This document shows, piece after piece, positions 1-64,000 of a DNA stretch of 64,000 bases (position 1 is its first letter; every line of letters starts with the position of its first letter). Under the pieces are notes generated by a model. That model ran no database searches. It was not told the DNA's origin and saw nothing but the letters and a program-made list of their open reading frames with translations. Made by a program: the position numbers and the translations under genes. Origin of the DNA: Leptolyngbyaceae cyanobacterium JSC-12 (GTDB taxonomy: Bacteria; Cyanobacteriota; Cyanobacteriia; Leptolyngbyales; Leptolyngbyaceae); assembly GCA_000309945.1 (NCBI GenBank), contig CM001633.1:3126199-3190198 (forward strand). Reading direction: 5' to 3'.

Positions 1-1
1 G

Positions 2-85
2 GGAGTCTTGGTGTTCAAGATGGATCAGGTGAAAACGAAGGCAGCCTTAGAACCTGCTGAGGAAAGTCTGAGCGAGCAAGAATAA
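2..85 (+). CDS. C-terminal end of an unidentified protein (partial)
   Basis: An open frame runs in from the left edge and ends at TAA 83-85. It encodes 27 residues ending in an acidic tail (LEPAEESLSEQE). The lack of stops and the typical charged C-terminus suggest the 3' end of a gene whose body lies outside the window. It is too short to assign a family and could be chance. Confidence 0.45.
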   Translation, partial: GVLVFKMDQVKTKAALEPAEESLSEQE

Positions 86-89
86 CAAA

Positions 90-118
90 TTGGTGATGGG
101 TGATGGGTCATTGGTCAT
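90..118. repeat. Short tandem heptanucleotide repeat
   Basis: Degenerate tandem copies of a GGTGATG/GGTCATT-like heptamer lie just after the stop of the partial gene. Such STRR-type heptamers are common between cyanobacterial genes. No function is assigned. The rest of 119-303 shows nothing recognisable. Confidence 0.5.
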
Positions 119-303
119 GTCAGTTTTAGCTGACTCTAATTAGGAGGCTGCACTGGTTCTACTGGAAGATTCTTCGAAGAGCAAAGGGTGACGCGATCGC
201 AATTTGGAGCCAAGTTACAAATTCCAAATCATTTTTCACTGCTCAACTGCTTTTTCTGAAGTGTCAAGCTCTCAGCACACATTGCAACACTCAACCATCC
301 TGT

Positions 304-882
304 TCAGACAAAAATCTCTGTTGGGGTGAGGGTAAAATTGGGCACAATGACTGACCGAATTCGAGCAGACTCTACATACACGGTGTCTTCATACAGCCCA
401 TTGACCCATTAGCAAACCGTCACTTGTTTAGTTTCTGGGTCAACGATCCAATATTCGGCAATTTCGCGTGCAGCATATTCCGTGCGTTTGTAGCGATAGT
501 CCCGATCCCAGGTTTTCTGACCCGGACTCACCACCTCAATCACTAGGGCAGGCGGTGGCATATCGCAGGTAATCGTAGCACGACGACTGCCTGCCAATGC
601 CGCTTTCGAGGCTTCTGTATGAACTAACAAATCCGGTAATCGACACCGTGCCCGTTGCCCTGTAACCTCAATTTCAGTTCCCCAGACAACCCATTCTGCT
701 GGAAGGTGCTGAATTAGCTCTAACAGCAGTTTCCTGGCAATTCCCAGATTTTCATCGCTTTCAGGCGGCATCTCAACGAGTTCCCCATCTACCAGCTCAT
801 AACGGGTATCCGTGCCGTCATCATAAGCAAGATACTCTGCAAAGGTGAGAAGTTCAGTTTTTGGGGAAGCGGCTTGACTCAT
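304..882 (-). pseudogene. Uma2 family (DUF820) endonuclease-like gene with an in-frame stop
   Basis: The reading frame starts at ATG 882 and encodes the usual Uma2 pattern: an N-terminal TFAEYLAY segment, [12 protein letters not shown] near residue 30, the PDL acid motif around residue 85, and the [10 protein letters not shown] core with [15 protein letters not shown] near the end. It stops at TAA 409-411 after 157 residues. The same frame continues past this stop with WVNGLYEDTVY and a PNFTLTP segment, ending at TGA 304-306. That is the normal C-terminus of the family, giving about 192 codons in total. The gene therefore looks intact apart from one nonsense codon. Uma2 proteins have a PD-(D/E)XK nuclease-like fold and are highly multiplied in cyanobacteria; their role is not settled. 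Confidence 0.8.
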
Positions 883-1118
883 GGGTGCGATCGCCCAGAT
901 AGGTATCTTTAATCAAGTTTACAGGGATTCAGGGTTGCCTGCCTTGCCACCCTTATCTAGCCCTATGCTCAAACCTTTGCCATCAGCCGTACACGAGGAG
1001 CCATCGGCTGATAGCAGATTAGATGAAGCTTGCAAAGATTAAATTTTGTGGCGAGAGATTGATCGCAAGAAAAGGTTGGGTTAAGGTGCGATCACTAGTA
1101 GGTTGGAGGGCGATCGCG

Positions 1119-2033
1119 ATGTCTGCAAAGCAACCTTTGGCGATTGACTGTGTGGATTTACCCAAGTTTTTGCCCGCTCCGCCCCTGCTAACCAGTTTTC
1201 AAGCAGGTTGGAGTAGTATTCAGCTTGCCCATTACTGCCAATCCTCGATTGATATCCCTGAAGTATCAAGCTCTCAGCACATAATCACTATTTCACTGGG
1301 ACATCATCAAGGATGTGATCTGGAGTTTGTTTCAGAGGGGCGTTTACAGACGATCTCGTATCATGAAAAAGATTTTGCAAGGGGTTTTATTGAGATCGTT
1401 CCCGCTAACTCACCTTGCGGAATCCGTTCGATTTCGGTTACTCAATCCATTGAGTGGATTAGTTTCTATCTAGAACCGACATTTCTCGCTCAGATTGCCT
1501 ATGAATCGGTTAATCCTGATCGAGTTGAATTGTTACTGACACGGAAAAAATGCGATGCCTTAATTCATCAGATTGGTCTAGCACTCAAGTCTAGTTTAGA
1601 AACGGTTGGGGTTGGCGGTCGTTGCTACGCCGATTCAATGGCAACAGCAATGGCAGCTCATCTGCTGCATCATCACTCTACTCGCAAGCATGACTTTCGA
1701 GAACACGAAGATGGATTGCCAAAACAAAAACTTAGGCAAGCGATTGAATACATCCAGGCGCATTTAGGTGAAGATCTATCCCTAAACGACATTGCCAATG
1801 AACTGGGGATGAGTCAGTACTATTTTTGCCACCTATTCAAGCGATCCACGGGCATCTCGCCCCATCAATTCTTAATTCGTCAACGAGTCGAACGCGCAAA
1901 GCTTCTGCTCAAGCAACCAGAACGCACGATTACATCCGTAGCATTGGAATGTGGGTTTGCCAATCAGAGCCATTTTGCCCGGTGTTTCTGTCAATACATC
2001 GGGATGAACCCCAACCAGTTCCGCAAGTCATAG
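1119..2033 (+). CDS. AraC family transcriptional regulator
   Basis: The C-terminal hundred residues hold two helix-turn-helix motifs of the AraC/XylS type: LSLNDIANELGMSQYYFCHLFKRSTGISPHQF is followed by ITSVALECGFANQSHFARCF and a closing GMNPNQFRK. The N-terminal part, about 200 residues, is a cupin-like or otherwise variable sensor region that I cannot assign to a ligand. I place the start at ATG 1119 because GGAGG lies nine bases upstream. An in-frame ATG at 1023 would add 32 residues with low-complexity, HIP1-rich coding. The gene is alone on its strand and is followed by a toxin-antitoxin pair. The target genes are unknown. Confidence 0.85.
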   Translation: MSAKQPLAIDCVDLPKFLPAPPLLTSFQAGWSSIQLAHYCQSSIDIPEVSSSQHIITISLGHHQGCDLEFVSEGRLQTISYHEKDFARGFIEIVPANSPCGIRSISVTQSIEWISFYLEPTFLAQIAYESVNPDRVELLLTRKKCDALIHQIGLALKSSLETVGVGGRCYADSMATAMAAHLLHHHSTRKHDFREHEDGLPKQKLRQAIEYIQAHLGEDLSLNDIANELGMSQYYFCHLFKRSTGISPHQFLIRQRVERAKLLLKQPERTITSVALECGFANQSHFARCFCQYIGMNPNQFRKS

Positions 2034-2117
2034 CAAAAACGAACCGATCAGTCAGTCGGCTAGCTCCTATTGGTTGGTAAACTGGAGGCACTTCCTTCGT
2101 ATCCAAGGCGTTGTTCT

Positions 2118-2411
2118 ATGTCTGCGGAAACACTCTCACGCTATGTGACTCGCGACCCTGAGATTTTGAATGGAGAACCTATCATTCTGGGCACTCGTAC
2201 ATCCGTTCGTGCCATTGTTGGGTTGTGGCGGCTAGGCATTATGCCAGAAGAAGTTCTGAACCATTTGCCCCATCTGACACTGGCACAAGTGTTTGATGCC
2301 TTAAGCTTCTATTTGGATCATCAAGCGGAAATTAATGAATCCATCGAGCGCAATCGAGTCCCCGATGAATTAGTCCATCCCTCTGTGAGATCTGCGTTGG
2401 ATGCATTGTGA
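2118..2411 (+). CDS. DUF433 antitoxin
   Basis: A short protein of 97 residues with the DUF433 pattern: SRYVTRDPEILNGEPIILGTR near the start, then a winged-helix-like stretch with TSVRAIVGLWRLG, MPEEVLNHLPHLTLAQVFDALSFYLDHQAEI. DUF433 proteins are DNA-binding antitoxins paired with PIN-like toxins. I chose ATG 2118; the frame is open from 2070 but the family begins near MSAETLSRY. Its TGA stop overlaps the GTG start of the next gene, which is the usual translationally coupled arrangement of such pairs. It probably represses its own operon. Confidence 0.85.
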   Translation: MSAETLSRYVTRDPEILNGEPIILGTRTSVRAIVGLWRLGIMPEEVLNHLPHLTLAQVFDALSFYLDHQAEINESIERNRVPDELVHPSVRSALDAL

Positions 2412-2752
2412 CCACTTTTGCAGCACTTTATACCGATGAGGATATGTCGGCACTGGTTGCCACGTTGTTGCGATCGCGGGGATTAGATGTTACGACTGTG
2501 CCGGAACAGGCAACTGTTGGCAAAACAGACCGTGAGCAACTTGAATTCGCAACGTCTATTGGCAGGTGTATTCTGACTCATAATCGAGTTGATTTTGAGC
2601 GATTGCATCTTCACTATCTGGAAGCAAATCAACCACATTTTGGAATTATTGTTGTGCCTCAGAAAAATGCTTATGAAGTAGCGCAACGAGTTGGCATTTT
2701 GGTGAGCGCGTTAACGGCTGAAGAATTTAGAAATCAACTCCTCTACGCCTGA
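2408..2752 (+). CDS. DUF5615 PIN-like toxin
   Basis: A 114-residue protein starting at GTG 2408, overlapping the DUF433 stop by four bases. It has the DUF5615 pattern: LYTDEDMSALVATLLRSRGLDV at the start with the first acidic residues, TDREQLEFATSIGRCILTHNRVDFERL in the middle (the TxNxxDF motif), then a C-terminal HFGIIVVPQ segment. Such proteins have a PIN-like fold with acidic metal-binding residues and are predicted ribonucleases. Together with the upstream DUF433 gene it forms a type II toxin-antitoxin pair. No inactivating changes are visible. Confidence 0.85.
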   Translation: MTTFAALYTDEDMSALVATLLRSRGLDVTTVPEQATVGKTDREQLEFATSIGRCILTHNRVDFERLHLHYLEANQPHFGIIVVPQKNAYEVAQRVGILVSALTAEEFRNQLLYA

Positions 2753-2789
2753 ATTGAACGAGCAGCTGGTACAGAATTGCTGTAATCCG

Positions 2790-2810
2790 AACCAGTTCCG
2801 CAAGTTATAA
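2790..2810 (+). repeat. Second copy of the AraC gene 3' end
   Basis: The 16-base run AACCAGTTCCGCAAGT is identical to 2013-2028 inside the AraC gene. Read in the matching frame it gives NQFRKL followed by TAA, mimicking the true C-terminus NQFRKS followed by TAG. The two copies bracket the toxin-antitoxin pair, so it looks like an insertion that duplicated or replaced the end of the regulator gene. Confidence 0.65.
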
Positions 2811-2817
2811 ATCGCTT

Positions 2818-2874
2818 CCACGTCCAGAACTGTAGTTTTTCTTAGGAAAAATCCCTGTCTCTAGCTGGACGTGG
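2818..2874. repeat. Inverted repeat with nested hairpin
   Basis: CCACGTCCAG at 2818-2827 is perfectly complementary to CTGGACGTGG at 2865-2874. Inside lies a second stem, TTTTTC and GAAAAA around a four-base loop. It could be a transcription terminator for the toxin-antitoxin operon, a small structured RNA or the remains of a miniature mobile element. Confidence 0.5.
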
Positions 2875-3224
2875 TTTAGCAAGATTGTGTTCTACTATCG
2901 CAAGAAAATGTGCGACGACATTTAGGAATTTCTCTAAAGTGATGGCAATAGGGGAAGCAACTTAAATAGCTTACCAACTGCATTGAGGCGATCGCTTGTT
3001 TAAGGATGCTAGCTAAAACCAACTAAGTCAGCTGATAAGCGTTGAAGCAGTGATCAAAAGTTTCTGCTTCGTTAGCTACATCTGTCGCCGTTCAACGTGG
3101 TTATTAGGCCGAAACTTTCCGGCTATTCACCCATTAAGGGTTCTTAGTCCGAAAGCCTTAGCCTAACAGTAGTTAGCTGTCTTCTTTGTTCTACCCGTTG
3201 TTTATTTCTATTAGGAGTATTGAC

Positions 3225-3620
3225 ATGCCTTCTATGTCAGTAAAGTATCCAGAGAATCACTCCCCAGAGGAAATTTCTAGGTCAGCATCGTTACCCCTTA
3301 AGCCAGTTGAGCTACCTTTGAAACATGAGGCTCCCGACACCGTTGATCCTCGTATTGTGGACCAAACTTGGTTTCAGTTCGCTGACCATCACGGGTTTGA
3401 GGTGCGCTTGGATCTAAGAGGCATTGTTAATGCCTACAGTAGGGTATTTGTATCGATTTCCGAAATTGGTGTTTTCGACGGACGATGGAAGCCTTTTATG
3501 GGACTTGCTAGTGCTGAAGTACACAACGTCGTTCCGCATGACGACGGGATAGTAATTGTACGGGGATACATTGGCTGGGATAGCGACATCAATGTGAGGC
3601 TTTCGGTCTTCGTTGCCTGA
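3225..3620 (+). CDS. Hypothetical protein
   Basis: A 131-residue protein that I do not recognise. ATG 3225 is chosen because AGGAG lies eight bases upstream; the frame is open from 3186. The first 45 residues are polar and rich in Pro, Ser and Glu, probably disordered. The C-terminal 85 residues contain alternating hydrophobic stretches (VRLDLRGIVNAYSRVFVSISEIGVFDGRW, then GIVIVRGYIGW) consistent with a small beta-rich domain. There are no membrane segments or cysteines. It stands alone between repeat-rich intergenic DNA. Confidence 0.55.
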   Translation: MPSMSVKYPENHSPEEISRSASLPLKPVELPLKHEAPDTVDPRIVDQTWFQFADHHGFEVRLDLRGIVNAYSRVFVSISEIGVFDGRWKPFMGLASAEVHNVVPHDDGIVIVRGYIGWDSDINVRLSVFVA

Positions 3621-3638
3621 CAGCGAGATCGCTGGTCT

Positions 3639-3670
3639 TGTAGGTCGGGTTGAGATGGCGAAACCTAACA
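3639..3670. repeat. Imperfect palindromic repeat (GTAGG type)
   Basis: TGTAGGTCGGGTTGAG and its partner GAAACCTAACA form an imperfect hairpin. The sequence resembles the widespread cyanobacterial interspersed repeat with a GTAGGTTGGGTT core. A perfect small palindrome, CAGCGAGATCGCTG, lies just before it, directly after the stop of the upstream gene, and may help end transcription. Confidence 0.5.
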
Positions 3671-3835
3671 TTAATAGGCATTACAGCAGTGGGGGTGATC
3701 GAAAAATAGATGGTAGCAGGATCGCCTCTCGCGGAGTGCGATCGCTGATCTTGAAAGTGAAATTTAAGAGTCAATTTGATCGCTTTATGTTCTATCTTTC
3801 ATATCTTACTTTCATATCTTAGTGATGGAGTTACT

Positions 3836-4294
3836 ATGATAAAAACATTGTTCAAGCAAATACATTTTTTAGTTTTTCTGGGAAGCACAGTAGGTTTTTT
3901 TATCATCTGGTTTGAGAATTCAAGCCCAAGGTTTGCTTACTCACAGCAGGTTGCTAATTTGCCAGATCAGGCGTGTTATGACCGCCCTGGATACCCTTTA
4001 GGTCGGTGGGAAACAACCGTTAATAGCGAGACTAACACTAAATTTGCAACCTTCATCACGTTTACTCGACCCAAAGGTGGAACTTGGCTTCCTTCAACTG
4101 GGCAAGGCAACTTCACAACATCAGTTGTTCCGGCTCCTAGAAGGCAGGTCATCCTAAGATTACGAACTGAGACTGGAAACTATCTGAGTACTAACAAACT
4201 TGTAGTTTCATCTGATGGTTGCAGTATGCAAGGAACTTTCAGTGACAGTGGCGGTGTTCGAGGCGAGGTCAAATACACTTGGGAGGGTGAATGA
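3836..4294 (+). CDS. Hypothetical exported or membrane-anchored protein
   Basis: A 152-residue protein with an N-terminal hydrophobic segment (about residues 8-25, FLVFLGSTVGFFIIWF) preceded by lysines, suggesting a signal anchor or signal peptide. The rest, after roughly residue 35, is a soluble beta-rich domain with two cysteines (DQACYDRPG and SDGCSMQG) that could form a disulphide outside the cytoplasm. ATG 3836 has GGAG about nine bases upstream and is preferred over the ATG at 3776. I do not recognise a family. It is followed by a small hairpin. Confidence 0.6.
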   Translation: MIKTLFKQIHFLVFLGSTVGFFIIWFENSSPRFAYSQQVANLPDQACYDRPGYPLGRWETTVNSETNTKFATFITFTRPKGGTWLPSTGQGNFTTSVVPAPRRQVILRLRTETGNYLSTNKLVVSSDGCSMQGTFSDSGGVRGEVKYTWEGE

Positions 4295-4309
4295 TGATTA
4301 TCACCACTT

Positions 4310-4327
4310 ACCAAAAGAACTTTTGGT
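4310..4327. terminator. Possible terminator hairpin
   Basis: The perfect palindrome ACCAAAAGAACTTTTGGT begins about 15 bases after the stop of the upstream gene. There is no T-run after it, so it is a weak candidate for an intrinsic terminator. Confidence 0.3.
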
Positions 4328-4445
4328 GTGTGAGTTGGATTTCAGCTAGGAGCTAATGCTGCACCAACTTCCTACTACACTGATTTTTCATTTGTGCTAA
4401 TTGGAAGATAAGCTTTAGTAGTTTCTTCAAGAGCAAGAGTGCTGC

Positions 4446-5057
4446 ATGGCTGATCTAGAAAAAGAATCTGAGAAGCAGAAGGGGTTTAGTAAGGAAGCCT
4501 GGACTGCAATGAGTGCGATCGCGGTTGCACTCATTGGCGGCATGGTCACTATTTTCACAACGATATGGAAAGAACCACCCCCCAAAAAATCCTCCAATGC
4601 TCCATCCGGAGCACCCACCTCGCCAGGTCTTGCCTCTATCAATCCTTCTGAGGAACCCCCAATATCTCCTCGCCCTTCTTCAACCTCCAGTTCCGTTCCA
4701 ACGATCACTCCAAAAACTTCTCCAGTTGCTCAAGAATTAGTACAAGATTTGGAGGCTGTGAATATTGATTTCAGTGATCCAAAAGCACTTGCTCAGTTAA
4801 ACAACCCATTTTCTAACTATCCCCAATTTGCTACAGGCTGCCTCAATCTTCTAAAAGAGCAACGTTTGAAGAAAAAGACATATTTTGACGTTATTTTTTG
4901 GAACTATACTGAAGACTTAAAAGGTCAAATTAACACTGACTCGCCGAACGGTGATGTTGATACGAATATCTTAAAATCTGCCATGATTAGCGCTTACAAC
5001 ACTCGTAATGGTACCAATGCGCTCTCTTTTGGAGATATTGTGGAGTCAAGACAGTGA
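4446..5057 (+). CDS. Hypothetical protein with one membrane segment and a Pro/Ser-rich linker
   Basis: A 203-residue protein. A charged N-terminus of about 20 residues is followed by one hydrophobic segment (AIAVALIGGMVTIFTTIW, residues 25-42). A long Pro/Ser/Thr-rich linker (about 45-95) follows, then a C-terminal domain of about 100 residues with an EELVQDLEA-like helix and a single cysteine. The layout suggests a membrane-anchored protein with an extended stalk. I do not recognise the C-terminal domain. It is separated by 31 bases from the globin gene downstream and may share a transcript with it. Confidence 0.6.
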   Translation: MADLEKESEKQKGFSKEAWTAMSAIAVALIGGMVTIFTTIWKEPPPKKSSNAPSGAPTSPGLASINPSEEPPISPRPSSTSSSVPTITPKTSPVAQELVQDLEAVNIDFSDPKALAQLNNPFSNYPQFATGCLNLLKEQRLKKKTYFDVIFWNYTEDLKGQINTDSPNGDVDTNILKSAMISAYNTRNGTNALSFGDIVESRQ

Positions 5058-5088
5058 GGTTTAACGCTCAAAGGAGCACTTAGAGTTT

Positions 5089-5571
5089 ATGGTCAGTCAA
5101 AAAACGATTGAAATCGTCAAAGCAACGGCACCAATTTTGAAAGAAAGAGGTGAAGAAATTACTCAGCGGATGTATCAAATTGCTTTTGAGCAGCGACCCG
5201 ACTATAAGCGTGGCTTTGAAACTACCTGGATGCAACATCTAGATGGGGGTGGGCAAGCCCAGAAATTGGCCGCAGCAGTGTATGCCTATGCCACTCACAT
5301 TGATCGCCTGGATGAGTTGACAACTGCTGTAGACCACATTGCCCATCGTCATGTGGCGACGCGCATTTTGCCTGAGCAATATCCTCTGATTGGTGAGAAA
5401 CTGTTGCAGGCGATGAAAGATGTTTTGCAAGATGCGGCGACTGACGACGTAATTGCAGCGTGGGCGGAAGCCTATGAAGCGTTAGCAGCTATTTTTATTC
5501 AAAGGGAAAAGGTGATTTATCAACAAGCCGATCAAGAACTCACTGAGCGACTGATGAGTGAAACAACCTGA
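5089..5571 (+). CDS. Single-domain globin related to flavohaemoglobin
   Basis: The 160 residues match the globin domain of flavohaemoglobins and single-domain bacterial haemoglobins. Tyr29 in ITQRMYQIAF corresponds to the distal B10 tyrosine, Gln56 in GGGQAQKLAAAV to the distal E7 position, and His88 in HIAHRHVATRILPEQY to the haem-binding proximal histidine. A reductase domain is absent, so it would bind oxygen or nitric oxide and rely on a separate reductase. Nitric oxide detoxification is the best-known role of the family, but none is shown here. The protein is cytoplasmic. Confidence 0.85.
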   Translation: MVSQKTIEIVKATAPILKERGEEITQRMYQIAFEQRPDYKRGFETTWMQHLDGGGQAQKLAAAVYAYATHIDRLDELTTAVDHIAHRHVATRILPEQYPLIGEKLLQAMKDVLQDAATDDVIAAWAEAYEALAAIFIQREKVIYQQADQELTERLMSETT

Positions 5572-5858
5572 CAACATTTTGAGCAGGAGCGACGATTATG
5601 ATGAGTATTCTCATCCAGAGCGCAAGGTTGACATCTGGTGAAGAAGGTCAGCGGTTTGCTGATGGCTGCAGGTTTGGAGAAATAGTTTGAGGAATGAAGC
5701 CAATTGCCGTCGAATGAGCTACCAAATATGGCAAAGATCAGGGCAATTTCGGCGCGATGTGGGATTGAGTTGCTCATGACTGCTAAATCTTAGCGATCGC
5801 TCCCGGACTGGTTTACAACAGGGGTGTAGTCTGTCTGAAGAAGTCCGGCAGGGAAGCC

Positions 5859-8258
<2,400 letters not shown>

Positions 8259-8271
8259 TAAGTGAGAAGTA

Positions 8272-9369
8272 TTAGATGTGCTTGATCGCTTCTCTCACCT
8301 TTGCTGCGGTGGCTGGAGCTAGTAAAACGCCGTTGCGGTAGTGTCCGGTTGCTAGCAGGATGTTGGGGTATCCTGGCAGGGGTTCGATAATCGGGGCGGG
8401 GCGACTTTCTGGGCGGGGGCGGAGTCCGTACCATTGGTGTTGAATCGTGGCGTGTTGCAAGGTAGGACAGAAGGCGATCGCTTGCTGAATGACACTTTCC
8501 AACATTTCTGAACTGGGTTGCAGAGATGAAGTAAGTAAATTTTCTTCAACATTGGGAAATTCCACGGTTGCGCCAATCCAGTACTGATCATCACCCAGCG
8601 GTACCAGATGCACATCTTCGCCTGTAATCACAGGTTGTAGGTTAGGATTGCCCAGGGGGTAAGGCATCTTCACTCGCACTGCCTGACCTAATACCGGACG
8701 AATCTCCACGGGTTGCTGAAGCTGGGTTGTAAGTGATGTGGAACCTAATCCGGCTGCAATCACCAGCCAATCTGCCACGATCGCTCCCCAAGGGGTTTGC
8801 AGTTGAATCGTGGAATCTGATTGCGGCAACACCTGAGTCACAGGTGTATCAAACTGGAAGGTAACGCCATTTTGCTGGGCAGCAGTGACCAGTGCCAGGG
8901 TCAGGGCAGTAGGATCAACCTGGCGATCGCTCGGTGAATAAATCGCCCCAATTACGTGCTCCAGGTTGAGATGGGGATAGTTTGCGATAAGAAAGGCGCG
9001 ATCGCACATTTCCAATTGCCAGCCCTGTTCCTGCCGTACCCTTGCCAGCGTTTTCCAGGTATCAAGATTCTCCCCCTCAAAACAAAGCCGCAGAATTCCC
9101 TGTTGATTAAAGAGAATCCTGCGACCTGTATCGATTTCAAGTTTGGGAACCCACTCGTTATAGCGTTGAATGCTAAAGAGTCGCATTCTCAGGTTATTGC
9201 CTTTCAGCTTTTGGCTAATCGCTCCCATCAAAACGCCAAGGGCCGCACCCGTTGAATGTTGGGCGGGCTGATGCTGATCAACAACGGTGACTAAAAGACC
9301 CGGAACAACGCTAAGTTCATAAGCGATCGCGGCACCCACAACGCCACAGCCAATAATTGCAACCCTCAT
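8272..9369 (-). CDS. FAD-dependent amino-acid oxidase, ThiO (glycine oxidase)-like
   Basis: A 365-residue DAO-family flavoprotein. The N-terminus carries the Rossmann FAD motif GCGVVGAAIAYEL (residues 8-20) and an acidic residue at the end of the second strand (VVDQHQPA). The C-terminal region has the typical GLRPRPESRPAPIIEPLPGYPN and ATGHYRNGVLLAPATA segments near the flavin. Glycine oxidases of this family supply iminoacetate for the thiazole of thiamine, but related enzymes act on other amino acids. The thiamine role is an inference; thiD lies 24 kb away. Its start follows psbQ by 13 bases on the same strand, so the two may be cotranscribed. Confidence 0.75.
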   Translation of the reverse strand: MRVAIIGCGVVGAAIAYELSVVPGLLVTVVDQHQPAQHSTGAALGVLMGAISQKLKGNNLRMRLFSIQRYNEWVPKLEIDTGRRILFNQQGILRLCFEGENLDTWKTLARVRQEQGWQLEMCDRAFLIANYPHLNLEHVIGAIYSPSDRQVDPTALTLALVTAAQQNGVTFQFDTPVTQVLPQSDSTIQLQTPWGAIVADWLVIAAGLGSTSLTTQLQQPVEIRPVLGQAVRVKMPYPLGNPNLQPVITGEDVHLVPLGDDQYWIGATVEFPNVEENLLTSSLQPSSEMLESVIQQAIAFCPTLQHATIQHQWYGLRPRPESRPAPIIEPLPGYPNILLATGHYRNGVLLAPATAAKVREAIKHI

Positions 9370-9382
9370 ACCCCAAGTACGA

Positions 9383-9862
9383 CTAGGCAGCAGATGCCGA
9401 TTCAGGACGAGCGGCGGGAGGAATTAAGCCCAAGAATGCATCAAAGTCTTTCAGCGTTTCGTTATATTTACGTGTTGCCAGTTGAAAGTTTTGGTTTTGA
9501 GCCGCTAAATCAATCGCCACCAAATCATCAAATACATTTTTTGCCAGCTTTTTCGCACCAGGTTGAGCATCGGGTAGCAGAGTGCGTGCCACATTCAGCA
9601 TGGAAATCCGCAATTCCCCCAAAGGTCCGTGAATGAAATTGCGAGTAAAGATCCAGTCTTTCTTATCAATCAAAGAGCCGAGTTCTGCCATGCGGTTGCG
9701 CATCTGCTGTAAATCGGTGGCATAGTTTTTAATTTGTTCCAGTTGATCGCTGGTGTAAGTCAAAGGTTTCTTGACCTTTGCCGCTGCAACACTATGAACA
9801 TTCAACATAAACGCTGTGATCAGCGCCAGAATCATAGCAAGGACAGAACGATAATTCACCAT
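9383..9862 (-). CDS. psbQ: Photosystem II extrinsic protein PsbQ (CyanoQ)
   Basis: A 159-residue protein with an N-terminal export signal (hydrophobic residues about 7-25, AAAK at the cut). A four-helix body follows with the PsbQ pattern: YTSDQLEQIKNYATDLQQMRNRMAELGSLI, then DWIFTRNFIHGPLGELRISM and NVFDDLVAIDLAAQ, ending in LKDFDAFLGLIP. CyanoQ binds the lumenal face of photosystem II and stabilises the oxygen-evolving complex. ATG 9862 is chosen because it begins the signal peptide; the open frame to 10003 has no such logic. CyanoQ is usually a lipoprotein, but I see no cysteine at the cleavage region here. Confidence 0.85.
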   Translation of the reverse strand: MVNYRSVLAMILALITAFMLNVHSVAAAKVKKPLTYTSDQLEQIKNYATDLQQMRNRMAELGSLIDKKDWIFTRNFIHGPLGELRISMLNVARTLLPDAQPGAKKLAKNVFDDLVAIDLAAQNQNFQLATRKYNETLKDFDAFLGLIPPAARPESASAA

Positions 9863-10242
9863 AGGGCAGACGTTTGACTCATTCAAAAAAACACAACTGC
9901 AAACAGAAATACACCATTTCAATGGAGCAGTTGCCATTGACTTTTGTGAAACCACTAAAGTCTCTTCACACTCTGCTCCGGCCAAGTTGTAATGTATCTC
10001 CAATCAGTTTAGCGGTTGTCAGAACGGTTATTCCCACATTTCCAAAGTAAGAGAATCAACCGCCGAGCGTCGTCACAACTGTAACGCCGTTGGCGGGTTG
10101 CTATCAGTTTGACCTGATTGCCCTCTCCTTCAGGATTTTTTATGACCTTAGCCTGATTTCAGACAAGACTGCCTGTTTTAGTGAAAAATAGTCCGAATAG
10201 GCAGAAGTGCTTTTGTCAATGTGGTGAAGTTGGAGTGGATCG

Positions 10243-11247
10243 ATGAAGGTTCTGGTGACAGGGGTTGCAGGATTTATTGGCTATCATCTGGCAGCGCGGC
10301 TGTTGGCAGATGGTTACGAGGTCTATGGTATCGACAATTTGAGTGAGTATTATGAGGTGTCGTTAAAAAAAGACCGTCTGGCACAACTCCAACCCCAGCT
10401 TGGTTTTACGTTTCAATATCTGGATTTGAGCGATCGCGCTGGGATGGCACAGTTGTTCCAGGAGCAGACTTTTGATTATGTAGTGAATCTGGCGGCACAG
10501 GCAGGGGTGCGATACTCCCTGCAAAATCCCTGGTCTTACATCGATGGCAACGTCACGGGGTTTGTAAATTTGCTGGAAGGCTGCCGTCAGCAAGCAATTC
10601 AACATCTGGTGTTTGCTTCCTCTAGCTCCGTGTATGGAGCCAATACCAAGGTGCCCTTTGCAGTGAGCGATCGCACCGATTTTCCGGTATCACTCTATGC
10701 CGCTACCAAAAAAGCCAACGAACTGATCGCCCACACCTATAGTCACCTCTACCAGATCCCTATGACCGGGTTGCGTTTCTTCACGGTCTACGGTCCCTGG
10801 GGCAGACCGGACATGGCATATTTCAAATTTGCCAAAGCAATTCTCGCAGGGCAGGCGATCGAGGTTTATAACTACGGCAAAATGCAGCGCGACTTTACCT
10901 ACATTGATGACATTATTGAAGGCGTCGTGCGAACTCTGCACCAACCACCCCGAACAACGCTGGCAGAAGCTCCTGATGGAGAGTATTTGAATAGTAATGC
11001 GCTGTTTCGAGTGTATAACATCGGCAACCATAATCCTGTTGAACTGATGACCTTCATTCAGTTGATCGAGAAAGCTCTGGGCAAAGAAGCTGTGCTGGAG
11101 TTGCGACCGATGCAGCCTGGAGAAGTCGTGGCAACCTACGCGGATGTTGCCGACCTAACTCGTGACATTGGCTTTACCCCGTCAACGCCGATTGAAACAG
11201 GTATCCAGCACTTTATCGATTGGTATCAGGAATACTACCGACCTTAA
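10243..11247 (+). CDS. UDP-glucuronate 4-epimerase-like NAD-dependent epimerase
   Basis: A 334-residue extended short-chain dehydrogenase/reductase. The NAD-binding GVAGFIG motif is at residues 7-13, the catalytic SSSSVYG at about 126-132 and Tyr152-x-x-x-Lys156 in SLYAATKKANE. The GVRYSLQNPWSYIDGN and RFFTVYGPWGRPDMA segments are typical of UDP-glucuronate 4-epimerases, which make UDP-galacturonate for polysaccharides. Substrate choice is by resemblance only. The gene converges with the NDH-2 gene and their 3' ends overlap by four bases. Confidence 0.8.
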   Translation: MKVLVTGVAGFIGYHLAARLLADGYEVYGIDNLSEYYEVSLKKDRLAQLQPQLGFTFQYLDLSDRAGMAQLFQEQTFDYVVNLAAQAGVRYSLQNPWSYIDGNVTGFVNLLEGCRQQAIQHLVFASSSSVYGANTKVPFAVSDRTDFPVSLYAATKKANELIAHTYSHLYQIPMTGLRFFTVYGPWGRPDMAYFKFAKAILAGQAIEVYNYGKMQRDFTYIDDIIEGVVRTLHQPPRTTLAEAPDGEYLNSNALFRVYNIGNHNPVELMTFIQLIEKALGKEAVLELRPMQPGEVVATYADVADLTRDIGFTPSTPIETGIQHFIDWYQEYYRP

Positions 11248-12605
11248 ACTTCAACGGTGGATTTGCGATCGCTGGGAGTCCGAAAGTCCTTATCCACATC
11301 CGTCTCCGCCTGCACCGGCGATGCTTCGCCTGTGATCAGTCTGGCTCCCCGGTTACGAGTGAAATAATTCCAACCCCATTGCAGCATGACGATGAGTTTA
11401 TTGTCGTACTCAATTAAATAAAAGATGTGGGCAAACACCCAGACAAACCAGGCAATTGGCCCCGACAATTTGACGTTGTTCAGATCAGCAACGGCTTTGT
11501 TTTGCCCAATCACGGCCAGACTGCCTGCATCGTGATAGCGAAAAGTAGGAACTGGTTGGTTTTGCAGTCGTGCTTTGAGCAGTTTGGCCACAAATTGTCC
11601 TTCCTGCATTGCCACCGGAGCCACCCCAGGCAATGGCTTTTCACCTTGGTGAGAATAATTTGCTAAATCACCAATCACAAAAATGTTGGGATATCCGGCG
11701 ATGCTGAGATCCGGTTCCACTATCACTCGCCCCACCCGATCCAGCGTGACACCCGTTCGATCTGCCAGGATTTTGCCCATACCAGAGGCTTTCACCCCTG
11801 CTGCCCAAAGAATGGTACGGGCTGGAATTTGTTGGATGGTATCTCCTTGCTTGGCAGTAACAATGTTGTGTTCAATATTGGTTACCAAAGTTTTGGTTTG
11901 TACACTCACTCCCAACTGGGTTAGAGCTTCTGCGGCTTTGGCAGAGAGTTCTGGGGCATAGGGAGGCAAAATGCGATCCATGCCTTCTAGCAAAATCACT
12001 TTGGCTTCAGTGGTGTCGATGTTGCGGAAGTCTTGTTTGAGCGTGTTGAAAGCAAGTTCAGCGATCGCCCCTGCCAGTTCTACACCAGTTGGTCCGCCCC
12101 CCACAATCACAAACGTTAGCCAGGCTTGGCGCTTGCTGGGGTCGGTTTCTTTTTCGGCTGCCTCAAAGGCCATAAAAATGCGGCGACGCATCTCCAGCGC
12201 ATCTTCCACTGTCTTTAACCCCGGTGCTGTGGTTTTCCATTGATCATTACCAAAGTAATGATGACTGACGCCCGTTGCCAGAATGAGTGTGTCGTAGGGT
12301 AATTGTTGTCCTCGCGTGATCACGGTTTGTTGCTGGGGGTCAACATCCAACACCTCATCCATCAGCACTGTAGTATTGCGACTATTGCTCAAGATGCCGC
12401 GTAACGGTGAGGAAATATCCGCAGGCGAGAGCGTTCCAGTTGCGACTTGATAAAGCAATGGTTGAAACAGGTGAAAATTGCGTCGATCAACCAACGTCAC
12501 TTGTACCGACGCCACTTTTCCTAGTTCCTTTGCGGCATAAAGCCCACCAAAGCCGCCACCAACAATGACGACTTTATGAAGCGATGCGGCATCTGCGTCT
12601 GGCAT
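11244..12605 (-). CDS. Type II NAD(P)H dehydrogenase (NDH-2)
   Basis: A 453-residue flavoprotein with two Rossmann motifs: GGGFGGLYAAKELG near residue 16 for FAD, and VGGGPTGVELAGAIAELA near residue 170 for NAD(P)H. The signatures NFHLFQPLLYQVATGTLSP, ILWAAGV and NIFVIGDLA (FAD contact) are typical of NDH-2. The C-terminal 100 residues contain the GPIAWFVWVFAHIFYLIEYDNK amphipathic region used for membrane attachment. NDH-2 passes electrons from NAD(P)H to quinone without pumping protons and influences redox balance in thylakoids. Cyanobacteria have several paralogues (ndbA-C); I do not choose among them. Confidence 0.9.
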   Translation of the reverse strand: MPDADAASLHKVVIVGGGFGGLYAAKELGKVASVQVTLVDRRNFHLFQPLLYQVATGTLSPADISSPLRGILSNSRNTTVLMDEVLDVDPQQQTVITRGQQLPYDTLILATGVSHHYFGNDQWKTTAPGLKTVEDALEMRRRIFMAFEAAEKETDPSKRQAWLTFVIVGGGPTGVELAGAIAELAFNTLKQDFRNIDTTEAKVILLEGMDRILPPYAPELSAKAAEALTQLGVSVQTKTLVTNIEHNIVTAKQGDTIQQIPARTILWAAGVKASGMGKILADRTGVTLDRVGRVIVEPDLSIAGYPNIFVIGDLANYSHQGEKPLPGVAPVAMQEGQFVAKLLKARLQNQPVPTFRYHDAGSLAVIGQNKAVADLNNVKLSGPIAWFVWVFAHIFYLIEYDNKLIVMLQWGWNYFTRNRGARLITGEASPVQAETDVDKDFRTPSDRKSTVEV

Positions 12606-12746
12606 AGGTTTTAAGTCCTTCCCAATGGCTGATTCTGGCTGCTACAAGTCGTTAACAAGTTCTAACAGAATTGCTCAACAAGCTTTCATGCTAGCTTGAG
12701 GTGCAAATTTCCTGAGTAACGGTGGCTACGCTTGCAGGGTGTTCAG

Positions 12747-13310
12747 TTAACTTTGAGAAAAAGGATAATCCCGATAATTATTCCACCGACGACCGTTATG
12801 CATCAGTAAGGTCATGAATGAGGCAACAAACTCAAAATGCAGCGATCGCGATTCAAATTCTGACCATGCCTGCTTAAAATTTTGTTGGGTCAGATCTCGA
12901 AATGCCACAGTCATATGCGGGGCAAACGGTCGGGTTTTGGACCGCTCATCTACAATGCCCAAACGGGTTTCCAGAAAGAACCTCAGACTTTTCTGAACGG
13001 TCAGTAATTCAGGGGTTTTCTCCACATCAATAAAAATAACGCGGGGAGCAAAGGCGGCAAATCCCTCCAACGTAATAGGAAGTGGCGAACATTGGGCAGC
13101 AAATTCATACAAGCCTTGTTCTAAGGTAGGAAGCTCATCCACTGCCCATTCAAATGGGGGTTGTAAGGTGATGTGTGGAGGTGACTTTTGCGCTGCCCGG
13201 CTTTTATAGCGATCGGCAAAATATTGTTTGATTTCGTTGGCATAGTCTTGAATCGCTTGCGGCGGCAGAAGTGCAATGAAAAACCGCTGTTTGGTAGGGC
13301 TGGCAGACAT
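12747..13310 (-). CDS. 2'-5' RNA ligase / 2H phosphoesterase family protein
   Basis: A 187-residue protein with the two conserved HxTx motifs of the 2H phosphoesterase superfamily: PHITL near residue 45 and PHMTV near residue 131. They sit in two lobes, with RFFIALLPP at the N-terminus. Members such as ThpR open or form 2',5' or cyclic phosphodiester bonds in RNA. The substrate here is not predictable. A single gene with its own upstream region, divergent from the DUF29 gene downstream. Confidence 0.8.
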   Translation of the reverse strand: MSASPTKQRFFIALLPPQAIQDYANEIKQYFADRYKSRAAQKSPPHITLQPPFEWAVDELPTLEQGLYEFAAQCSPLPITLEGFAAFAPRVIFIDVEKTPELLTVQKSLRFFLETRLGIVDERSKTRPFAPHMTVAFRDLTQQNFKQAWSEFESRSLHFEFVASFMTLLMHNGRRWNNYRDYPFSQS

Positions 13311-13550
13311 GTGTTAAATCCAGTGATCTTGCTTTAGTCCTGGGTTGGGGCTGTGCTTTAAGCCACTCATCCAGAGTCAGGCATTCCCATGATCGCCTTC
13401 TTCATAACCCCCGCCCGTTGTCAGCGCTACAGAGGTCACTGGTCTGGGAGAGCAAGGTTGACGAGTACAGCGATCAGTGGAAGGTAGATTTTGCAATGAG
13501 CGTGGCGATTTCTCTTAATACAATGAAAGCACTGATGGAGACATTGAGTG

Positions 13551-14039
13551 ATGGAGCCTCAAGTTCAAGCTAAATCCACGTCACTATACAACGCAGATTA
13601 CCAACTTTGGTTAGAGCATACCGTTGCTCAACTGAAAGCACAGGATTTTAGCAATCTTGATCTGGAAAATTTAATTGAGGAAATCGCAAGTTTGGGTAAG
13701 AGCGACAAGCGAGCGATATTAAGCTATCTGCTGCGACTCTGTGAGCATCTTCTTAAGCTCAAATACTGGGAGTCTGAACGGGAACTCTGTTTCAGAAACT
13801 GGATTTTAGAAGTTAATAACTTTCGTTCGGAAATTGAATTGATTCTCAAAGACAGCCCCAGCCTCAAGCCTTTTTTAAGCGAAACCTTTTTGGCTTCCTA
13901 TCAGAAAGCCAGAAAAAATATGCTTAAGGCAATAGAGCTACCCTCTGATTTCATTCCCCAAGAGCCTGAGTTTACGCTGGAACAAGCCCTGGATGAAGAT
14001 TGGCTCCCCCCTGGCAACCAGCAAGGTGGATCTGATTGA
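13551..14039 (+). CDS. DUF29 family protein (copy 1)
   Basis: A 162-residue helical protein with the DUF29 pattern: LYNADYQLWLEHTVAQLKAQDFSNLDLENLIEEI, then LGKSDKRAILSYLLRLCEHLLKLKYW, ending in PEFTLEQALDEDWLP. ATG 13551 aligns with the start of the second copy; GTG 13548 is an alternative. Function is unknown, although the family is very abundant in cyanobacteria and often sits among toxin-antitoxin-like genes. It is about 65% similar to the second copy at 14132, and the DNA just upstream of each gene is also duplicated. The last residues run into a methyltransferase-derived fragment. Confidence 0.8.
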   Translation: MEPQVQAKSTSLYNADYQLWLEHTVAQLKAQDFSNLDLENLIEEIASLGKSDKRAILSYLLRLCEHLLKLKYWESERELCFRNWILEVNNFRSEIELILKDSPSLKPFLSETFLASYQKARKNMLKAIELPSDFIPQEPEFTLEQALDEDWLPPGNQQGGSD

Positions 14040-14091
14040 TATTGACCCAACCTTTGATGTGGGCGCGGATTTTTCTGTGAGTGTGGCGATT
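14023..14091 (+). pseudogene. Fragment of the methyltransferase DPPF region
   Basis: In the frame beginning at 14023 the DNA encodes KVDLIDIDPTFDVGADFSVS, a damaged copy of the methyltransferase segment KIDLIYIDPPFDVGADFSMS found at about 14992-15056. A further partial copy (bases 13484-13522, up to the shared GAGCGTGGCGATTTCT run) lies upstream of the first DUF29 gene. These pieces mark repeated recombination at one point in the methyltransferase gene. Confidence 0.75.
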
Positions 14092-14131
14092 TTTCTCAAT
14101 ACAATGAAGATTTCAATGGAGGCATTCAGCT

Positions 14132-14605
14132 ATGGAACCTCAAGTTAAAGCTAAACCCCCATCGCTCTACGAGGCAGACTATCAACTTTGGTTAGATCAA
14201 ACGATCGCTCAGTTGAAAGCACGTAATTTTAGTGATCTTGATCTAGAAAATCTAGTTGAGGAGATTGAAAGCTTGGGCAGGAGTGAAAAACAGGCGATCG
14301 CGAGTTATTTAATGCGACTGTGCGAGCATCTGCTCAAAATTAAGTATTGGGAATCTGAGCGAGAGATGTGCCTGCGCGGTTGGAAGCGGGAGGTCATCAA
14401 CTTTAGATTACAAATTCAGGAAGGACTGGAGACAAGCCCTAGCTTAAAGTCATTTTTGCAGGATAGTTTTGCCAAGCAATATAAAAATGGCAGAAAATTA
14501 TTTCTAAATGCCAGTGATCTTAATGCTAGCTTAGTTCCCCAAGAGCCTGAGTTTACACTAGAGCAAGCCCTGGATGAAGACTGGCTTCCCTGGCAGCCGG
14601 AATAG
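14132..14605 (+). CDS. DUF29 family protein (copy 2)
   Basis: A 157-residue paralogue of the gene at 13551, with the same LWLDQTIAQLKARNFSDLDL start, a LGRSEKQAIASYLMRLCEHLLK core and an identical EPEFTLEQALDEDWLP ending. Both genes share the upstream element GTGTGGCGATTTTTCTCAAT, so a unit containing promoter region and gene seems to have been duplicated in tandem and then diverged. Function unknown. The protein is probably cytoplasmic and all-helical. Confidence 0.8.
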   Translation: MEPQVKAKPPSLYEADYQLWLDQTIAQLKARNFSDLDLENLVEEIESLGRSEKQAIASYLMRLCEHLLKIKYWESEREMCLRGWKREVINFRLQIQEGLETSPSLKSFLQDSFAKQYKNGRKLFLNASDLNASLVPQEPEFTLEQALDEDWLPWQPE

Positions 14606-14608
14606 TTC

Positions 14609-14656
14609 GTAGTGTTCGCTGGAGTGAACATCAGCAACAACTAAAGTCGTTACTAC
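14609..14656. repeat. GTAG-type REP palindromes (pair)
   Basis: A GTAG head followed by the imperfect palindrome TGTTCGCTGGAGTGAACA is paired with an inverted unit ending CTAAAGTCGTTACTAC. GTAG followed by a palindrome is the hallmark of REP sequences recognised by RAYT transposases, and the facing pair resembles a BIME. Confidence 0.75.
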
Positions 14657-14695
14657 AAACCTTTTACCTTTTTACTTTTAGCTTTTGCCTGAATC

Positions 14696-15087
14696 ATGAC
14701 CCAACCGCCTACCTACGGTTCCCACACCCCCACCCCCTCTCCCAAATGCGGACGGAACTGATCTGGGAAGGCAAGTATGACGAATACGGCAACCGCCGCG
14801 AGGTGGAGATTGCCGGGTGTGCTATGCCCATGCAGAAGATTGAAAACATCGACGAACCCCGACGGGCAGCAGCGGCAACGGGGCAGTTGGAACTGTTTGA
14901 ACAGCAGAATCCCCGTGTGGATGACTTTAGAAATCGGCTGATTTGGGGCGACAACAAGCTGGTAATGGCTTCCCTGTTGCAAGAGTTTAAGGGCAAGATT
15001 GACCTAATTTATATTGACCCACCGTTTGATGTGGGCGCGGATTTTTCGATGAGTGTGGCGATCGGGGAATGGGTTTATGACCGATGA
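14696..15087 (+). pseudogene. DNA methyltransferase gene, copy A: 5' end only
   Basis: Starting at ATG 14696 the DNA matches the 5' end of copy B at 15732. It has lost one base in a C-rich run (near 14725-14735), so the intact frame resumes at ATG 14746. It then encodes the N-terminus (RTELIWEGKYDEYGNRREVE), RLIWGDNKLVMASLL and the amino-methyltransferase motif IDPPF (motif IV). It breaks off after GADFSMSVAIGEW, where a DUF4258 gene follows. Methyltransferases of this type modify DNA in type III-like restriction systems; this copy lacks the S-adenosylmethionine-binding remainder and cannot be active alone. Confidence 0.8.
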
Positions 15088-15412
15088 TTTCTCATCCAAT
15101 TCTGAAACCCTCTTTGAAATCGTCACACCTCTTGGCTTTTCAGTGCGTACAACTGCTGAGTATTGGCAGTTCATCGTTACGATTAAGCATCCAATCCTGT
15201 TCAACCGCTTAACCGATGTCCAAAATACATTGAGCAACCCAGATGAAATTCGTCTCAGCAAAACGGACTCTCAGGTTTACTTGTTTTATCGTGATGATGG
15301 GGCAAGGCGGTGGGTTTGCGCCGTGGCAAGACGTTTGAATGGAGAAGGGTTTCTGATCACAGCTTATCGAACCAGCGCAATTAAAGAAGGAGATTCAGTA
15401 TGGCAGAAGTAA
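15077..15412 (+). CDS. DUF4258-like RelE/BECR-type toxin candidate
   Basis: A 111-residue protein. ATG 15077 is chosen; the preceding codons derive from the truncated methyltransferase. It has IKHPILFNRLTDVQNTLSNPDEIRLSKTD, then VYLFYRD and RWVCAVARRLNGEGFLITAYRT. This HPxL...P..I..S..D..VYLFY...R...V.......FI.TAY.T layout is that of small BECR/RelE-fold proteins paired with DUF2283 partners. A ribonuclease toxin role is inferred from family and context. It overlaps the DUF2283 gene by 13 bases. Confidence 0.75.
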   Translation: MTDDFSSNSETLFEIVTPLGFSVRTTAEYWQFIVTIKHPILFNRLTDVQNTLSNPDEIRLSKTDSQVYLFYRDDGARRWVCAVARRLNGEGFLITAYRTSAIKEGDSVWQK

Positions 15413-15612
15413 AGGTGTTTTATGATCGCACAGGCAACACGCTGGTGGTCTGGTTTGGTAATCCTCAAGATGAGGTTGAAGCTGAAGAAACCGGGGATGA
15501 GGTGATTTTGATGAAAGATCAGCAAGGAAAAGTGATTGGCTTTGAAAAGCTTAACTTTTTACCCCCTTCTGATAGCCCCGTCCGTATCGCCTTTGAAACA
15601 GTAGCTCTTTAA
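15400..15612 (+). CDS. DUF2283 antitoxin-like protein
   Basis: A 70-residue protein with the DUF2283 pattern: VFYDRTGNTLVVWFG, then EETGDEVILMKDQQGKVIGFEKLNFL. Members are small beta-sheet proteins that often sit immediately downstream of DUF4258 genes. The overlapping start (15400 within the preceding gene) fits translational coupling of a toxin-antitoxin pair inserted into the methyltransferase gene. Confidence 0.8.
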   Translation: MAEVKVFYDRTGNTLVVWFGNPQDEVEAEETGDEVILMKDQQGKVIGFEKLNFLPPSDSPVRIAFETVAL

Positions 15613-15616
15613 GCTC

Positions 15617-15692
15617 GTAGTGTTCACTTATCAGCAACGACTAAAGTCGTTACTACAAACCTTTTATCAGCAACGACTAAAGTCGTTACTAC
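15617..15692. repeat. GTAG-type REP cluster
   Basis: A GTAG unit at 15617 is followed by two near-identical inverted palindromes, CAACGACTAAAGTCGTTACTAC, ending at 15656 and 15692. They lie just upstream of methyltransferase copy B, as the related pair at 14609 does for copy A, so they were part of the duplicated segment. Confidence 0.8.
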
Positions 15693-16442
15693 GAACCTTT
15701 TACCTTTTTACTTTTACCTTTTGCCTGAATCATGACCCAGCAACCCATCTACGGCCCCCACAACCCCCACCCGCTCTCCCAAATGCGGACGGAACTGATC
15801 TGGGAGGGCAAGTATGATGAGTATGGCAACCGGCGGGAGGTGGATATTGCCGGGTGTGCCATGCCGATGCAGAAGATTGAAAGCATCGACGAACCGCGAC
15901 GGGCAGCGGCGGCGACGGGGCAGTTGGAGCGGTTTGCCATCCACATGTCGCGCAAGCGGCTGATTGAGCTTCAGCGCAAGTTGCACAGTGAGGGCAAACC
16001 CTATCGCGCCTTTGATGTCTATAACCTCGGTCGCTACGAGCGGCAGTGGTGGCAAAAGGATCGCTTGCAGGGAGCCGATGAAGAACACCGCCGGGTGATT
16101 CTAGAGTTCTTCAAAGCCGAAATCCTCACCAATACGCCCTCCCCCCTGTTGCATGGGCGCAAAGCCGGGGCATTTTGCCATGTGGATGGCATTGACTCCA
16201 TCTTTACCCGCGAAGAAGCCAAACAGGTCGCCCAAGCCGTTGCCGCAGCGGGTGGGCGGGAGTGCTATTGCCTCGCCTGGGAATTTGAGATGGACTTGCA
16301 CTTGACCGTGAATGCCCTAGTGCAAGAGTTGGGTGTAAAGCTCAAGCTAGTGCAAATTCCCCGCGAAATCATGGAGAAAAACCGCAAGTCGCCGCCGTTT
16401 TTGGAAGTGGCCGTCCTCACCGCCGAACCTGTGTATCGTTCT

Positions 16443-16483
16443 TCCCCTCTCTCCCGACCTGGGAGAGGGGTAGGGGGTGAGGG
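16443..16483. repeat. GC-rich palindromic repeat, left of DUF559
   Basis: CCCCTCTCTCCC and GGGAGAGGGG form a stem around a five-base loop, followed by TAGGGGGTGAGGGC. Translated in frame it gives PLSRPGRGVGGEG, a peptide seen repeatedly where these elements invade genes. The same family occurs at 16852, 25446, 27492 and 27571. Confidence 0.85.
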
Positions 16484-16851
16484 CAATTCCGAAAATGAAT
16501 ACTGGGAAATTACCCCTGCTCTCAAGCAGAAAATGACTGAAGTTGCTCGTCAATTTCGCAAGCAACCCACACCGAGTGAAGACATTCTCTGGCAAGCTTT
16601 ACGGGGTCGAAAACTGGAAGGACGCAAATTTAGACGACAACAGCCGATTGGTGCTTTCATTGTTGATTTCTTCTGTGGTGCAGAACGACTAATCGTCGAA
16701 GTTGATGGAGGTGTGCATGAAACTCAACAAGGGGCTGATCAGCAGCGGCAAGAGTTGTTGGAGTCATTAGGATTGAGAGTTGTTCGGATACCGAGTGAGT
16801 TGGTGGCAACGAAGCTTGATGAAGCATTGGCTATTGTGCGTCAGGCATTTA

Positions 16852-16949
16852 ACCCTCATCCCCTAACCCCTTCTCCCAAGCAGGGAGAAGGGGGACAAGA
16901 GGCTGTTTCCCCCCTCTCCCCCTCTGGGAGAGGGACTGGGGGTGAGGGA
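16852..16949. repeat. Two GC-rich palindromic repeats, right of DUF559
   Basis: Two units in tandem: CCCTCATCCCCTAACCCC with CTTCTCCC/GGGAGAAG, then CCCCTCTCCCC with GGGAGAGGG and GGGGGTGAGGG. In frame they encode PHPLTPSPKQGEG and PLSPSGRGTGGEG. They are inside the open frame of methyltransferase copy B. Confidence 0.85.
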
Positions 16950-17266
16950 CTCCGCACCGTAGACATCAAACTCACCCAGTTCATCCCCTCCCTCGCCGAA
17001 GTCCCCACCAAAGAACTCGAAGCCATCAAAGAACGCGCCATCAAAAGTGGCTTTGACTTCATCGACTTCTGGGCCATAGATTTCAACTGGCATCCTGGCA
17101 AACCCTTCACCCACGACTGGCAAGACTACCGCACCCGCAAAGACCGCAGCCTCAAAACCATCAGCGATGCCGAATACACCTACCCCGCCCCTGGCAAATA
17201 CACCGCCTGCGTCAAAGTTGTCGATACCTTCGGCTGCGACACCTCCATTACCGTAGAGGTAGAGGT

Positions 17267-17752
17267 ATGAACATTGCTTGTAGTGAGGACTTTAGTCCTC
17301 ATCCCCAAAAAACGACTGAAGTCGTTACTACAAACAAAGACGTTCGTAGTAAGGGCTTTAGCCCTTATAAACAAATAGCGAAAATTTTACACCGAATTCA
17401 TGGCTCTACGTCTCGACAGTGGAACCTAGAGGATCAGACAGTCGGGCGGAAGGTTTGGTATGCCTATAGCGATCGCGCCATTCGTTCTGAACGCCATTAC
17501 CACACCACCCTGAATTACATTCATTACAACCCAGTCAAACATGGCTGGTCAGACTCGCCCTACCATTGGTCATGCAGCAGCGTGCATTGGTACTTGGAGC
17601 AGCAGGGGCGAGATTTTTTGCGGGATGCTTGGGTGCGCTATCCCATCAAAGACTATGGAAAAGAATGGGATGACGTTGGCAAAGGCGAGCAAGCCTTGCT
17701 AAAGCGAGAACTACAAACGGGAAGAGCGGGAGGTATAGATGATGCCCGCTAA
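17267..17752 (+). pseudogene. REP-associated tyrosine transposase (RAYT) remnant
   Basis: From about 17372 the frame encodes the C-terminal half of a RAYT (IS200-like Y1 transposase): a HRIHGSTSRQWN segment, GRKVWYAYSDRAIRSERHYHTTLNYIHYNPVKHG, SCSSVHWYLEQQG and YPIKDYGKEWD. The N-terminal half with the HUH metal motif is absent, replaced by REP palindromes at 17280-17367 that are read as about 35 meaningless residues. RAYTs cut and join single-stranded REP DNA; here the enzyme cannot be active but its REP targets lie alongside. It overlaps the methyltransferase end by four bases and xisH by 11. Confidence 0.8.
17280..17367. repeat. Three GTAG-type REP palindromes next to the RAYT remnant
   Basis: GTAG followed by TGAGGACTTTAGTCCTCA, an inverted unit ACGACTGAAGTCGTTACTAC, and GTAG followed by TAAGGGCTTTAGCCCTTA. 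The strict GTAG-plus-palindrome design and position at the edge of a RAYT gene identify them as REP sequences. Confidence 0.85.
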
Positions 17753-18158
17753 AGATCTCTACCACGATGCTGTGAAAGCCGCCTTAATCAAAGACGGTTG
17801 GATCATTCTGGCTGACCCCTATCACATTCAATACAAAGACGTTGACCTGTATGCCGACCTAGCGGCTGAACGACCGATTGCGGCTGAACGAGAAGGACAG
17901 AAAATTGTCGTTGAGATCAAGAGCTTTGTAGGGCGATCGCCCATGACCGATTTTCACAATGCTGTGGGTCAATATGCCATTTATCGTAGCCTGCTCCAGG
18001 CAACAGAACCTACCTATCAGCTCTATCTTGCGATTGACGATATTACCTACGAAAACTTCTTCAAACGCGAAGGCATTGGCTTCATCATCCGTACCAGTCA
18101 AATTTTTCTATTGGTTGTGAATATTGATCTACAGGAGATTGTGCAATGGATAAGCTAG
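17742..18158 (+). CDS. XisH-family protein
   Basis: A 138-residue protein with the XisH pattern: MPAKDLYHDAVKAALIKDGWIILADPY, KDVDLYADLAAER, then IVVEIKSFVGRSPMTDFHNAVGQYAIYRSLL, and YLAIDDITYENFF. The E-x-K motif in VVEIKSF is nuclease-like. XisH was named as an accessory factor for excision of the Anabaena fdxN element, but most XisH/XisI pairs are not near such elements and their role is unclear. It overlaps xisI by 13 bases. ATG 17742 is preferred to 17739. Confidence 0.85.
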   Translation: MPAKDLYHDAVKAALIKDGWIILADPYHIQYKDVDLYADLAAERPIAAEREGQKIVVEIKSFVGRSPMTDFHNAVGQYAIYRSLLQATEPTYQLYLAIDDITYENFFKREGIGFIIRTSQIFLLVVNIDLQEIVQWIS

Positions 18159-18487
18159 AAAACTATCGTCAGATCATTCAAAAAATTCTGACTGACTATC
18201 AGCACTGGGCGATGGGTGTCAATCAGCCTGGAGTCCAGCAATGTGTTGCCTTTGATGAGGAGCACGATCACTATTTCTGGTTTCATGTGGGCTGGGATGG
18301 CAAGCGGCGAGATTTTGGGGTGACGGTTTACCTCAAGCTTGAACAAGGCAAAATTTGGATCGAAGAAGACTGGACAAAACAGGGCATTGCCAATGATCTA
18401 CTAGAAGCTGGAGTCCCTGCCGAAGACATTGTTCTGGGGTTTCAGCATCCTAGCAAGCGTCCCCTGACAGAATTTGCTATTGCTTAA
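18146..18487 (+). CDS. XisI-family protein
   Basis: A 113-residue partner of XisH with the standard pattern MDKLENYRQIIQKILTDY, GVQQCVAFDEEHDHYFWFHVGWDGKRR and KIWIEEDWTKQGIANDLLEAGVP, then DIVLGFQHP. Function unknown; the constant pairing and overlap with XisH imply a complex. It sits in the accessory run of small modules. Confidence 0.88.
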   Translation: MDKLENYRQIIQKILTDYQHWAMGVNQPGVQQCVAFDEEHDHYFWFHVGWDGKRRDFGVTVYLKLEQGKIWIEEDWTKQGIANDLLEAGVPAEDIVLGFQHPSKRPLTEFAIA

Positions 18488-18516
18488 GATGCAGCGTAAT
18501 TGCAAGGAGTTCATTG

Positions 18517-19098
18517 ATGACTATCGCAACCGAAGTAACAAAAGAAAAAAAGGTTTGGACAGATGAAGAATTCATGGCACTGCCCAAGGACGGGCATCGC
18601 TATGAAATTGTGAATGGGGAATTAGTTGATATGGGAAGTTCAGGGGCGCTGCATGGCTATGTGTGCAGCACAATCATGATCCTGCTTGGAGCTTATATCC
18701 GTACTCACAAGCTTGGAGCCATGTTTGATTCCAGCACTGCCTTCAAAATGAAGAGTGGAAATCGGCGATCGCCCGATATTTCCTTCTTTGCCAAAGAACG
18801 CCTGCAAGGCATAACCGAACTGCCTACGGGCTTTCTGGATGGTGCGCCGGATCTGGCAGTTGAAGTGCTGTCTCCTGGCAACACCGTAGAGGAAATTCAC
18901 GACAAGCTGGTGGAATACTTTGAGAATGGCACCCGTCTGGCCTGGATTATTCACCCTAGCGAACACTATGTTTTAGTTTATCGTTCTGCTCAAGAACCCG
19001 ATCGCCTACTCAAATCCACTGATTTTCTCGATGGGGAAGACGTGATTCCCGGATTCACGCTACCCGTCGCCGAACTGTTTCAAAAGCTCTCATTCTAG
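18517..19098 (+). CDS. Uma2 family endonuclease-like protein
   Basis: A 193-residue Uma2 protein: KVWTDEEFMALPKDGHRYEIVNGELVDMG, SPDISFFAKERL, then DLAVEVLSPGNTVEEIHDKLVEYFENGTRLAWIIHP. Asp in SPDISF and Glu in VEVLSPG fit the PD-(D/E)XK core. Start ATG 18517 has AAGGAG upstream. Length is normal for the family. The last 28 bases of the coding region recur 778 bases downstream at the end of a chimeric remnant. Confidence 0.85.
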   Translation: MTIATEVTKEKKVWTDEEFMALPKDGHRYEIVNGELVDMGSSGALHGYVCSTIMILLGAYIRTHKLGAMFDSSTAFKMKSGNRRSPDISFFAKERLQGITELPTGFLDGAPDLAVEVLSPGNTVEEIHDKLVEYFENGTRLAWIIHPSEHYVLVYRSAQEPDRLLKSTDFLDGEDVIPGFTLPVAELFQKLSF

Positions 19099-19106
19099 GT
19101 TGGCTT

Positions 19107-19739
19107 ATGTATGCTGTCATCTCCCGTGAAAAAATTCAGCTTCCCCCTGGTAGCGTTATGCGAATGCCCGGAACCTGGCAAGACTACTGCACCCTACGCG
19201 ATAGTCGCGGCGATGGCTCCATTCCACGCATCAAGTATCGGGACGGAGAAATTTTGCTGATGAGTCCCCTACCCCGCCACGGGCGCGAAGCCAATATTCT
19301 TGCTGATGTGGTTAAAATCCTCCTCGATAGCGAAAATCGCAATTACGAAGCCTTTACCCCCATCACAATGGATATTCCTGAAGTAGGGGGCATTGAACCC
19401 GACTACTGCTTCTACATCGACAACTGGCAGGCAGCCGTCGGCAAAGACCGCATTAATTGGCAGAGTGATCCGCCCCCGGATCTGGTGATTGAAATTGACG
19501 TGACCACCTATACCGCTGCCGAAGATTATGCCCCCTACAGTGTCTCTGAAGTCTGGCTATTCAAAAAAAGTGACTTAAAGATGTATGCCCTGCAAGGGGA
19601 AACCTATGAACTGCAAACCCGCAGTCGCTATTTCCCAGGGGTAGATCTGCCTGAACTCATCGCTCAAGTGTTAGCTGCCGCCGCTGAGCAAGGAACAGGC
19701 GTTGCGCTCCGCAACTTGCGCCAACAATTGATGAGCTAA
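19107..19739 (+). CDS. Uma2 family endonuclease-like protein, divergent
   Basis: A 210-residue Uma2 relative of a different subgroup from its neighbour: RIKYRDGEILLMSPLPRHGREANIL, EPDYCFYIDNW, LVIEIDVTT and SVSEVWLFKK. The catalytic-type acids are in EPDYCFY and VIEIDVT. It starts eight bases after the preceding Uma2 gene and is probably cotranscribed. Two unlike Uma2 genes side by side argue for independent acquisition rather than duplication. Confidence 0.85.
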   Translation: MYAVISREKIQLPPGSVMRMPGTWQDYCTLRDSRGDGSIPRIKYRDGEILLMSPLPRHGREANILADVVKILLDSENRNYEAFTPITMDIPEVGGIEPDYCFYIDNWQAAVGKDRINWQSDPPPDLVIEIDVTTYTAAEDYAPYSVSEVWLFKKSDLKMYALQGETYELQTRSRYFPGVDLPELIAQVLAAAAEQGTGVALRNLRQQLMS

Positions 19740-19783
19740 CCTCTGCGATACCTTGATCACTGCAAATGCAGAGCTATGGAACC

Positions 19784-19876
19784 ATGTCTCCCAAAGATCA
19801 ATTTCACGAAGCCGTTAAACATGCCCTTGAAAAGGAGATGGGCATCTCCGAACTGTTTCAAAAGCTCTCATTCTAA
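19784..19876 (+). pseudogene. Chimeric remnant: XisH start fused to Uma2 end
   Basis: A 30-codon frame reads MSPKDQFHEAVKHALEKE, the start of a XisH protein different from the one at 17742. It then reads ISELFQKLSF, the end of the Uma2 gene at 18517. The junction DNA CCGAACTGTTTCAAAAGC and onward (28 bases, 19848-19875) is identical to 19070-19097. It records deletion or recombination between module copies. Confidence 0.75.
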
Positions 19877-19900
19877 TCTTTCAGACAAAGGAGATGCAGC

Positions 19901-20233
19901 ATGATTTCCATTAGTGAAATACAGGCTTTTAGCCAACGGATTGCTGAGACATTCCAGCCAGAGCGCATTATTCTTTTTGGCTCTTATGCTTCTGGGCAAC
20001 CCACCGAAGACTCTGATGTAGATTTATTGGTGATTTTGCCCTTTGAAGAACTGCCCGTGCAAAAGGCGATCGCCATTCGTCAACAAATCAAAGCGCCCTT
20101 TCCGCTTGATCTGATGGCGAGAACTCCCCAACAAATTCAGCAACGCCTGGAAATGGGCGACTTTTTTATCCAAGACATTATGAACAATGGTCGTGTTCTC
20201 TATGAAGCCAATCACCCAAGAGTGGGTCAATAA
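19901..20233 (+). CDS. MNT-domain nucleotidyltransferase antitoxin (MntA-like)
   Basis: A 110-residue minimal nucleotidyltransferase: FQPERIILFGSYASGQPTEDSDVDLLVIL contains the GSY-x8-D-x-D signature with both metal-binding aspartates. MntA proteins modify and silence HEPN toxins by AMP transfer. The downstream HEPN gene overlaps its end by 32 bases, matching the usual MNT/HEPN order. AAAGGAG is upstream of ATG 19901. Confidence 0.87.
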   Translation: MISISEIQAFSQRIAETFQPERIILFGSYASGQPTEDSDVDLLVILPFEELPVQKAIAIRQQIKAPFPLDLMARTPQQIQQRLEMGDFFIQDIMNNGRVLYEANHPRVGQ

Positions 20234-20555
20234 AGCGGAAGGGGATTTTGCCACGGCTCAGCGAGAACTTCAGGTTCAGCACATGCCTAACTACGATGCC
20301 GTATGTTTTCATGCTCAGCAATGCATCGAAAAATATTTAAAGGCTTGTCTCCAAGAAGAAAATATAGCGTTTACAAAAACTCACGACCTCAGCGCATTGC
20401 TTGATCTGTTTTTACCCATCCATCCAGCATGGGCATCTTTGCGTCCTACCCTTGACACTCTAACGACCTATGCCGTTGAGTTTCGCTATCCGGGTGTATC
20501 AGCAAATCAAACTATAGCCAATCAAGCCTTTCAAGATTGTGCTGTCATTCGTTAA
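20202..20555 (+). CDS. HEPN-domain protein, toxin partner of MNT
   Basis: A 117-residue helical HEPN protein: ITQEWVNKAEGDFATAQREL, CFHAQQCIEKYLKACLQEENIAFTKTHDLSALLDL, and a C-terminal YAVEFRYPG segment. The FHAQQCIEKYLKA helix is characteristic. It lacks the RNxxxxH motif of the HepT subgroup. HEPN partners of MNT proteins are usually ribonucleases; in this subgroup that is less certain. ATG 20202 is used since the first residues of the longer frame fall inside the MNT gene. Confidence 0.82.
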   Translation: MKPITQEWVNKAEGDFATAQRELQVQHMPNYDAVCFHAQQCIEKYLKACLQEENIAFTKTHDLSALLDLFLPIHPAWASLRPTLDTLTTYAVEFRYPGVSANQTIANQAFQDCAVIR

Positions 20556-20599
20556 ACCATTCGACAGTATCTTTCATTGTAACCTCACGCGCCCTACCC

Positions 20600-21976
20600 A
20601 TGACCTCCTCCACCCTCAATCCCACCATTCTCGAACCCCTGTTTGCCCCCTGGCAAGAACCCAATGCCCATCGCGTGCGGGCGGAAAAGACCGCTGAAGC
20701 GGTCACTACAAACATGGGTACTGCGAGCAATGTTGTGCAGGGACGCAGAGCCTCCCCGATCGAGGTGGTGAATAACCTGCGGGCAGCGGTGCGGGAATGG
20801 CGAGAAGCCTTCTACATCGGAGCCAGCAACACCACGATTCAACTGCTGAACCACTGGTTTAACCGCGCCCATCGCAAAACTACCCCCGATGGCGAAGAAT
20901 TCGAGTTTCGCTACTACTTCTGTCAGCGGGAAGCCGTCGAAACCCTGATTTATCTCAAAGAAGTCCGGCGCATCGAATGCCTGTCGCAAATCATTGCCGA
21001 ATTTGGCGGCGCGACTGCCGAATTGCAGGCATTGGGCATCACCGAAGATGAAGATGCCTGGAGCCGCTATGCCTTCAAACTGGCAACCGGAGCCGGAAAG
21101 ACAAAGGTGATGAGCCTGTGCATCGTCTGGAGCTACTTCCACGCCCTGCGGGAATCCGATTCAGAAATGGCGCGGCATTTTGTTGTGATCGCCTCCAACC
21201 TGACGGTCTACGAACGCCTCAAAGACGACTTTGGCAACGGGCGCGTGTTTGACGAAGACCCCCTGATTCCTCCCGAATGGCGCGGCGACTGGAACCTATC
21301 GGTAGTGCTGCAAGATGAAGCCAGCGGTGCCGCTACGGGGGGGACGCTCTACCTCACCAATATCCATCGCCTCTACGACACCGCCAAACGCAAACAGAAA
21401 GCTGAGCAGGATACCTACGATTGGATGGGGCCTGTAGTATCAAAAACCAAAGCACTGGATACGGGAGCCGCCCTGCGCGATCGCATCACCGCCCACCGCC
21501 GTGTCATGATCCTCAACGACGAAGCCCACCACGTTTGGGATCCTGGCTCTGCCTGGAACGAAGCCATCCGCACCCTACACGAAACCATCCTGTCTCGCAG
21601 CGGTTGCAAGCTGGTGGCACAACTGGATTTCTCTGCCACCCCCAAAGACAACAAAGGGCTGCTGTTCAAACACATTGTCTGCGATACACCCTTGGGAGAA
21701 GCGGTGGATGCCGGAATTGTCAAAACGCCGATTATTGGGCAAGCCAGCCGCAAGTTAGTCGAACAAGCCGACGACAACGCCGCCTACCGCTGGGAACAGC
21801 ATTTGCTCTTGGGCTACGAGCGCTGGAAAGCCAGCCAAGCCGAGTGGCAAGCCAGCGGCAAAAAGCCCCTGCTGTTCAGCATGTGCGATGACACATGGCT
21901 ACGGCTATATCAGGGGCAAGGGTTATGGGATCGTGCTAGGTTTGCGGAAACTCAAAAGTTCTCTTTGGTGTCCTAA
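20600..21976 (+). pseudogene. Restriction-system DEAD/DEAH helicase, C-terminally truncated
   Basis: Residues from ATG 20600 match the helicase subunit of a type III-like restriction system. The walker A motif is ATGAGKTKV, the Walker B/DEAH motif NDEAHH, and motif III DFSATPK. Native sequence runs to LLFSMCDDT at about 21892, then changes to an unrelated tail and stops at 21976, so the second RecA lobe and nuclease region are missing. A GTAG-REP palindrome is inserted in frame near residue 30. The gene is the expected partner of the broken methyltransferase at 14.7-17.3 kb. A likely C-terminal piece is at 27.7-29.9 kb. Confidence 0.8.
20689..20709. repeat. GTAG-type REP inside the helicase coding region
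   Basis: GACCGCTGAAGCGGTCACTAC is the inverse of GTAG plus the palindrome TGACCGCTTCAGCGGTC. It is read in frame as TAEAVTT between RVRAEK and NMGTASN. Confidence 0.8.
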
Positions 21977-22007
21977 TATGCCAGTTTAATGGTCTGGAAA
22001 ACTGCTA

Positions 22008-22697
22008 ATGAGGATTTTACTCATCGAGGATGATGTGGCCATTGCCAAGGCCGTTGCCGAAGCCTTGGGTGACAAAGGCTATACCGTTGAAATGGCTCAC
22101 GACGGTCAGACCGGTTTAGCCTTTGCGGAAACAGGTTTATTTGACTTGATTGTCCTGGATCTGACCTTGCCCAAACTCAACGGCATCCCCCTTTGCCAAA
22201 AACTGCGGCAACAAAACCTGTCTGTGCCTGTGTTAATGCTAACTGCGCGAGACACCACTGCCGATAAGATCGTAGGTCTGGATGCAGGAGCCGATGACTA
22301 TATCATCAAGCCCTTCGAGATATCTGAGTTACTAGCCAGGGTTCGCGCCTTGTTGCGTCGGCGTTCACTCCCCTTTGCAGAGACACTGACTTGGGAAAAG
22401 CTCCTGCTCAGGGTAGACTCCTGCGAAACCTTTTATGATGGTATTATTCTGCGCTTAACCCCTAAAGAATATGCTTTACTTGAGCTTTTTTTGAAGAACG
22501 GCAGCCGCATTTTGTCACGCCAGCTCATTCTAGAACGAGTCTGGACATTTGATGACCTGCCTGGGGAAGACACGGTCAAAGCGCACTTGCGCAGTCTGCG
22601 TCAGAAGCTGAAGTTAGCAGGAGCACCCCCCAACTTAATTGAAACAGTGTATGGCTTGGGCTACCGACTTAACCCAAATCTCCAATCTGCGGTTTAA
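22008..22697 (+). CDS. OmpR-family response regulator (RppA-like)
   Basis: A 229-residue regulator. The receiver domain has the acidic pocket IEDD (residues 6-9), phospho-acceptor Asp51 in LIVLDLTLPKLNG and the conserved Lys in YIIKPF. The C-terminal winged helix (about 130-225) carries RLTPKEYALLELFLKNG, DTVKAHLRSLRQKL and ETVYGLGYRLN. The pair resembles cyanobacterial RppA/RppB (NrsR/NrsS), which respond to redox or metal. Overlap of its end with the kinase gene shows they are an operon. Likely targets are the downstream lipoprotein/PiuC/PepSY genes, by position only. Confidence 0.85.
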   Translation: MRILLIEDDVAIAKAVAEALGDKGYTVEMAHDGQTGLAFAETGLFDLIVLDLTLPKLNGIPLCQKLRQQNLSVPVLMLTARDTTADKIVGLDAGADDYIIKPFEISELLARVRALLRRRSLPFAETLTWEKLLLRVDSCETFYDGIILRLTPKEYALLELFLKNGSRILSRQLILERVWTFDDLPGEDTVKAHLRSLRQKLKLAGAPPNLIETVYGLGYRLNPNLQSAV

Positions 22698-24051
22698 CCA
22701 CCTGCGTAACCGCTTATTGCTGTTTTACTTTTTGGCCATTACGGCAATTTTAGTTTTTTTCGCAACGGCGATTTACGTCCTTGTATCGCGCGATCGCCAA
22801 CAGCAATTTGACCAACAATTGCAGCAAATCGGTACTTCCGCGGCGGGAATCTGGGAGGTAGTGCAGCATGAATACGAAGAACTGACGACTCAACCTAAGT
22901 ACGCCGCTTACCAACGCACCTTGCCCCGCGATCGCCAGGGACAGCTTTTACCGATCGCTCTTGTGCAACTGATGGCCAAATACCAAACGGACACTGCACC
23001 GCCACTGGTTCGGGGAACACTCCTCGACACAACCTACGGAATTGCTTGGTATACGCCCACGCGAGAGCTGTTGATCTACGAGGGAATATTGTTTAACTTG
23101 CCCCTACCAGACCAGATTCCGGCTGAAGGCTTGTTCGTATCCAGAGACAAAACCCGCAGTTTCTTGCAGCCAATTTACAAAGCCTTACCGCAGTCGGGGC
23201 AGGAGTTGCTAGGGTATGTTGCGGTTACAGGGACGCTAGCAGAGTTGAAGACAGAGCTAGACCATTTGCGCACAAACTTATTCTTGGGCGTTGTGCTGGT
23301 AGCGGGTTTTGTGGTGGTAGCAGGATGGTGGCTCACGCGCCAGTCGATCGCCCCGGTGGACGCCAGCTTAGCTCAACTCAAGCAATTCACTGCTGATGCC
23401 TCCCACGAATTGCGCACCCCCCTCACAGCGATTCAGGCTTCGGCGGAGGTTTTGCAGAGTCATCCCGAACGCATTCACCCTGGCGACATCGAGAAAGTAA
23501 GTGCGATCGCCACTGCGGCCACCCGCATGGGCCATCTGGTCAAAGACTTACTGCTCATAGCTCGCCTGGATGCCCAAGCCCCTGATCAGCGGGGATGGCA
23601 CGTCATCGACTTGGATGAACTGCTGGAAGACTTAGTGGAACTGCACCGCGATCGCGCCCAAGCCGCCCAGCTCGCGCTGACCTACCAACCCCAAGCCACA
23701 GTCAAGGTTTATGGCGATGCCGAGCAACTCCAGCGCTTATTTGCCAACTTGTTGAGCAACGCCCTACAGTACACCCCAGCGGGTGGCATCGTTACCGTCA
23801 CCTTGCAGCAAACCGGGAAAACGGCTGTTGTCAGGGTGCAAGATACCGGCATCGGCATTGCGCCCGCAGACCTGCCCCACGTTTTTGAGCGGTTCTGGCG
23901 GACTGAAGAAGCGCGTCACCATTATCGGGATGGGTCTGGGCTGGGTCTGGCGATCGCCAAAACCATTGTTGAGCGCCATCATGGACAGATCAGCGTCCAA
24001 AGCCAACCCCACCAAGGTACCTGCTTTGAGGTCAAGCTCCCCTGCCGGTAG
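22651..24051 (+). CDS. Sensor histidine kinase (RppB-like)
   Basis: A 466-residue membrane kinase. Two membrane segments (about residues 22-45 and 208-230) bracket a periplasmic sensor of about 160 residues with no recognised motif. The DHp domain has His252 in DASHELRTPLTAI; the ATPase domain has N-box LLSNALQYTP, DTGIGIAPADLP and GSGLGLAIAKTIVERHHG. There is no HAMP domain; instead the second membrane segment passes straight to SIAPVDASLAQLKQF. ATG 22651 lies inside the regulator gene, 47 bases before its end. Signal unknown; metal or redox is suggested by neighbours. Confidence 0.87.
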   Translation: MAWATDLTQISNLRFNHLRNRLLLFYFLAITAILVFFATAIYVLVSRDRQQQFDQQLQQIGTSAAGIWEVVQHEYEELTTQPKYAAYQRTLPRDRQGQLLPIALVQLMAKYQTDTAPPLVRGTLLDTTYGIAWYTPTRELLIYEGILFNLPLPDQIPAEGLFVSRDKTRSFLQPIYKALPQSGQELLGYVAVTGTLAELKTELDHLRTNLFLGVVLVAGFVVVAGWWLTRQSIAPVDASLAQLKQFTADASHELRTPLTAIQASAEVLQSHPERIHPGDIEKVSAIATAATRMGHLVKDLLLIARLDAQAPDQRGWHVIDLDELLEDLVELHRDRAQAAQLALTYQPQATVKVYGDAEQLQRLFANLLSNALQYTPAGGIVTVTLQQTGKTAVVRVQDTGIGIAPADLPHVFERFWRTEEARHHYRDGSGLGLAIAKTIVERHHGQISVQSQPHQGTCFEVKLPCR

Positions 24052-24140
24052 GCTTTTCTAGGTCAATCTTTTAGCAGGCAACCTATGGCCGTCAATTACC
24101 GAGTTCTTTACTTTTACTGGCTAACTTGACAGTGAGAAAG
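24051..24140. repeat. Direct repeat, copy 1 (left of cyclase)
   Basis: Begins at the kinase stop codon and runs up to 27 bases before the cyclase start. It shares the segment AGGCAACCT-TGGCCGTCAAT and onward with 25557-25647; within the core of 65 bases I count 60 identities. It contains TTGACA, but no convincing -10 element follows at normal spacing. Confidence 0.8.
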
Positions 24141-24166
24141 TCTGTGCAAAGGTTTCATTAACTGAT

Positions 24167-25402
24167 GTGATTAAGTCATTGAAAAACATATCTCGCAGAG
24201 TTGTCGAAGAAAAGATCGAGGGGTCGTTCTCAACCCGTTTTTGGATGGAATTGTTCGGCAACTCAGCTCACTTTGCAATCGCCAATATCCTACTCGAATT
24301 ACTCATCAAAGAGCCTGCCGAGTATATTCGCACACCTGATCCCTACGTCATTATATTCGCTGCCATAATACAGGCATACTGGCTGACGCGCCAAGCAGCG
24401 ACTCGCCCCCATCGATTTATCGGCAATCTAATCGCACCTGCACTCTACAATCTTATAGAAGTCTTACAAGATCGTTTTTTCTCTGCTCCGAACCATGCAG
24501 CTTATTGGGGTTTTGCTCTGACCATTGGTCTCTTGCAAGAGTTGCGCTTTCACCTGCCACCACTCCACGCATTCCTCGTCGTTATCGAAAGCGTCGTCCG
24601 CACGTCTATTCTCCTTTTCATGTACGCTATTTTTGAGAGATATGCCAATCCTGAACAAACCCTTTCCTGGAATACGTTCTTTAGCGACCCAAGCCATGTG
24701 TTTATTGGCTGGGCAATTTTACTGATTGGTTTCAGCAACGGTCTGGCCAATCTGACTGCCGAACGCTATCTGCAAAATTTACGCCAAATATCGGCGCAAC
24801 TTCGTACTTATTCAGAGTGGCTGCTCGGGCGAGATTTACTCTCTCAAATTATTCTTAGTCCCGATTCTCTGCACATTACTCGCCGTGAGCGTACGATTTT
24901 GTTTATGGACATTCGGGGCTTTACCGCATGGAGTGAGTTGCATCAACCCGAAGAAGTGGTGACGCTTCTCGATGAGTACTATCGCCAGTCTGAGGCGATT
25001 ATTACATTTTATTCTCCTATTAAATTCAAGTTCTCAGCCGACGAAGTGATGGCAGTTTTTCCCACTGCCCAAGCTGCGGTTCATGCAGCGCTGGAATTAC
25101 GCCGTCAGATACACCCTCTACTTGCCGAAAATCAACTTGGAGCAGGCATCGGCTTGGAGAGTGGGCCAGTTGTGGAAGGATTACTGGGTAGTACAAACGT
25201 AAGGTTCTATGATGCTATCGGTGACACCGTTAATACTGCTAAACGTATTGAAAACGCTGCCCAAGCAGGTCAAGTGCTTATCTCTGAACATGTCTGCGAG
25301 CAAGTAGCAACCGTTAAGCTTGGCGCAAAAAGAAGGATTCGGGTCAAAGGAAAGGCACAACCCATCACAGTTTATGACCTGGAAGATGTCAAAGCGGGCT
25401 AA
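24167..25402 (+). CDS. Membrane-bound class III adenylate/guanylate cyclase
   Basis: A 411-residue protein starting at GTG 24167. The first 210 residues contain about five hydrophobic segments (for instance YVIIFAAIIQAYWL, AFLVVIESVVRTSILLFMYAIF and IGWAILLIGFSNGL). The C-terminal half is a class III cyclase domain: ILFMDIRGFTAWSE with the first metal Asp, KFKFSADEVMAVFP, and YDAIGDTVNTAKRIENAA with the transition-state Asn and Arg. Whether it makes cAMP or cGMP cannot be told. The gene is bracketed by two 90-base direct repeats, which suggests it was inserted into the kinase/lipoprotein operon. Confidence 0.85.
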   Translation: MIKSLKNISRRVVEEKIEGSFSTRFWMELFGNSAHFAIANILLELLIKEPAEYIRTPDPYVIIFAAIIQAYWLTRQAATRPHRFIGNLIAPALYNLIEVLQDRFFSAPNHAAYWGFALTIGLLQELRFHLPPLHAFLVVIESVVRTSILLFMYAIFERYANPEQTLSWNTFFSDPSHVFIGWAILLIGFSNGLANLTAERYLQNLRQISAQLRTYSEWLLGRDLLSQIILSPDSLHITRRERTILFMDIRGFTAWSELHQPEEVVTLLDEYYRQSEAIITFYSPIKFKFSADEVMAVFPTAQAAVHAALELRRQIHPLLAENQLGAGIGLESGPVVEGLLGSTNVRFYDAIGDTVNTAKRIENAAQAGQVLISEHVCEQVATVKLGAKRRIRVKGKAQPITVYDLEDVKAG

Positions 25403-25445
25403 CACCGTTCGCCCCTGACTACCTTCGGCTTCCACGCCGCCGCAC

Positions 25446-25546
25446 TCCCCCTCACCCTAAATCCCTCTCCCACAAGGGGAGAGGGACTTGCAAGATAGCT
25501 CTTAGCCCCCCTCTCCTTTTTTGGGAGAGGGGCTGGGGGTGAGAGC
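25446..25546. repeat. Two GC-rich palindromic repeats
   Basis: CCCTCACCCTAAATCCCTCTCCC/GGGGAGAGGGA and CCCCCCTCTCC/GGGAGAGGGGCTGGGGGTGAG. They are the same family as the DUF559-flanking elements at 16443 and lie between the cyclase stop and the second direct repeat. Confidence 0.85.
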
Positions 25547-25556
25547 CTTTGCTGAT

Positions 25557-25647
25557 GGCTTTTCTAGATAGGCCTTTCTCGTAGGCAACCTGTGGCCGTC
25601 AATTACCGAGTTCTTCACTTTTACAGGCTAACTTGACAGTCAGAGAG
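25557..25647. repeat. Direct repeat, copy 2 (right of cyclase)
   Basis: The second copy of the element at 24051-24140, ending 33 bases before the lipoprotein start codon at 25681. It is probably the original upstream region of that gene; the other copy arose when the cyclase was added. Confidence 0.8.
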
Positions 25648-25680
25648 TTTGAGTCCATCTCCGAATTACAGAGGTTAGCC

Positions 25681-26112
25681 ATGAACAAATCCCAAGCAGT
25701 TGCTTTATTTATGAGTTTAAGTTTGGCAACAGGTGTGACGGCCTGCGCCGGCCAACCCCAGCAAACCGGTGGTGGTGAAGAAGGAGGCAATCCAGCCATG
25801 ACCTCACCCCAACCCCAGCAAACCAGTGGTGGTGAAGAAGGAGGCAATTCAGCCCCTACCTCACCCCAACCCAAAAAAACCAGTGGTGGTGAAGAAGGGG
25901 CTAGTTTAGCCCCGACCTCACCATCCGCCGCAAATTGGCATCAGTCAGCCCCTCGTCAGTCCCTTGATGCAACCCTCTATCTCGCTGGTCGGGGTGAACG
26001 CGGTGAACGCAGTGGACGGGGTGAACGCGGTGAACGCGGTGGACGGGGTGAACGCGGTGAACGCGGTGAAGGCGGTGAGCGGAGTGCCCTGCCCTCAAGT
26101 CAAATAGTGTAA
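25681..26112 (+). CDS. Repeat-rich lipoprotein with a Gly-Glu-Arg tract
   Basis: A 143-residue protein with a lipoprotein signal: hydrophobic residues 6-19 and lipobox VTAC with Cys22. The mature part has three 19-residue repeats of the type QQTSGGEEGGNSAPTSPQP (about residues 26-82). It ends in a tract of about ten Gly-X-Y triplets, mostly GER, which is collagen-like in spacing. It should be an extended, highly charged protein tethered to a membrane. It lies between the two-component system/cyclase and the PiuC gene. Function unknown; iron or metal handling is suggested only by neighbours. Confidence 0.7.
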   Translation: MNKSQAVALFMSLSLATGVTACAGQPQQTGGGEEGGNPAMTSPQPQQTSGGEEGGNSAPTSPQPKKTSGGEEGASLAPTSPSAANWHQSAPRQSLDATLYLAGRGERGERSGRGERGERGGRGERGERGEGGERSALPSSQIV

Positions 26113-26134
26113 ACAGAAGTCGCTTAGGAGTGCC

Positions 26135-26809
26135 ATGATTCTTTGCATTGACGCTGTTCTCGATTCAGCCGAACTAACCGAACTGCACCAACTCTTGCAG
26201 CAAGGTCAGTTTTTAGACGGTAAGCTCACTGCGGGTACCTATGCCAAGGTCGTCAAAGAGAACGAGCAGTGGCAGAGCGAGGCAGCAGCTAAGCAACAAG
26301 CCCAAACCCTCGTTCTCACGGCACTCCAGCGCCACCCTCTGTTTCAGTCCGTCGCGCAGCCCCGCTCTATTTGCCCGATCCTGTTTAGTCGCTATCAGTC
26401 GGGTATGAGTTACGGGGTACATATGGACAATGCCCTCATGGGAGAGGGAGCCACCCTCATGCGGACAGATATTTCACTGACGCTCTTTTTGAGCGACCCC
26501 GCCACCTATACAGGAGGGGAACTGGCGATCGATACTAGCTTGGGGGAACAAACTTTCAAGCTAGCCGCTGGTTCAATGGTGATGTATCCGTCTACATTTC
26601 TCCATCACGTCACGCCGGTCACGGAGGGAGTGCGCCTAGCAGCAGTCACCTGGGTTCAGAGCCTGATTCGGAACCCGATCGAGCGGGAAATGTTGTTTGA
26701 GTTGGATACCGTTCGTCAAGCTTTATTTGAGAAATACGGCAAGACCGTTGAGTTCGATCTGCTGTGCAAACTGCATGGCAATTTATTGCGCAAGTGGGTT
26801 GAGTTTTGA
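26135..26809 (+). CDS. Fe(II)/2-oxoglutarate-dependent dioxygenase, PiuC/YbiX type
   Basis: A 224-residue PKHX-type hydroxylase. Iron ligands are visible as His-x-Asp in YGVHMDNAL and the distal His in STFLHHVTPVTEGVR, with the 2-oxoglutarate-binding Arg eight residues later. The N-terminus LHQLLQQGQFLDGKLTAG matches the family. PiuC genes accompany iron-siderophore uptake and are iron-repressed in other bacteria. It starts 22 bases after the lipoprotein and precedes a PepSY membrane protein. Confidence 0.88.
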   Translation: MILCIDAVLDSAELTELHQLLQQGQFLDGKLTAGTYAKVVKENEQWQSEAAAKQQAQTLVLTALQRHPLFQSVAQPRSICPILFSRYQSGMSYGVHMDNALMGEGATLMRTDISLTLFLSDPATYTGGELAIDTSLGEQTFKLAAGSMVMYPSTFLHHVTPVTEGVRLAAVTWVQSLIRNPIEREMLFELDTVRQALFEKYGKTVEFDLLCKLHGNLLRKWVEF

Positions 26810-26854
26810 GGAGTAGATAAACGGGTACAACCATTGCTGACTTTCAGGTAACCT

Positions 26855-27424
26855 ATGAACATCAAAAACATTAAGATTGTCAAGCTGCATCGCCAATTAG
26901 CCCTACCCTTGTTTGTGCCACTGTTGTTAACCGGCATCAGTGGCGTTGCCTATCGGCTCGGTCGCAGTTGGTTGGGTTTGCCCAAGTCGTTTGGGCAGGC
27001 CATGATGACCATCCATGAAGGTCGCTTTCTGGGTGAGCCTTTGGTTCCTTTTTATGTTGCGCTGGTGGGTTTAGGCTTGTTGGCCCTGATTGGGAGCGGC
27101 GCAGTGCTTTGGTCTCGTTTCCGGCGGCGATCGCCCGCCAAGCTGCCACCAGAGCGGAATATCCATCGCTTCCTAGCACCGATCGCCCTGCTACCCCTGG
27201 TGGTGAGCGCCGGTACTGGCATTGCCTATCGCCTGAGCATCAATTGGATTGGCGTTTCTGAGGATCAGGTCAAATTTTTGCTGAAACTGCATGAGGGTGC
27301 CTATCTTGGCTCTACCTTGAGACCGTTCTATGTTCTCTTGGTAGGCGCTGGACTCCTTATCCTGCTGTGGACCGGCGTGCAAATGTTAGGCCTTACCCGG
27401 CGCACAAGGAGAGAGTCCAACTAG
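26855..27424 (+). CDS. PepSY-associated membrane protein
   Basis: A 189-residue protein with four hydrophobic segments in two similar halves: KLHRQLALPLFVPLLLTGISGVAYRLG with a TIHEGRFLG loop, then IHRFLAPIALLPLVVSAGTGIAYRLS with KLHEGAYLG. The paired His residues in the first segments and the IHEG/LHEG loops are typical of PepSY-TM proteins of iron or flavin reductase systems, where histidines may bind haem. Downstream of PiuC, it fits an iron-acquisition operon. Confidence 0.75.
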   Translation: MNIKNIKIVKLHRQLALPLFVPLLLTGISGVAYRLGRSWLGLPKSFGQAMMTIHEGRFLGEPLVPFYVALVGLGLLALIGSGAVLWSRFRRRSPAKLPPERNIHRFLAPIALLPLVVSAGTGIAYRLSINWIGVSEDQVKFLLKLHEGAYLGSTLRPFYVLLVGAGLLILLWTGVQMLGLTRRTRRESN

Positions 27425-27491
27425 GGCAGCTTAAAGGTTCTCTCTCAATCGGGAGAAGCGGGAGCAGACTATGGCTCAGAAAGCAGTTCGG

Positions 27492-27531
27492 CTCCCCTCT
27501 CCCCACCTGGGAGAGGGGCTGGGGGGGAGGG
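27492..27531. repeat. GC-rich palindromic repeat
   Basis: CTCCCCTCTCCCC and GGGAGAGGGGCTGGGGGGGAGGG form one unit of the family described at 16443. It lies between the PepSY gene and the restriction-helicase remnant. Confidence 0.8.
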
Positions 27532-27570
27532 CAAGAATGTCATCGAGTATGAGGGACGGCACCTGCCTTT

Positions 27571-27670
27571 ACCCTCATCCCCCCAACCCCCTTCTCCCAG
27601 AGCGGGAGAAGGGGGAACCAGACTCTCTTGCTCCCCTCTCCCAGCTTGGGAGAGGGGCTGGGGGTGAGGG
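27571..27670. repeat. Two GC-rich palindromic repeats
   Basis: ACCCTCATCCCCCCAACCCC with TTCTCCC/GGGAGAAGGGGG, then CTCCCCTCTCCC with GGGAGAGGGGCTGGGGGTGAGGG. The second unit abuts the point where coding similarity of the next gene begins (27672), so the repeat may mark the break that separated this fragment from the rest of its gene. Confidence 0.85.
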
Positions 27671-28207
27671 AGTCCAATGGCACTATCTCTACATTCCCCA
27701 AGGGGTGTTTGAGCGCATGGCCGGGGATACCATTGCCGAACTTGCCCGTGCCTGTGCCCCTGCTTTACAAAATCTGCTCCAATCCGAGGAATTCCAAGAT
27801 TTACCCCTGTTTGTCAATCTGGGACAGGTGGATGAAGCAGCCTCCCCAGTTGAGAGCCTGATTGATCCCGCCATCCTCAATGCGCTGCCTTCTCGCTATC
27901 GTCGTGCCGCCGATCAAGCCATCATGCTCTATCGGTTCTTCGAGAACAAAGCAGGCATGAATTATGCTCCCGTTTTTACTGCTCTGTTGGGTTCGATCGA
28001 TGAAGTGGCAAAAGGCTTTCTAGTACGGCGACTGCAACCAGAGATGCCCGTCACCGTGGATGACCAAAAAGCCTGGTTTGCTCCCTATTTGGGCGGCGTT
28101 GATCGTAAGTCAGAGGACTATTACCGCAAATTGGCACAAAACCTGAAACGGACGCTGGTGTTTAATAACGGGCTGTCATTGATTGGTTTGCTGCGATCGT
28201 GTCTGGA

Positions 28208-29663
28208 CACGACTTGGCAAGTTACCCAGAAAGGAAAAAGATAAGCAGAAAATGTAGGAGACGTTAGCCGTAGCCGTATCATGCTGCCCTTTGTCGCTGT
28301 GCCATCGACGATTGCTCAAGAGTTTGGGAAATATCGAGACCTGTTCTGCCGAGGCGCAGGCTTTGAGCAGGTGAGTCGCTATGTGACCGGATTGCTGTTG
28401 AGTGAGAACAAAACCTTGCAAGGGATTGCCGGACAATGGGTAGCAGGTGGGGAGGTCGGCGGACGAAGAGCGATGCACGCAGCGGTGTTTGAGGCGGGCT
28501 GGAGGAGTTCAGAGTTAATGTCCCATCATCGTGCTGTGATAGCCAAAGAGCATCAGGGGCGAGGGCGAGAAGTCATCAGTCTGGATTGGACGCTCAGCCA
28601 TCACGATTGGGGCAAGCAGATCTTTGGGGTGAAGCGATCCTATGATTATGTGGAACATCGGATGAGTTGCTTTCAAACGGTGGTGACGGCGACGATTGCG
28701 AACCGCCACCTAATTGATGGGATTGACGTGGTGGTGCAGTTTCCAGATTTTTCAGTGGCAGAACGGGAGTATCTGAAGGTGACGGCAAAATCCCACTATG
28801 ACGATTTAGACCAAGTGCGAGAACGACTGATTGAGATGTTGCATTATCACAAGAATCGATTGGAGTATCGCAAACGCACCGAGATTGCCGTCGAGATTGT
28901 GCGCCAAGTGGAAGCGGAAGGACAATTTCCCACCGCCGATTATGCGTTTGACAATGGGGTGTTGACTGTTGAGTTAACCACCATGATTGAGTCCGCAGGA
29001 AAACACTGGGTGAGTGAAGTTGAAAGTTCTCGCAACATCTTGTGGAATGACCAATGGCAACGGGTAGATGCGATTGGTTTAGAACTCAGAATCCATCACC
29101 CAGAGAGCTTTCGCCCGATTCAAGTCACTTGCCGCAACGGCGAAACGAAACCGATTTGGGCATTTACCAAAGTCGTGCGCCTCAAGAAGTTTGGACGCAA
29201 GCGATTGGTCATCGTCCACGAGCAAGCAGATTTACAAGACCCACCTCGCTTCCTGCTCACCGATGCGTTGCATTGGGAAAGTGGGCGAGTCATGCAGACT
29301 TGGAGTTATCGATGGTCCTGCGAGGTCTTTCATGAGGTGAGCAAACAGCACACCGGGCTAGAGTCGGCTCAGGTGCGGAACGAGGAAGCGGTCAACCGTC
29401 ACTTCCGTCTTAGTTGCGTGGCGCAGTCGATTCTGCAACGGACTGCCTGTTCTGGCGCACAATCTGAACGATTTGAGTTTGCTCAAGGCAAGCAAACGGT
29501 GGGACAGAAGCTCTATACCCTCACTCGTCAAGCCTTTGATGATTTGCTGCAATTCATTGTGACGCGATGTTCTCACGGACATACAAATGAACAGATTTTA
29601 CAAGCTCTCCTCCCCAGTTGATTGGCGATCGTTTTTTCTACTTCGGTAACTTGCCAAGTTGTG
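28208..29663 (+). mobile_element. Insertion sequence with TIRs and target duplication
   Basis: The 1456-base element is bounded by inverted repeats CACGACTTGGCAAGTTACC (28208-28226) and GGTAACTTGCCAAGTTGTG (29645-29663), one mismatch in 19. TCTGGA occurs on both sides (28202-28207 and 29664-29669) as the target duplication. It carries one complete transposase gene. Excision in silico restores an open frame, so insertion is recent. Confidence 0.88.
28281..29621 (+). CDS. DDE transposase, IS4/IS701 type
   Basis: A 446-residue transposase. The probable catalytic triad is Asp in VISLDWTLSHH, Asp in DYAFDNGV and Glu in WSCEVFHEVSKQHTGLESAQVR. The last motif has the Y/W-x2-E-x-F-H spacing usual in IS4-superfamily enzymes. 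Full length with no frame breaks, and within intact TIRs, so probably functional. I call IS701-like by general resemblance; the six-base target copy is not the four bases usual for that family. Confidence 0.85.
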   Translation: MLPFVAVPSTIAQEFGKYRDLFCRGAGFEQVSRYVTGLLLSENKTLQGIAGQWVAGGEVGGRRAMHAAVFEAGWRSSELMSHHRAVIAKEHQGRGREVISLDWTLSHHDWGKQIFGVKRSYDYVEHRMSCFQTVVTATIANRHLIDGIDVVVQFPDFSVAEREYLKVTAKSHYDDLDQVRERLIEMLHYHKNRLEYRKRTEIAVEIVRQVEAEGQFPTADYAFDNGVLTVELTTMIESAGKHWVSEVESSRNILWNDQWQRVDAIGLELRIHHPESFRPIQVTCRNGETKPIWAFTKVVRLKKFGRKRLVIVHEQADLQDPPRFLLTDALHWESGRVMQTWSYRWSCEVFHEVSKQHTGLESAQVRNEEAVNRHFRLSCVAQSILQRTACSGAQSERFEFAQGKQTVGQKLYTLTRQAFDDLLQFIVTRCSHGHTNEQILQALLPS

Positions 29664-30064
29664 TCTGGATTATGCGCTCAACGACACCACGAAAATCGGT
29701 GGTGTATTTGAGGCGTTGCAAACTCAGTTGCGGTTTCAGGGCGGACGCAAACTGCTAGAAACCGTTACCCGCATCAATGACTTTCGCAATACCTACATCG
29801 CCCATCAGGAACAAGAATTAACCGATAAAAACTTAGCTGAGCAGGAACTCAAGATCTGGATTGAGGCATTGCATGTGATTGGAAAGTAAGCGGAAAGTAC
29901 TTGCCAAGCGAGATAACGTTCCCCTTCAGCGGTGGCGAGTAAACCTTGCTTCGCAACCGAGGTCTCAATCCCGTCCGCTGCAAGAGGGTTGTTATACGCC
30001 GTTTTGCCTACGCATCTCATCACTGAACTTGAATGACTTCAAAAGCATCTTGATCGCCAATCCG

Positions 30065-31117
30065 ACAGGGATTACGCAGTTGGATTGAGGATGAAACGAG
30101 GAGCCGCTAAAAAGGAGCGAATGGCATCCCGGACGATCGCCGCTTTCGCTTCGTACCAACTGATACCTGTCGTCCACATGTGCACCTCTAAGCGCAGGAA
30201 AGCGCGAATGGCTAAACCCACATGATTGCGCTGGGCACGACTTGAGCGAACCTGCGCCCGTTCAACGCCACAGCACTGTTTGAGTCCGCGATGGTACTCC
30301 TCAATTGCCCAACCAACCTCGGCAAATTGCAGCCGTTGTAGCTCACCCATCCCCAGGTCATTGGTTGCCCAGTAATCAATGTCACCGTTTGGGGCAACCA
30401 TCTTGAACACTTTGATGAACCCATAACCTTTGAGATGGAGCACCGTGCCAGTCGCCGCAAGCACGACCTTATGCAGAGGGCGATTGCCTGTATTGTCCGG
30501 GTTGACCTGCCGATTGCGCTTGAGTCGAGTCAACCAAATCCAACCATAATCTCGAATCAACTTAAGGTTCTCCAAGCTACTGTACCAACTATCAAACACC
30601 ACACATCGGGGCGCAAACCCTCGTTCCTTGGCAGTTTCAAGCATCGAGCGGAAGTGGTCGTTTTTGGTTGAGCCATCGACACCCTTTTCGTAAAATCGAT
30701 AGTCCAACGGAAGGTGACGGTCTCCCTCACTCCATAGCAGCGTAATTAGGTTGATGCCTTGCACTACCCGTCCATGCTTGCCCGACCAGTGCCGAGTCAC
30801 CAATTCCATCTTCTTGGCATACCACTTGTCGAGCGTTGAGTCATCTACCACTAAAATTCCCTGGTGCAACCGTACTTGCGACTGCGCTTCTTGCCACAAC
30901 TGCTGAGTCGATGGCTCCAGTCGATGCAACAACCGAGTAATTGCGTCATGGGCAGCGGCATTATCAGACTCCGGTTGCACTCGTTCGGCTTCCGTGCAGC
31001 TATAGGCCTTCTGCGCCGCAATCAGAAAGTTGATGTAGTCGTATTCGTTGACTTTGGGTGGATTCATTTCTTGGTTCTACCGCACCTCCCCTTTTTTCTC
31101 AACTGCGTAACTCCTGT
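30065..31117 (-). mobile_element. Insertion sequence inside vapC
   Basis: A 1053-base element with inverted ends ACAGGGATTACGCAGTTG (30065) and CAACTGCGTAACTCCTGT (31117), two mismatches in 18. CCG flanks both ends (30062-30064 and 31118-31120) as a three-base target copy, possibly four (TCCG). The transposase stop codon lies within one end. Confidence 0.85.
30072..31067 (-). CDS. DDE transposase (IS4-superfamily)
   Basis: A 331-residue transposase with probable catalytic residues Asp in ILVVDDSTLDKW, Asp in CVVFDSWYSS and Glu in EEYHRGLKQCCGVERAQVRS. GKHGRVVQGINLITLLW is typical of this group in cyanobacteria. Complete and within its inverted ends, so probably functional. It is unrelated in detail to the transposase at 28281. 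Confidence 0.85.
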   Translation of the reverse strand: MNPPKVNEYDYINFLIAAQKAYSCTEAERVQPESDNAAAHDAITRLLHRLEPSTQQLWQEAQSQVRLHQGILVVDDSTLDKWYAKKMELVTRHWSGKHGRVVQGINLITLLWSEGDRHLPLDYRFYEKGVDGSTKNDHFRSMLETAKERGFAPRCVVFDSWYSSLENLKLIRDYGWIWLTRLKRNRQVNPDNTGNRPLHKVVLAATGTVLHLKGYGFIKVFKMVAPNGDIDYWATNDLGMGELQRLQFAEVGWAIEEYHRGLKQCCGVERAQVRSSRAQRNHVGLAIRAFLRLEVHMWTTGISWYEAKAAIVRDAIRSFLAAPRFILNPTA

Positions 31118-31485
31118 CCGATAAAGCAAGAAGTCAGAATCGAGAGTAAGAATCTGTCGATACCCGACCTTTTCAGCCGCCAAAACTAGAGTTGCATCTG
31201 CCAAATCCATTGGTCTGTCACGATATTTCTCCATCAGATTTAATAAACGGGCATAGTCATTTTCCTGAACTTCGTAAATGAGCAGTAGTTTGTCTAAGAG
31301 AAGCTGCCCTAACTGTTTTTGCATTGTCCAACCGCCGCGATGGAGAGCAAGATACATGGCTTCTGTCCGGCATGACCAAGTTGTGATCAGAGGCTTTGCT
31401 AAACCTGTAACGGTTGTTCGATAGGCATTGTGCTGAGATTGAGTACGATCGACCAGACAAAGCAAAACCCCAGCGTCGCAGAGAA

Positions 31486-31758
31486 TCACAGGCTGAGTCC
31501 TTGTTGTCGATATTTACTCAGCAAGCGTTGTTGATATTCGCTAGTTGGTGCTGTTGGTGTGCTTTCTGGGGAAATTTCTAAGCCATCGACAGCCTCAAAC
31601 CATCGTGCCCAAGCTTCAGAGCGATCGCCTTCAAGTGAATCAACGGCTGTTTCAGCTTGACGATTGCGTGTGATGAAATCGATAAAGTCAATAATTTCTT
31701 GCACAAGCGATTCTGGAAGTTGCTGGATCTTCGCGATCGCGGTTTCTCGAATCGTCAT
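31486..31758 (-). CDS. DUF2281 antitoxin (VapB-like)
   Basis: A 90-residue protein starting MTIRETAIAKIQQLPESLVQEIIDFIDFI, the DUF2281 signature, followed by an acidic linker and a C-terminal SEYQQRLLSKYRQQG that probably contacts the toxin. ATG 31758 is preferred to 31776. Overlaps the PIN gene by four bases. With its toxin gene broken it may now be free of selection. Confidence 0.82.
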   Translation of the reverse strand: MTIRETAIAKIQQLPESLVQEIIDFIDFITRNRQAETAVDSLEGDRSEAWARWFEAVDGLEISPESTPTAPTSEYQQRLLSKYRQQGLSL

Positions 31759-31776
31759 AGCTATCACCTCCGCCAA

Positions 31777-32289
31777 AATCGCTGGACAGGTCGAGGCAAC
31801 CTTGCTTACTCCTCAAGTTTAGCGGACACCGTTCTCACTGACTCATGATGTCCTATTAACTGGAGATTTAGCGACCTGATTATTTTCAGATAATCTCACC
31901 TCTATGGATTCTGCTTCATGACGACTGATCCCCAAATTGTTCTGAAGAGAATCTAACTTTTTACGGATCACATAGTCTTTGAGAGAAATTCCAATTACTT
32001 AGATTAGTTTCTATTCCATTCACTCAAATATTTCAGCTATGTGCAACAAAAAATTGCCTCCCTAGATAAAGCATTTTGAGGACGCTTGACACGAAGTTGC
32101 GAAAACTCCTATACACCGGGAGAGGACTATAACGAATCAATGGAGCTAACGCCTCCAGGTTGTTTGTTGCGTATTCTAGATAATCTACGGTGACTCATCT
32201 CAATCGTTAACACTCGCAGAACCTAGTCTACTAACGCTATAAGCTACGAATAAGCATAGTGAATTTATTTTATTGAAGGACGGACTCGA
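31777..32289. other. Intergenic region without recognised genes
   Basis: About 510 bases between the antitoxin start and the YciI gene, both of which are transcribed away from it. It is AT-rich with stops in all frames. I see no credible gene, RNA or repeat; both promoters should be here. Confidence 0.6.
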
Positions 32290-32556
32290 ATGCCCTGGTT
32301 TGTGAAGATTGAAGAAGGAATCGTGGACAAACCCACCTTTGACCAGCACGTTCCAGCTCACAAAGAATTTGTGCGGGGACTCATTGCTAAAGGGCATCGT
32401 GCCAAGACGGGTTATTGGGCTTGTCGAGGGGGTGGTATGTTGCTGTTTGAAGCCGCCTCAATGGATGAAGCGATGGCGATTGTGGCACAGGACCCTCTGA
32501 TTACAAATGGTTGCGTTCACTACAAACTCTATGAGTGGCGGGTGGTAGTGGAATAA
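32290..32556 (+). CDS. YciI-like protein
   Basis: An 88-residue protein of the YCII family: MPWFVKIEEGIVDKPTFDQHVPAHKEFVRGL, then GGGMLLFEAASMDEAMAIVAQDPLITNG and VHYKLYEWRVV. It has the ferredoxin-like fold and the conserved His/Asp pair (HVPAH and the DP in AQDPL) of the family. No defined function in cyanobacteria. It directly precedes the SRP RNA. Confidence 0.85.
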   Translation: MPWFVKIEEGIVDKPTFDQHVPAHKEFVRGLIAKGHRAKTGYWACRGGGMLLFEAASMDEAMAIVAQDPLITNGCVHYKLYEWRVVVE

Positions 32557-32576
32557 AAAGTGATATGCTAGCAATG

Positions 32577-32671
32577 ACTCGGATCTATGCGATCGCAACG
32601 CCCAAACCTTGTCAGGACCGGAAGGTAGCAGCAATACGGGATGCTTGCGATAGGCGTAGGCTCCGGGTCTC
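32577..32671 (+). ncRNA. ffs: Signal recognition particle RNA, small bacterial (4.5S) type
   Basis: The conserved apical hairpin is present: ACCTTGTCAGGACCGGAAGG followed by TAGCAGCAATACGGG. The two flanks pair into a rod: GCAACGCCC with the GGCG after TTGCGATA, and GGATCTATGC with GTAGGCTCCGGGTCT. Length of about 95 bases is normal. It binds Ffh in cotranslational targeting. The exact ends are approximate. Confidence 0.92.
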
Positions 32672-32812
32672 CTGCTTTTAAATCCTGTGCGCCGTATGGC
32701 TGTGCACCGTGCGGGATCGGTAACAGGACGGTTTCCCCCATCGACAAAGTATAGGCACACTCCAGGCTTTCTGCCTATGCTGGAAGTACTCAATTTGTTC
32801 AGGAGCAGGTGT

Positions 32813-33187
32813 ATGGGCTTGGGAGATTTGGTACAAAAAGCGGTGTACTTAGGTGTGGGCTTTGCCTCTTATGCTACAGAAAAAGCTAGCGAAAAGCTGG
32901 GTGAACTGCGGGGGGAAATCCAGAAAATGGCAGACGAAATGGTAGAGCGCGGGGAAATGACCACGGAAGAAGCTCGCCGCTTTGTGGACGAAATGATGAA
33001 TAAAGCGCAGCAGCCAGTTACTCCGCCATCCGAACCATCCAAATCTTCAGAACCGCGCCAGATTGAGATTTTGGAAGACGAAGAGCCAACTCAACAAACG
33101 ACGGGAAACCCAGATGTGAATGAAATGCGTCGTCGGGTAATGGAATTGCAGGAAGAACTGCGACGACTCAAGAATGAATCATCGTAA
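32813..33187 (+). CDS. Phasin-like coiled-coil protein
   Basis: A 124-residue protein: MGLGDLVQKAVYLGVGFASYATEKA, then ELRGEIQKMADEMVERGEMTTEEARRFVDEMM, a Pro/Ser-rich linker and a C-terminal coiled coil (MRRRVMELQEELRRLKNES). This resembles the small cyanobacterial proteins related to polyhydroxyalkanoate granule (PhaF/PhaI-like) proteins, although a granule role is not shown. ATG 32813 has AGGAG upstream and aligns with the family start. Confidence 0.7.
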   Translation: MGLGDLVQKAVYLGVGFASYATEKASEKLGELRGEIQKMADEMVERGEMTTEEARRFVDEMMNKAQQPVTPPSEPSKSSEPRQIEILEDEEPTQQTTGNPDVNEMRRRVMELQEELRRLKNESS

Positions 33188-33324
33188 CCCTCTGTAATCT
33201 GAGCGAGGGAGCGTTCTGATCTATGATGTCTTCACACAGAATCTTCATTAAATTTTCTAATCAGGGGAGTTTGTTTGAGGTCACCTGATTAGAAATGACA
33301 TTTATGGGTATTCCCTGAACGGCT

Positions 33325-33741
33325 ATGGAAAGTTGGGCAAGAGAGTTTTCTGAAATGATGCAGTCACTCATGCATGGAATGGAACAGTTGATCACTGAGG
33401 TCACTAAAGACATGGAGGAAATGATAGATGTCTTCGTGGAAGCCTCCGAGGGATTTGTTGAGCAGATAGAAGCGGCGATCCCCCCAGATCTGGAGCAGCG
33501 CATCAATGACTTTTTTGACCCTATCCTGGAAGCCTACTTGGGATTTGAAGTGACTGTGGAAGAGTCGGTTCAGCCTGTTGTGAATACAGTTGAGCCGTTG
33601 CTGAATGAGCATCCAACCTGTGTAGGCTGCCGTCATTATCATGGGCAATCTTATAACGGTGTGATGCTGGTCTGTGGAATGCACCCTTATGGTTGCGAAA
33701 CCGAAGAGTGCCCCGACTGGGAATCGACCTGGAAAGATTAA
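33325..33741 (+). CDS. Conserved hypothetical protein with a Cys-rich tail
   Basis: A 138-residue protein. The first 90 residues are acidic helices (EQLITEVTKDMEEMIDVFVEA, PPDLEQRINDFFDPILEAYLGFE). The C-terminal 45 residues carry five cysteines and three histidines: CVGCRHYHGQSYNGVMLVCGMHPYGCETEECPDWE. That pattern suggests a bound metal, such as zinc. I recognise it as a widespread cyanobacterial protein of unknown role but cannot name a family. Confidence 0.65.
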   Translation: MESWAREFSEMMQSLMHGMEQLITEVTKDMEEMIDVFVEASEGFVEQIEAAIPPDLEQRINDFFDPILEAYLGFEVTVEESVQPVVNTVEPLLNEHPTCVGCRHYHGQSYNGVMLVCGMHPYGCETEECPDWESTWKD

Positions 33742-33762
33742 TGCTGTGAAAGCTTTAGGCTT

Positions 33763-34596
33763 TCACAGAGATTCATTAACGAATTCCGATTGCAACAGCG
33801 GGAAGAAATGCCCCACAGGTCCCTGTCCATGCCCAATCGCCAAAGCATACTTCAGTGCGGTTGTTACATAATTCTTTGCTGAGCGAGTGGCTGATAGGGG
33901 ATCAGCTCCTAGAGCCAGGTTTGCTGCGATCGCCGCTGAAAGGGTACAGCCTGTGCCGTGGGTATGGGGCGTTTCCACAACCTCCGTTTGCAACACTTCT
34001 AATTGCTGACCATCAAACCACACATCCACACCTCTCAGTATTCCCTGCATTCCGCCCCCTTTTACCAGCACCGCTTTTGCCCCCAATTGATAAATCCGCT
34101 GTGCTGCTACTTGCATGTCTTCGAGAGAATGAATGTCCATACTTGCCAAAATTTGAGCTTCGTAGCGATTTGGCGTCAGCACGGTTGCCTGTGGAATCAG
34201 AAATGTTCGCAGAGTGGCGATCGCCTCATCCGCAATCAATCGTGCTCCCGTGCGCGAAACCATCACCGGATCAACAACCAGATTTTGTAGTTCCAGGGCT
34301 GTGACTTGTGCTGCTACAACGGTCATAATCTCCGCATTTAATAGCATTCCCGTCTTTGCTGCCTGCACCCCAATATCTGTCACAACGGCTTCTATCTGAG
34401 CTGCAACTGCCTCTGGTGGCAATGCATCCACTCGGGTTACACCCAGCGTATTTTGGGCTGTTACACAAGTGAGTGCGCTGGTGCCATGCACCTTATGAAA
34501 CGCAAACGTTCGCAAATCGGACTGAATGCCTGCGCCACCGCCGCTATCAGAACCCGCGATCGTCAAGGCAACAGGGATGGGAAGAGAACTGGACAT
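33763..34596 (-). CDS. thiD: Hydroxymethylpyrimidine/phosphomethylpyrimidine kinase
   Basis: A 277-residue ribokinase-fold enzyme: ALTIAGSDSGGGAGIQSDLRTFAFHKVHGTSALTCVTAQNT at the N-terminus, PVMVSRTGARLI, TPNRYEAQIL, AVLVKGGG and the C-terminal anion-hole motif HTHGTGCTLSAAIAANLALG. It phosphorylates HMP and HMP-P for thiamine synthesis. I see no TPP riboswitch in the 250 bases upstream. It is a single gene, convergent with the Cys-rich protein gene. Confidence 0.93.
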   Translation of the reverse strand: MSSSLPIPVALTIAGSDSGGGAGIQSDLRTFAFHKVHGTSALTCVTAQNTLGVTRVDALPPEAVAAQIEAVVTDIGVQAAKTGMLLNAEIMTVVAAQVTALELQNLVVDPVMVSRTGARLIADEAIATLRTFLIPQATVLTPNRYEAQILASMDIHSLEDMQVAAQRIYQLGAKAVLVKGGGMQGILRGVDVWFDGQQLEVLQTEVVETPHTHGTGCTLSAAIAANLALGADPLSATRSAKNYVTTALKYALAIGHGQGPVGHFFPLLQSEFVNESL

Positions 34597-34851
34597 AGCG
34601 TAAGGGGGGTTAGGGGATTAAAGACAACGAGACAGGAAAAAAGAGAAGATGGGGAGGTTGCGGTTGATGTGGGAGAGTGATGGCATGCTGGTATTCGGTG
34701 TGCTTTGGAACTCTGATTCTCTAACTTTTTGACTTCTCCACTGGGTTCACCTCCCTGACCTTGCTTATCCCTTTTTCTGCTTCTGGCTCCTGTCTCCTGC
34801 CTGCTTTAAAGTCTGTATCATGAAAGAAAGGATTAAGAAATATTTCATATG

Positions 34852-35613
34852 ATGAAACTCACCTGGATCGACCTTAATAGTTGGATGTTCCAGCTTGGTG
34901 GAAAAACCGTTTTGGTTGACCCGTGGTTGGTAGATCCACTGGTGTTTTATGGTCAGCCCTGGTTATTCATGGCGTATCACAAGGTTCCGCCAGCGGTTAC
35001 GCCTGAGACCCTTCCCAAGATTGATCTGATTTTATTGTCGCAAGGGGTTGATGATCATTGTCATGTACCGACCTTGAAGCAGATCGATCGCGCTATCCCA
35101 GTTATTGCATCACCTACGGCTGCCAAAGTTGTGCATAAGCTGGGTTTTCAGCAAGTTACTGCCTTATCCCATTGGCAAGAAATCACGATTGACCAGCTAA
35201 CGGTGCAAGCAGTATTAGGTGCCGAAATTCAGCCAGGACAGGTAGAGAATGGGGTCTTACTTACGGATCGCACCACAGGCAAAAGGCTATATTACGAACC
35301 GCATTCATTCCCGGTTCAGGAAGCTCAAAGAATTGGGCAGGTTGATGTGGCGATCGCACCCGTAATTGGGCAAATTTTTCCATTGCTAGGGCAAGTCATC
35401 ATGGGTCCAGAGCAGGCGATGGAATTGGTAGAAACCTTACATCCCAGAGTATTTTTACCAACAACACGGGGAGATATTCGTGCCAGCGGAATCCTGCCGA
35501 TGCTGATTAAATCAGTTGGTAGTGTAGAAGAGTTTCGCGATCGCCTGTCCACATCCCAGGCTGAAACTCAGTTACTTGTTCCTAACCCTGGTGAACCTGT
35601 AGAAGTTCATTAG
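34852..35613 (+). CDS. Metallo-beta-lactamase-fold protein with degenerate metal motif
   Basis: A 253-residue protein of the MBL-fold UPF0173-like group: [28 protein letters not shown] at the start, then [17 protein letters not shown]. In active members the last segment reads HxHxDH; here the two leading histidines are Gln and Val, leaving only [17 protein letters not shown] and YYEPHSF keep some downstream elements, but hydrolase activity is doubtful or altered. ATG 34852 or 34849; GAAAGGA is upstream. The 3' end overlaps the ftsZ end by four bases. Confidence 0.75.
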
Positions 35614-36878
35614 CGAGGAGGACGGCGATTCCGGAGAAAATCTGGAATATCTAACACATCACCTCTGGGCCGCGCCGGAGACTGAGGTGGTGATATAGTT
35701 CCAGTACTTGTAGCAGGTGGACGCTTGAGTGCTGAAGGCTTTGTAATTTGTTGTGGCTGCGGTTGCACCTCCCCACTAAAGCCTGTTGCAATCACCGTAA
35801 TCCGAAGTTCACCCTGGAGGCGCTCATCAATTACTGCACCAAAAATGATATTGGCATTAGGATCAACGACTTCATAGATAATTTCGGCAGCAGCATTGAC
35901 TTCATGCAGAGTCAGGTCAGTTCCACCTGTGATGTTGAAGACTACTCCTCTGGCTCCGTCAATTGAAGACTCCAGTAAAGGCGATGAAATAGATGCAACT
36001 GCTGCCTCTCTAGCGCGAGATTTGCCAGTGCCAACCCCAATCCCCATTAATGCTGAACCAGCATCCGCCATCACAGCCCGAACATCGGCAAAGTCCACAT
36101 TCACCAATCCCCGAATTGTGATGATATCCGAGATGCCCTGGACCCCCTGCCGCAAAATATCATCCGCAGCTCGGAACGCTTCCTGAACAGGAGTTTGTTC
36201 TGAGATGACCGACAACAATTTGTCATTAGGGATCATAATCAGCGTATCGACCCGGCTTTGCAGTGCTTCAATTCCTTCTGCTGCCTGGCTAGCCCGCCGC
36301 CGTCCCTCAAAGGTAAATGGACGGGTCACAATCCCAACCGTGAGAGCGCCTAACTCCTTGGCAACCTCCGCCACAATTGGCGCCGCCCCTGTGCCCGTGC
36401 CACCCCCCATACCAGCTGTAATAAAAACGAGGTCTGCGCCTTCTAAAGCAGTGGCAATCTCATCCCGCGATTCTTCTGCTGCTTTTTGCCCGATCGCTGG
36501 ATTGCCGCCTGCACCTAACCCACGAGTTAACTTCTGCCCCACCTGCAAACGCTTTGGCGCATCCGAACCTTCTAAAGCCTGAGCGTCAGTGTTAATCGAC
36601 CAAAACTCCACACCAGTGACATCGCTGGCAATCATACGATTAACAGCATTACCACCGCCGCCGCCAACACCAATTACTTTAATCTTCGCTACACTGCCTG
36701 GCACGATATTACTACTCCTAACGTCTTCCTCATGTCGTTCCATTGCATTGATGGGTTGATTCATAGCAGGGTGTTTATCGAACGAATTATTAGAGGAGTC
36801 TGTTGCCAGGGTGGAGTTTGAATGTCCGTCTGGGTTAGAGTTTTCGTGAGCATTTCCTAAGCCGTTATTAAGTGTCAT
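35610..36878 (-). CDS. ftsZ: Cell division protein FtsZ
   Basis: A 422-residue tubulin-like GTPase. After a polar 60-residue N-terminal extension typical of cyanobacteria come [18 protein letters not shown], the nucleotide signature GGGTGTG (residues 158-164), and the T7-loop region [13 protein letters not shown] Pro-rich linker leads to the conserved tail [10 protein letters not shown] that binds partner proteins. It forms the division ring. ftsQ lies 211 bases upstream on the same strand. Confidence 0.97.
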
Positions 36879-37089
36879 TGGAATAATAGGTAGCTAATTA
36901 TAAAGTGTCATCTTGAAGAGAATTTGCTTCAAACAATTTTGCTGGCTAAACGACTTTGATCAACTATACGGGAAGTCGTTTAAAAAACCAATCTTGGGGA
37001 GAATCGAAAGAAAGGGGTGGAACGTTGATGGAGTAAGAGATTGATTGAATTCGCTTCGGAACAGTTTGTTATCATCGTTAACTCCAAAA

Positions 37090-37956
37090 TCAGGGAGAGT
37101 TTGCTTTTGTAACCTCCTTTGAACCATGAATCTGAACCATTGGGGAGGCTGGATTTCTCAAATCGATGTAAGCGATCTGATTCAAATTAATCTGATGAGG
37201 AAGTTTTCGCATCCGATCCAGGGTTTTCACTTGTTCGGGAAAGCGAGAACTATATCCACCTAAATGAACAATTCCTAACTCAGTTTTCAGCACAAGGTTA
37301 GCAGGATTTTGAAAATCAATCTCAGTAATTTTAATAGGACTGCGACTCACTTCCTGGTACAGCTTAGTCCAATGAGGGCGATAATGCTCCTGATTGCCCA
37401 AAACTCTAAGATTAGGCAGCTTCACGGAGGGTCCTAGCAGGGCATAGTTCTCGTAAGGGATGGCAACCCCGCTTTCGTCGAGTAAACCAATGCGGTTAGC
37501 ACTGGCTCGATCTTTAAGAGGTCGTTGGGTAAGCAACTGTGCATCGGCAGGAGTCAACAGGGTAACTGCCACTGGAAGTCGTTCTTGGATGCGAACCGTT
37601 AAACCAGGTGGAAACAAGCGCCGACTAACTACAACGTCGGAGATGGGAGCTTTGGCTTTGAGTTGTTGCGCGATCGCTTGGGGTTCTAACCGCAATAAAG
37701 ATTGGGGATAAGTGATCGGCATCAGCGATCGCACCGCTTGCTCAGGAAGAAAATGATTTCCTTCAACCTTGACCTGTCCAGGCTCGCGAATCAGCCAAAT
37801 TGGCAACGTGGTAACCCAAACCAACCCGCCTGCTAATCCACCAATAGCCAGTAGCCTCCAGGCAGCCTGAAGAAACCTGACCCGCCGTTGACGACGTAAC
37901 CGCTGTCGCCTTTGTGCGAGGTCTGCCTGTGAGATTGGTGAAATGTTCCCAGTCAT
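37090..37956 (-). CDS. ftsQ: Cell division protein FtsQ/DivIB
   Basis: A 288-residue protein: a basic cytoplasmic segment (RQRLRRQRRVRFLQAAWR), one membrane span (about 38-58, LLAIGGLAGGLVWVTTLPIW), then a POTRA domain (VKVEGNHFLPEQAVRSLMPI) and the beta-rich FtsQ domain with LLDESGVAIPY. It scaffolds the divisome. ATG 37956 begins the usual short cytoplasmic tail; the frame is open to 38037. The ftsQ-ftsZ order is standard in cyanobacteria. Confidence 0.9.
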   Translation of the reverse strand: MTGNISPISQADLAQRRQRLRRQRRVRFLQAAWRLLAIGGLAGGLVWVTTLPIWLIREPGQVKVEGNHFLPEQAVRSLMPITYPQSLLRLEPQAIAQQLKAKAPISDVVVSRRLFPPGLTVRIQERLPVAVTLLTPADAQLLTQRPLKDRASANRIGLLDESGVAIPYENYALLGPSVKLPNLRVLGNQEHYRPHWTKLYQEVSRSPIKITEIDFQNPANLVLKTELGIVHLGGYSSRFPEQVKTLDRMRKLPHQINLNQIAYIDLRNPASPMVQIHGSKEVTKANSP

Positions 37957-38149
37957 GCAGACGCCTTCAACCGCTGTTTTTGCTAGCGTTCTAAAAGAAC
38001 AATCAGGCAAAAGAGTCTGCCTGTTTGCTCTTCTCATTTAATCATTCATTTCAACTTCTGCAAGCTTCGGGCTAAGAAATTCTGAACCCTCTTAAAAGGT
38101 GGGATCGCAATTCTGCATAGGGGGCTGAATGATCCCCATGATTGCCCGA

Positions 38150-38587
38150 TTAACTGGACGTTTCTTGGAGTTGTACCGCAACCCGCTCCCCAAACTCTGG
38201 ATCTGTATTGGCCAAGCCCAACAACTGCAAATATTCCTGGCGTGTTAAGCCCGCTTTCTCAATAATTGCCAGGGCTTCAGCTTCTATTTCTTGCTCAATC
38301 TGGGTAGATTCTGCTTCTGTTTCCGCGGCTTGCAGATCCCCTTCGCGACGTTCAATTAAAGTGACAACCTGTAAACAAGCATGCACAAACTGACTCACCT
38401 TCTCAGAAGGAATAGCGCTAGAGTCCAGACCCGAGCGTTTCAGAATCAACTGTTGAGAAGGAATGGGGCTGAGATCAAGAGCTAGCCTTTGAGCAGAGGC
38501 GGGCATGATCCATAAACCCAAAAACACCAAACACACTATAAATGAGCAGAAAGCCCAACTTAACCAGTAAGCAGTTTTTAGCATCAA
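38150..38587 (-). CDS. DUF4168-like exported protein
   Basis: A 145-residue protein with a signal peptide or anchor (WAFCSFIVCLVFLGLWIM, cleavage likely after PASA). A helical domain follows: EKVSQFVHACLQVVTLIERREGD, EIEAEALAIIEKAGLTRQEYLQLLGLANTDPEFGERV. The IIEKAGLTxxEYxxL...DPEF..RV ending is characteristic of DUF4168. Periplasmic or lumenal; function unknown. Confidence 0.75.
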   Translation of the reverse strand: MMLKTAYWLSWAFCSFIVCLVFLGLWIMPASAQRLALDLSPIPSQQLILKRSGLDSSAIPSEKVSQFVHACLQVVTLIERREGDLQAAETEAESTQIEQEIEAEALAIIEKAGLTRQEYLQLLGLANTDPEFGERVAVQLQETSS

Positions 38588-38803
38588 CGTTGTGTTTAAC
38601 AGCTTGCTGCTACAGAGTTTAGCAGGCTGATTCGTAAGAATGCTTCATGGACTGTTGTGACAGAAAATTAACCGCCTGAAGTCAAAGTGCACATAGGGCG
38701 AACGTGAACAAGCATTGTTTCCCTACCAAATAGTGGAGATTAAAGGGAAAAATATCAGGTATGCAAGCCTTATGGGTTGGCAGGAATGAGCGGGAGTAAC
38801 AGA

Positions 38804-41800
38804 ATGGATGCAATCTATCACAACGCATTGAACAATTTGGCGTTTATCGCTCAGGGGCGCTGCTACCTGTGGAAGCCTGAATTGATATGGTTACATGCTT
38901 TATCGGATGGTTTGATTGCACTGGCTTATTTCTCCATTCCGATCGCCTTACTCTACTTTGTGCGACGGCGTCGAGATTTGCCCTACCCCTGGATTTTTCA
39001 ACTGTTTGGAGTATTTATTATCACCTGTGGACTGACGCATGCCATGGGGATTTGGACTCTCTGGAACCCAACTTACTGGGTTTCTGGGTGGCTCAAGGTT
39101 GTGACAGCCTTGGTCTCTTTAACAACTGCAGGGGCATTGATGCTGTTGATTCCCAAAGCTCTCACCTTACCTGGCCGTGGTGAACTGGAGATGCTGAACG
39201 AAGCATTGGAACGACAAGTGCGCGATCGCACTCAGTCACTTCGTCAGAGTAAAAATCAATATAAGTCGTTACTGGACTCTGTGAATGGCATTGTTTGGGA
39301 ACTTGATGTTGCAACCTTTTGCTTTACGATTGTTAGCCAAAAAGCGGAAGACATTCTGGGTTACTCTGCTGAACAGTGGTTAAATGAGCCGGATTTTTGG
39401 AGTAGCCATATTCATCCTGACGACCGAGACCAAACTGTAGAATTTTGCAGCCAGATGGTGCAGTTGCGTCGAGATCATGAGATGGAGTATCGCATGATTG
39501 CCGCGGATGGACGTGTGGTTTGGTTGTGGGATCAAGTTAGGGTGTTGACAGAGGACGATCGCCCGGTGAAGCTTCAGGGGATCATGATAGACATTAGTGA
39601 TCGCAAAGCTACCGAAGCAGCCCTGGCTGAATCACGTCAGCGATACCAGGATCTCGTAGAAAATTCTCCTGACATTATTGAGCGCTTTGATTTACAACTG
39701 CGGCATCTCTATGTCAGCCCTACCTTAACTGAAATTACGGGGATTCGGGCGGATGCCTTTTTAGGTAAAACCTGCCGTGAACTGGGCATGGATGAAACGA
39801 TGATCAATACCTGGGAATCTGCCGTGGTGAAATTGTTGGCAACAGGGGAAAAACAGACGATTGAATTTTCGACTCCCACCCTCAGCGGAGAGCATTCGTT
39901 TGAAATGGCGATCGCGCCAGAATGGGCAGAAGACGGAACAATTCAGTCAATTCTCTGCATTTCCAGAGATATTACTGATCGCAAGCTTGTTGAACAAGCA
40001 CTCAAAACCCAGCGCGACTTTAACCAGCTTATTGCCGAAATAACAAGCCGATTTGTGAATCTCAGTCCTGAACATCTAGACGCTGAGATCGAGCGAACTT
40101 TGCAACTGGTTACTGAAGTAACTCAGATCGATACAAGCTATTTATTTCGTTTTGATGATAACAATCGCACCACTAGCATGACCCATGAGTGGTGTCAACC
40201 CCATTTCTCTCCACAAATTGCCTCAGCACAGAAGATTCCATTGACCGTCTTCCCCTGGTCGATCTCCAAGCTCAAACAGGGAGAAATTCTCTACGTTCCC
40301 AATTACGCAGATCTACCTCCAGAGGCAGAAATCGATCAAAGAGGGTTTCAGCAATTTAATCTGGTGGCAGCCCTTTTGGTACCGTTGGTTGGACGGAGCG
40401 GCGTTTTTGGGACAATGGGATTTGCGTCCTTTAGTCAACCACTAACCTGGAGCGAGGAAACGATTCGGTTGCTCACTGTCCTTACCCAAACTATTGCCAA
40501 TGCCCAGCAACAGGCGGAAGATGAGCACCAACTAGCCATCAGTGAAGAGCGTTTGCGGTTAGCCTTATCCGCCGCCAATCAGGGATTATACGACCTCAAT
40601 ATTCAAACTGGGGAAGCGGTTGTCACTCCGGAATATGCCCTGATGCTCGGCTATGATCCGGCGACTTTTGAGGAGACCAATGCCCGCTGGATTGAACGCC
40701 TGCATCCTGACGATCGCGCCCCAATTACTGCTACTTATCAAGCCTATGTTGCAGGAACTTTGCCAGAGTACAAGGTGGAATTTCGCCAACGTACTCAGTC
40801 TGGGGATTACAAGTGGATTTTGTCGATGGGCAAAGTTGTTGCGTGGGATGATGAGGGCACTCCCACCCGGGTCATTGGCACTCTTACGGATGTTACTGAG
40901 CGGAAACAGGCAGAAACGCAACTTCAAGACTTAACTAACCGCCTAAAACTGGCGGCCCAAGCTGCCAAAATGGGCATCTGGGATTGGGACATCAAGCGCA
41001 ATCGCCTGACCTGGGATGAGCGTATGTATGAGCTTTACGGACTCCCGAATGAAGTTGTTCCCACCTATGAAGTCTGGGAAGCTGCCATCCATCCGGACGA
41101 TATCCTTCTTTGCCGCAGGGCAACTCAACAAGCCCTCATGGAACAGGATGAAGGAAAAAACGAGTTTCGCGTTGTGTTGTCCAATGGGGATCTGCGTTAT
41201 CTCGAATCCTATTTTCTTGTCCAGCGTGATGCTGAGGGGCATCCCCTGCGAATGATCGGAGTAAACCTGGATATCAGTGAGCGGAAGCAAGTGGAAGCTA
41301 ATCTCCGACAACAGCAGGAGTTGTTGCAAAGCGTCGTAGAAAATATTCCAGTGATGCTGGCATTTTTTGATGCAAATTCCCAATTTCAATGGGTTAATCG
41401 CACCTGGGAGCGGATACTGGGTTGGACGTTGGAAGAAGCCAAAGAGCGAGATTTACTGGCTGAATTTTATCCAGATCCAGAGTATCGAAGGCATGTCGCT
41501 AACTGCATCCAAACTGCTGATGGTATTTGGGAAGACTTTAGAATCCGCCTGAGAGACGGTACGTTCTTGGATACTGCCTGGGCAAATATTCGTTTATCCA
41601 ACGGCACTTCAATTGGGATTGGGCAAGATATTAGCGATCGCAAACGAGCAGAAGAGGCAAGACTCCAGGCAGAAAAATTACGTCTGGAACTAAACCTGCT
41701 GGAGTCCATTTTGGATAATGTCCCGGCTGGTTACTGGGATGACAATTTTGCCACGGGCGTTAGCTATTGGAGTCCTGGTCTTAAACGCATGTTTGGCTAT

Positions 41801-43174
41801 GAAGATCACGAACTGCCCAATATCCCAGAACTTTGGCGAAGTCTCATTTTTGCTGAAGATTTACCAGGTGTTTTGGAACGGTTTGATCGCCATGTGCAAA
41901 GTCGGGGAAAAGTCCCTTACTACAACGAAGTCCGCTGTCGCCACAAAGATGGCTCAACTGTTTGGGTGATTTGCTCAGGGCAAGTCATTGACTGGGATGC
42001 GGAAGGTCAACCGTTGCGGATGATTGGGTGCCATGTAAACATTACCAAACAGAAGCAAACAGAAGCCCAACTAAAAAATCTCTCTGATCGTTTGACATTG
42101 GCACTCCGATCAGGAGCGATCGGTACTTGGAACTGGGATCTCTGCCGTGAGGTCAATTGGGATGATGGCATGTACAAAATTTATGGGTTGCAACATCTGG
42201 GTCGTAACGCTATCTATCAGGATTGGATAGAGCGAGTGCATTCGGATGATCGAGCCAGGGTTGAAGCTGCCTTGCAAGCGGCAGTTCGGGGGGGACGGGA
42301 TTATGATTTGGAGTTTCGCATTTACCACACTGATGGCGAACTCCGTTGGATCAAGGCAACTGCCCTGGTGCAGCGTGATGCAATGGGCAATGCACTCTGC
42401 ATGACAGGGATTAACTATGACATTACGGAAGTGAAACAAGCCGAGGCAACCATTCTCCAAACAACCGTTCAATTGCAAGCCTCAAATCGGGAACTGGAAG
42501 CATTTGCTTACTCTGTCTCCCATGACCTGAGAGCACCGCTGCGGGCAATCGATGGGTTTAGTCAGGCGTTGCTAGAAGACTATGGCGATCACTTTGACGA
42601 TGAAGCCAAAGATTACTTCGCCCGCATTCGGCACAATGTTCAACGCATGGGCAACCTGATCGATGACTTGCTCAGTCTGTCTCGTGTTTCCCGATTCGAG
42701 ATGCAATGTAGGACGGTTAACCTTTCTGAATTGGTGCAAGAGCAGGCACACGAATTACAAATGTCAGATCCACAGCGGCAGGTGGAGTTTGTCATTACTC
42801 AGGGCGCGATCGTTGCTGCTGATCCTACCCTGATGCGTGTTGTCATTACCAACCTTCTGGAAAATGCCTGGAAATTTACTAGTCACCATTCCTCTGCTCG
42901 GATTGAATTTGGCACAATCAAACGAAATGAGCAGTCCGTTTATTTTGTCCGCGACGATGGAGCAGGCTTTGATATGGCGTATGCGGCTAAACTGTTTGGG
43001 GTCTTTCAGCGCTTGCACAATACCCATGAATTTCCGGGGACGGGGATCGGTTTAGCCACCGTTCAACGGATTATTCATCGGCATGGTGGTCAGGTTTGGG
43101 CAGAAGGCATGATTGAGCACGGTGCCACAATCTACTTCACAATTCCTGATATATCTCTCGCAGAAAGAATCTAA
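38804..43174 (+). CDS. Ethylene-receptor-like multi-PAS histidine kinase
   Basis: About 1456 residues. The first 110 hold three membrane spans like the ethylene-binding domain of plant ETR1 and cyanobacterial SynEtr1. Cys75-x3-His79 in IITCGLTHAMG matches the copper-binding Cys/His pair. Then follow a coiled coil, PAS, PAS, GAF (about 410-590), five more PAS domains (WELDV, WDWDI, WNWDL type), a HisKA domain with His1240 in YSVSHDLRAPLRAI, and an ATPase domain (NLLENAWKFT, DDGAGFDM, GTGIGLATVQRII). The histidine region is of the phytochrome-like type. Start 38804 has GGGAG upstream; 38786 is an alternative. It leads an operon with two receiver genes 3 bases apart. Confidence 0.87.
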   Translation: MDAIYHNALNNLAFIAQGRCYLWKPELIWLHALSDGLIALAYFSIPIALLYFVRRRRDLPYPWIFQLFGVFIITCGLTHAMGIWTLWNPTYWVSGWLKVVTALVSLTTAGALMLLIPKALTLPGRGELEMLNEALERQVRDRTQSLRQSKNQYKSLLDSVNGIVWELDVATFCFTIVSQKAEDILGYSAEQWLNEPDFWSSHIHPDDRDQTVEFCSQMVQLRRDHEMEYRMIAADGRVVWLWDQVRVLTEDDRPVKLQGIMIDISDRKATEAALAESRQRYQDLVENSPDIIERFDLQLRHLYVSPTLTEITGIRADAFLGKTCRELGMDETMINTWESAVVKLLATGEKQTIEFSTPTLSGEHSFEMAIAPEWAEDGTIQSILCISRDITDRKLVEQALKTQRDFNQLIAEITSRFVNLSPEHLDAEIERTLQLVTEVTQIDTSYLFRFDDNNRTTSMTHEWCQPHFSPQIASAQKIPLTVFPWSISKLKQGEILYVPNYADLPPEAEIDQRGFQQFNLVAALLVPLVGRSGVFGTMGFASFSQPLTWSEETIRLLTVLTQTIANAQQQAEDEHQLAISEERLRLALSAANQGLYDLNIQTGEAVVTPEYALMLGYDPATFEETNARWIERLHPDDRAPITATYQAYVAGTLPEYKVEFRQRTQSGDYKWILSMGKVVAWDDEGTPTRVIGTLTDVTERKQAETQLQDLTNRLKLAAQAAKMGIWDWDIKRNRLTWDERMYELYGLPNEVVPTYEVWEAAIHPDDILLCRRATQQALMEQDEGKNEFRVVLSNGDLRYLESYFLVQRDAEGHPLRMIGVNLDISERKQVEANLRQQQELLQSVVENIPVMLAFFDANSQFQWVNRTWERILGWTLEEAKERDLLAEFYPDPEYRRHVANCIQTADGIWEDFRIRLRDGTFLDTAWANIRLSNGTSIGIGQDISDRKRAEEARLQAEKLRLELNLLESILDNVPAGYWDDNFATGVSYWSPGLKRMFGYEDHELPNIPELWRSLIFAEDLPGVLERFDRHVQSRGKVPYYNEVRCRHKDGSTVWVICSGQVIDWDAEGQPLRMIGCHVNITKQKQTEAQLKNLSDRLTLALRSGAIGTWNWDLCREVNWDDGMYKIYGLQHLGRNAIYQDWIERVHSDDRARVEAALQAAVRGGRDYDLEFRIYHTDGELRWIKATALVQRDAMGNALCMTGINYDITEVKQAEATILQTTVQLQASNRELEAFAYSVSHDLRAPLRAIDGFSQALLEDYGDHFDDEAKDYFARIRHNVQRMGNLIDDLLSLSRVSRFEMQCRTVNLSELVQEQAHELQMSDPQRQVEFVITQGAIVAADPTLMRVVITNLLENAWKFTSHHSSARIEFGTIKRNEQSVYFVRDDGAGFDMAYAAKLFGVFQRLHNTHEFPGTGIGLATVQRIIHRHGGQVWAEGMIEHGATIYFTIPDISLAERI

Positions 43175-43177
43175 GCT

Positions 43178-43600
43178 ATGAGTGCTTTGCGTGCGATCGT
43201 TCTGGTTGAAGATAACCCTGATGATGAACGCCTTACACTCCGTGCTCTGCGTCGCGGCAGGATCACCAATGAAATTCTTGTAGCTCGAAATGGAGAAGAG
43301 GCTTTAAACCTCATTTTTAGTCTGGACCCGCTGCCCTGCGTCACTCTACTCGATCTCAAATTGCCCAAAATCGACGGCTTAGAGGTTTTGCGACAACTCC
43401 GAGCCAATGAGCGCACCCGACTGTTACCTATCGTTGTGTTAACCTCTTCCAGTGAAGACCGTGATGTGATTGAGAGCTATAGTTTAGGAGCCAATAGCTA
43501 TGTCCGGAAGCCTGTTGAAATTGACCGATTTACAGAGGCTATTCGTCAACTAGGGCTGTATTGGGCACTGCTGAATGAACCGTTACCGGGAGGGTTGTAA
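43178..43600 (+). CDS. Rcp1-like single-domain response regulator
   Basis: A 140-residue receiver: IVLVEDNPDDERLTLRAL with the acidic pocket, phospho-acceptor Asp59 in VTLLDLKLPKIDGLEVL, VVLTSSSED and the Lys in SYVRKPVE. It matches the Rcp1/CphR-type partners of phytochrome-like kinases. Three bases after the ethylene-receptor-like kinase and three before the hybrid kinase, so it is likely a phosphate shuttle between them. Confidence 0.9.
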   Translation: MSALRAIVLVEDNPDDERLTLRALRRGRITNEILVARNGEEALNLIFSLDPLPCVTLLDLKLPKIDGLEVLRQLRANERTRLLPIVVLTSSSEDRDVIESYSLGANSYVRKPVEIDRFTEAIRQLGLYWALLNEPLPGGL

Positions 43601-43603
43601 TCC

Positions 43604-45907
43604 ATGAGTACCCCCCTCAAGGTCTTGATGGTTGAAGACTCGGAAGACGATGCGCTGCTGCTACTACGAGAGTTGCGGCAGGCTGGGTTCAGCTTGACTT
43701 GGGAACGAGTACAAACAGCGGAAACATTGCAGGCGGCTTTGGCAAAGCAAGCTTGGGATGTCATTATTTCTGATTATCGCTTGCCAGGGTTTGATGCCAG
43801 AGGGGCGCTGGAGGTTGTGCAGCAAAGTCAGCTTGATCTGCCATTTATTGTTGTATCGGGAACAATCGGTGAAGAGCAGGCAGTTGCCATGATGAAGGCA
43901 GGTGCCCATGATTATTTGATGAAAGGCAATCTTGTTCGATTAGCAGAAGCGGTGCGGCGGGAGGTGCGAGAGGCATTGATTCGAGCAGAGCGCAAACAAG
44001 CAGAAATCCGGTTACGGCAAACTGCTGAACGCGAACAGTTGGTGCGAATGGTGACTGAGCGGATTCGGCAATCCCTGAATTTGGATCATATTTTTACGAC
44101 GACGGTTACTGAGGTGCGCCGGGTGCTAGCGACGAATCGAGTGATTCTGTTCAGGCTAAGTTCTGATGAACGCGGGTATGTTGTCCAAGAATCTGTTGAT
44201 GCGGGTTGGCAATCGATAATCGGACAGGATATTGATGATCCATGTTTGCGATCGCAGTATGTTGACTTTTATGCCGAGGGACGAGTGCGTGCGATCGTTG
44301 ATATTGAGGATGGCAGCATCCAACCTTGCCATGCGGATTTTCTCAGGCAGTTCCAGGTTCGTGCCAATCTGGTTGTACCTATTATTCAACCCGGTGGATT
44401 GTGGGGATTGTTGATTGCTCATCATTGTGCTGGGAAACGCCAGTGGACTGAGGATGAAATCCGGTTATTGAAACAACTGGCAGATCAGGTTGCGATCGCT
44501 ATTCAGCAAGCGAATCTTTATCGACAAGCCCAACTGGAATTAGCGGAACGTCAACGAGCAGAAGCCACTTTGCAACAACTGAACCAGGAACTGGAGCAAC
44601 GTGTGCAAAGGCGCACCCAATCGTTGCAACAACAGGCAGAACAGGAACGCCTGTTGCGCCTGATTATTCAAAACATTCATCACTCGCTGGACTTAGAAGA
44701 AATTCTGACCACAGTGCTTAATGAAACTCGTCAGACGCTTCAGGTAGACCGAGTAGCAATTTATCAATTCGCTCCAGATTGGAGTGGATCATTTGTAGCA
44801 GAGTCGGTGGCAGAGGGGTGGGTTCCCTTGGTTAAGGAGGGGGTTCAGACTCTATGGGAAGATACCTACCTGCAAGAAACTCAAGGTGGACGCTATCGTC
44901 AGAATGAAACGTTTGCAGTTAACGATATCCACACAGTTGGGCACACTTTGTGCCATGTTGAGATATTGGAACAATTCCAGGTTCGCGCCTACGTGATTGC
45001 TCCTATCATTCTAGACAACGAGCTTTGGGGCTTGCTGGCTGCCTACCAAAACAGCGGCACTCGCGAATGGCAGGACTGGGAAGTGCAATTATTACGCCAG
45101 GTGGGGATACAGACAGCGATCGCGCTACGTCAGTCTCGTTTGTACCAAACTGCCCAAACCCAGGTAAAAGCCTTGGAGCAGTTAAGCCAGTTGAAGGATG
45201 ATTTTCTCAGTGCCGTCTCTCATGAACTGCGATCGCCTCTGGCAAATATCAAAATGGCAATTCAGATGGTGAAATTGAATCTGAACCAGCACACAATTCA
45301 AGACGATCAACTAAACCGTTATCTTCAAATCTTAGAAGAATCCTGCAACCAAGAACTCATGTTGATTAACGACTTGCTTGACTTGCAGCGACTGGAAGCA
45401 GGAGTTCAGTCACTGGAATTAGAAAGTGTGGATCTCAACTATTGGTTGCCATCGATTGCAGAACCCTTTGAAGTCCGCGCCCATGAACAGCAACAAGATT
45501 TAAACATTGACTTAGCACCAAATCTACCACCGATTACGACTGATTTATTTGCTTTAAGGCGCATTTTAGTAGAGTTGCTGCATAACGCTTGTAAATATAC
45601 TCCGCCTAATGAACAAATCACATTAACAGCCCAAACCATTCATACAACGCTAAAAATTCAAGTCAGCAATTCAGGCGTGGAACTTCCACCAGAAGAATTG
45701 CCACGGTTGTTTGAGAAGTTTTACCGCATTACCAGTATTGATCGATGGAAGCATGGCGGCACCGGACTGGGGTTAGCCCTAGTAAAGCGCTTGGTTGAAC
45801 ATTTGAACGGTTCAATTGAAGTGGAAAGTGCTAACTCTCTCGTTTGCTTTACGGTTTATTTACCCTCAAAATACAACCCTGTAAGCCTCTGTGAGGAAAT
45901 ACTTTAA
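43604..45907 (+). CDS. Receiver-GAF-GAF histidine kinase
   Basis: A 767-residue soluble hybrid kinase. An N-terminal receiver (Asp57 in DVIISDYRLPGFDA) is followed by two GAF domains (about 150-305 and 345-510) separated by a coiled coil, HisKA with His540 in SAVSHELRSPLANI and an ATPase domain (LLHNACKYTP, GGTGLGLALVKRLVEHLNG). Neither GAF domain shows the cysteine expected for a bilin chromophore at a clear site, so they probably bind other ligands. Third gene of the operon; the N-terminal receiver suggests it is controlled by the upstream kinase. Confidence 0.88.
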   Translation: MSTPLKVLMVEDSEDDALLLLRELRQAGFSLTWERVQTAETLQAALAKQAWDVIISDYRLPGFDARGALEVVQQSQLDLPFIVVSGTIGEEQAVAMMKAGAHDYLMKGNLVRLAEAVRREVREALIRAERKQAEIRLRQTAEREQLVRMVTERIRQSLNLDHIFTTTVTEVRRVLATNRVILFRLSSDERGYVVQESVDAGWQSIIGQDIDDPCLRSQYVDFYAEGRVRAIVDIEDGSIQPCHADFLRQFQVRANLVVPIIQPGGLWGLLIAHHCAGKRQWTEDEIRLLKQLADQVAIAIQQANLYRQAQLELAERQRAEATLQQLNQELEQRVQRRTQSLQQQAEQERLLRLIIQNIHHSLDLEEILTTVLNETRQTLQVDRVAIYQFAPDWSGSFVAESVAEGWVPLVKEGVQTLWEDTYLQETQGGRYRQNETFAVNDIHTVGHTLCHVEILEQFQVRAYVIAPIILDNELWGLLAAYQNSGTREWQDWEVQLLRQVGIQTAIALRQSRLYQTAQTQVKALEQLSQLKDDFLSAVSHELRSPLANIKMAIQMVKLNLNQHTIQDDQLNRYLQILEESCNQELMLINDLLDLQRLEAGVQSLELESVDLNYWLPSIAEPFEVRAHEQQQDLNIDLAPNLPPITTDLFALRRILVELLHNACKYTPPNEQITLTAQTIHTTLKIQVSNSGVELPPEELPRLFEKFYRITSIDRWKHGGTGLGLALVKRLVEHLNGSIEVESANSLVCFTVYLPSKYNPVSLCEEIL

Positions 45908-45992
45908 TTGAGTAGTTTTTTGAAGACTGGAAAATTGATCTAATTCGTAATTCCCCTCGTCTATTCCCTTTAAAGGTTGAGGTTTTGAAAGC

Positions 45993-47534
45993 TCAGGTAC
46001 TGCTTAGATCCGAAGCAGAGGATAAGTAATTAGGAGATCTTATCTTATTCTGAATAATCTTATTCTGAATAAGTTGAGGAGATACAGAATAAACCAGAAT
46101 CAGTAACCCTATAACTCTGTGATAGCTTAAGGGGAAAAAGTCAGAAGTGGGTAGACAAAAAACTAGGAACACGCCAAGACCTACTAACCAAGGCTGTGTT
46201 GAACTGCGTGTTGCGATCGCCCAAAGAGCAATAGGGATAGCAATCACATAATGGTGTTCCCAGACTGACGGCGAAATGAGCAAACTTAATGCGATCGCAT
46301 CGACTGAATGCCCATACAACCTGAAGACTTCGTCTAAAAAGTCCCTAGTCTCAGAATCAACATTCTTAGATTGTTGCAAGTAAGCCTTTTCACGCTGAAT
46401 AAATCGAAGAGCAAACCAAATAATAATCAAAAGACTTAGTAGGAAAACGACAACTGGAACAGCATCAAAAGATAGACCAATTAAGTTATGAGGAATCTTG
46501 AAAAAATTATAAACAATTCCATATAAGCCATTGTTCCTATAGTTAGTTGGCTTTTCAACCTCTCGAAAGTATTGAAAAAACTGCTGCCACAGCGTCCAGT
46601 CTTGCCCAAATCCTGTCTGCAAGATAAGAATTACTGCGAAGAATAGGATCGCTCCAAAAACAGCACGCCATTTCTTTGTCAAACTCCAGGGAACCATTAA
46701 CACGAAGGAATATAGTTTCAAGTGTCCACCCAGAGCAACAGAGAAACCACTAAGAAGTGGATAATGTCTTAAAAGAAGAATCGCGGCTAAAAATGAGTTT
46801 AGAAGCCATAAGTTGACCTGACTAAACTTTAGCGTTCTAATAAGTGGATTGTTGAAAAGAAATAGAGCTGATACAAACAAAGATGCATATAGAACTTTTA
46901 AGCCAATTTTCCGAGAAAATAGATAGCAAAGGAACCAGGCTAAAATAAGTTGTGTGAACTGAATGCATTGATAAATGTAAAAAACAACATAAAACGACTT
47001 GACTCCGCCATCTCCAGATGGAAATAAATTTCCTTTGTTAACTAATTGATTAACCATCTGATATAGGAAAGCAAGTCCCTGAGCGAAGAGTGGCGGATAC
47101 AGATAGCAGGATGGACTACCTGTATTGTAAGGATTGAGCGAATTAGCAACAGAACGAGCCGCATTCTCGTAGCACATGTAATCACTACTTTTTGAAGCAA
47201 ACTCCGTGAGTGTAAAGAGTAAATTTAAGAGTACAAAAAATGGCAAGAGGATAGGAGCAACAGCAGCCAGGTTCTTTTTCCTGGATTTTTTGATTTCTAG
47301 ATATGTAATAATAGAAAGTGCAATAGTTGTAAAGAAACCAAACAATTCAAAAGGTTGAGTATCTAACATCCCAGGAAATCTAGTTCCCGTTCTAGCCACA
47401 ATTGACAAGTTCAGTTTCCAAATGATCAACGGTAATATGGCTGCAGATACTATCAAAGCTGTATAAAGCAACCAGGTAGAAAATTTTCTTTCTGGGCTTG
47501 TCAGGGTTTTCGGAATAGTCGTAAGAACTTTCAT
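45993..47534 (-). CDS. GT87-type (DUF2029) polyprenyl-linked glycosyltransferase
   Basis: A 513-residue membrane protein with about ten hydrophobic segments. An early loop DYMCYENAARSVANSLNPYNTG has the conserved acidic residue and Asn-Pro-Tyr of GT-C enzymes of the GT87 family, followed by YPPLF. RTLKFSQVNLWLL is the other hallmark. Such enzymes transfer a sugar from a polyprenyl phosphate on the outer face of the membrane. The end has a short duplication (QNKIIQNKI). It is the last gene of the minus-strand cluster. Likely donor: the pentose or hexose polyprenyl phosphate made by upstream genes (inference). Confidence 0.75.
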   Translation of the reverse strand: MKVLTTIPKTLTSPERKFSTWLLYTALIVSAAILPLIIWKLNLSIVARTGTRFPGMLDTQPFELFGFFTTIALSIITYLEIKKSRKKNLAAVAPILLPFFVLLNLLFTLTEFASKSSDYMCYENAARSVANSLNPYNTGSPSCYLYPPLFAQGLAFLYQMVNQLVNKGNLFPSGDGGVKSFYVVFYIYQCIQFTQLILAWFLCYLFSRKIGLKVLYASLFVSALFLFNNPLIRTLKFSQVNLWLLNSFLAAILLLRHYPLLSGFSVALGGHLKLYSFVLMVPWSLTKKWRAVFGAILFFAVILILQTGFGQDWTLWQQFFQYFREVEKPTNYRNNGLYGIVYNFFKIPHNLIGLSFDAVPVVVFLLSLLIIIWFALRFIQREKAYLQQSKNVDSETRDFLDEVFRLYGHSVDAIALSLLISPSVWEHHYVIAIPIALWAIATRSSTQPWLVGLGVFLVFCLPTSDFFPLSYHRVIGLLILVYSVSPQLIQNKIIQNKIRSPNYLSSASDLSST

Positions 47535-47598
47535 TACTTTAAGCTCCCTGCAAATGATTGCAACTTGTTCTTATTGTTTGGGACTTAATAAGACATCA

Positions 47599-48201
47599 TT
47601 ACTCTCTAATCTCAATTTTTTTTGCGGCAACGCCTGCAACAATAGAGTAAGGTTCTAAACTCCTGGTTACAACAGCTCCCGCACCGATTACACAACCTTT
47701 GCCAATCGTGCACCCGTCTAAAATAGTGACACCTGCACCAATCCACACATCATCTTCGACTATGATTCCTTGCCGCGTCGGAGTTTGAAGTTTAATCGGG
47801 ATATTTCGATCTTTAAACCCATTGTTGGCAGGTACCATTGTGACTTGAGGTCCGATTAAACAACTATTTCCAATGGTCAAGTCACCATGGCCATGTAGCA
47901 CTGTGAAGGAATTAACAAAACACGAATCTCCAATCTTGATGGTTCCACCATGTGTTCGAAGAATAACGAAAGAACTAATCAGAGTATTGTTCCCAATCAC
48001 AATTTTGGATTCACCAACGTCAATCGTATCAACCTCCAACGTTGCATATTTACATATTGTGCTTCCTTCGCCAATAAAAATACTTTTTCTTTTGCCTCGA
48101 ATATCAGCTAGAAGATTAACGTTTGCATCTTTTCCAATTGCACCCAGACGTGCTTTTTGGTAACGCCAGATGATGTTTTTTAAGAGGACTTGCGGTTTCA
48201 T
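47599..48201 (-). CDS. Hexapeptide-repeat (LbH) O-acetyltransferase
   Basis: A 200-residue left-handed beta-helix protein with many hexads (IVIGNNTLISSFVIL, TIKIGDSCFVNSFTVL, LTIGNSCLIGPQV) and the ending IIVEDDVWIGAGVTILDGCTIGKGCVIGAGAVVT that is typical of the WbbJ/maa group. The catalytic His is likely that in TVLHGHGDL. It would acetylate a sugar in the cytoplasm. It lies between the E3-like gene and GT87 in a glycan cluster. Confidence 0.8.
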   Translation of the reverse strand: MKPQVLLKNIIWRYQKARLGAIGKDANVNLLADIRGKRKSIFIGEGSTICKYATLEVDTIDVGESKIVIGNNTLISSFVILRTHGGTIKIGDSCFVNSFTVLHGHGDLTIGNSCLIGPQVTMVPANNGFKDRNIPIKLQTPTRQGIIVEDDVWIGAGVTILDGCTIGKGCVIGAGAVVTRSLEPYSIVAGVAAKKIEIRE

Positions 48202-48289
48202 ACGAAGAATTTTATTGTCTCACTTAAGGCTTTCAACGCTATTTGTTATGTCAATCAAATTGTTATGCTGATTAAAAAATAGTTAGGAT

Positions 48290-50116
48290 CTAATCCTCCA
48301 TGTCGATTGTTAGACTGCCCATATAAATCGTTACTGATTTGTCTAAAAGATTCAAAGTTACGCAGGTCGAGTTTGGATCTACTTCATAACTGAAATCAAG
48401 ACCTTTAGCCCAATAAAGTCCTTGAGCAGAACGTCTCAGGACAATGCTTGTTTGAGATTTTTCGCTTCCAAGTAAGGTCTTGATTCCTAACAAAGTTGCA
48501 AAGTAAAGACTGGGATTTTGATCGAGGATGCCGATCGCTCGTTCTTCTGGCGTAAAAACAGTTTGGTAGAAAGAGCTACGATGAATGTGTGAAACTGGGG
48601 GCAGGCTGATCAGGGTCGAGGGAACGTCTGAGCCTGATTGGACAGTTGTACCTAACAATCCTTCGCTGCTGCGAGTTGCCAGTTCTCCTGCTTCAATATC
48701 CTCAATCATGATCTTGAAAATTTCGGCAGATGTCGGATGGATCGAGGAAGTAAGCCACCGGGTATCGGTAACGGGCAAATCAATCAAGACAGAGGCGAGT
48801 GAAATTAACTCTGAGGCGTCGCGATGGCAAATGTGAATTGCTTCTACTTTTTTGTCTTGAGGATTGTAGAGATACCAAAGTTTTCCAGCTTCGTTATGCA
48901 CCGCAGACCAGCCGAGCATCTTAAAGTCAACAGAGCGCCAATTGGGATAAAGAAGTGTCCACGGTCCTCCCACCATGGCAAATGATTTACGTGCATGAAC
49001 CCTGACAGGCAACCGAGCAAAGTCTTGCATTTGGGAAAGTTCTCCGCTTGACCAAGCATTGGCTAGCTGTTTTGCTTGCAGTTCTGCTTCGGTTGCAGAA
49101 AGAAAGCCAGAGGCATCGCCTAAAACATAAATGTTCGATCGCCCAATCACGCTGGCTTGCCTTAAGTCTAGATCCAGAATTGTTTTTGAACTGCCATCAA
49201 TGGGGGGGAGGTTTAACTCCGGCACCCCGTCATACATCACATGATCAAAGTCAATAGACTTCAGTTTTCCTTGAATTTTGATCAGTAAACGATTGTCATC
49301 TCGCCCTTGAACTTTGGCAGGCGAGAGAATTTCAACTCCCTGCTTTTCCAGTTCTCGCCTGAAATATTGGAAGGATGGTAAGTGTCCTAGGAGGGGCGGT
49401 GAAGTGAAGATGACTGTAATATCCAGTCCGCGATCGCGAGCGATGCTGGCGTAGGTCAGTGAAGCAACGTTTCCATCTGAAACAATGACTAGCTTGCCAG
49501 AGAGAATGTCCCAAAATTCCTTCAAAGAACAGGTTGGTTCTAGCAAACTCCATTTAGGCTGACGATTTCCAGTTGCTAAAACCAGTCGATCAAATGGATA
49601 GGTTTCTCCAGTATGAAGCACAACCCGATTGCCCTCTACCGCTGTTACCTCGCCCTGCACTAACGGAAAGCCAAGCTCTTTAAAGCTCTGTTCGGTCGCT
49701 TTTCGAAGAGATGTGACAAATGCCTTCCCTTTTTCAAGGGCAATACTTGGATCTTCGTCTCGATGAGCCATGTAAAACTCTGACGGCATACAACCGTAGT
49801 TGACGCACTTACCACCAAACGCCTCATCCCGTGCGATGATGGTGACATTCGTATAGCCTAGACGACGCAGCGATCGCACAAATGCAAAAGCTGCAATGCC
49901 AACACCAACCACCACAATTGCCTCATCCTGGCGCACGGATGAATCTGAGCGCTGAGAAAGGTTGAACCATTTGACTGGGTCAATATATCGAAATTTACCC
50001 ATATCAAAACGAATTTTATAAAATATCCCCTGCTCAAATGCCCAGGAGAATGAGTTAAACGCCTGCTTCCCTAAGCTGACGCTATTTAGCGATCGCGAGA
50101 ACGGTTGCCACAGCAT
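48290..50116 (-). CDS. Dihydrolipoamide dehydrogenase-like flavoprotein (E3)
   Basis: A 608-residue disulphide oxidoreductase. FAD motif VVGVGIAAFAFVRSL, then the redox pair Cys-x4-Cys in GGKCVNYGCMPSEF, an NAD-like domain beginning KLVIVSDGNVASLTYASIA with a weakened glycine motif, NIYVLGDASG contacting FAD, and a dimer domain ending HPTSAE, matching the His-Glu pair of lipoamide dehydrogenases. About 100 extra C-terminal residues (after about residue 500) have no clear match. It overlaps the ACP-AcpS gene by 35 bases if ATG 50116 is used; ATG 50002 would avoid this. It likely reoxidises the lipoyl arm of the E2 encoded two genes upstream. Confidence 0.8.
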   Translation of the reverse strand: MLWQPFSRSLNSVSLGKQAFNSFSWAFEQGIFYKIRFDMGKFRYIDPVKWFNLSQRSDSSVRQDEAIVVVGVGIAAFAFVRSLRRLGYTNVTIIARDEAFGGKCVNYGCMPSEFYMAHRDEDPSIALEKGKAFVTSLRKATEQSFKELGFPLVQGEVTAVEGNRVVLHTGETYPFDRLVLATGNRQPKWSLLEPTCSLKEFWDILSGKLVIVSDGNVASLTYASIARDRGLDITVIFTSPPLLGHLPSFQYFRRELEKQGVEILSPAKVQGRDDNRLLIKIQGKLKSIDFDHVMYDGVPELNLPPIDGSSKTILDLDLRQASVIGRSNIYVLGDASGFLSATEAELQAKQLANAWSSGELSQMQDFARLPVRVHARKSFAMVGGPWTLLYPNWRSVDFKMLGWSAVHNEAGKLWYLYNPQDKKVEAIHICHRDASELISLASVLIDLPVTDTRWLTSSIHPTSAEIFKIMIEDIEAGELATRSSEGLLGTTVQSGSDVPSTLISLPPVSHIHRSSFYQTVFTPEERAIGILDQNPSLYFATLLGIKTLLGSEKSQTSIVLRRSAQGLYWAKGLDFSYEVDPNSTCVTLNLLDKSVTIYMGSLTIDMED

Positions 50117-50783
50117 AGTGGTTGGAATGACTGATACTAACTTGAAAACTAAACCTGGAATCGATGCTGGAATGACTCGTATTGATAGAAGGACGTCCCT
50201 GGCGATGATGTACCTGAATTTCGTCCATCCGCAGATGAATCAGTTCCGGTGCAGATTTCTTCAAAGCTTCTTTTGCACAAAAAATACCGCACAGATGAAG
50301 ACGTGGTTCCGGCTTCAGCAGCGCATAAGAAATTTCCTCATCGTTAAACAAGCTTCGGTAAAAATCATGGATGCGGTAATTGGAGGTCACAGGTAAGTGG
50401 TCAACTTCCTCAATATCAACTCCAATAAACAGTCCACCCACGCTCAGCGCTGAGGATTTACTCTCTAAGTTCAAGGAAGGAATACGCTCTTGAGAGCCTG
50501 GAATTTCGCTAGTTCTAGACGCTGCACTACCAGCAGTTCCGTTGTTTGAGGATTGTCCAACCTGAGCTGCAATTTTATCGATTGTCCATGTATCTCCCAG
50601 CGGTGGCAGCTTTTGATTAAACTTCCGTTCCAAAGCACTTTGAATTTTGAGAATTTCAATAGAAGACGTAATCCCTAAAGAACGCAAATTCACATCTGGC
50701 AGAAGCCGTTCGCGTTCCTTACCTGAAATGGTTGAGATGATTTCCAGAACAGTATCCACGTTAAAATCCTCCCAGACAAACAT
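50082..50783 (-). CDS. Acyl carrier protein fused to phosphopantetheinyl transferase (AcpS)
   Basis: A 233-residue fusion. Residues about 1-75 form a carrier domain: VDTVLEIISTISGKERERLLPDVNLRSLGITSSIEILKI, in which Ser40 (GITSS) is the expected attachment site, although the usual DSL is TSS. A polar linker of about 45 residues follows. The C-terminal 120 residues are a holo-ACP synthase: GGLFIGVDIEEVDHLP with the metal Asp, and FCAKEALKKS with the catalytic Glu-Lys. The enzyme can thus prime its own carrier. I use ATG 50783; 50825 is also open. It overlaps E2 by 23 bases and E3 by 35, so it is part of the dehydrogenase operon. Confidence 0.82.
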   Translation of the reverse strand: MFVWEDFNVDTVLEIISTISGKERERLLPDVNLRSLGITSSIEILKIQSALERKFNQKLPPLGDTWTIDKIAAQVGQSSNNGTAGSAASRTSEIPGSQERIPSLNLESKSSALSVGGLFIGVDIEEVDHLPVTSNYRIHDFYRSLFNDEEISYALLKPEPRLHLCGIFCAKEALKKSAPELIHLRMDEIQVHHRQGRPSINTSHSSIDSRFSFQVSISHSNHYAVATVLAIAK

Positions 50784-52233
50784 GGCAGATGTAAGCTGTT
50801 TGCCCTTTATCGTTAACATGGACATGCATTAAGGCATCTTTGCCAAATTTCTGATAAAGCGAATCTAGATCGATCAAGCAGCGATTACAGGTGATTGTTT
50901 GCGTTTGCACAGTTGCTTGTGCCACAGGTAGGTTTGCTAACTGATAGCTCAGTAAGCGATCGCGGAGGGTATTGAGGAAGAGAGCTACTTCCCGACCCGC
51001 TAAGATCCGGTGATCGAATACAAGCGTTAACGTCATTGGATACCCTTCTATGGTGCTATCCCCGCCAATTCCCAAAATAACAGCCTGGTTTTGATTAATT
51101 AATGGCTGGAAGTGAAGAATTTTCTCGTTGGACAGATCGCTAATTGTAATAGTGCTACCAGTCAGGTCTTCTACAGTTAGCTGATTTTCTAGATAGCGTG
51201 TGGCAAAATCGGTGACTGTTTCTAAAATTTCAGCTGGTGAAAGCTGATTTGCATTGCGGATTACTGGAACCTTTAGCCCCTTGCCCAAATCAATGGCTAA
51301 ACCAAGATCGATGCGATCATAATAAAAAATCTGCCCAGCTTCGTAATATGCCGTAAATGCTGGATACTCTTCCAGGAGACGCGCTAACTCAAACAAAATG
51401 AGCGGCAAGACCTGACCATTGAGGGAACCCATTTCTTCCAGCGTCTGCCGAATCCCCGCAGAGTTGAACTGTAGAGTAAGAGAACTGTTGATACCTCCAG
51501 ATTGTCCTGCCGTTAGTAGACTAATTTCTAACTGCTTTGATTTGCTGACTTTTTCAGAGCGTAGTCCTGGGTTAGTGACTGATGGAACAGTGACTTTCTG
51601 ACCATTGTTCAGGTGAGATGGCAGGGCAAAGGCTGGGTCAACGGCAGGAGTCGCCACAGGCTGACGAATTCCCAATACGGTTTCAATGACTTCAACTGAA
51701 ACTAGCCCCATGCCCTCAAACAATGCTGGGTCGAGTTGATGTTGCTGAATGTATTCTTGAGCAGACTTGGAAAAGCGAGTAAAGGTGAAAGTGGGTTGCA
51801 ATTTTTGATGGTTCGCGATCGCGTCCTGGGCTAGCGATGGGGTTTGCACAGAGAGCGATGAAGTTGCTGGGGATTGATGGTTCTGTCCCACCGCAACAAG
51901 TTGTGTTGGTGCTTCGACGGGTGTTGCCTGACTGGGGCGATAGCTCACAGCTTCAGTCCTTTGACCATTGCCTTGCAAATCAGCATCCAGTTCCTCAAGT
52001 GAGGTGTAAAATACTGCCAGCGGAACGCCAACCTTCACAGTATCGCCTTTTTGAAAACAGCAAGAAATATACCCTGATGTTTCGCTTTCAATGCTAACAA
52101 CTGCTTTAGACGATTCCAGATCAACAATTTCTTGTCCTTTTTCGACATACTCCCGATCTTTGAAGTACCAGTGCACTACATCCACTTCATCATCGTTAGT
52201 ATTCAGTCGCGGAACCAACAGTTCATACTTCAT
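50761..52233 (-). CDS. Dihydrolipoamide acyltransferase-like E2 with C-terminal zinc ribbon
   Basis: A 490-residue protein. Residues 1-80 are a lipoyl domain with Lys43 in DLESSKAVVSIES. A long Gln/Ser/Thr linker is followed by a peripheral subunit-binding-like segment (FSKSAQEYIQQHQLDPAL) and a catalytic domain ending FDHRILAGREVALFLNTL. His408 is present, but the Asp of the usual HRxxDG is Ala412. After this domain comes an extra tail with CNRC (449-452) and CHVC (483-486), a probable zinc ribbon that standard E2 proteins lack. It overlaps E1 by 11 bases. Confidence 0.82.
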   Translation of the reverse strand: MKYELLVPRLNTNDDEVDVVHWYFKDREYVEKGQEIVDLESSKAVVSIESETSGYISCCFQKGDTVKVGVPLAVFYTSLEELDADLQGNGQRTEAVSYRPSQATPVEAPTQLVAVGQNHQSPATSSLSVQTPSLAQDAIANHQKLQPTFTFTRFSKSAQEYIQQHQLDPALFEGMGLVSVEVIETVLGIRQPVATPAVDPAFALPSHLNNGQKVTVPSVTNPGLRSEKVSKSKQLEISLLTAGQSGGINSSLTLQFNSAGIRQTLEEMGSLNGQVLPLILFELARLLEEYPAFTAYYEAGQIFYYDRIDLGLAIDLGKGLKVPVIRNANQLSPAEILETVTDFATRYLENQLTVEDLTGSTITISDLSNEKILHFQPLINQNQAVILGIGGDSTIEGYPMTLTLVFDHRILAGREVALFLNTLRDRLLSYQLANLPVAQATVQTQTITCNRCLIDLDSLYQKFGKDALMHVHVNDKGQTAYICHVCLGGF

Positions 52234-54223
52234 GGATGAATCCTAAGATTGATGTAACGATATTATCCACATTCGGCAGCATCTCTTTTTCCGCCGGACC
52301 GCAGGCGGGAATAGGAATTGCTTGCGGAACAACTCGTTTGACTCGTTTAAGTAATGCTGCATTGTGCTCAGCGATTTGAGCCACCACTTCCGCTCCAAAC
52401 CCAGCAAATCCCTGCCCTTCCTCAATCAGAACCAGAAACTTACTATCAGCCAGTAGATGAATGAAAGGCTTGATACTGAATGGATAAATTTGTGTTGGGC
52501 ACAGAATTTGGGAAACCAGATCAAACTCTTCAAATAACCTTTCGGCAACTGTAACGAGGGTATCACTCAGTCCTCCATAACCGATCAACGTAATATCTAA
52601 CGCAGTTGATTCAGGCTTCAGCCAAACCGTAGGAAACGTCTCATTAGAGGTCAATAACTGAAACCCTTCCGGCAATTTCTCACGCAAGTTCAAAGAATAC
52701 AAAAGTTTATTCTCAATTAATAGGGTAGGGTCACCGCTGGACTGAATCAGAGGTTGGTAAACTTGCATCGGCTCAATCAAATTGTTGATGGCGACAATCC
52801 TCAAGCCCGGAATACCCATAAAATGCCGATCCAGCGTTTGGCTATGGGTTGGACCATAACCTCGACCACCCCCCATCGGAGACCGAACAACCAAATTCGT
52901 AGAGACCTGGTCGTTATACATGTACTTGAATTTGCTGGCATGATTGAGTAATTGATCGAGGATCAGGGTTGTAAAATCGCCGAACATAATTTCGACAAAC
53001 GGTCGATACCCTTCCATCGCTAAACCACACCCAATTCCAACAATTGCGGACTCAGAAATTGGAGTATTAAAAACTCGCTCAGGAAACAGATCGGAAAGAC
53101 CTTGAGAAACTTTGAAAGCCCCTCCATAAGGGGACTTAACATCTTCACCGATGAAGGTAATCTTGGAGTCTTGCGCCATCAATTCTTTAAATGTTTGATT
53201 AAGTGCTTGAACGAGTCGCCTTTTTTCTACCTTAGACTCAGTCCACTCAATTCGAGATGGCTCATTTGAAGAGACTTCTGCAGTGGCATACGGAGCTGCA
53301 TCTGCTGCTGCAACTGCCTCATCGACAAGTTGGTTGATTTCGGTCAATAAGTTAACCAATTCAGCAGAGGGGTCTGCAAGTAATAGGTTCAATGGGTCGC
53401 GCTGTTCAAACGGTTCTACTTCGCTTCTCGGACGATTATCATCTCCCTTCGAGTGAGCTTTAAGTCTAAATGTATCGATTTGTAGGAATGCTGGTTTAGA
53501 TTCTTGTCTGACATACGCTACTAGCTCATTAGCAATAGAGTATAAACCTTGCCAGTTCCAGGTATCTGCCTTTTCTGTCCGAATGCCAAATGCAGCTGCG
53601 CGATCGCAGATATTTCCAGCTAGCGTCTCTTGTTGATTGGTGGATTGAGCATAACCATTGTTCTCAAGCACTACCAGCAGAGGCAGTTCCCATTTTGAGG
53701 CAATGTTAAACGCCTCATAGATAGCACCCTCTCCCAATGTGCCATCCCCAATGAACACAACCGAAATCTTGTTATCTCCATTAAACTTGCGGGCAAGGGC
53801 TAATCCAGCAGAAACGGGCACGATACCCCCCTGAATTCCATTGGAGTAGAAGCCATTTTTACAGAGATGCTGGCTTCCACCTCGTCCACCGCAAACGCCC
53901 GTTTGCTTACCCATGATTTCTGCTATCAGCCCATGAACATCATCGGTGAAAGAGAGAAAATGCCCATGGCAACGGTGATTGGAAAAAATTGAATCCCCTA
54001 GTTGCAAAAACTCTGTCAATACAGCTCCCGAAAACTCCTGACCGATGCAAGTATGAACCGTGCCGAACAGCTTGCCTTGACTAAAAAGTTCTAGCAGCCT
54101 CTCTTCAACTCTGCGTGAGAGCAACGCTTTGCGAATAATTCGTCGTTTCACTTCAGGGTGAAGCGTGTTGCCTTCAACCAGACTTAGAGACACTGAGTTA
54201 TCAACTGCTATTTCGTAAGTCAT
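52223..54223 (-). CDS. Fused E1 alpha-beta of a 2-oxoacid dehydrogenase-like complex
   Basis: A 666-residue thiamine-diphosphate enzyme. The alpha half (1-310) has TVHTCIGQEFSGA, SNHRCHGHFLS, the TPP motif GDG (159-161) to NN (188-189) and FRLKAHSKGDDNR in the phosphorylation-loop region. The beta half (340-666) has ITFIGEDVKSPYGGAFKVSQGL, NTPISESAIVGIGCGLAMEGYRPFVEIMF and the Arg-rich MGGGRGYGPTHSQ. Fused E1 subunits occur in acetoin- and branched-chain-type dehydrogenases. Substrate unknown. It heads the E1-E2-(ACP-AcpS)-E3 operon; 375 bases upstream are free of genes. Confidence 0.9.
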   Translation of the reverse strand: MTYEIAVDNSVSLSLVEGNTLHPEVKRRIIRKALLSRRVEERLLELFSQGKLFGTVHTCIGQEFSGAVLTEFLQLGDSIFSNHRCHGHFLSFTDDVHGLIAEIMGKQTGVCGGRGGSQHLCKNGFYSNGIQGGIVPVSAGLALARKFNGDNKISVVFIGDGTLGEGAIYEAFNIASKWELPLLVVLENNGYAQSTNQQETLAGNICDRAAAFGIRTEKADTWNWQGLYSIANELVAYVRQESKPAFLQIDTFRLKAHSKGDDNRPRSEVEPFEQRDPLNLLLADPSAELVNLLTEINQLVDEAVAAADAAPYATAEVSSNEPSRIEWTESKVEKRRLVQALNQTFKELMAQDSKITFIGEDVKSPYGGAFKVSQGLSDLFPERVFNTPISESAIVGIGCGLAMEGYRPFVEIMFGDFTTLILDQLLNHASKFKYMYNDQVSTNLVVRSPMGGGRGYGPTHSQTLDRHFMGIPGLRIVAINNLIEPMQVYQPLIQSSGDPTLLIENKLLYSLNLREKLPEGFQLLTSNETFPTVWLKPESTALDITLIGYGGLSDTLVTVAERLFEEFDLVSQILCPTQIYPFSIKPFIHLLADSKFLVLIEEGQGFAGFGAEVVAQIAEHNAALLKRVKRVVPQAIPIPACGPAEKEMLPNVDNIVTSILGFIHEV

Positions 54224-54598
54224 ACTCAGAACTTGTAAATTAGGTATCTACGAGAAACTGCTAAGCGATTCAACTACAGGGCTATTCACCCAAAAAGCTC
54301 AGAAAACCTCAAGTGACCTGGAAAACCAGAGAAGGCTTTAGGCTTGCACTAAAAGCCAGAGTACAACCACACCAACTTAACTTAACTTAAATCTTATAAT
54401 CATACTGTCCAAAATATATGAAGGTTTGGTAAACACTTGGACTGCTTTGAAAAGACCTTGAATAGTTTAGTGAAGCACTGAATTTCTCCTCAATTTTTAC
54501 AGTGTCTTTTGTGGTAGCAATTCAAACCAAGAAGTTAAGCTAAAACACTGAAAAGACAGAGTACAAGATGTAAAGAAGCCAGCAAACAAATTGAAAAC
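54224..54598. other. Intergenic region upstream of the E1 operon
   Basis: An AT-rich gap of 375 bases that should contain the promoter of the E1 operon (minus strand) and the end of the acyltransferase transcript. A tandem run AACTTAACTTAACTTAAAT lies near 54375-54393. No hairpin with a T-run or known binding site is recognised. Confidence 0.5.
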
Positions 54599-55747
54599 TT
54601 AAATAAAATTTTTCAAAGCCTTAACTCTTTTGAAGAAATAGGTCAAAGTAATTGAACTGACAAGTGTAATTCCAAACTTAGCTAACACTTCTAATGCTGG
54701 TGAAATTTGTGCAACCGAACTTAGAAGATCAGGTTTATATGGAAAGAGGCTGCTCGTGAAGAAGACATGGAACGCATAGATCCCTAGAGAACAGTCTGAA
54801 ATAAATTTGACGATCGCAGGAACCTTTGGAGTAGAGATTAAAGCCAGATACAACAAGAGCCAAGAGCCAAAAATGAGAGACAGTCTCTTGTGTTGCAGCA
54901 AATCATCCAGCACAATCCACTCAAGGGTAGAAAACATCAAAAACAGGCAGAATAAGATCCATAACTTGGTTTTGAGCGATCGATTTAACTGATTGAACCT
55001 TCCCATATTAAATTCTTGAACTGCGATCGCTGCTGTAAAAATGTAGGGTAAGAAGTTGAGCGGATTATAATCCCAAAGGGCAAGACTGGATATGAAAGCT
55101 GGAACCTTAAATGCCTGACCACTGTTTCCAGCAGTAAATAGACCAACGATTGAAAGATAAACAATTAGTACGCAAGAGCCAAAAAGAAGAAGGTAACAGA
55201 ATATAAACCTTACTGATGTATTCCTCATTCGTCTAAACAGAAACACTAATGACTCTGCAAGAACTGTTATAAAAATTAATGCAAAGAAAAAGTAAAAAGG
55301 GGAATTTCCACCACTTACAACAAATTCAATGAATTTCCCGAATGATGAGGTTGCTATATTGAAAGCTTCTGATTCACCCGTCAGGAGAACATCAAATACA
55401 ACCTTTGATAAAACCCAAAATAAATAAAGTCCTATCAGTTTTGGCAGTCGCTTTCTCGCCAAATATTGAAAACCTAGGCTCTCACTTTTGATGTAAAACA
55501 GAAATAGTGAAATTTGAAAAAAGACTGGAACTGCAACACAACTCACGTTTGCATACAAAATATCCGATAAAGTGGTGACGTTCATAATCGTAGCGAGTCC
55601 GAATAGCGCAACGTGATCTGCTACAATCACCACTGAAAAGATAGCCCGCAAATAATCAAAGCTCTCGAATCTCAACTTATTAGGTTTTTGGCAATGCTCT
55701 TGAGTTTGATTTTGCTGAGAAAACTGGTGAACTAGCGGAGTTGTCAT
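54599..55747 (-). CDS. Acyltransferase 3 family membrane protein (copy 2)
   Basis: About 382 residues and ten membrane spans. The family signature is at the N-terminus: FDYLRAIFSVVIVADHVALF, in which Arg and His are separated by ten residues, then PVFFQISLFLFY and YLARKRLPKLIGLYLFW. The final span region LGIYAFHVFF is also typical. These enzymes acylate sugars of surface polysaccharides and other acceptors across the membrane. ATG 55747 is used; TTG 55789 would overlap the stop of the upstream paralogue. Confidence 0.82.
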   Translation of the reverse strand: MTTPLVHQFSQQNQTQEHCQKPNKLRFESFDYLRAIFSVVIVADHVALFGLATIMNVTTLSDILYANVSCVAVPVFFQISLFLFYIKSESLGFQYLARKRLPKLIGLYLFWVLSKVVFDVLLTGESEAFNIATSSFGKFIEFVVSGGNSPFYFFFALIFITVLAESLVFLFRRMRNTSVRFIFCYLLLFGSCVLIVYLSIVGLFTAGNSGQAFKVPAFISSLALWDYNPLNFLPYIFTAAIAVQEFNMGRFNQLNRSLKTKLWILFCLFLMFSTLEWIVLDDLLQHKRLSLIFGSWLLLYLALISTPKVPAIVKFISDCSLGIYAFHVFFTSSLFPYKPDLLSSVAQISPALEVLAKFGITLVSSITLTYFFKRVKALKNFI

Positions 55748-55785
55748 TGAAGATATCCCTTTCCTAAAATCTAACAGGGAAGCAC

Positions 55786-56928
55786 TCAAACAAATCCTTT
55801 CAAAATCTTGCTTTTCCTGAAGAGCAATGTTAGTGCAATAGAAGCAAATAAGGCAATGAAAAATTCAATTAAGGCTCCTATGCCAGGAAAGATCTGTGAG
55901 AGATCGGTATCACCAACAAAGAGAAAATGAGTAAAAAATAGGTGAAAAGCGTAGATACCTAGTGAGCACTCAGCAATGAATCTAACAGATGGAGAAGATT
56001 TTCGAGTTGACAGTAGCGAAAGATGAAGCAAAAGCCAAGAACCAAAGACTAGAGAAAGTCTCGAATAGTGAAGTAAATCTTCTTGAAAGTGCCACTCCAA
56101 TAGTGTGAATATTAGGAAGAGAAGACCTAGGCTGTACAACTTTAACCTCAATGCTAGTGTTAAGCTTTGCAGCTTACCTTCGTTCAACTCTTGAACAAGA
56201 ATTGCCGTTGTAAAGATATAGGGTAAGAAGTTTAAGGGATTATAATTCCATTGAGATAAACTATGCATTAATCCTAAAACTCTTGAAGAGCTATTGCTGG
56301 GATCTTGGAAGATTAAATGAATAGTTGAAAACAAAAAGACCAAAATACACGAGCTAGCTAATAAAGAATAGCTAACAATTGCCCTAAGCGATGAGGATTT
56401 CAGTTTTTCGAACAAAGAAACGAGTAACTCGGCAAGAATAGTTACGAAAATCAAGGAAAAGAAAAAATAGAATGGTGTATTACCACCACTAACTTTAAAC
56501 TCGACTAATCTTTTAATTGAAAAACTTGAAAAATCAAAAGACTCAAAGCTTCCTTTGAACAAAAAGTTAAATAAAACTAATGAAAATACCCAGAAAAAAT
56601 AGAGAGAGATGAGTTTTGGTAGACGTCTTCTCAGAAAATACTGAAATCCTACTTCCTTGCGCTTCAGCAGAAATAAGAAGAGTGCCATCTGCAAAAAAAC
56701 TGGTACAGCCAAGTAAGCTACATTTGCTTTTAACAGTTTTGCAAAACATAGAGAACCAATTGTTACCGTTCCTGCTAGAAGAAATAACTCTGAATGCAAC
56801 GCAACAATTGCTATTGAGAAAACAGTGCGTAAAAAGTCAAATCCTGCAAGCTTTCTATCAGGCTTAATCGTGGACTTGATACGAAGTTTATCCGATTGTA
56901 GATCAGACTTTACTTGAGAGATGCTCAT
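55786..56928 (-). CDS. Acyltransferase 3 family membrane protein (copy 1)
   Basis: About 380 residues, collinear with the downstream copy: FDFLRTVFSIAIVALHSELF (Arg-x10-His), PVFLQMALFLFL, FLRRRLPKLISLYFFW and the shared SGGNTPFYFFFSLIFVTILAELLVSLF and NYNPLNFLPYIFT blocks. The two are clear tandem duplicates that have diverged to perhaps half identity. ATG 56928 has AGGAG upstream on the minus strand. The acyl donor and acceptor are unknown; the adjacent carrier-protein operon suggests an unusual donor. Confidence 0.82.
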   Translation of the reverse strand: MSISQVKSDLQSDKLRIKSTIKPDRKLAGFDFLRTVFSIAIVALHSELFLLAGTVTIGSLCFAKLLKANVAYLAVPVFLQMALFLFLLKRKEVGFQYFLRRRLPKLISLYFFWVFSLVLFNFLFKGSFESFDFSSFSIKRLVEFKVSGGNTPFYFFFSLIFVTILAELLVSLFEKLKSSSLRAIVSYSLLASSCILVFLFSTIHLIFQDPSNSSSRVLGLMHSLSQWNYNPLNFLPYIFTTAILVQELNEGKLQSLTLALRLKLYSLGLLFLIFTLLEWHFQEDLLHYSRLSLVFGSWLLLHLSLLSTRKSSPSVRFIAECSLGIYAFHLFFTHFLFVGDTDLSQIFPGIGALIEFFIALFASIALTLLFRKSKILKGFV

Positions 56929-57075
56929 AAAAAAGGCTCCTGATGCCTGTTTAAAGACGGATAATCTCAAAACTGAAAGTGAGCGTGAGGAATGAACATC
57001 TGGGTAGCTAAACCTGAGCAATTAAACTTGAGTAAAATCAAATACCTGAGGCATTTGGTGTATTTTAACTGATAA

Positions 57076-57411
57076 CTAAACTTTACCAAAAGCAATTGCC
57101 GAAATTCCGCTTAACATTAGCCCGATTCCTAGCCATTGAACAGTTGCAACCTTTTCTCTCAATAAAAATGCACCAACAATCGTTGTTGCTAAGACGGTTA
57201 ACCCAATCACGACTGGATAAGCTACTGATAGGTTGGTTTTTCCCAAAACTAAAATATAGAAAAGAGTGCTGATTCCATAGGCAACGATCCCTCCTAGCAA
57301 ATAAAAATTCAATGGGTTTTGTCCTGAACCAAGCTTCAAAAATGCCTGAGCAATAGTGTTCAGTGCAACAGTAATAAGAATCAACAACGCTGGCAACAGA
57401 TATGTCAACAT
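57076..57411 (-). CDS. Small SMR/EamA-type membrane protein (possible polyprenyl-sugar flippase)
   Basis: A 111-residue protein with four hydrophobic spans: LLPALLILITVALNTIAQAFLKLG, FYLLGGIVAYGISTLFYILVL, PVVIGLTVLATTIVGAFLL, and LGIGLMLSGISAIAF. REKVATVQWLG before the last span is standard. Size and pattern match SMR/ArnE-F-like transporters, some of which flip polyprenyl-linked sugars. Flanked by a HAD phosphatase and a polyprenyl phosphoribosyltransferase gene, a flippase role is plausible. ATG 57411 follows the HAD stop by 13 bases. Confidence 0.75.
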   Translation of the reverse strand: MLTYLLPALLILITVALNTIAQAFLKLGSGQNPLNFYLLGGIVAYGISTLFYILVLGKTNLSVAYPVVIGLTVLATTIVGAFLLREKVATVQWLGIGLMLSGISAIAFGKV

Positions 57412-57424
57412 AGCTCGCACGATA

Positions 57425-58042
57425 TCAATTTTGATAATGAGCTGGATCAAATTTCCAGAGCTCAAATCCTTTGGGATAAGGAATTTGAACAAATCGTCCT
57501 AAAATAATTTCCCACCATCGGGGTGGATGAGGCAATGTTGCCACTTGAATACAAGGACAACCTACCCAAAAAGCTCCTATGACATCTGTATGCAAACTGT
57601 CACCAATCACAACAACTTGTTCAGGTGCAAGTTGCATGGAGTGAAAAGCTTTGTGAAAAGCTGATGGAAAAGGCTTCTTCGCTGGATTAATTGCTGGGAT
57701 ATCAAGCCGTGCAGACCAATATCTGACTCGATAGCGACGTTTACCGTTCGACAAAATGTAAAACTTTAAACCCAGGCTTTTTGCTTGCTCAATCCAGTCT
57801 TCCGCATTTGGAGACAAATACCGATCATCTTCAGAAACGATTGTATTGTCCAAATCTAGAATGATGCCTTTGATCTGAGCCTGAATGAGGCAATTGAGAT
57901 CAATTAAAGCAAGAGTCTCAATTTGCTTCGGAAGGCAGGTTGTCTGATATTCATTCTGCGATCGCCCAGCAACCTTGCTTGAGCGATTGATCGGAATCAA
58001 GGAAATCGATGCCCTAAATAAAGAAGCTAAGTGATTCAGCAT
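57425..58042 (-). CDS. HAD IIIA family phosphatase (YqeG-like)
   Basis: A 205-residue hydrolase. Motif I is GIILDLDNTIV with the nucleophile and acid/base aspartates, motif II is FYILSNG, the Lys is in NPAKKPFPSAF and motif III is VVVIGDSLHTDVIGA. The YqeG group includes phosphatidylglycerophosphatase-like enzymes. Next to a phosphoribosyl-polyprenol synthase it could remove the 5'-phosphate of the phosphoribosyl lipid, by analogy with the mycobacterial pathway. That link is inferred from position. Confidence 0.82.
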   Translation of the reverse strand: MLNHLASLFRASISLIPINRSSKVAGRSQNEYQTTCLPKQIETLALIDLNCLIQAQIKGIILDLDNTIVSEDDRYLSPNAEDWIEQAKSLGLKFYILSNGKRRYRVRYWSARLDIPAINPAKKPFPSAFHKAFHSMQLAPEQVVVIGDSLHTDVIGAFWVGCPCIQVATLPHPPRWWEIILGRFVQIPYPKGFELWKFDPAHYQN

Positions 58043-58088
58043 AGATCTCCTTCACTATCTGCTTACATAGAGAAACGTATTCCAACGC

Positions 58089-60070
<1,982 letters not shown>

Positions 60071-60095
60071 CTACGATTCAGTATCCTTGTCAGTG

Positions 60096-61178
60096 TCAGG
60101 TTAATAAATTGCTGAATGTTTGACGCAGTGTGGCGTACTCTTTCGTAGAATTGTTTCCGTTGCCATTGTTAGGAGCAGTCAAGCCCAAGGCTTGCAGATC
60201 CGCATCTACCATTAAACGAACCAATTCTTCAAACGTGACTGAAGGTTCCCAACCTAACTTTGCTTTCGCTTTTGAACAATCGCCAATTAAAAGGTCAACT
60301 TCAGCAGGACGAAGATACCGCTCATCAAATTCAACATAGTCTTGCCAGTTGAGATTGACATAACCAAACGCCAGATCCAAAAATTCACGGACAGAATGAG
60401 TTTCATTTGTTGAAATAACATAGTCGTCTGGCTCATCCTGCTGGAGCATCAACCACATTGCTTTGACATAATCCTTGGCATAACCCCAATCACGCTTGGA
60501 GTCCAAGTTACCCATGTAAAGCTTTTTCTGCTGACCTGCCAAAATGCGGGCGATCGCTCGAGTGATTTTTCGAGTAACAAATGTCTCACCTCTACGGGGT
60601 GACTCATGGTTAAACAGAATCCCATTACATGCAAACATTCCGTAAGACTCGCGGTAATTCACCGTCTGCCAGTGTGCATAGACCTTGGCGCAAGCGTAAG
60701 GGCTGCGAGGGTAGAATGGAGTTGTCTCTTTCTGGGGAATTTCTTGAACCTTCCCAAACATTTCAGAAGAACCCGCCTGGTAAAAGCGGATTTCTGCATT
60801 GGTTCGACGTTGATAATCTCGGATCGCCTCCAACAAGCGAAGAGTTCCAACTCCTACTGAATCAATCGTGTATTGAGGAGAGTCAAAACTAACACGAACA
60901 TGAGATTGAGCACCCAAGTTATAAATCTCTGCTGGCTCTACCTCTTCTACGACTCGCCTTAAAGTCGTACCATCTGTTAAATCTCCATAGTGAAGAAAAA
61001 GCTTTGCGTCACTGTTATGAGGATCTTCGTATATGTGATCGATCCGATCAGTATTAAACGTAGAGGTGCGTCGAATAATCCCGTGGACTTGATATCCTTT
61101 CTCTAGCAAAAACTCACTCAAGTAGGAACCATCCTGCCCAGTAATACCAGTAATTAACGCCCGTTTCTCGTTTGCCAT
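60096..61178 (-). CDS. gmd: GDP-mannose 4,6-dehydratase
   Basis: A 360-residue SDR enzyme: [32 protein letters not shown] at the N-terminus, [28 protein letters not shown] with the catalytic Ser/Glu, [20 protein letters not shown] and [15 protein letters not shown]. It converts GDP-mannose to GDP-4-keto-6-deoxymannose, the substrate of Fcl. Together they supply GDP-L-fucose to the glycan cluster. Confidence 0.95.
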
Positions 61179-61280
61179 TCTGCTTATCCTTCAATACGAA
61201 TTAGTTACCACAATAGAAACAGGGTCAATAGCTGTATCTCTCACCTGTTCTAGAGCAATTCAACTATCAATCTGGATACT

Positions 61281-62069
61281 TTAGTGAAAGCCCTGAGTCG
61301 ATGTTGGTTCATTCGATGTTAATAGTTGCTTGCAAGCGAGCCAGATAAAAATAGGAATCGTCCGACTATACCTTCCCCAGAGCCTTCGAGGCTCCTGGGC
61401 CAAGCGGTAAAGCCATTCAAACCCCATCGAACGAATCAACCGAGGTGCTCTCTTATGGATGCCAGCATACACCGGAAAAGCTCCTCCCAAGCCAATCATC
61501 ACTGCATGGACCTTACCTTTATGCTGTGCCATCCACACTTCTTGCTTTGGGCAACCTAGTGACACTAAAACAATCCCAGCACCACTATCATTCAGCTTTT
61601 TAATGACTTCTTCGTCCTCGTCAGGAGTCAATGGACGAAACGGTAAAGGCTCCATCCCTGCAATTTTAAGATTGGGAAACTCGGTTTCCAACCGCTTCCT
61701 CATCCTGTCCAAGATAGAGGGCTGAGAACCAATAAAGAAAATACTGACATTCTCCGACGAAGCAGCATGACATAAGGCTATTAAAACATCGAGTCCGGCT
61801 ACCCGATCCTGGTTGGGGGCACCCATAAGCCTCAGCATCCAAACAAGAGGCATACCATCAGGGGTAACAAGGTCAGCTCCGCTTAGAACAGATGCAAAAT
61901 TCGGGTCTTGGTAAGCCTCTATTAACATGTGAACGTTTGCAATACAGACCACTTTGCTAAAGCATGCTTTTGCCCATTCCAGTATCAAATCTATCTGAGC
62001 TTTTAGCGGCAATGCTGTGACTGGAAATCCAATTACGCTTCGAGAAGGAGGAAATGTCTCTGAAACCAT
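61281..62069 (-). CDS. WecG/TagA/CpsF family glycosyltransferase
   Basis: A 262-residue GT26 enzyme: SVIGFPVTALPLKAQIDLIL, IANVHMLIEAYQDP, GADLVTPDGMPLVWMLR, IFFIGSQPSILDRM, VSLGCPKQEVWMAQHKG, GLGGAFPVYAGIHKRAPRLI and WLYRLAQEPRRLWGRY. These enzymes add an N-acetylmannosamine-type sugar to an undecaprenyl-diphospho intermediate on the cytoplasmic face. ATG 62069 (MVSETFPPSRSVIG) is preferred; the frame is open to 62141. It is the first gene of the minus-strand cluster. Confidence 0.9.
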   Translation of the reverse strand: MVSETFPPSRSVIGFPVTALPLKAQIDLILEWAKACFSKVVCIANVHMLIEAYQDPNFASVLSGADLVTPDGMPLVWMLRLMGAPNQDRVAGLDVLIALCHAASSENVSIFFIGSQPSILDRMRKRLETEFPNLKIAGMEPLPFRPLTPDEDEEVIKKLNDSGAGIVLVSLGCPKQEVWMAQHKGKVHAVMIGLGGAFPVYAGIHKRAPRLIRSMGFEWLYRLAQEPRRLWGRYSRTIPIFIWLACKQLLTSNEPTSTQGFH

Positions 62070-62581
62070 AATGTTATGTCGTGTAAAAAACCAAGAGTCC
62101 AAATCTGCTGCCTCATCAGTAAACTGTCTGTTACATGACATGTGTGATGCTTACCTTAATCGAGGTTGGATAAACATGAAACACAAAAATCTCTTTCATT
62201 AGCAAAACTCCTCTTGGCGCTTGTTTCATGTCCACTACCATAACCAAGCAATTTTCCACGTTTACGTGAAACTAATCAGTATCACCTACGCTTTGCAGAT
62301 GCCGCCTGGCAAAATCAACAGTGCGATCGCTAAACTAGACGGGAACACTGCCAGGACTCAGCGCGAACATTCGCCTGATAGTTCAAATTTATTTAGCAAA
62401 GATAATACTGTAGGTTCAGTGGGAGCACCTACGCTATCTGAACCGCTTCACGAAGTCTTTAAAATTTATGAACAAGGAAAATTTTTTCTTTTTCTCAGAT
62501 GTTTTCAGGTTTTCATGCAAATCGAGCAGGGAAAATCCTGAAGGCCTTGGAATTGCCTTGTTTCTAAACGTCCCACGCTCC
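62070..62581. other. Intergenic region upstream of the glycan cluster
   Basis: About 500 bases between the start of the WecG-type gene and the end of the next gene, which reads in the same direction. It should contain the main promoter of the cluster. TTTCATG and CGTGAAAC near 62223-62273 form a weak inverted repeat. Plus-strand frames here lack a start signal and family resemblance. No known element recognised. Confidence 0.5.
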
Positions 62582-62896
62582 TCACCCAATCTTTGTCAGA
62601 GTTGCATTCCACATATCAGAGGGTGATGAATAATAGTCAATACATTCAACTCTATATTTTTCGACTATATTGTTTCGTTGAATATAGATAATGTGTTGGG
62701 TGCGGACTCCTTTTCCTTGCCCAGTCATGTGATATTTCTCAGAGCCATCGGCGATAGCCTCAATTACAAAGTCCACTCCGTCGTGAAGCTGGGTATAGTC
62801 ATGAACTTTGGCTTGTTCTCTAGCGCCAGCCCATTTGTAACTTGACCAGGCGAGTTGATCAGGGCGCATTACCTTACCGATGGAGCCATGAAGCAT
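62582..62896 (-). CDS. Hypothetical protein
   Basis: A 104-residue protein that I do not recognise. The composition looks genuinely coding: MRPDQLAWSSYKWAGAREQAKVHDYTQLHDG, then FVIEAIADGSEKYHMTG, RTQHIIYIQRNNIVEKYRVECIDYY and a closing DMWNATLTKIG. It is predicted soluble and mixed alpha-beta with a single cysteine. ATG 62896 has no strong ribosome-binding site. It stands between the glycan cluster and psbD, with no clear partner. Confidence 0.5.
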   Translation of the reverse strand: MLHGSIGKVMRPDQLAWSSYKWAGAREQAKVHDYTQLHDGVDFVIEAIADGSEKYHMTGQGKGVRTQHIIYIQRNNIVEKYRVECIDYYSSPSDMWNATLTKIG

Positions 62897-63803
62897 GAAG
62901 ATTATACCTTGCAGTTGTGTGGGTTGCTTATCGAGACTTGACTAATTAAAAGGACTCCGCCCTAAGAAAGACCAGCACTTTACAAAATGCACCCACGCTG
63001 GCTCTGTCGCTTCTATCGAAGGATGGAATCTTTACCTAATTGTTCCCAACTTTTCTGAATTCAACACCTGAACATTCAGACTTCTTAGCACTACTTTGTA
63101 TTCTTTAAAGCCGTCAAACAAACCGCAATAGTATCATCTTTCAACAGATGAAGTTGGTGTGAGCAGAGTATGCCAGTTTCTTGATTTTTTTGCAGCCGGA
63201 ACATAGATTAGGTGAAAACTAGGTCTCTCTTTAATAGGCTCTCTTTCCAGGTAACTTTCCTAAGTTTGCTACTCCTTTTAACAAATTGAGATGGATGAGA
63301 ACCCTGGAATTGTTCATCGCTTTAGAAGCTTAAAGTTGATGATAATGACTTTCAGTATAGATTTAAATCAATAATTGACTCTGATTGGAAGTTGGATAAA
63401 TGATATTTAGCTGGCTTTCTCTAAAAATGTCTTGGCTTGTGGTTTCCTCAGGTTCGTGAGCAACAACTAAAGCACATTGATATAGTTGAGGACTAACGCG
63501 AAAACTAGCTTGGTTTAAGGTATCTACGACAGGCTGAACTTAAGGGATCAGCTTCTTTGTTTGGCAACGAGCGGATTACCCAGAATGGGGATGATGGACA
63601 GTCCAATCCGAAAAGCTTCTTGGCGTCCCAGGTGTTCATCAGCGCCAAAGCTGCAGCATTCGTTTCCCTGGCATCAAGTCCTCATTTATTCCTGAGAGAT
63701 ACGTATCAGTTTGTAAAATTTCTGATTTCTCCTATGATGTAATACATAAAACTCTTTTCTCTAGAGAACCTGCAATTTTAGTAACACTAGAGGGTTTGAA
63801 TCC
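62897..63803. other. Long region upstream of psbD without a credible gene
   Basis: About 900 bases, mostly AT-rich with frequent stops. A plus frame at 63557-63742 and a minus frame over 63480-63690 are open but short, without start signals or family resemblance. The region must contain the psbD promoter and 5' leader; only a weak GAGG precedes ATG 63804. No tRNA or known RNA is recognised. Confidence 0.5.
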
Positions 63804-64000
63804 ATGACCATAGCAGTCGGACGCGCGCCAGCAAGCCGAGGATGGTTCGACGTCCTCGACGACTGGCTGAAGCGAGATCGATTCGTCTTCATCGGATGGT
63901 CTGGTCTTCTGTTATTCCCCTGCGCCTTCCTGGCGATTGGGGGGTGGATGACCGGCACCACCTTTGTATCCTCCTGGTACACCCACGGCCTAGCCTCCTC
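63804..64000 (+). CDS. psbD: Photosystem II D2 protein (5' part, runs off the window)
   Basis: The first 65 residues match D2: [43 protein letters not shown] and [16 protein letters not shown]2 forms the photosystem II reaction-centre heterodimer with D1. The N-terminal cytoplasmic segment and the first membrane helix are present; the ligands to chlorophyll, quinone and iron lie beyond the edge. In cyanobacteria psbC usually follows and overlaps. Confidence 0.97.

Follow-up and report, generated by a model that had tools for sequence, protein, structure and literature searches.

Pairs of E1- and E2-like proteins that load an acyl group onto an acyl carrier protein (ACP) have been described, in the parts of the literature cited here, from a few antibiotic-type pathways. 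For QncN, QncL and QncM, both the formation and the attachment of a glycolic unit have reportedly been demonstrated (PMC6335953, in part). DinS/DinU are described as taking a hydroxyethyl unit from xylulose 5-phosphate and placing it on the ACP DinT, a role assigned by homology to NapB/NapD (PMC7570522, in part). Two-carbon loading by the SclQ1-4 and Din sets is, in the sections cited, assigned by homology (PMC6335953, PMC7570522). Pepteridine synthesis, according to the portion of the account used here, requires the carrier serine of an E2-T-C fusion and uses 2-oxoacids (PMC5384830).

The locus compared here with these systems lies in a window of 64,000 nt (the whole stretch of DNA analysed) from Leptolyngbyaceae cyanobacterium JSC-12 (GCA_000309945.1, CM001633.1, positions 3,126,199-3,190,198, forward strand). 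Open reading frames and Pfam matches define a five-gene unit on the minus strand, encoding in turn a fused E1, a lipoyl E2, an ACP-AcpS fusion, an E3-like flavoprotein and a hexapeptide acyltransferase (Table 1). An earlier note on this DNA had placed the first four in that order on one strand, with which these results agree; the conserved unit is one gene longer than the block described there, since it takes in the hexapeptide gene.

Table 1. Features of the operon and its upstream region, in window coordinates
Feature	Position	Strand	Evidence
E1, fused alpha-beta ThDP-dependent component, RenH-like, 666 aa	52223..54223	-	Pfam, RenH identity, trees
E2, lipoyl acyltransferase	50761..52233	-	Pfam, motif alignment, RenI identity
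ACP fused to AcpS-type phosphopantetheinyl transferase	50082..50759	-	Pfam, motifs; GTG start backed by L013
E3-like flavoprotein	48290..50116	-	Pfam, motifs
Acyltransferase of the hexapeptide (left-handed beta helix) type, fifth gene of the unit	47599..48201	-	Pfam; 91% identity in sister species
Candidate regulatory sequence, 73 bases upstream of E1, contains TTAAGTTAAGTTAAGTT	54369..54441	-	86% identity in L013
Second stretch, 39 bases, adjoining the E1 start	54224-54262		85% identity in L013

Overlaps of 11, 23 and 35 bases between the first four genes had also been reported. The E1/E2 overlap of 11 bases and the ACP-AcpS/E3 overlap of 35 bases recur in the sister genome, at locus L013 (383-2383/2373-3836 and 3838-4503/4469-6298, respectively). 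The 23-base E2/ACP overlap fares less well: it depends on an ATG at 50783 that is probably not the true start, because the earliest possible start in L013 is a GTG one base past the E2 stop and the equivalent GTG is present in the window at 50759. The E3-like gene may start at 50116 or at a later ATG at 50002; its codons 13-39, which lie outside the overlap, show a dN of 0.17 against a dS of 0.67 in comparison with L013, and this weakly favours the longer form. A scan for promoters and terminators gave no match to a sigma-70-type promoter upstream of E1 (five promoter-like sites were found, none of them there, with 11 expected by chance), and returned nine terminator-like sites against 6.7 expected.

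All five genes are present in the same order and with 80-91% identity beside ftsQ-ftsZ in one sister species (genome G002). The operon is on the same chromosomal side in the two species, adjoining the ftsQ side directly in G002, and is missing from that chromosomal place in two related genomes. Values of dN/dS against L013, calculated by NG86 and rough because dS is above 1, were 0.04 for E1, 0.07 for E2, 0.11 for ACP-AcpS, 0.06 for E3 and 0.02 for the hexapeptide acyltransferase. With dN/dS low on all five genes, the operon is not a chance arrangement. Within the family, E1-based searches located the set in 2 of 42 genomes, and the E3-like protein was matched at E<=1e-12 in one of 386 genomes of a phylum sample, that of JSC-12 itself (G002 lies outside this sample). 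Plasmid searches returned one record each for ACP-AcpS (an AcpS-like match in Acetoanaerobium) and E3 (a gene annotated lpdA).

E1 matches E1_dh (2.3e-46), Transket_pyr (1.4e-27) and Transketolase_C (2.6e-10), and E2 matches Biotin_lipoyl (6.6e-10) and 2-oxoacid_dh (1.3e-37). Identity to RenH is 57.6% over 97% of E1, and to RenI 41.7% over 87% of E2. In trees of the alpha and beta halves the cassette E1s are set apart from PDH-type E1s with support of 100/99 and 100/100, respectively, although both trees carry long-branch warnings. Because of these identities and this separation, the sequences indicate that the operon is not a duplicate pyruvate dehydrogenase. The clade-mates of E1 are ACP-bearing cassettes in PKS/NRPS-type clusters and in two polysaccharide loci; a grouping of RenH with the window and L013 proteins (88/94 for alpha, 91/92 for beta) falls below the starred level. 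The trees include RenH but not QncN, QncL, NapB or NapD, whose tie to the operon is by layout and through the published accounts. The kinship with NapB/NapD and QncN/QncL that the earlier note had put forward is upheld by way of RenH/RenI, the E1 trees and the ACP genes neighbouring the clade-mates.

The lipoyl lysine (in SSKA) and the catalytic histidine (in DHRILAG) of E2 are kept, its subunit-binding region is divergent, and it ends in a CxxC...CxxC tail found, among the aligned E2s, only in the window and L013. Loss of the aspartate from HxxxD was considered as a mark of ACP use and rejected, since the genome's own PDH-type E2 has a tyrosine there. Above the Pfam cut-offs the genome encodes a single further E1-alpha and a single further E2, so the operon is an extra E1/E2 set; a third, sub-threshold match to E1_dh lies in a 654-aa frame.

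The ACP-AcpS fusion matches PP-binding (2.8e-5) and ACPS (1.9e-11; 44.4 bits against a cut-off of 25). The phosphopantetheine serine is kept in LGITSSIEIL, and the AcpS part contains GVDIEEV and FCAKEALKK; motifs of the GVDIxxV and FxxKEA types are what we take to be hallmarks of AcpS-type phosphopantetheinyl transferases. A small ACP gene stands beside E1/E2 in all eight other cassette loci inspected (L028, L029, L034, L035, L038, L039, L056 and L057), those of L056 and L057 having been identified from reading frames after a motif scan missed both. Profiles of the cassette ACPs built with one group left out at a time recovered the ACP in seven of these eight loci (L056 was missed) and gave no match in 12 loci with other E1s; the locus of the genome's own PDH E2 (L047), which is outside those 12, gave a weak match (0.048). 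The same profiles do not find the ACPs of the window or L013, and as judged from this the window ACP does not obviously descend from those of the other cassettes. A threonine or asparagine before the serine, in place of aspartate, was rejected as an ACP signature, L057 having D-S and L056 E-S.

The E3-like flavoprotein matches Pyr_redox_2 (1.2e-16) and keeps the redox disulfide (CVNYGC) and the His-Glu pair (HPTSAE). It scores below every NCBIfam cut-off listed, and it was not among the matches in a PF02852 search of its own genome. At the NAD(P) site SDGNVA replaces GxGxxG in both species, where three other reductases of the genome have GGGYIG, GGGPIG and GSGYIG; this alteration suggests use of another electron acceptor or a weak use of NAD(P). 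The nucleotide-binding strand also lacks its terminal acidic residue, but this was discarded as a sign, since two of these three reductases lack it too. From about residue 504 the protein is AcpS-like but without the metal-site Asp and Glu. In four pairwise comparisons with AcpS, 0 or 1 of 2000 shuffles did as well as this tail, which scored 57 against 24-39 for other tiles of E3, and a single hhalign comparison gave E 3.6e-5 at a probability of 71%. Pfam run on the tail alone gave nothing up to E 10, and an AlphaFold model of the protein made from two sequences had a mean pLDDT of 38.

From the homology, motifs, clade membership and conservation given by the sequences we infer acyl-ACP formation, the donor, the electron acceptor, the acceptor and all enzymatic steps of the following scheme. 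E1, with ThDP, would cleave its donor, either a ketose phosphate or a 2-oxoacid, and pass a small acyl group to the lipoyl arm of E2. E2 would transfer it not to CoA but to the dedicated ACP, onto the phosphopantetheine that the fused AcpS would have added. The E3-like flavoprotein would reoxidise the dihydrolipoyl arm, its degenerate AcpS-like tail may keep the ACP close to the complex, and the hexapeptide transferase would use the loaded ACP to acylate a sugar or some other small acceptor. Formation of an acyl-ACP appears the best reading, and a highly probable one, because QncN/L/M and NapB/D reportedly load an ACP with a two-carbon unit taken from ketose phosphate. That the operon makes acyl-ACP with parts of its own and delivers a short acyl group through the dedicated ACP and the hexapeptide transferase to an acceptor seems on balance probable. 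Weighing against this are the rarity of the set, the failure of the cassette profiles to find its ACP, the sub-starred grouping of RenH with the window and L013 proteins, and the likeness of the hexapeptide protein to acetyltransferases presumed to use acetyl-CoA. The group would most likely have two carbons (glycolyl, or acetyl with pyruvate as donor), which we hold with moderate confidence; the case for a ketose phosphate rather than a 2-oxoacid as donor is evenly poised, and a glycan-type acceptor is suggested tentatively. The operon may have a role outside antibiotic assembly, perhaps in the decoration of surface sugars. A fuller version, in which a Calvin-cycle ketose phosphate would feed the transketolase-like E1, lipoyl E2 and dedicated ACP, the soluble hexapeptide transferase would glycolylate a surface sugar from glycolyl-ACP, and a non-NAD flavoprotein would reoxidise the lipoyl group and dock the ACP through its dead AcpS domain, is unlikely; if true it would provide an ACP-borne two-carbon glycan donor outside antibiotic synthesis.

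It is somewhat unlikely that the operon is instead a starter-unit cassette, whose acyl-ACP would serve an NRPS or PKS elsewhere in the genome with the hexapeptide gene as a tailoring enzyme. This is the role presumed for RenH/RenI and for the cassettes linked to PKS genes, and natural-product clusters contain both the closest relative and other cassettes (L038 and L039 by annotation; L028/L029, by our reading, as ACP-E1a-E1b-E2 cassettes between putative polyketide synthase genes in two genomes of the same class). Against this, a Pfam scan of 19 of the window's genes between 30 and 62 kb (9 and 10 in two sets) showed no NRPS or PKS domain, and in the sister genome the operon directly adjoins the ftsQ side. 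The L028/L029 cassettes also temper the earlier statement that no cyanobacterial system of this kind had been described: searches of open-licence papers listed no polysaccharide or cyanobacterial system combining E1/E2 with an ACP, but these two genomes carry one.

The surroundings in the window are a polysaccharide region (GDP_Man_Dehyd, Epimerase and Glyco_tran_WecG by Pfam). The earlier note had the acyl-ACP used by membrane acyltransferases upstream and an acetyltransferase downstream for surface glycan or lipid modification. Its use by the two upstream Acyl_transf_3 membrane proteins, 50% identical to each other, for O-acylation of a surface glycan now seems quite unlikely. They are adjacent to the operon on the same strand in this region, and in polysaccharide loci two distant cassette relatives have Acyl_transf_3 or MBOAT genes around them. 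However, 375 bases including conserved stretches separate them from E1, and a search with one of the two found no homologue in G002 at E<=1e-20; the link is weak because the sister species keeps the operon without them. The conserved partner of the operon is the hexapeptide transferase, which resembles LpxA less than it resembles acetyltransferases for sugars and other substrates, whose donor is presumably acetyl-CoA. Given the two relatives in polysaccharide loci, the acyl group may nevertheless go to a glycan.

An ordinary 2-oxoacid dehydrogenase complex making acyl-CoA, with ACP-AcpS nearby for an unrelated reason, would account for the joint presence of E1, E2 and an E3-like protein in the operon; it is very improbable given the E1 trees, the other E1-alpha and E2 in the genome, the position of ACP-AcpS inside the operon in both species and the loss of GxGxxG from the E3-like protein. 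Slightly less probable still is the addition by E1 of a two-carbon unit to a ketosugar, with E2 and ACP as carriers, which fits the polysaccharide setting and a branched-chain-sugar role described for E1-like pairs and proposed for AviB1/AviB2 (PMC4425429, in part) but would leave a lipoyl-bearing, catalytic E2, an ACP and an E3 superfluous.

The acyl-ACP operon favoured here resembles the renieramycin cluster (Candidatus Endohaliclona renieramycinifaciens, MK748462-MK748465) in having a fused E1 (RenH) followed by an overlapping E2 (RenI). The latter is an NRPS cluster with no discrete ACP and with carrier motifs in NRPS proteins; RenI has no CxxC tail, and RenA-RenL give no match to the window ACP-AcpS or E3. 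The QncN/QncM/QncL, NapB/NapC/NapD, SclQ1-4 and DinU/DinT/DinS sets share E1-alpha, E1-beta, E2 and a small ACP with the operon but differ in their split or E1-beta/E2-fused subunits, discrete ACP and NRPS product, and the sections cited name no dedicated E3 or AcpS (PMC6335953, PMC7570522). The pepteridine E1 and Plu2796 are like the proposed operon in that E2 uses a carrier domain instead of CoA, and unlike it, as far as the cited part describes, in the E2-T-C fusion, 2-oxoacid donors, pterin acceptor and pathway without E3 (PMC5384830). Flagellin glycosylation islands of Enterobacteriaceae also have glycan-locus ACPs, thought to serve acyl decoration, but with fatty-acid-type genes and no E1/E2 mentioned in the part cited (PMC4875605). 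The housekeeping pyruvate dehydrogenase complex shares the E1, E2, E3 domain plan, and the operon departs from it in E1 clade, ACP-AcpS and altered E3. The polysaccharide-locus relatives, in genomes of the same phylum but another class (G044, L034; G285, L035), are E2-ACP-E1a-E1b cassettes that likewise have a clade E1, an E2, an ACP and a phosphopantetheinyl transferase of their own. They differ in their split E1, lipoate ligase and separate phosphopantetheinyl transferase of another type; no E3 was recognised in the ORF list read, nor NRPS/PKS in the stretches read. Both neighbour Acyl_transf_3 and deacetylase genes (by Pfam in L034, by likeness in L035), L035 also MBOAT and AlgX-like genes. 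A complete, portable set that brings along its carrier, the enzyme to activate it and a flavoprotein would, alongside such relatives, suggest a more general short acyl-ACP route, and the operon would offer a clean system in which to study how an E2 picks ACP over CoA. What is new compared with the known cassettes is that no NRPS/PKS is recognised nearby, that ACP and AcpS form one protein, that the operon has an E3 of its own whose nucleotide site is altered and whose AcpS-like tail is degenerate, and that E2 bears the CxxC-CxxC tail.

The four genes claimed in an earlier note, encoding a fused E1, an E2, an ACP-AcpS fusion and an E3-like flavoprotein in order on one strand, were borne out by open reading frames and Pfam (Table). 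The hexapeptide acyltransferase gene, which that note had described only as a downstream neighbour, is a fifth conserved member of the operon. Conservation of the block in other genomes had been set as a test beforehand, and all five genes were found in identical order at locus L013 of the sister species Leptolyngbyaceae cyanobacterium C42_A2020_001 (G002). In codon alignments of the two loci amino-acid identity was 89, 82, 81, 80 and 91% for E1, E2, ACP-AcpS, E3-like and hexapeptide proteins respectively, with dN/dS well below 1 for all five genes and dS above 1. The CxxC...CxxC tail of E2 is 85% identical in L013 and is absent from RenI, the E2 of the renieramycin (Ren) cluster of Candidatus Endohaliclona renieramycinifaciens. 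A promoter scan upstream of E1 gave zero matches in the conserved stretches.

Table. Coordinates of the operon, its surroundings and the related loci compared.
Feature	Location	Strand	Remarks
Conserved stretch 5' of E1	window 54369-54441	minus	73 bases, 86% vs L013
Conserved stretch 5' of E1	window 54224-54262	minus	39 bases, 85% vs L013
Fused E1	window 54223-52223	minus	first in transcription order; ThDP-type domains (Pfam)
E2	window 52233-50761	minus	second; one lipoyl domain with lysine, acyltransferase core with histidine
E2 tail with CxxC...CxxC	window 50761-50955	minus	weak zinc-ribbon match (0.037, below cut-off)
ACP-AcpS fusion	window 50759-50082	minus	third; GTG start; ACP serine and both expected AcpS motifs present
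E3-like flavoprotein	window 50116-48290	minus	fourth; disulfide and His-Glu pair present
Hexapeptide acyltransferase	window 48201-47599	minus	fifth
Three genes read as signalling proteins	window 38777-45907		between ftsQ side and operon; missing there in G002
ACP-E1a-E1b-E2 cassette	L028 10257-13778		same class; flanked by large genes read as polyketide synthases
ACP-E1a-E1b-E2 cassette	L029 11568-14911		same class; flanked by large genes read as polyketide synthases
Polysaccharide locus	L034 5021-13967		E2, ACP, E1a, E1b; Acyl_transf_3, deacetylase, lipoate ligase, phosphopantetheinyl transferase (Pfam)
Polysaccharide locus	L035 3694-16033		E2, ACP, E1a, E1b; L034-type accessory genes by likeness; MBOAT, AlgX-like by Pfam
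Different fused E1	L030 8220-10277		among genes read as sugar-nucleotide/epimerase genes
Different fused E1	L031 8364-10430		among genes read as sugar-nucleotide/epimerase genes

In G002 the block and a small gene are 120 bases apart, and beyond the small gene come ftsQ, ftsZ, a metallo-lactamase gene and thiD. The corresponding ftsQ-side genes of the window are separated from the operon by approximately 9 kb holding a GT87 gene and the three signalling-type genes. A transposase gene (DDE_5) is present at 30072-31067 of the window. The block was absent at this site in G001 (same genus, 84% complete, 9.7-kb contig) and G408 (same family), in both of which the small gene is followed by a putative membrane-protein gene, and in G416 neither block nor small gene was matched. 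This pattern suggests that the block is gained or lost in one piece.

E1 matched 4 of 42 family genomes at E<=1e-60, with the operon type in JSC-12 and G002 and another type in G401 and G409; the order-level search drew the same 42 genomes. Ten other genomes matched in the phylum sample (386 genomes, 1e-60), four inside the cassette group and six outside. The E3-like protein matched only its own genome among these 386 at E<=1e-12 (G002 lies outside that sample) and 10 of 20 relatives at E<=0.001, closely only in its own genome and G002. Among plasmid records E1 had 258 matches at 1e-30, the best four being RenH, the Ren E1 (57-58% over 97%), and the same four records were the only matches to E2 at 1e-20.

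In trees of both the alpha (20 rows) and beta (21 rows) halves, the E1s of the window, L013 and RenH group with those of L028 and L029 (same class), L034 and L035 (both from small genomes belonging to a different class in the same phylum), L038 (Streptomyces) and L039 (Paenibacillus); in the beta tree L056 and L057 also fall inside this group. The group is split from other E1s at 100/99 (alpha) and 100/100 (beta), and residues exclusive to it include the Pro in 'PYxGA', a Gly in place of the His that normally follows the HSQ motif, and the Lys in 'HSKGDD'. Support for the fork uniting RenH with the window and L013 (88/94 alpha, 91/92 beta) does not reach the starred level and, as the trees are midpoint-rooted and carry a treekit long-branch warning, branching within the group is less certain than its separation.

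A small ACP gene lies near E1/E2 in all eight other cassette loci (L028, L029, L034, L035, L038, L039, L056 and L057), that of L034 scoring 20.4 bits against a Pfam cut-off of 20.8; Ren has no discrete ACP, carrier motifs sitting in NRPS proteins instead. A profile of ten ACPs, omitting the group under test each time, recovered seven of these eight (L057 at 7.1e-7; L056 missed), missed the ACPs of the window and L013, and had zero matches in 12 other-type E1 loci (stretches of 3.9-21.9 kb; 11 in the alpha tree). The window ACP is detected by Pfam. An AprA-like methyltransferase protein is encoded upstream of the L028 cassette. The fused E1s of L030 and L031, which have no recognised adjoining E2, are possibly branched-sugar enzymes. 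No antibiotic-type genes were recognised around the operon among 19 window genes scanned with Pfam. In the JSC-12 genome the phosphopantetheinyl transferase family gave a single further match (L001 1501-1821), which falls within a longer reading frame (277 aa) that is Sfp-like; the operon's AcpS is thus of the exceptional type in this genome.

By homology, the operon should make acyl-ACP. Relatedness to RenH/RenI, together with how the published Qnc (QncN/L/M) and Nap (NapB/D) sets are arranged, favours a two-carbon acyl unit. Published relatives reportedly transfer a two-carbon unit from ketose phosphate to ACP (PMC6335953, PMC7570522), and pepteridine synthesis is reported to involve an E2 with fused carrier that needs the carrier serine and 2-oxoacids (PMC5384830). 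Use of acyl-ACP by the upstream membrane acyltransferases (Acyl_transf_3), as had been proposed, appears unlikely: these genes lie 375 bases from E1 with conserved sequence in between, and one of the two, used as query, had no homologue in G002 at 1e-20. The hexapeptide acyltransferase is the better candidate partner because it is conserved with the operon, despite its best matches being acetyltransferases, which generally use acetyl-CoA.

The E3-like protein of both species retains the disulfide and His-Glu pair and has lost the nucleotide-site GxGxxG. The C-terminal part of this flavoprotein is similar to the operon's own AcpS (0 or 1 of 2000 shuffles; in a single hhalign comparison, E 3.6e-5 at 71% probability) and lacks the catalytic Asp and Glu, from which we would guess that this tail holds the ACP. 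No E3 homologue was found among Ren proteins, the compared L038 and L039 proteins or the L056 and L057 frames, and the pepteridine authors expected E3 to be borrowed from the host (PMC5384830); a dedicated flavoprotein in such a cassette is therefore unusual. The operon is genuine, under selection and self-contained, and represents a variant of the known E1/E2 cassette for carrier loading.
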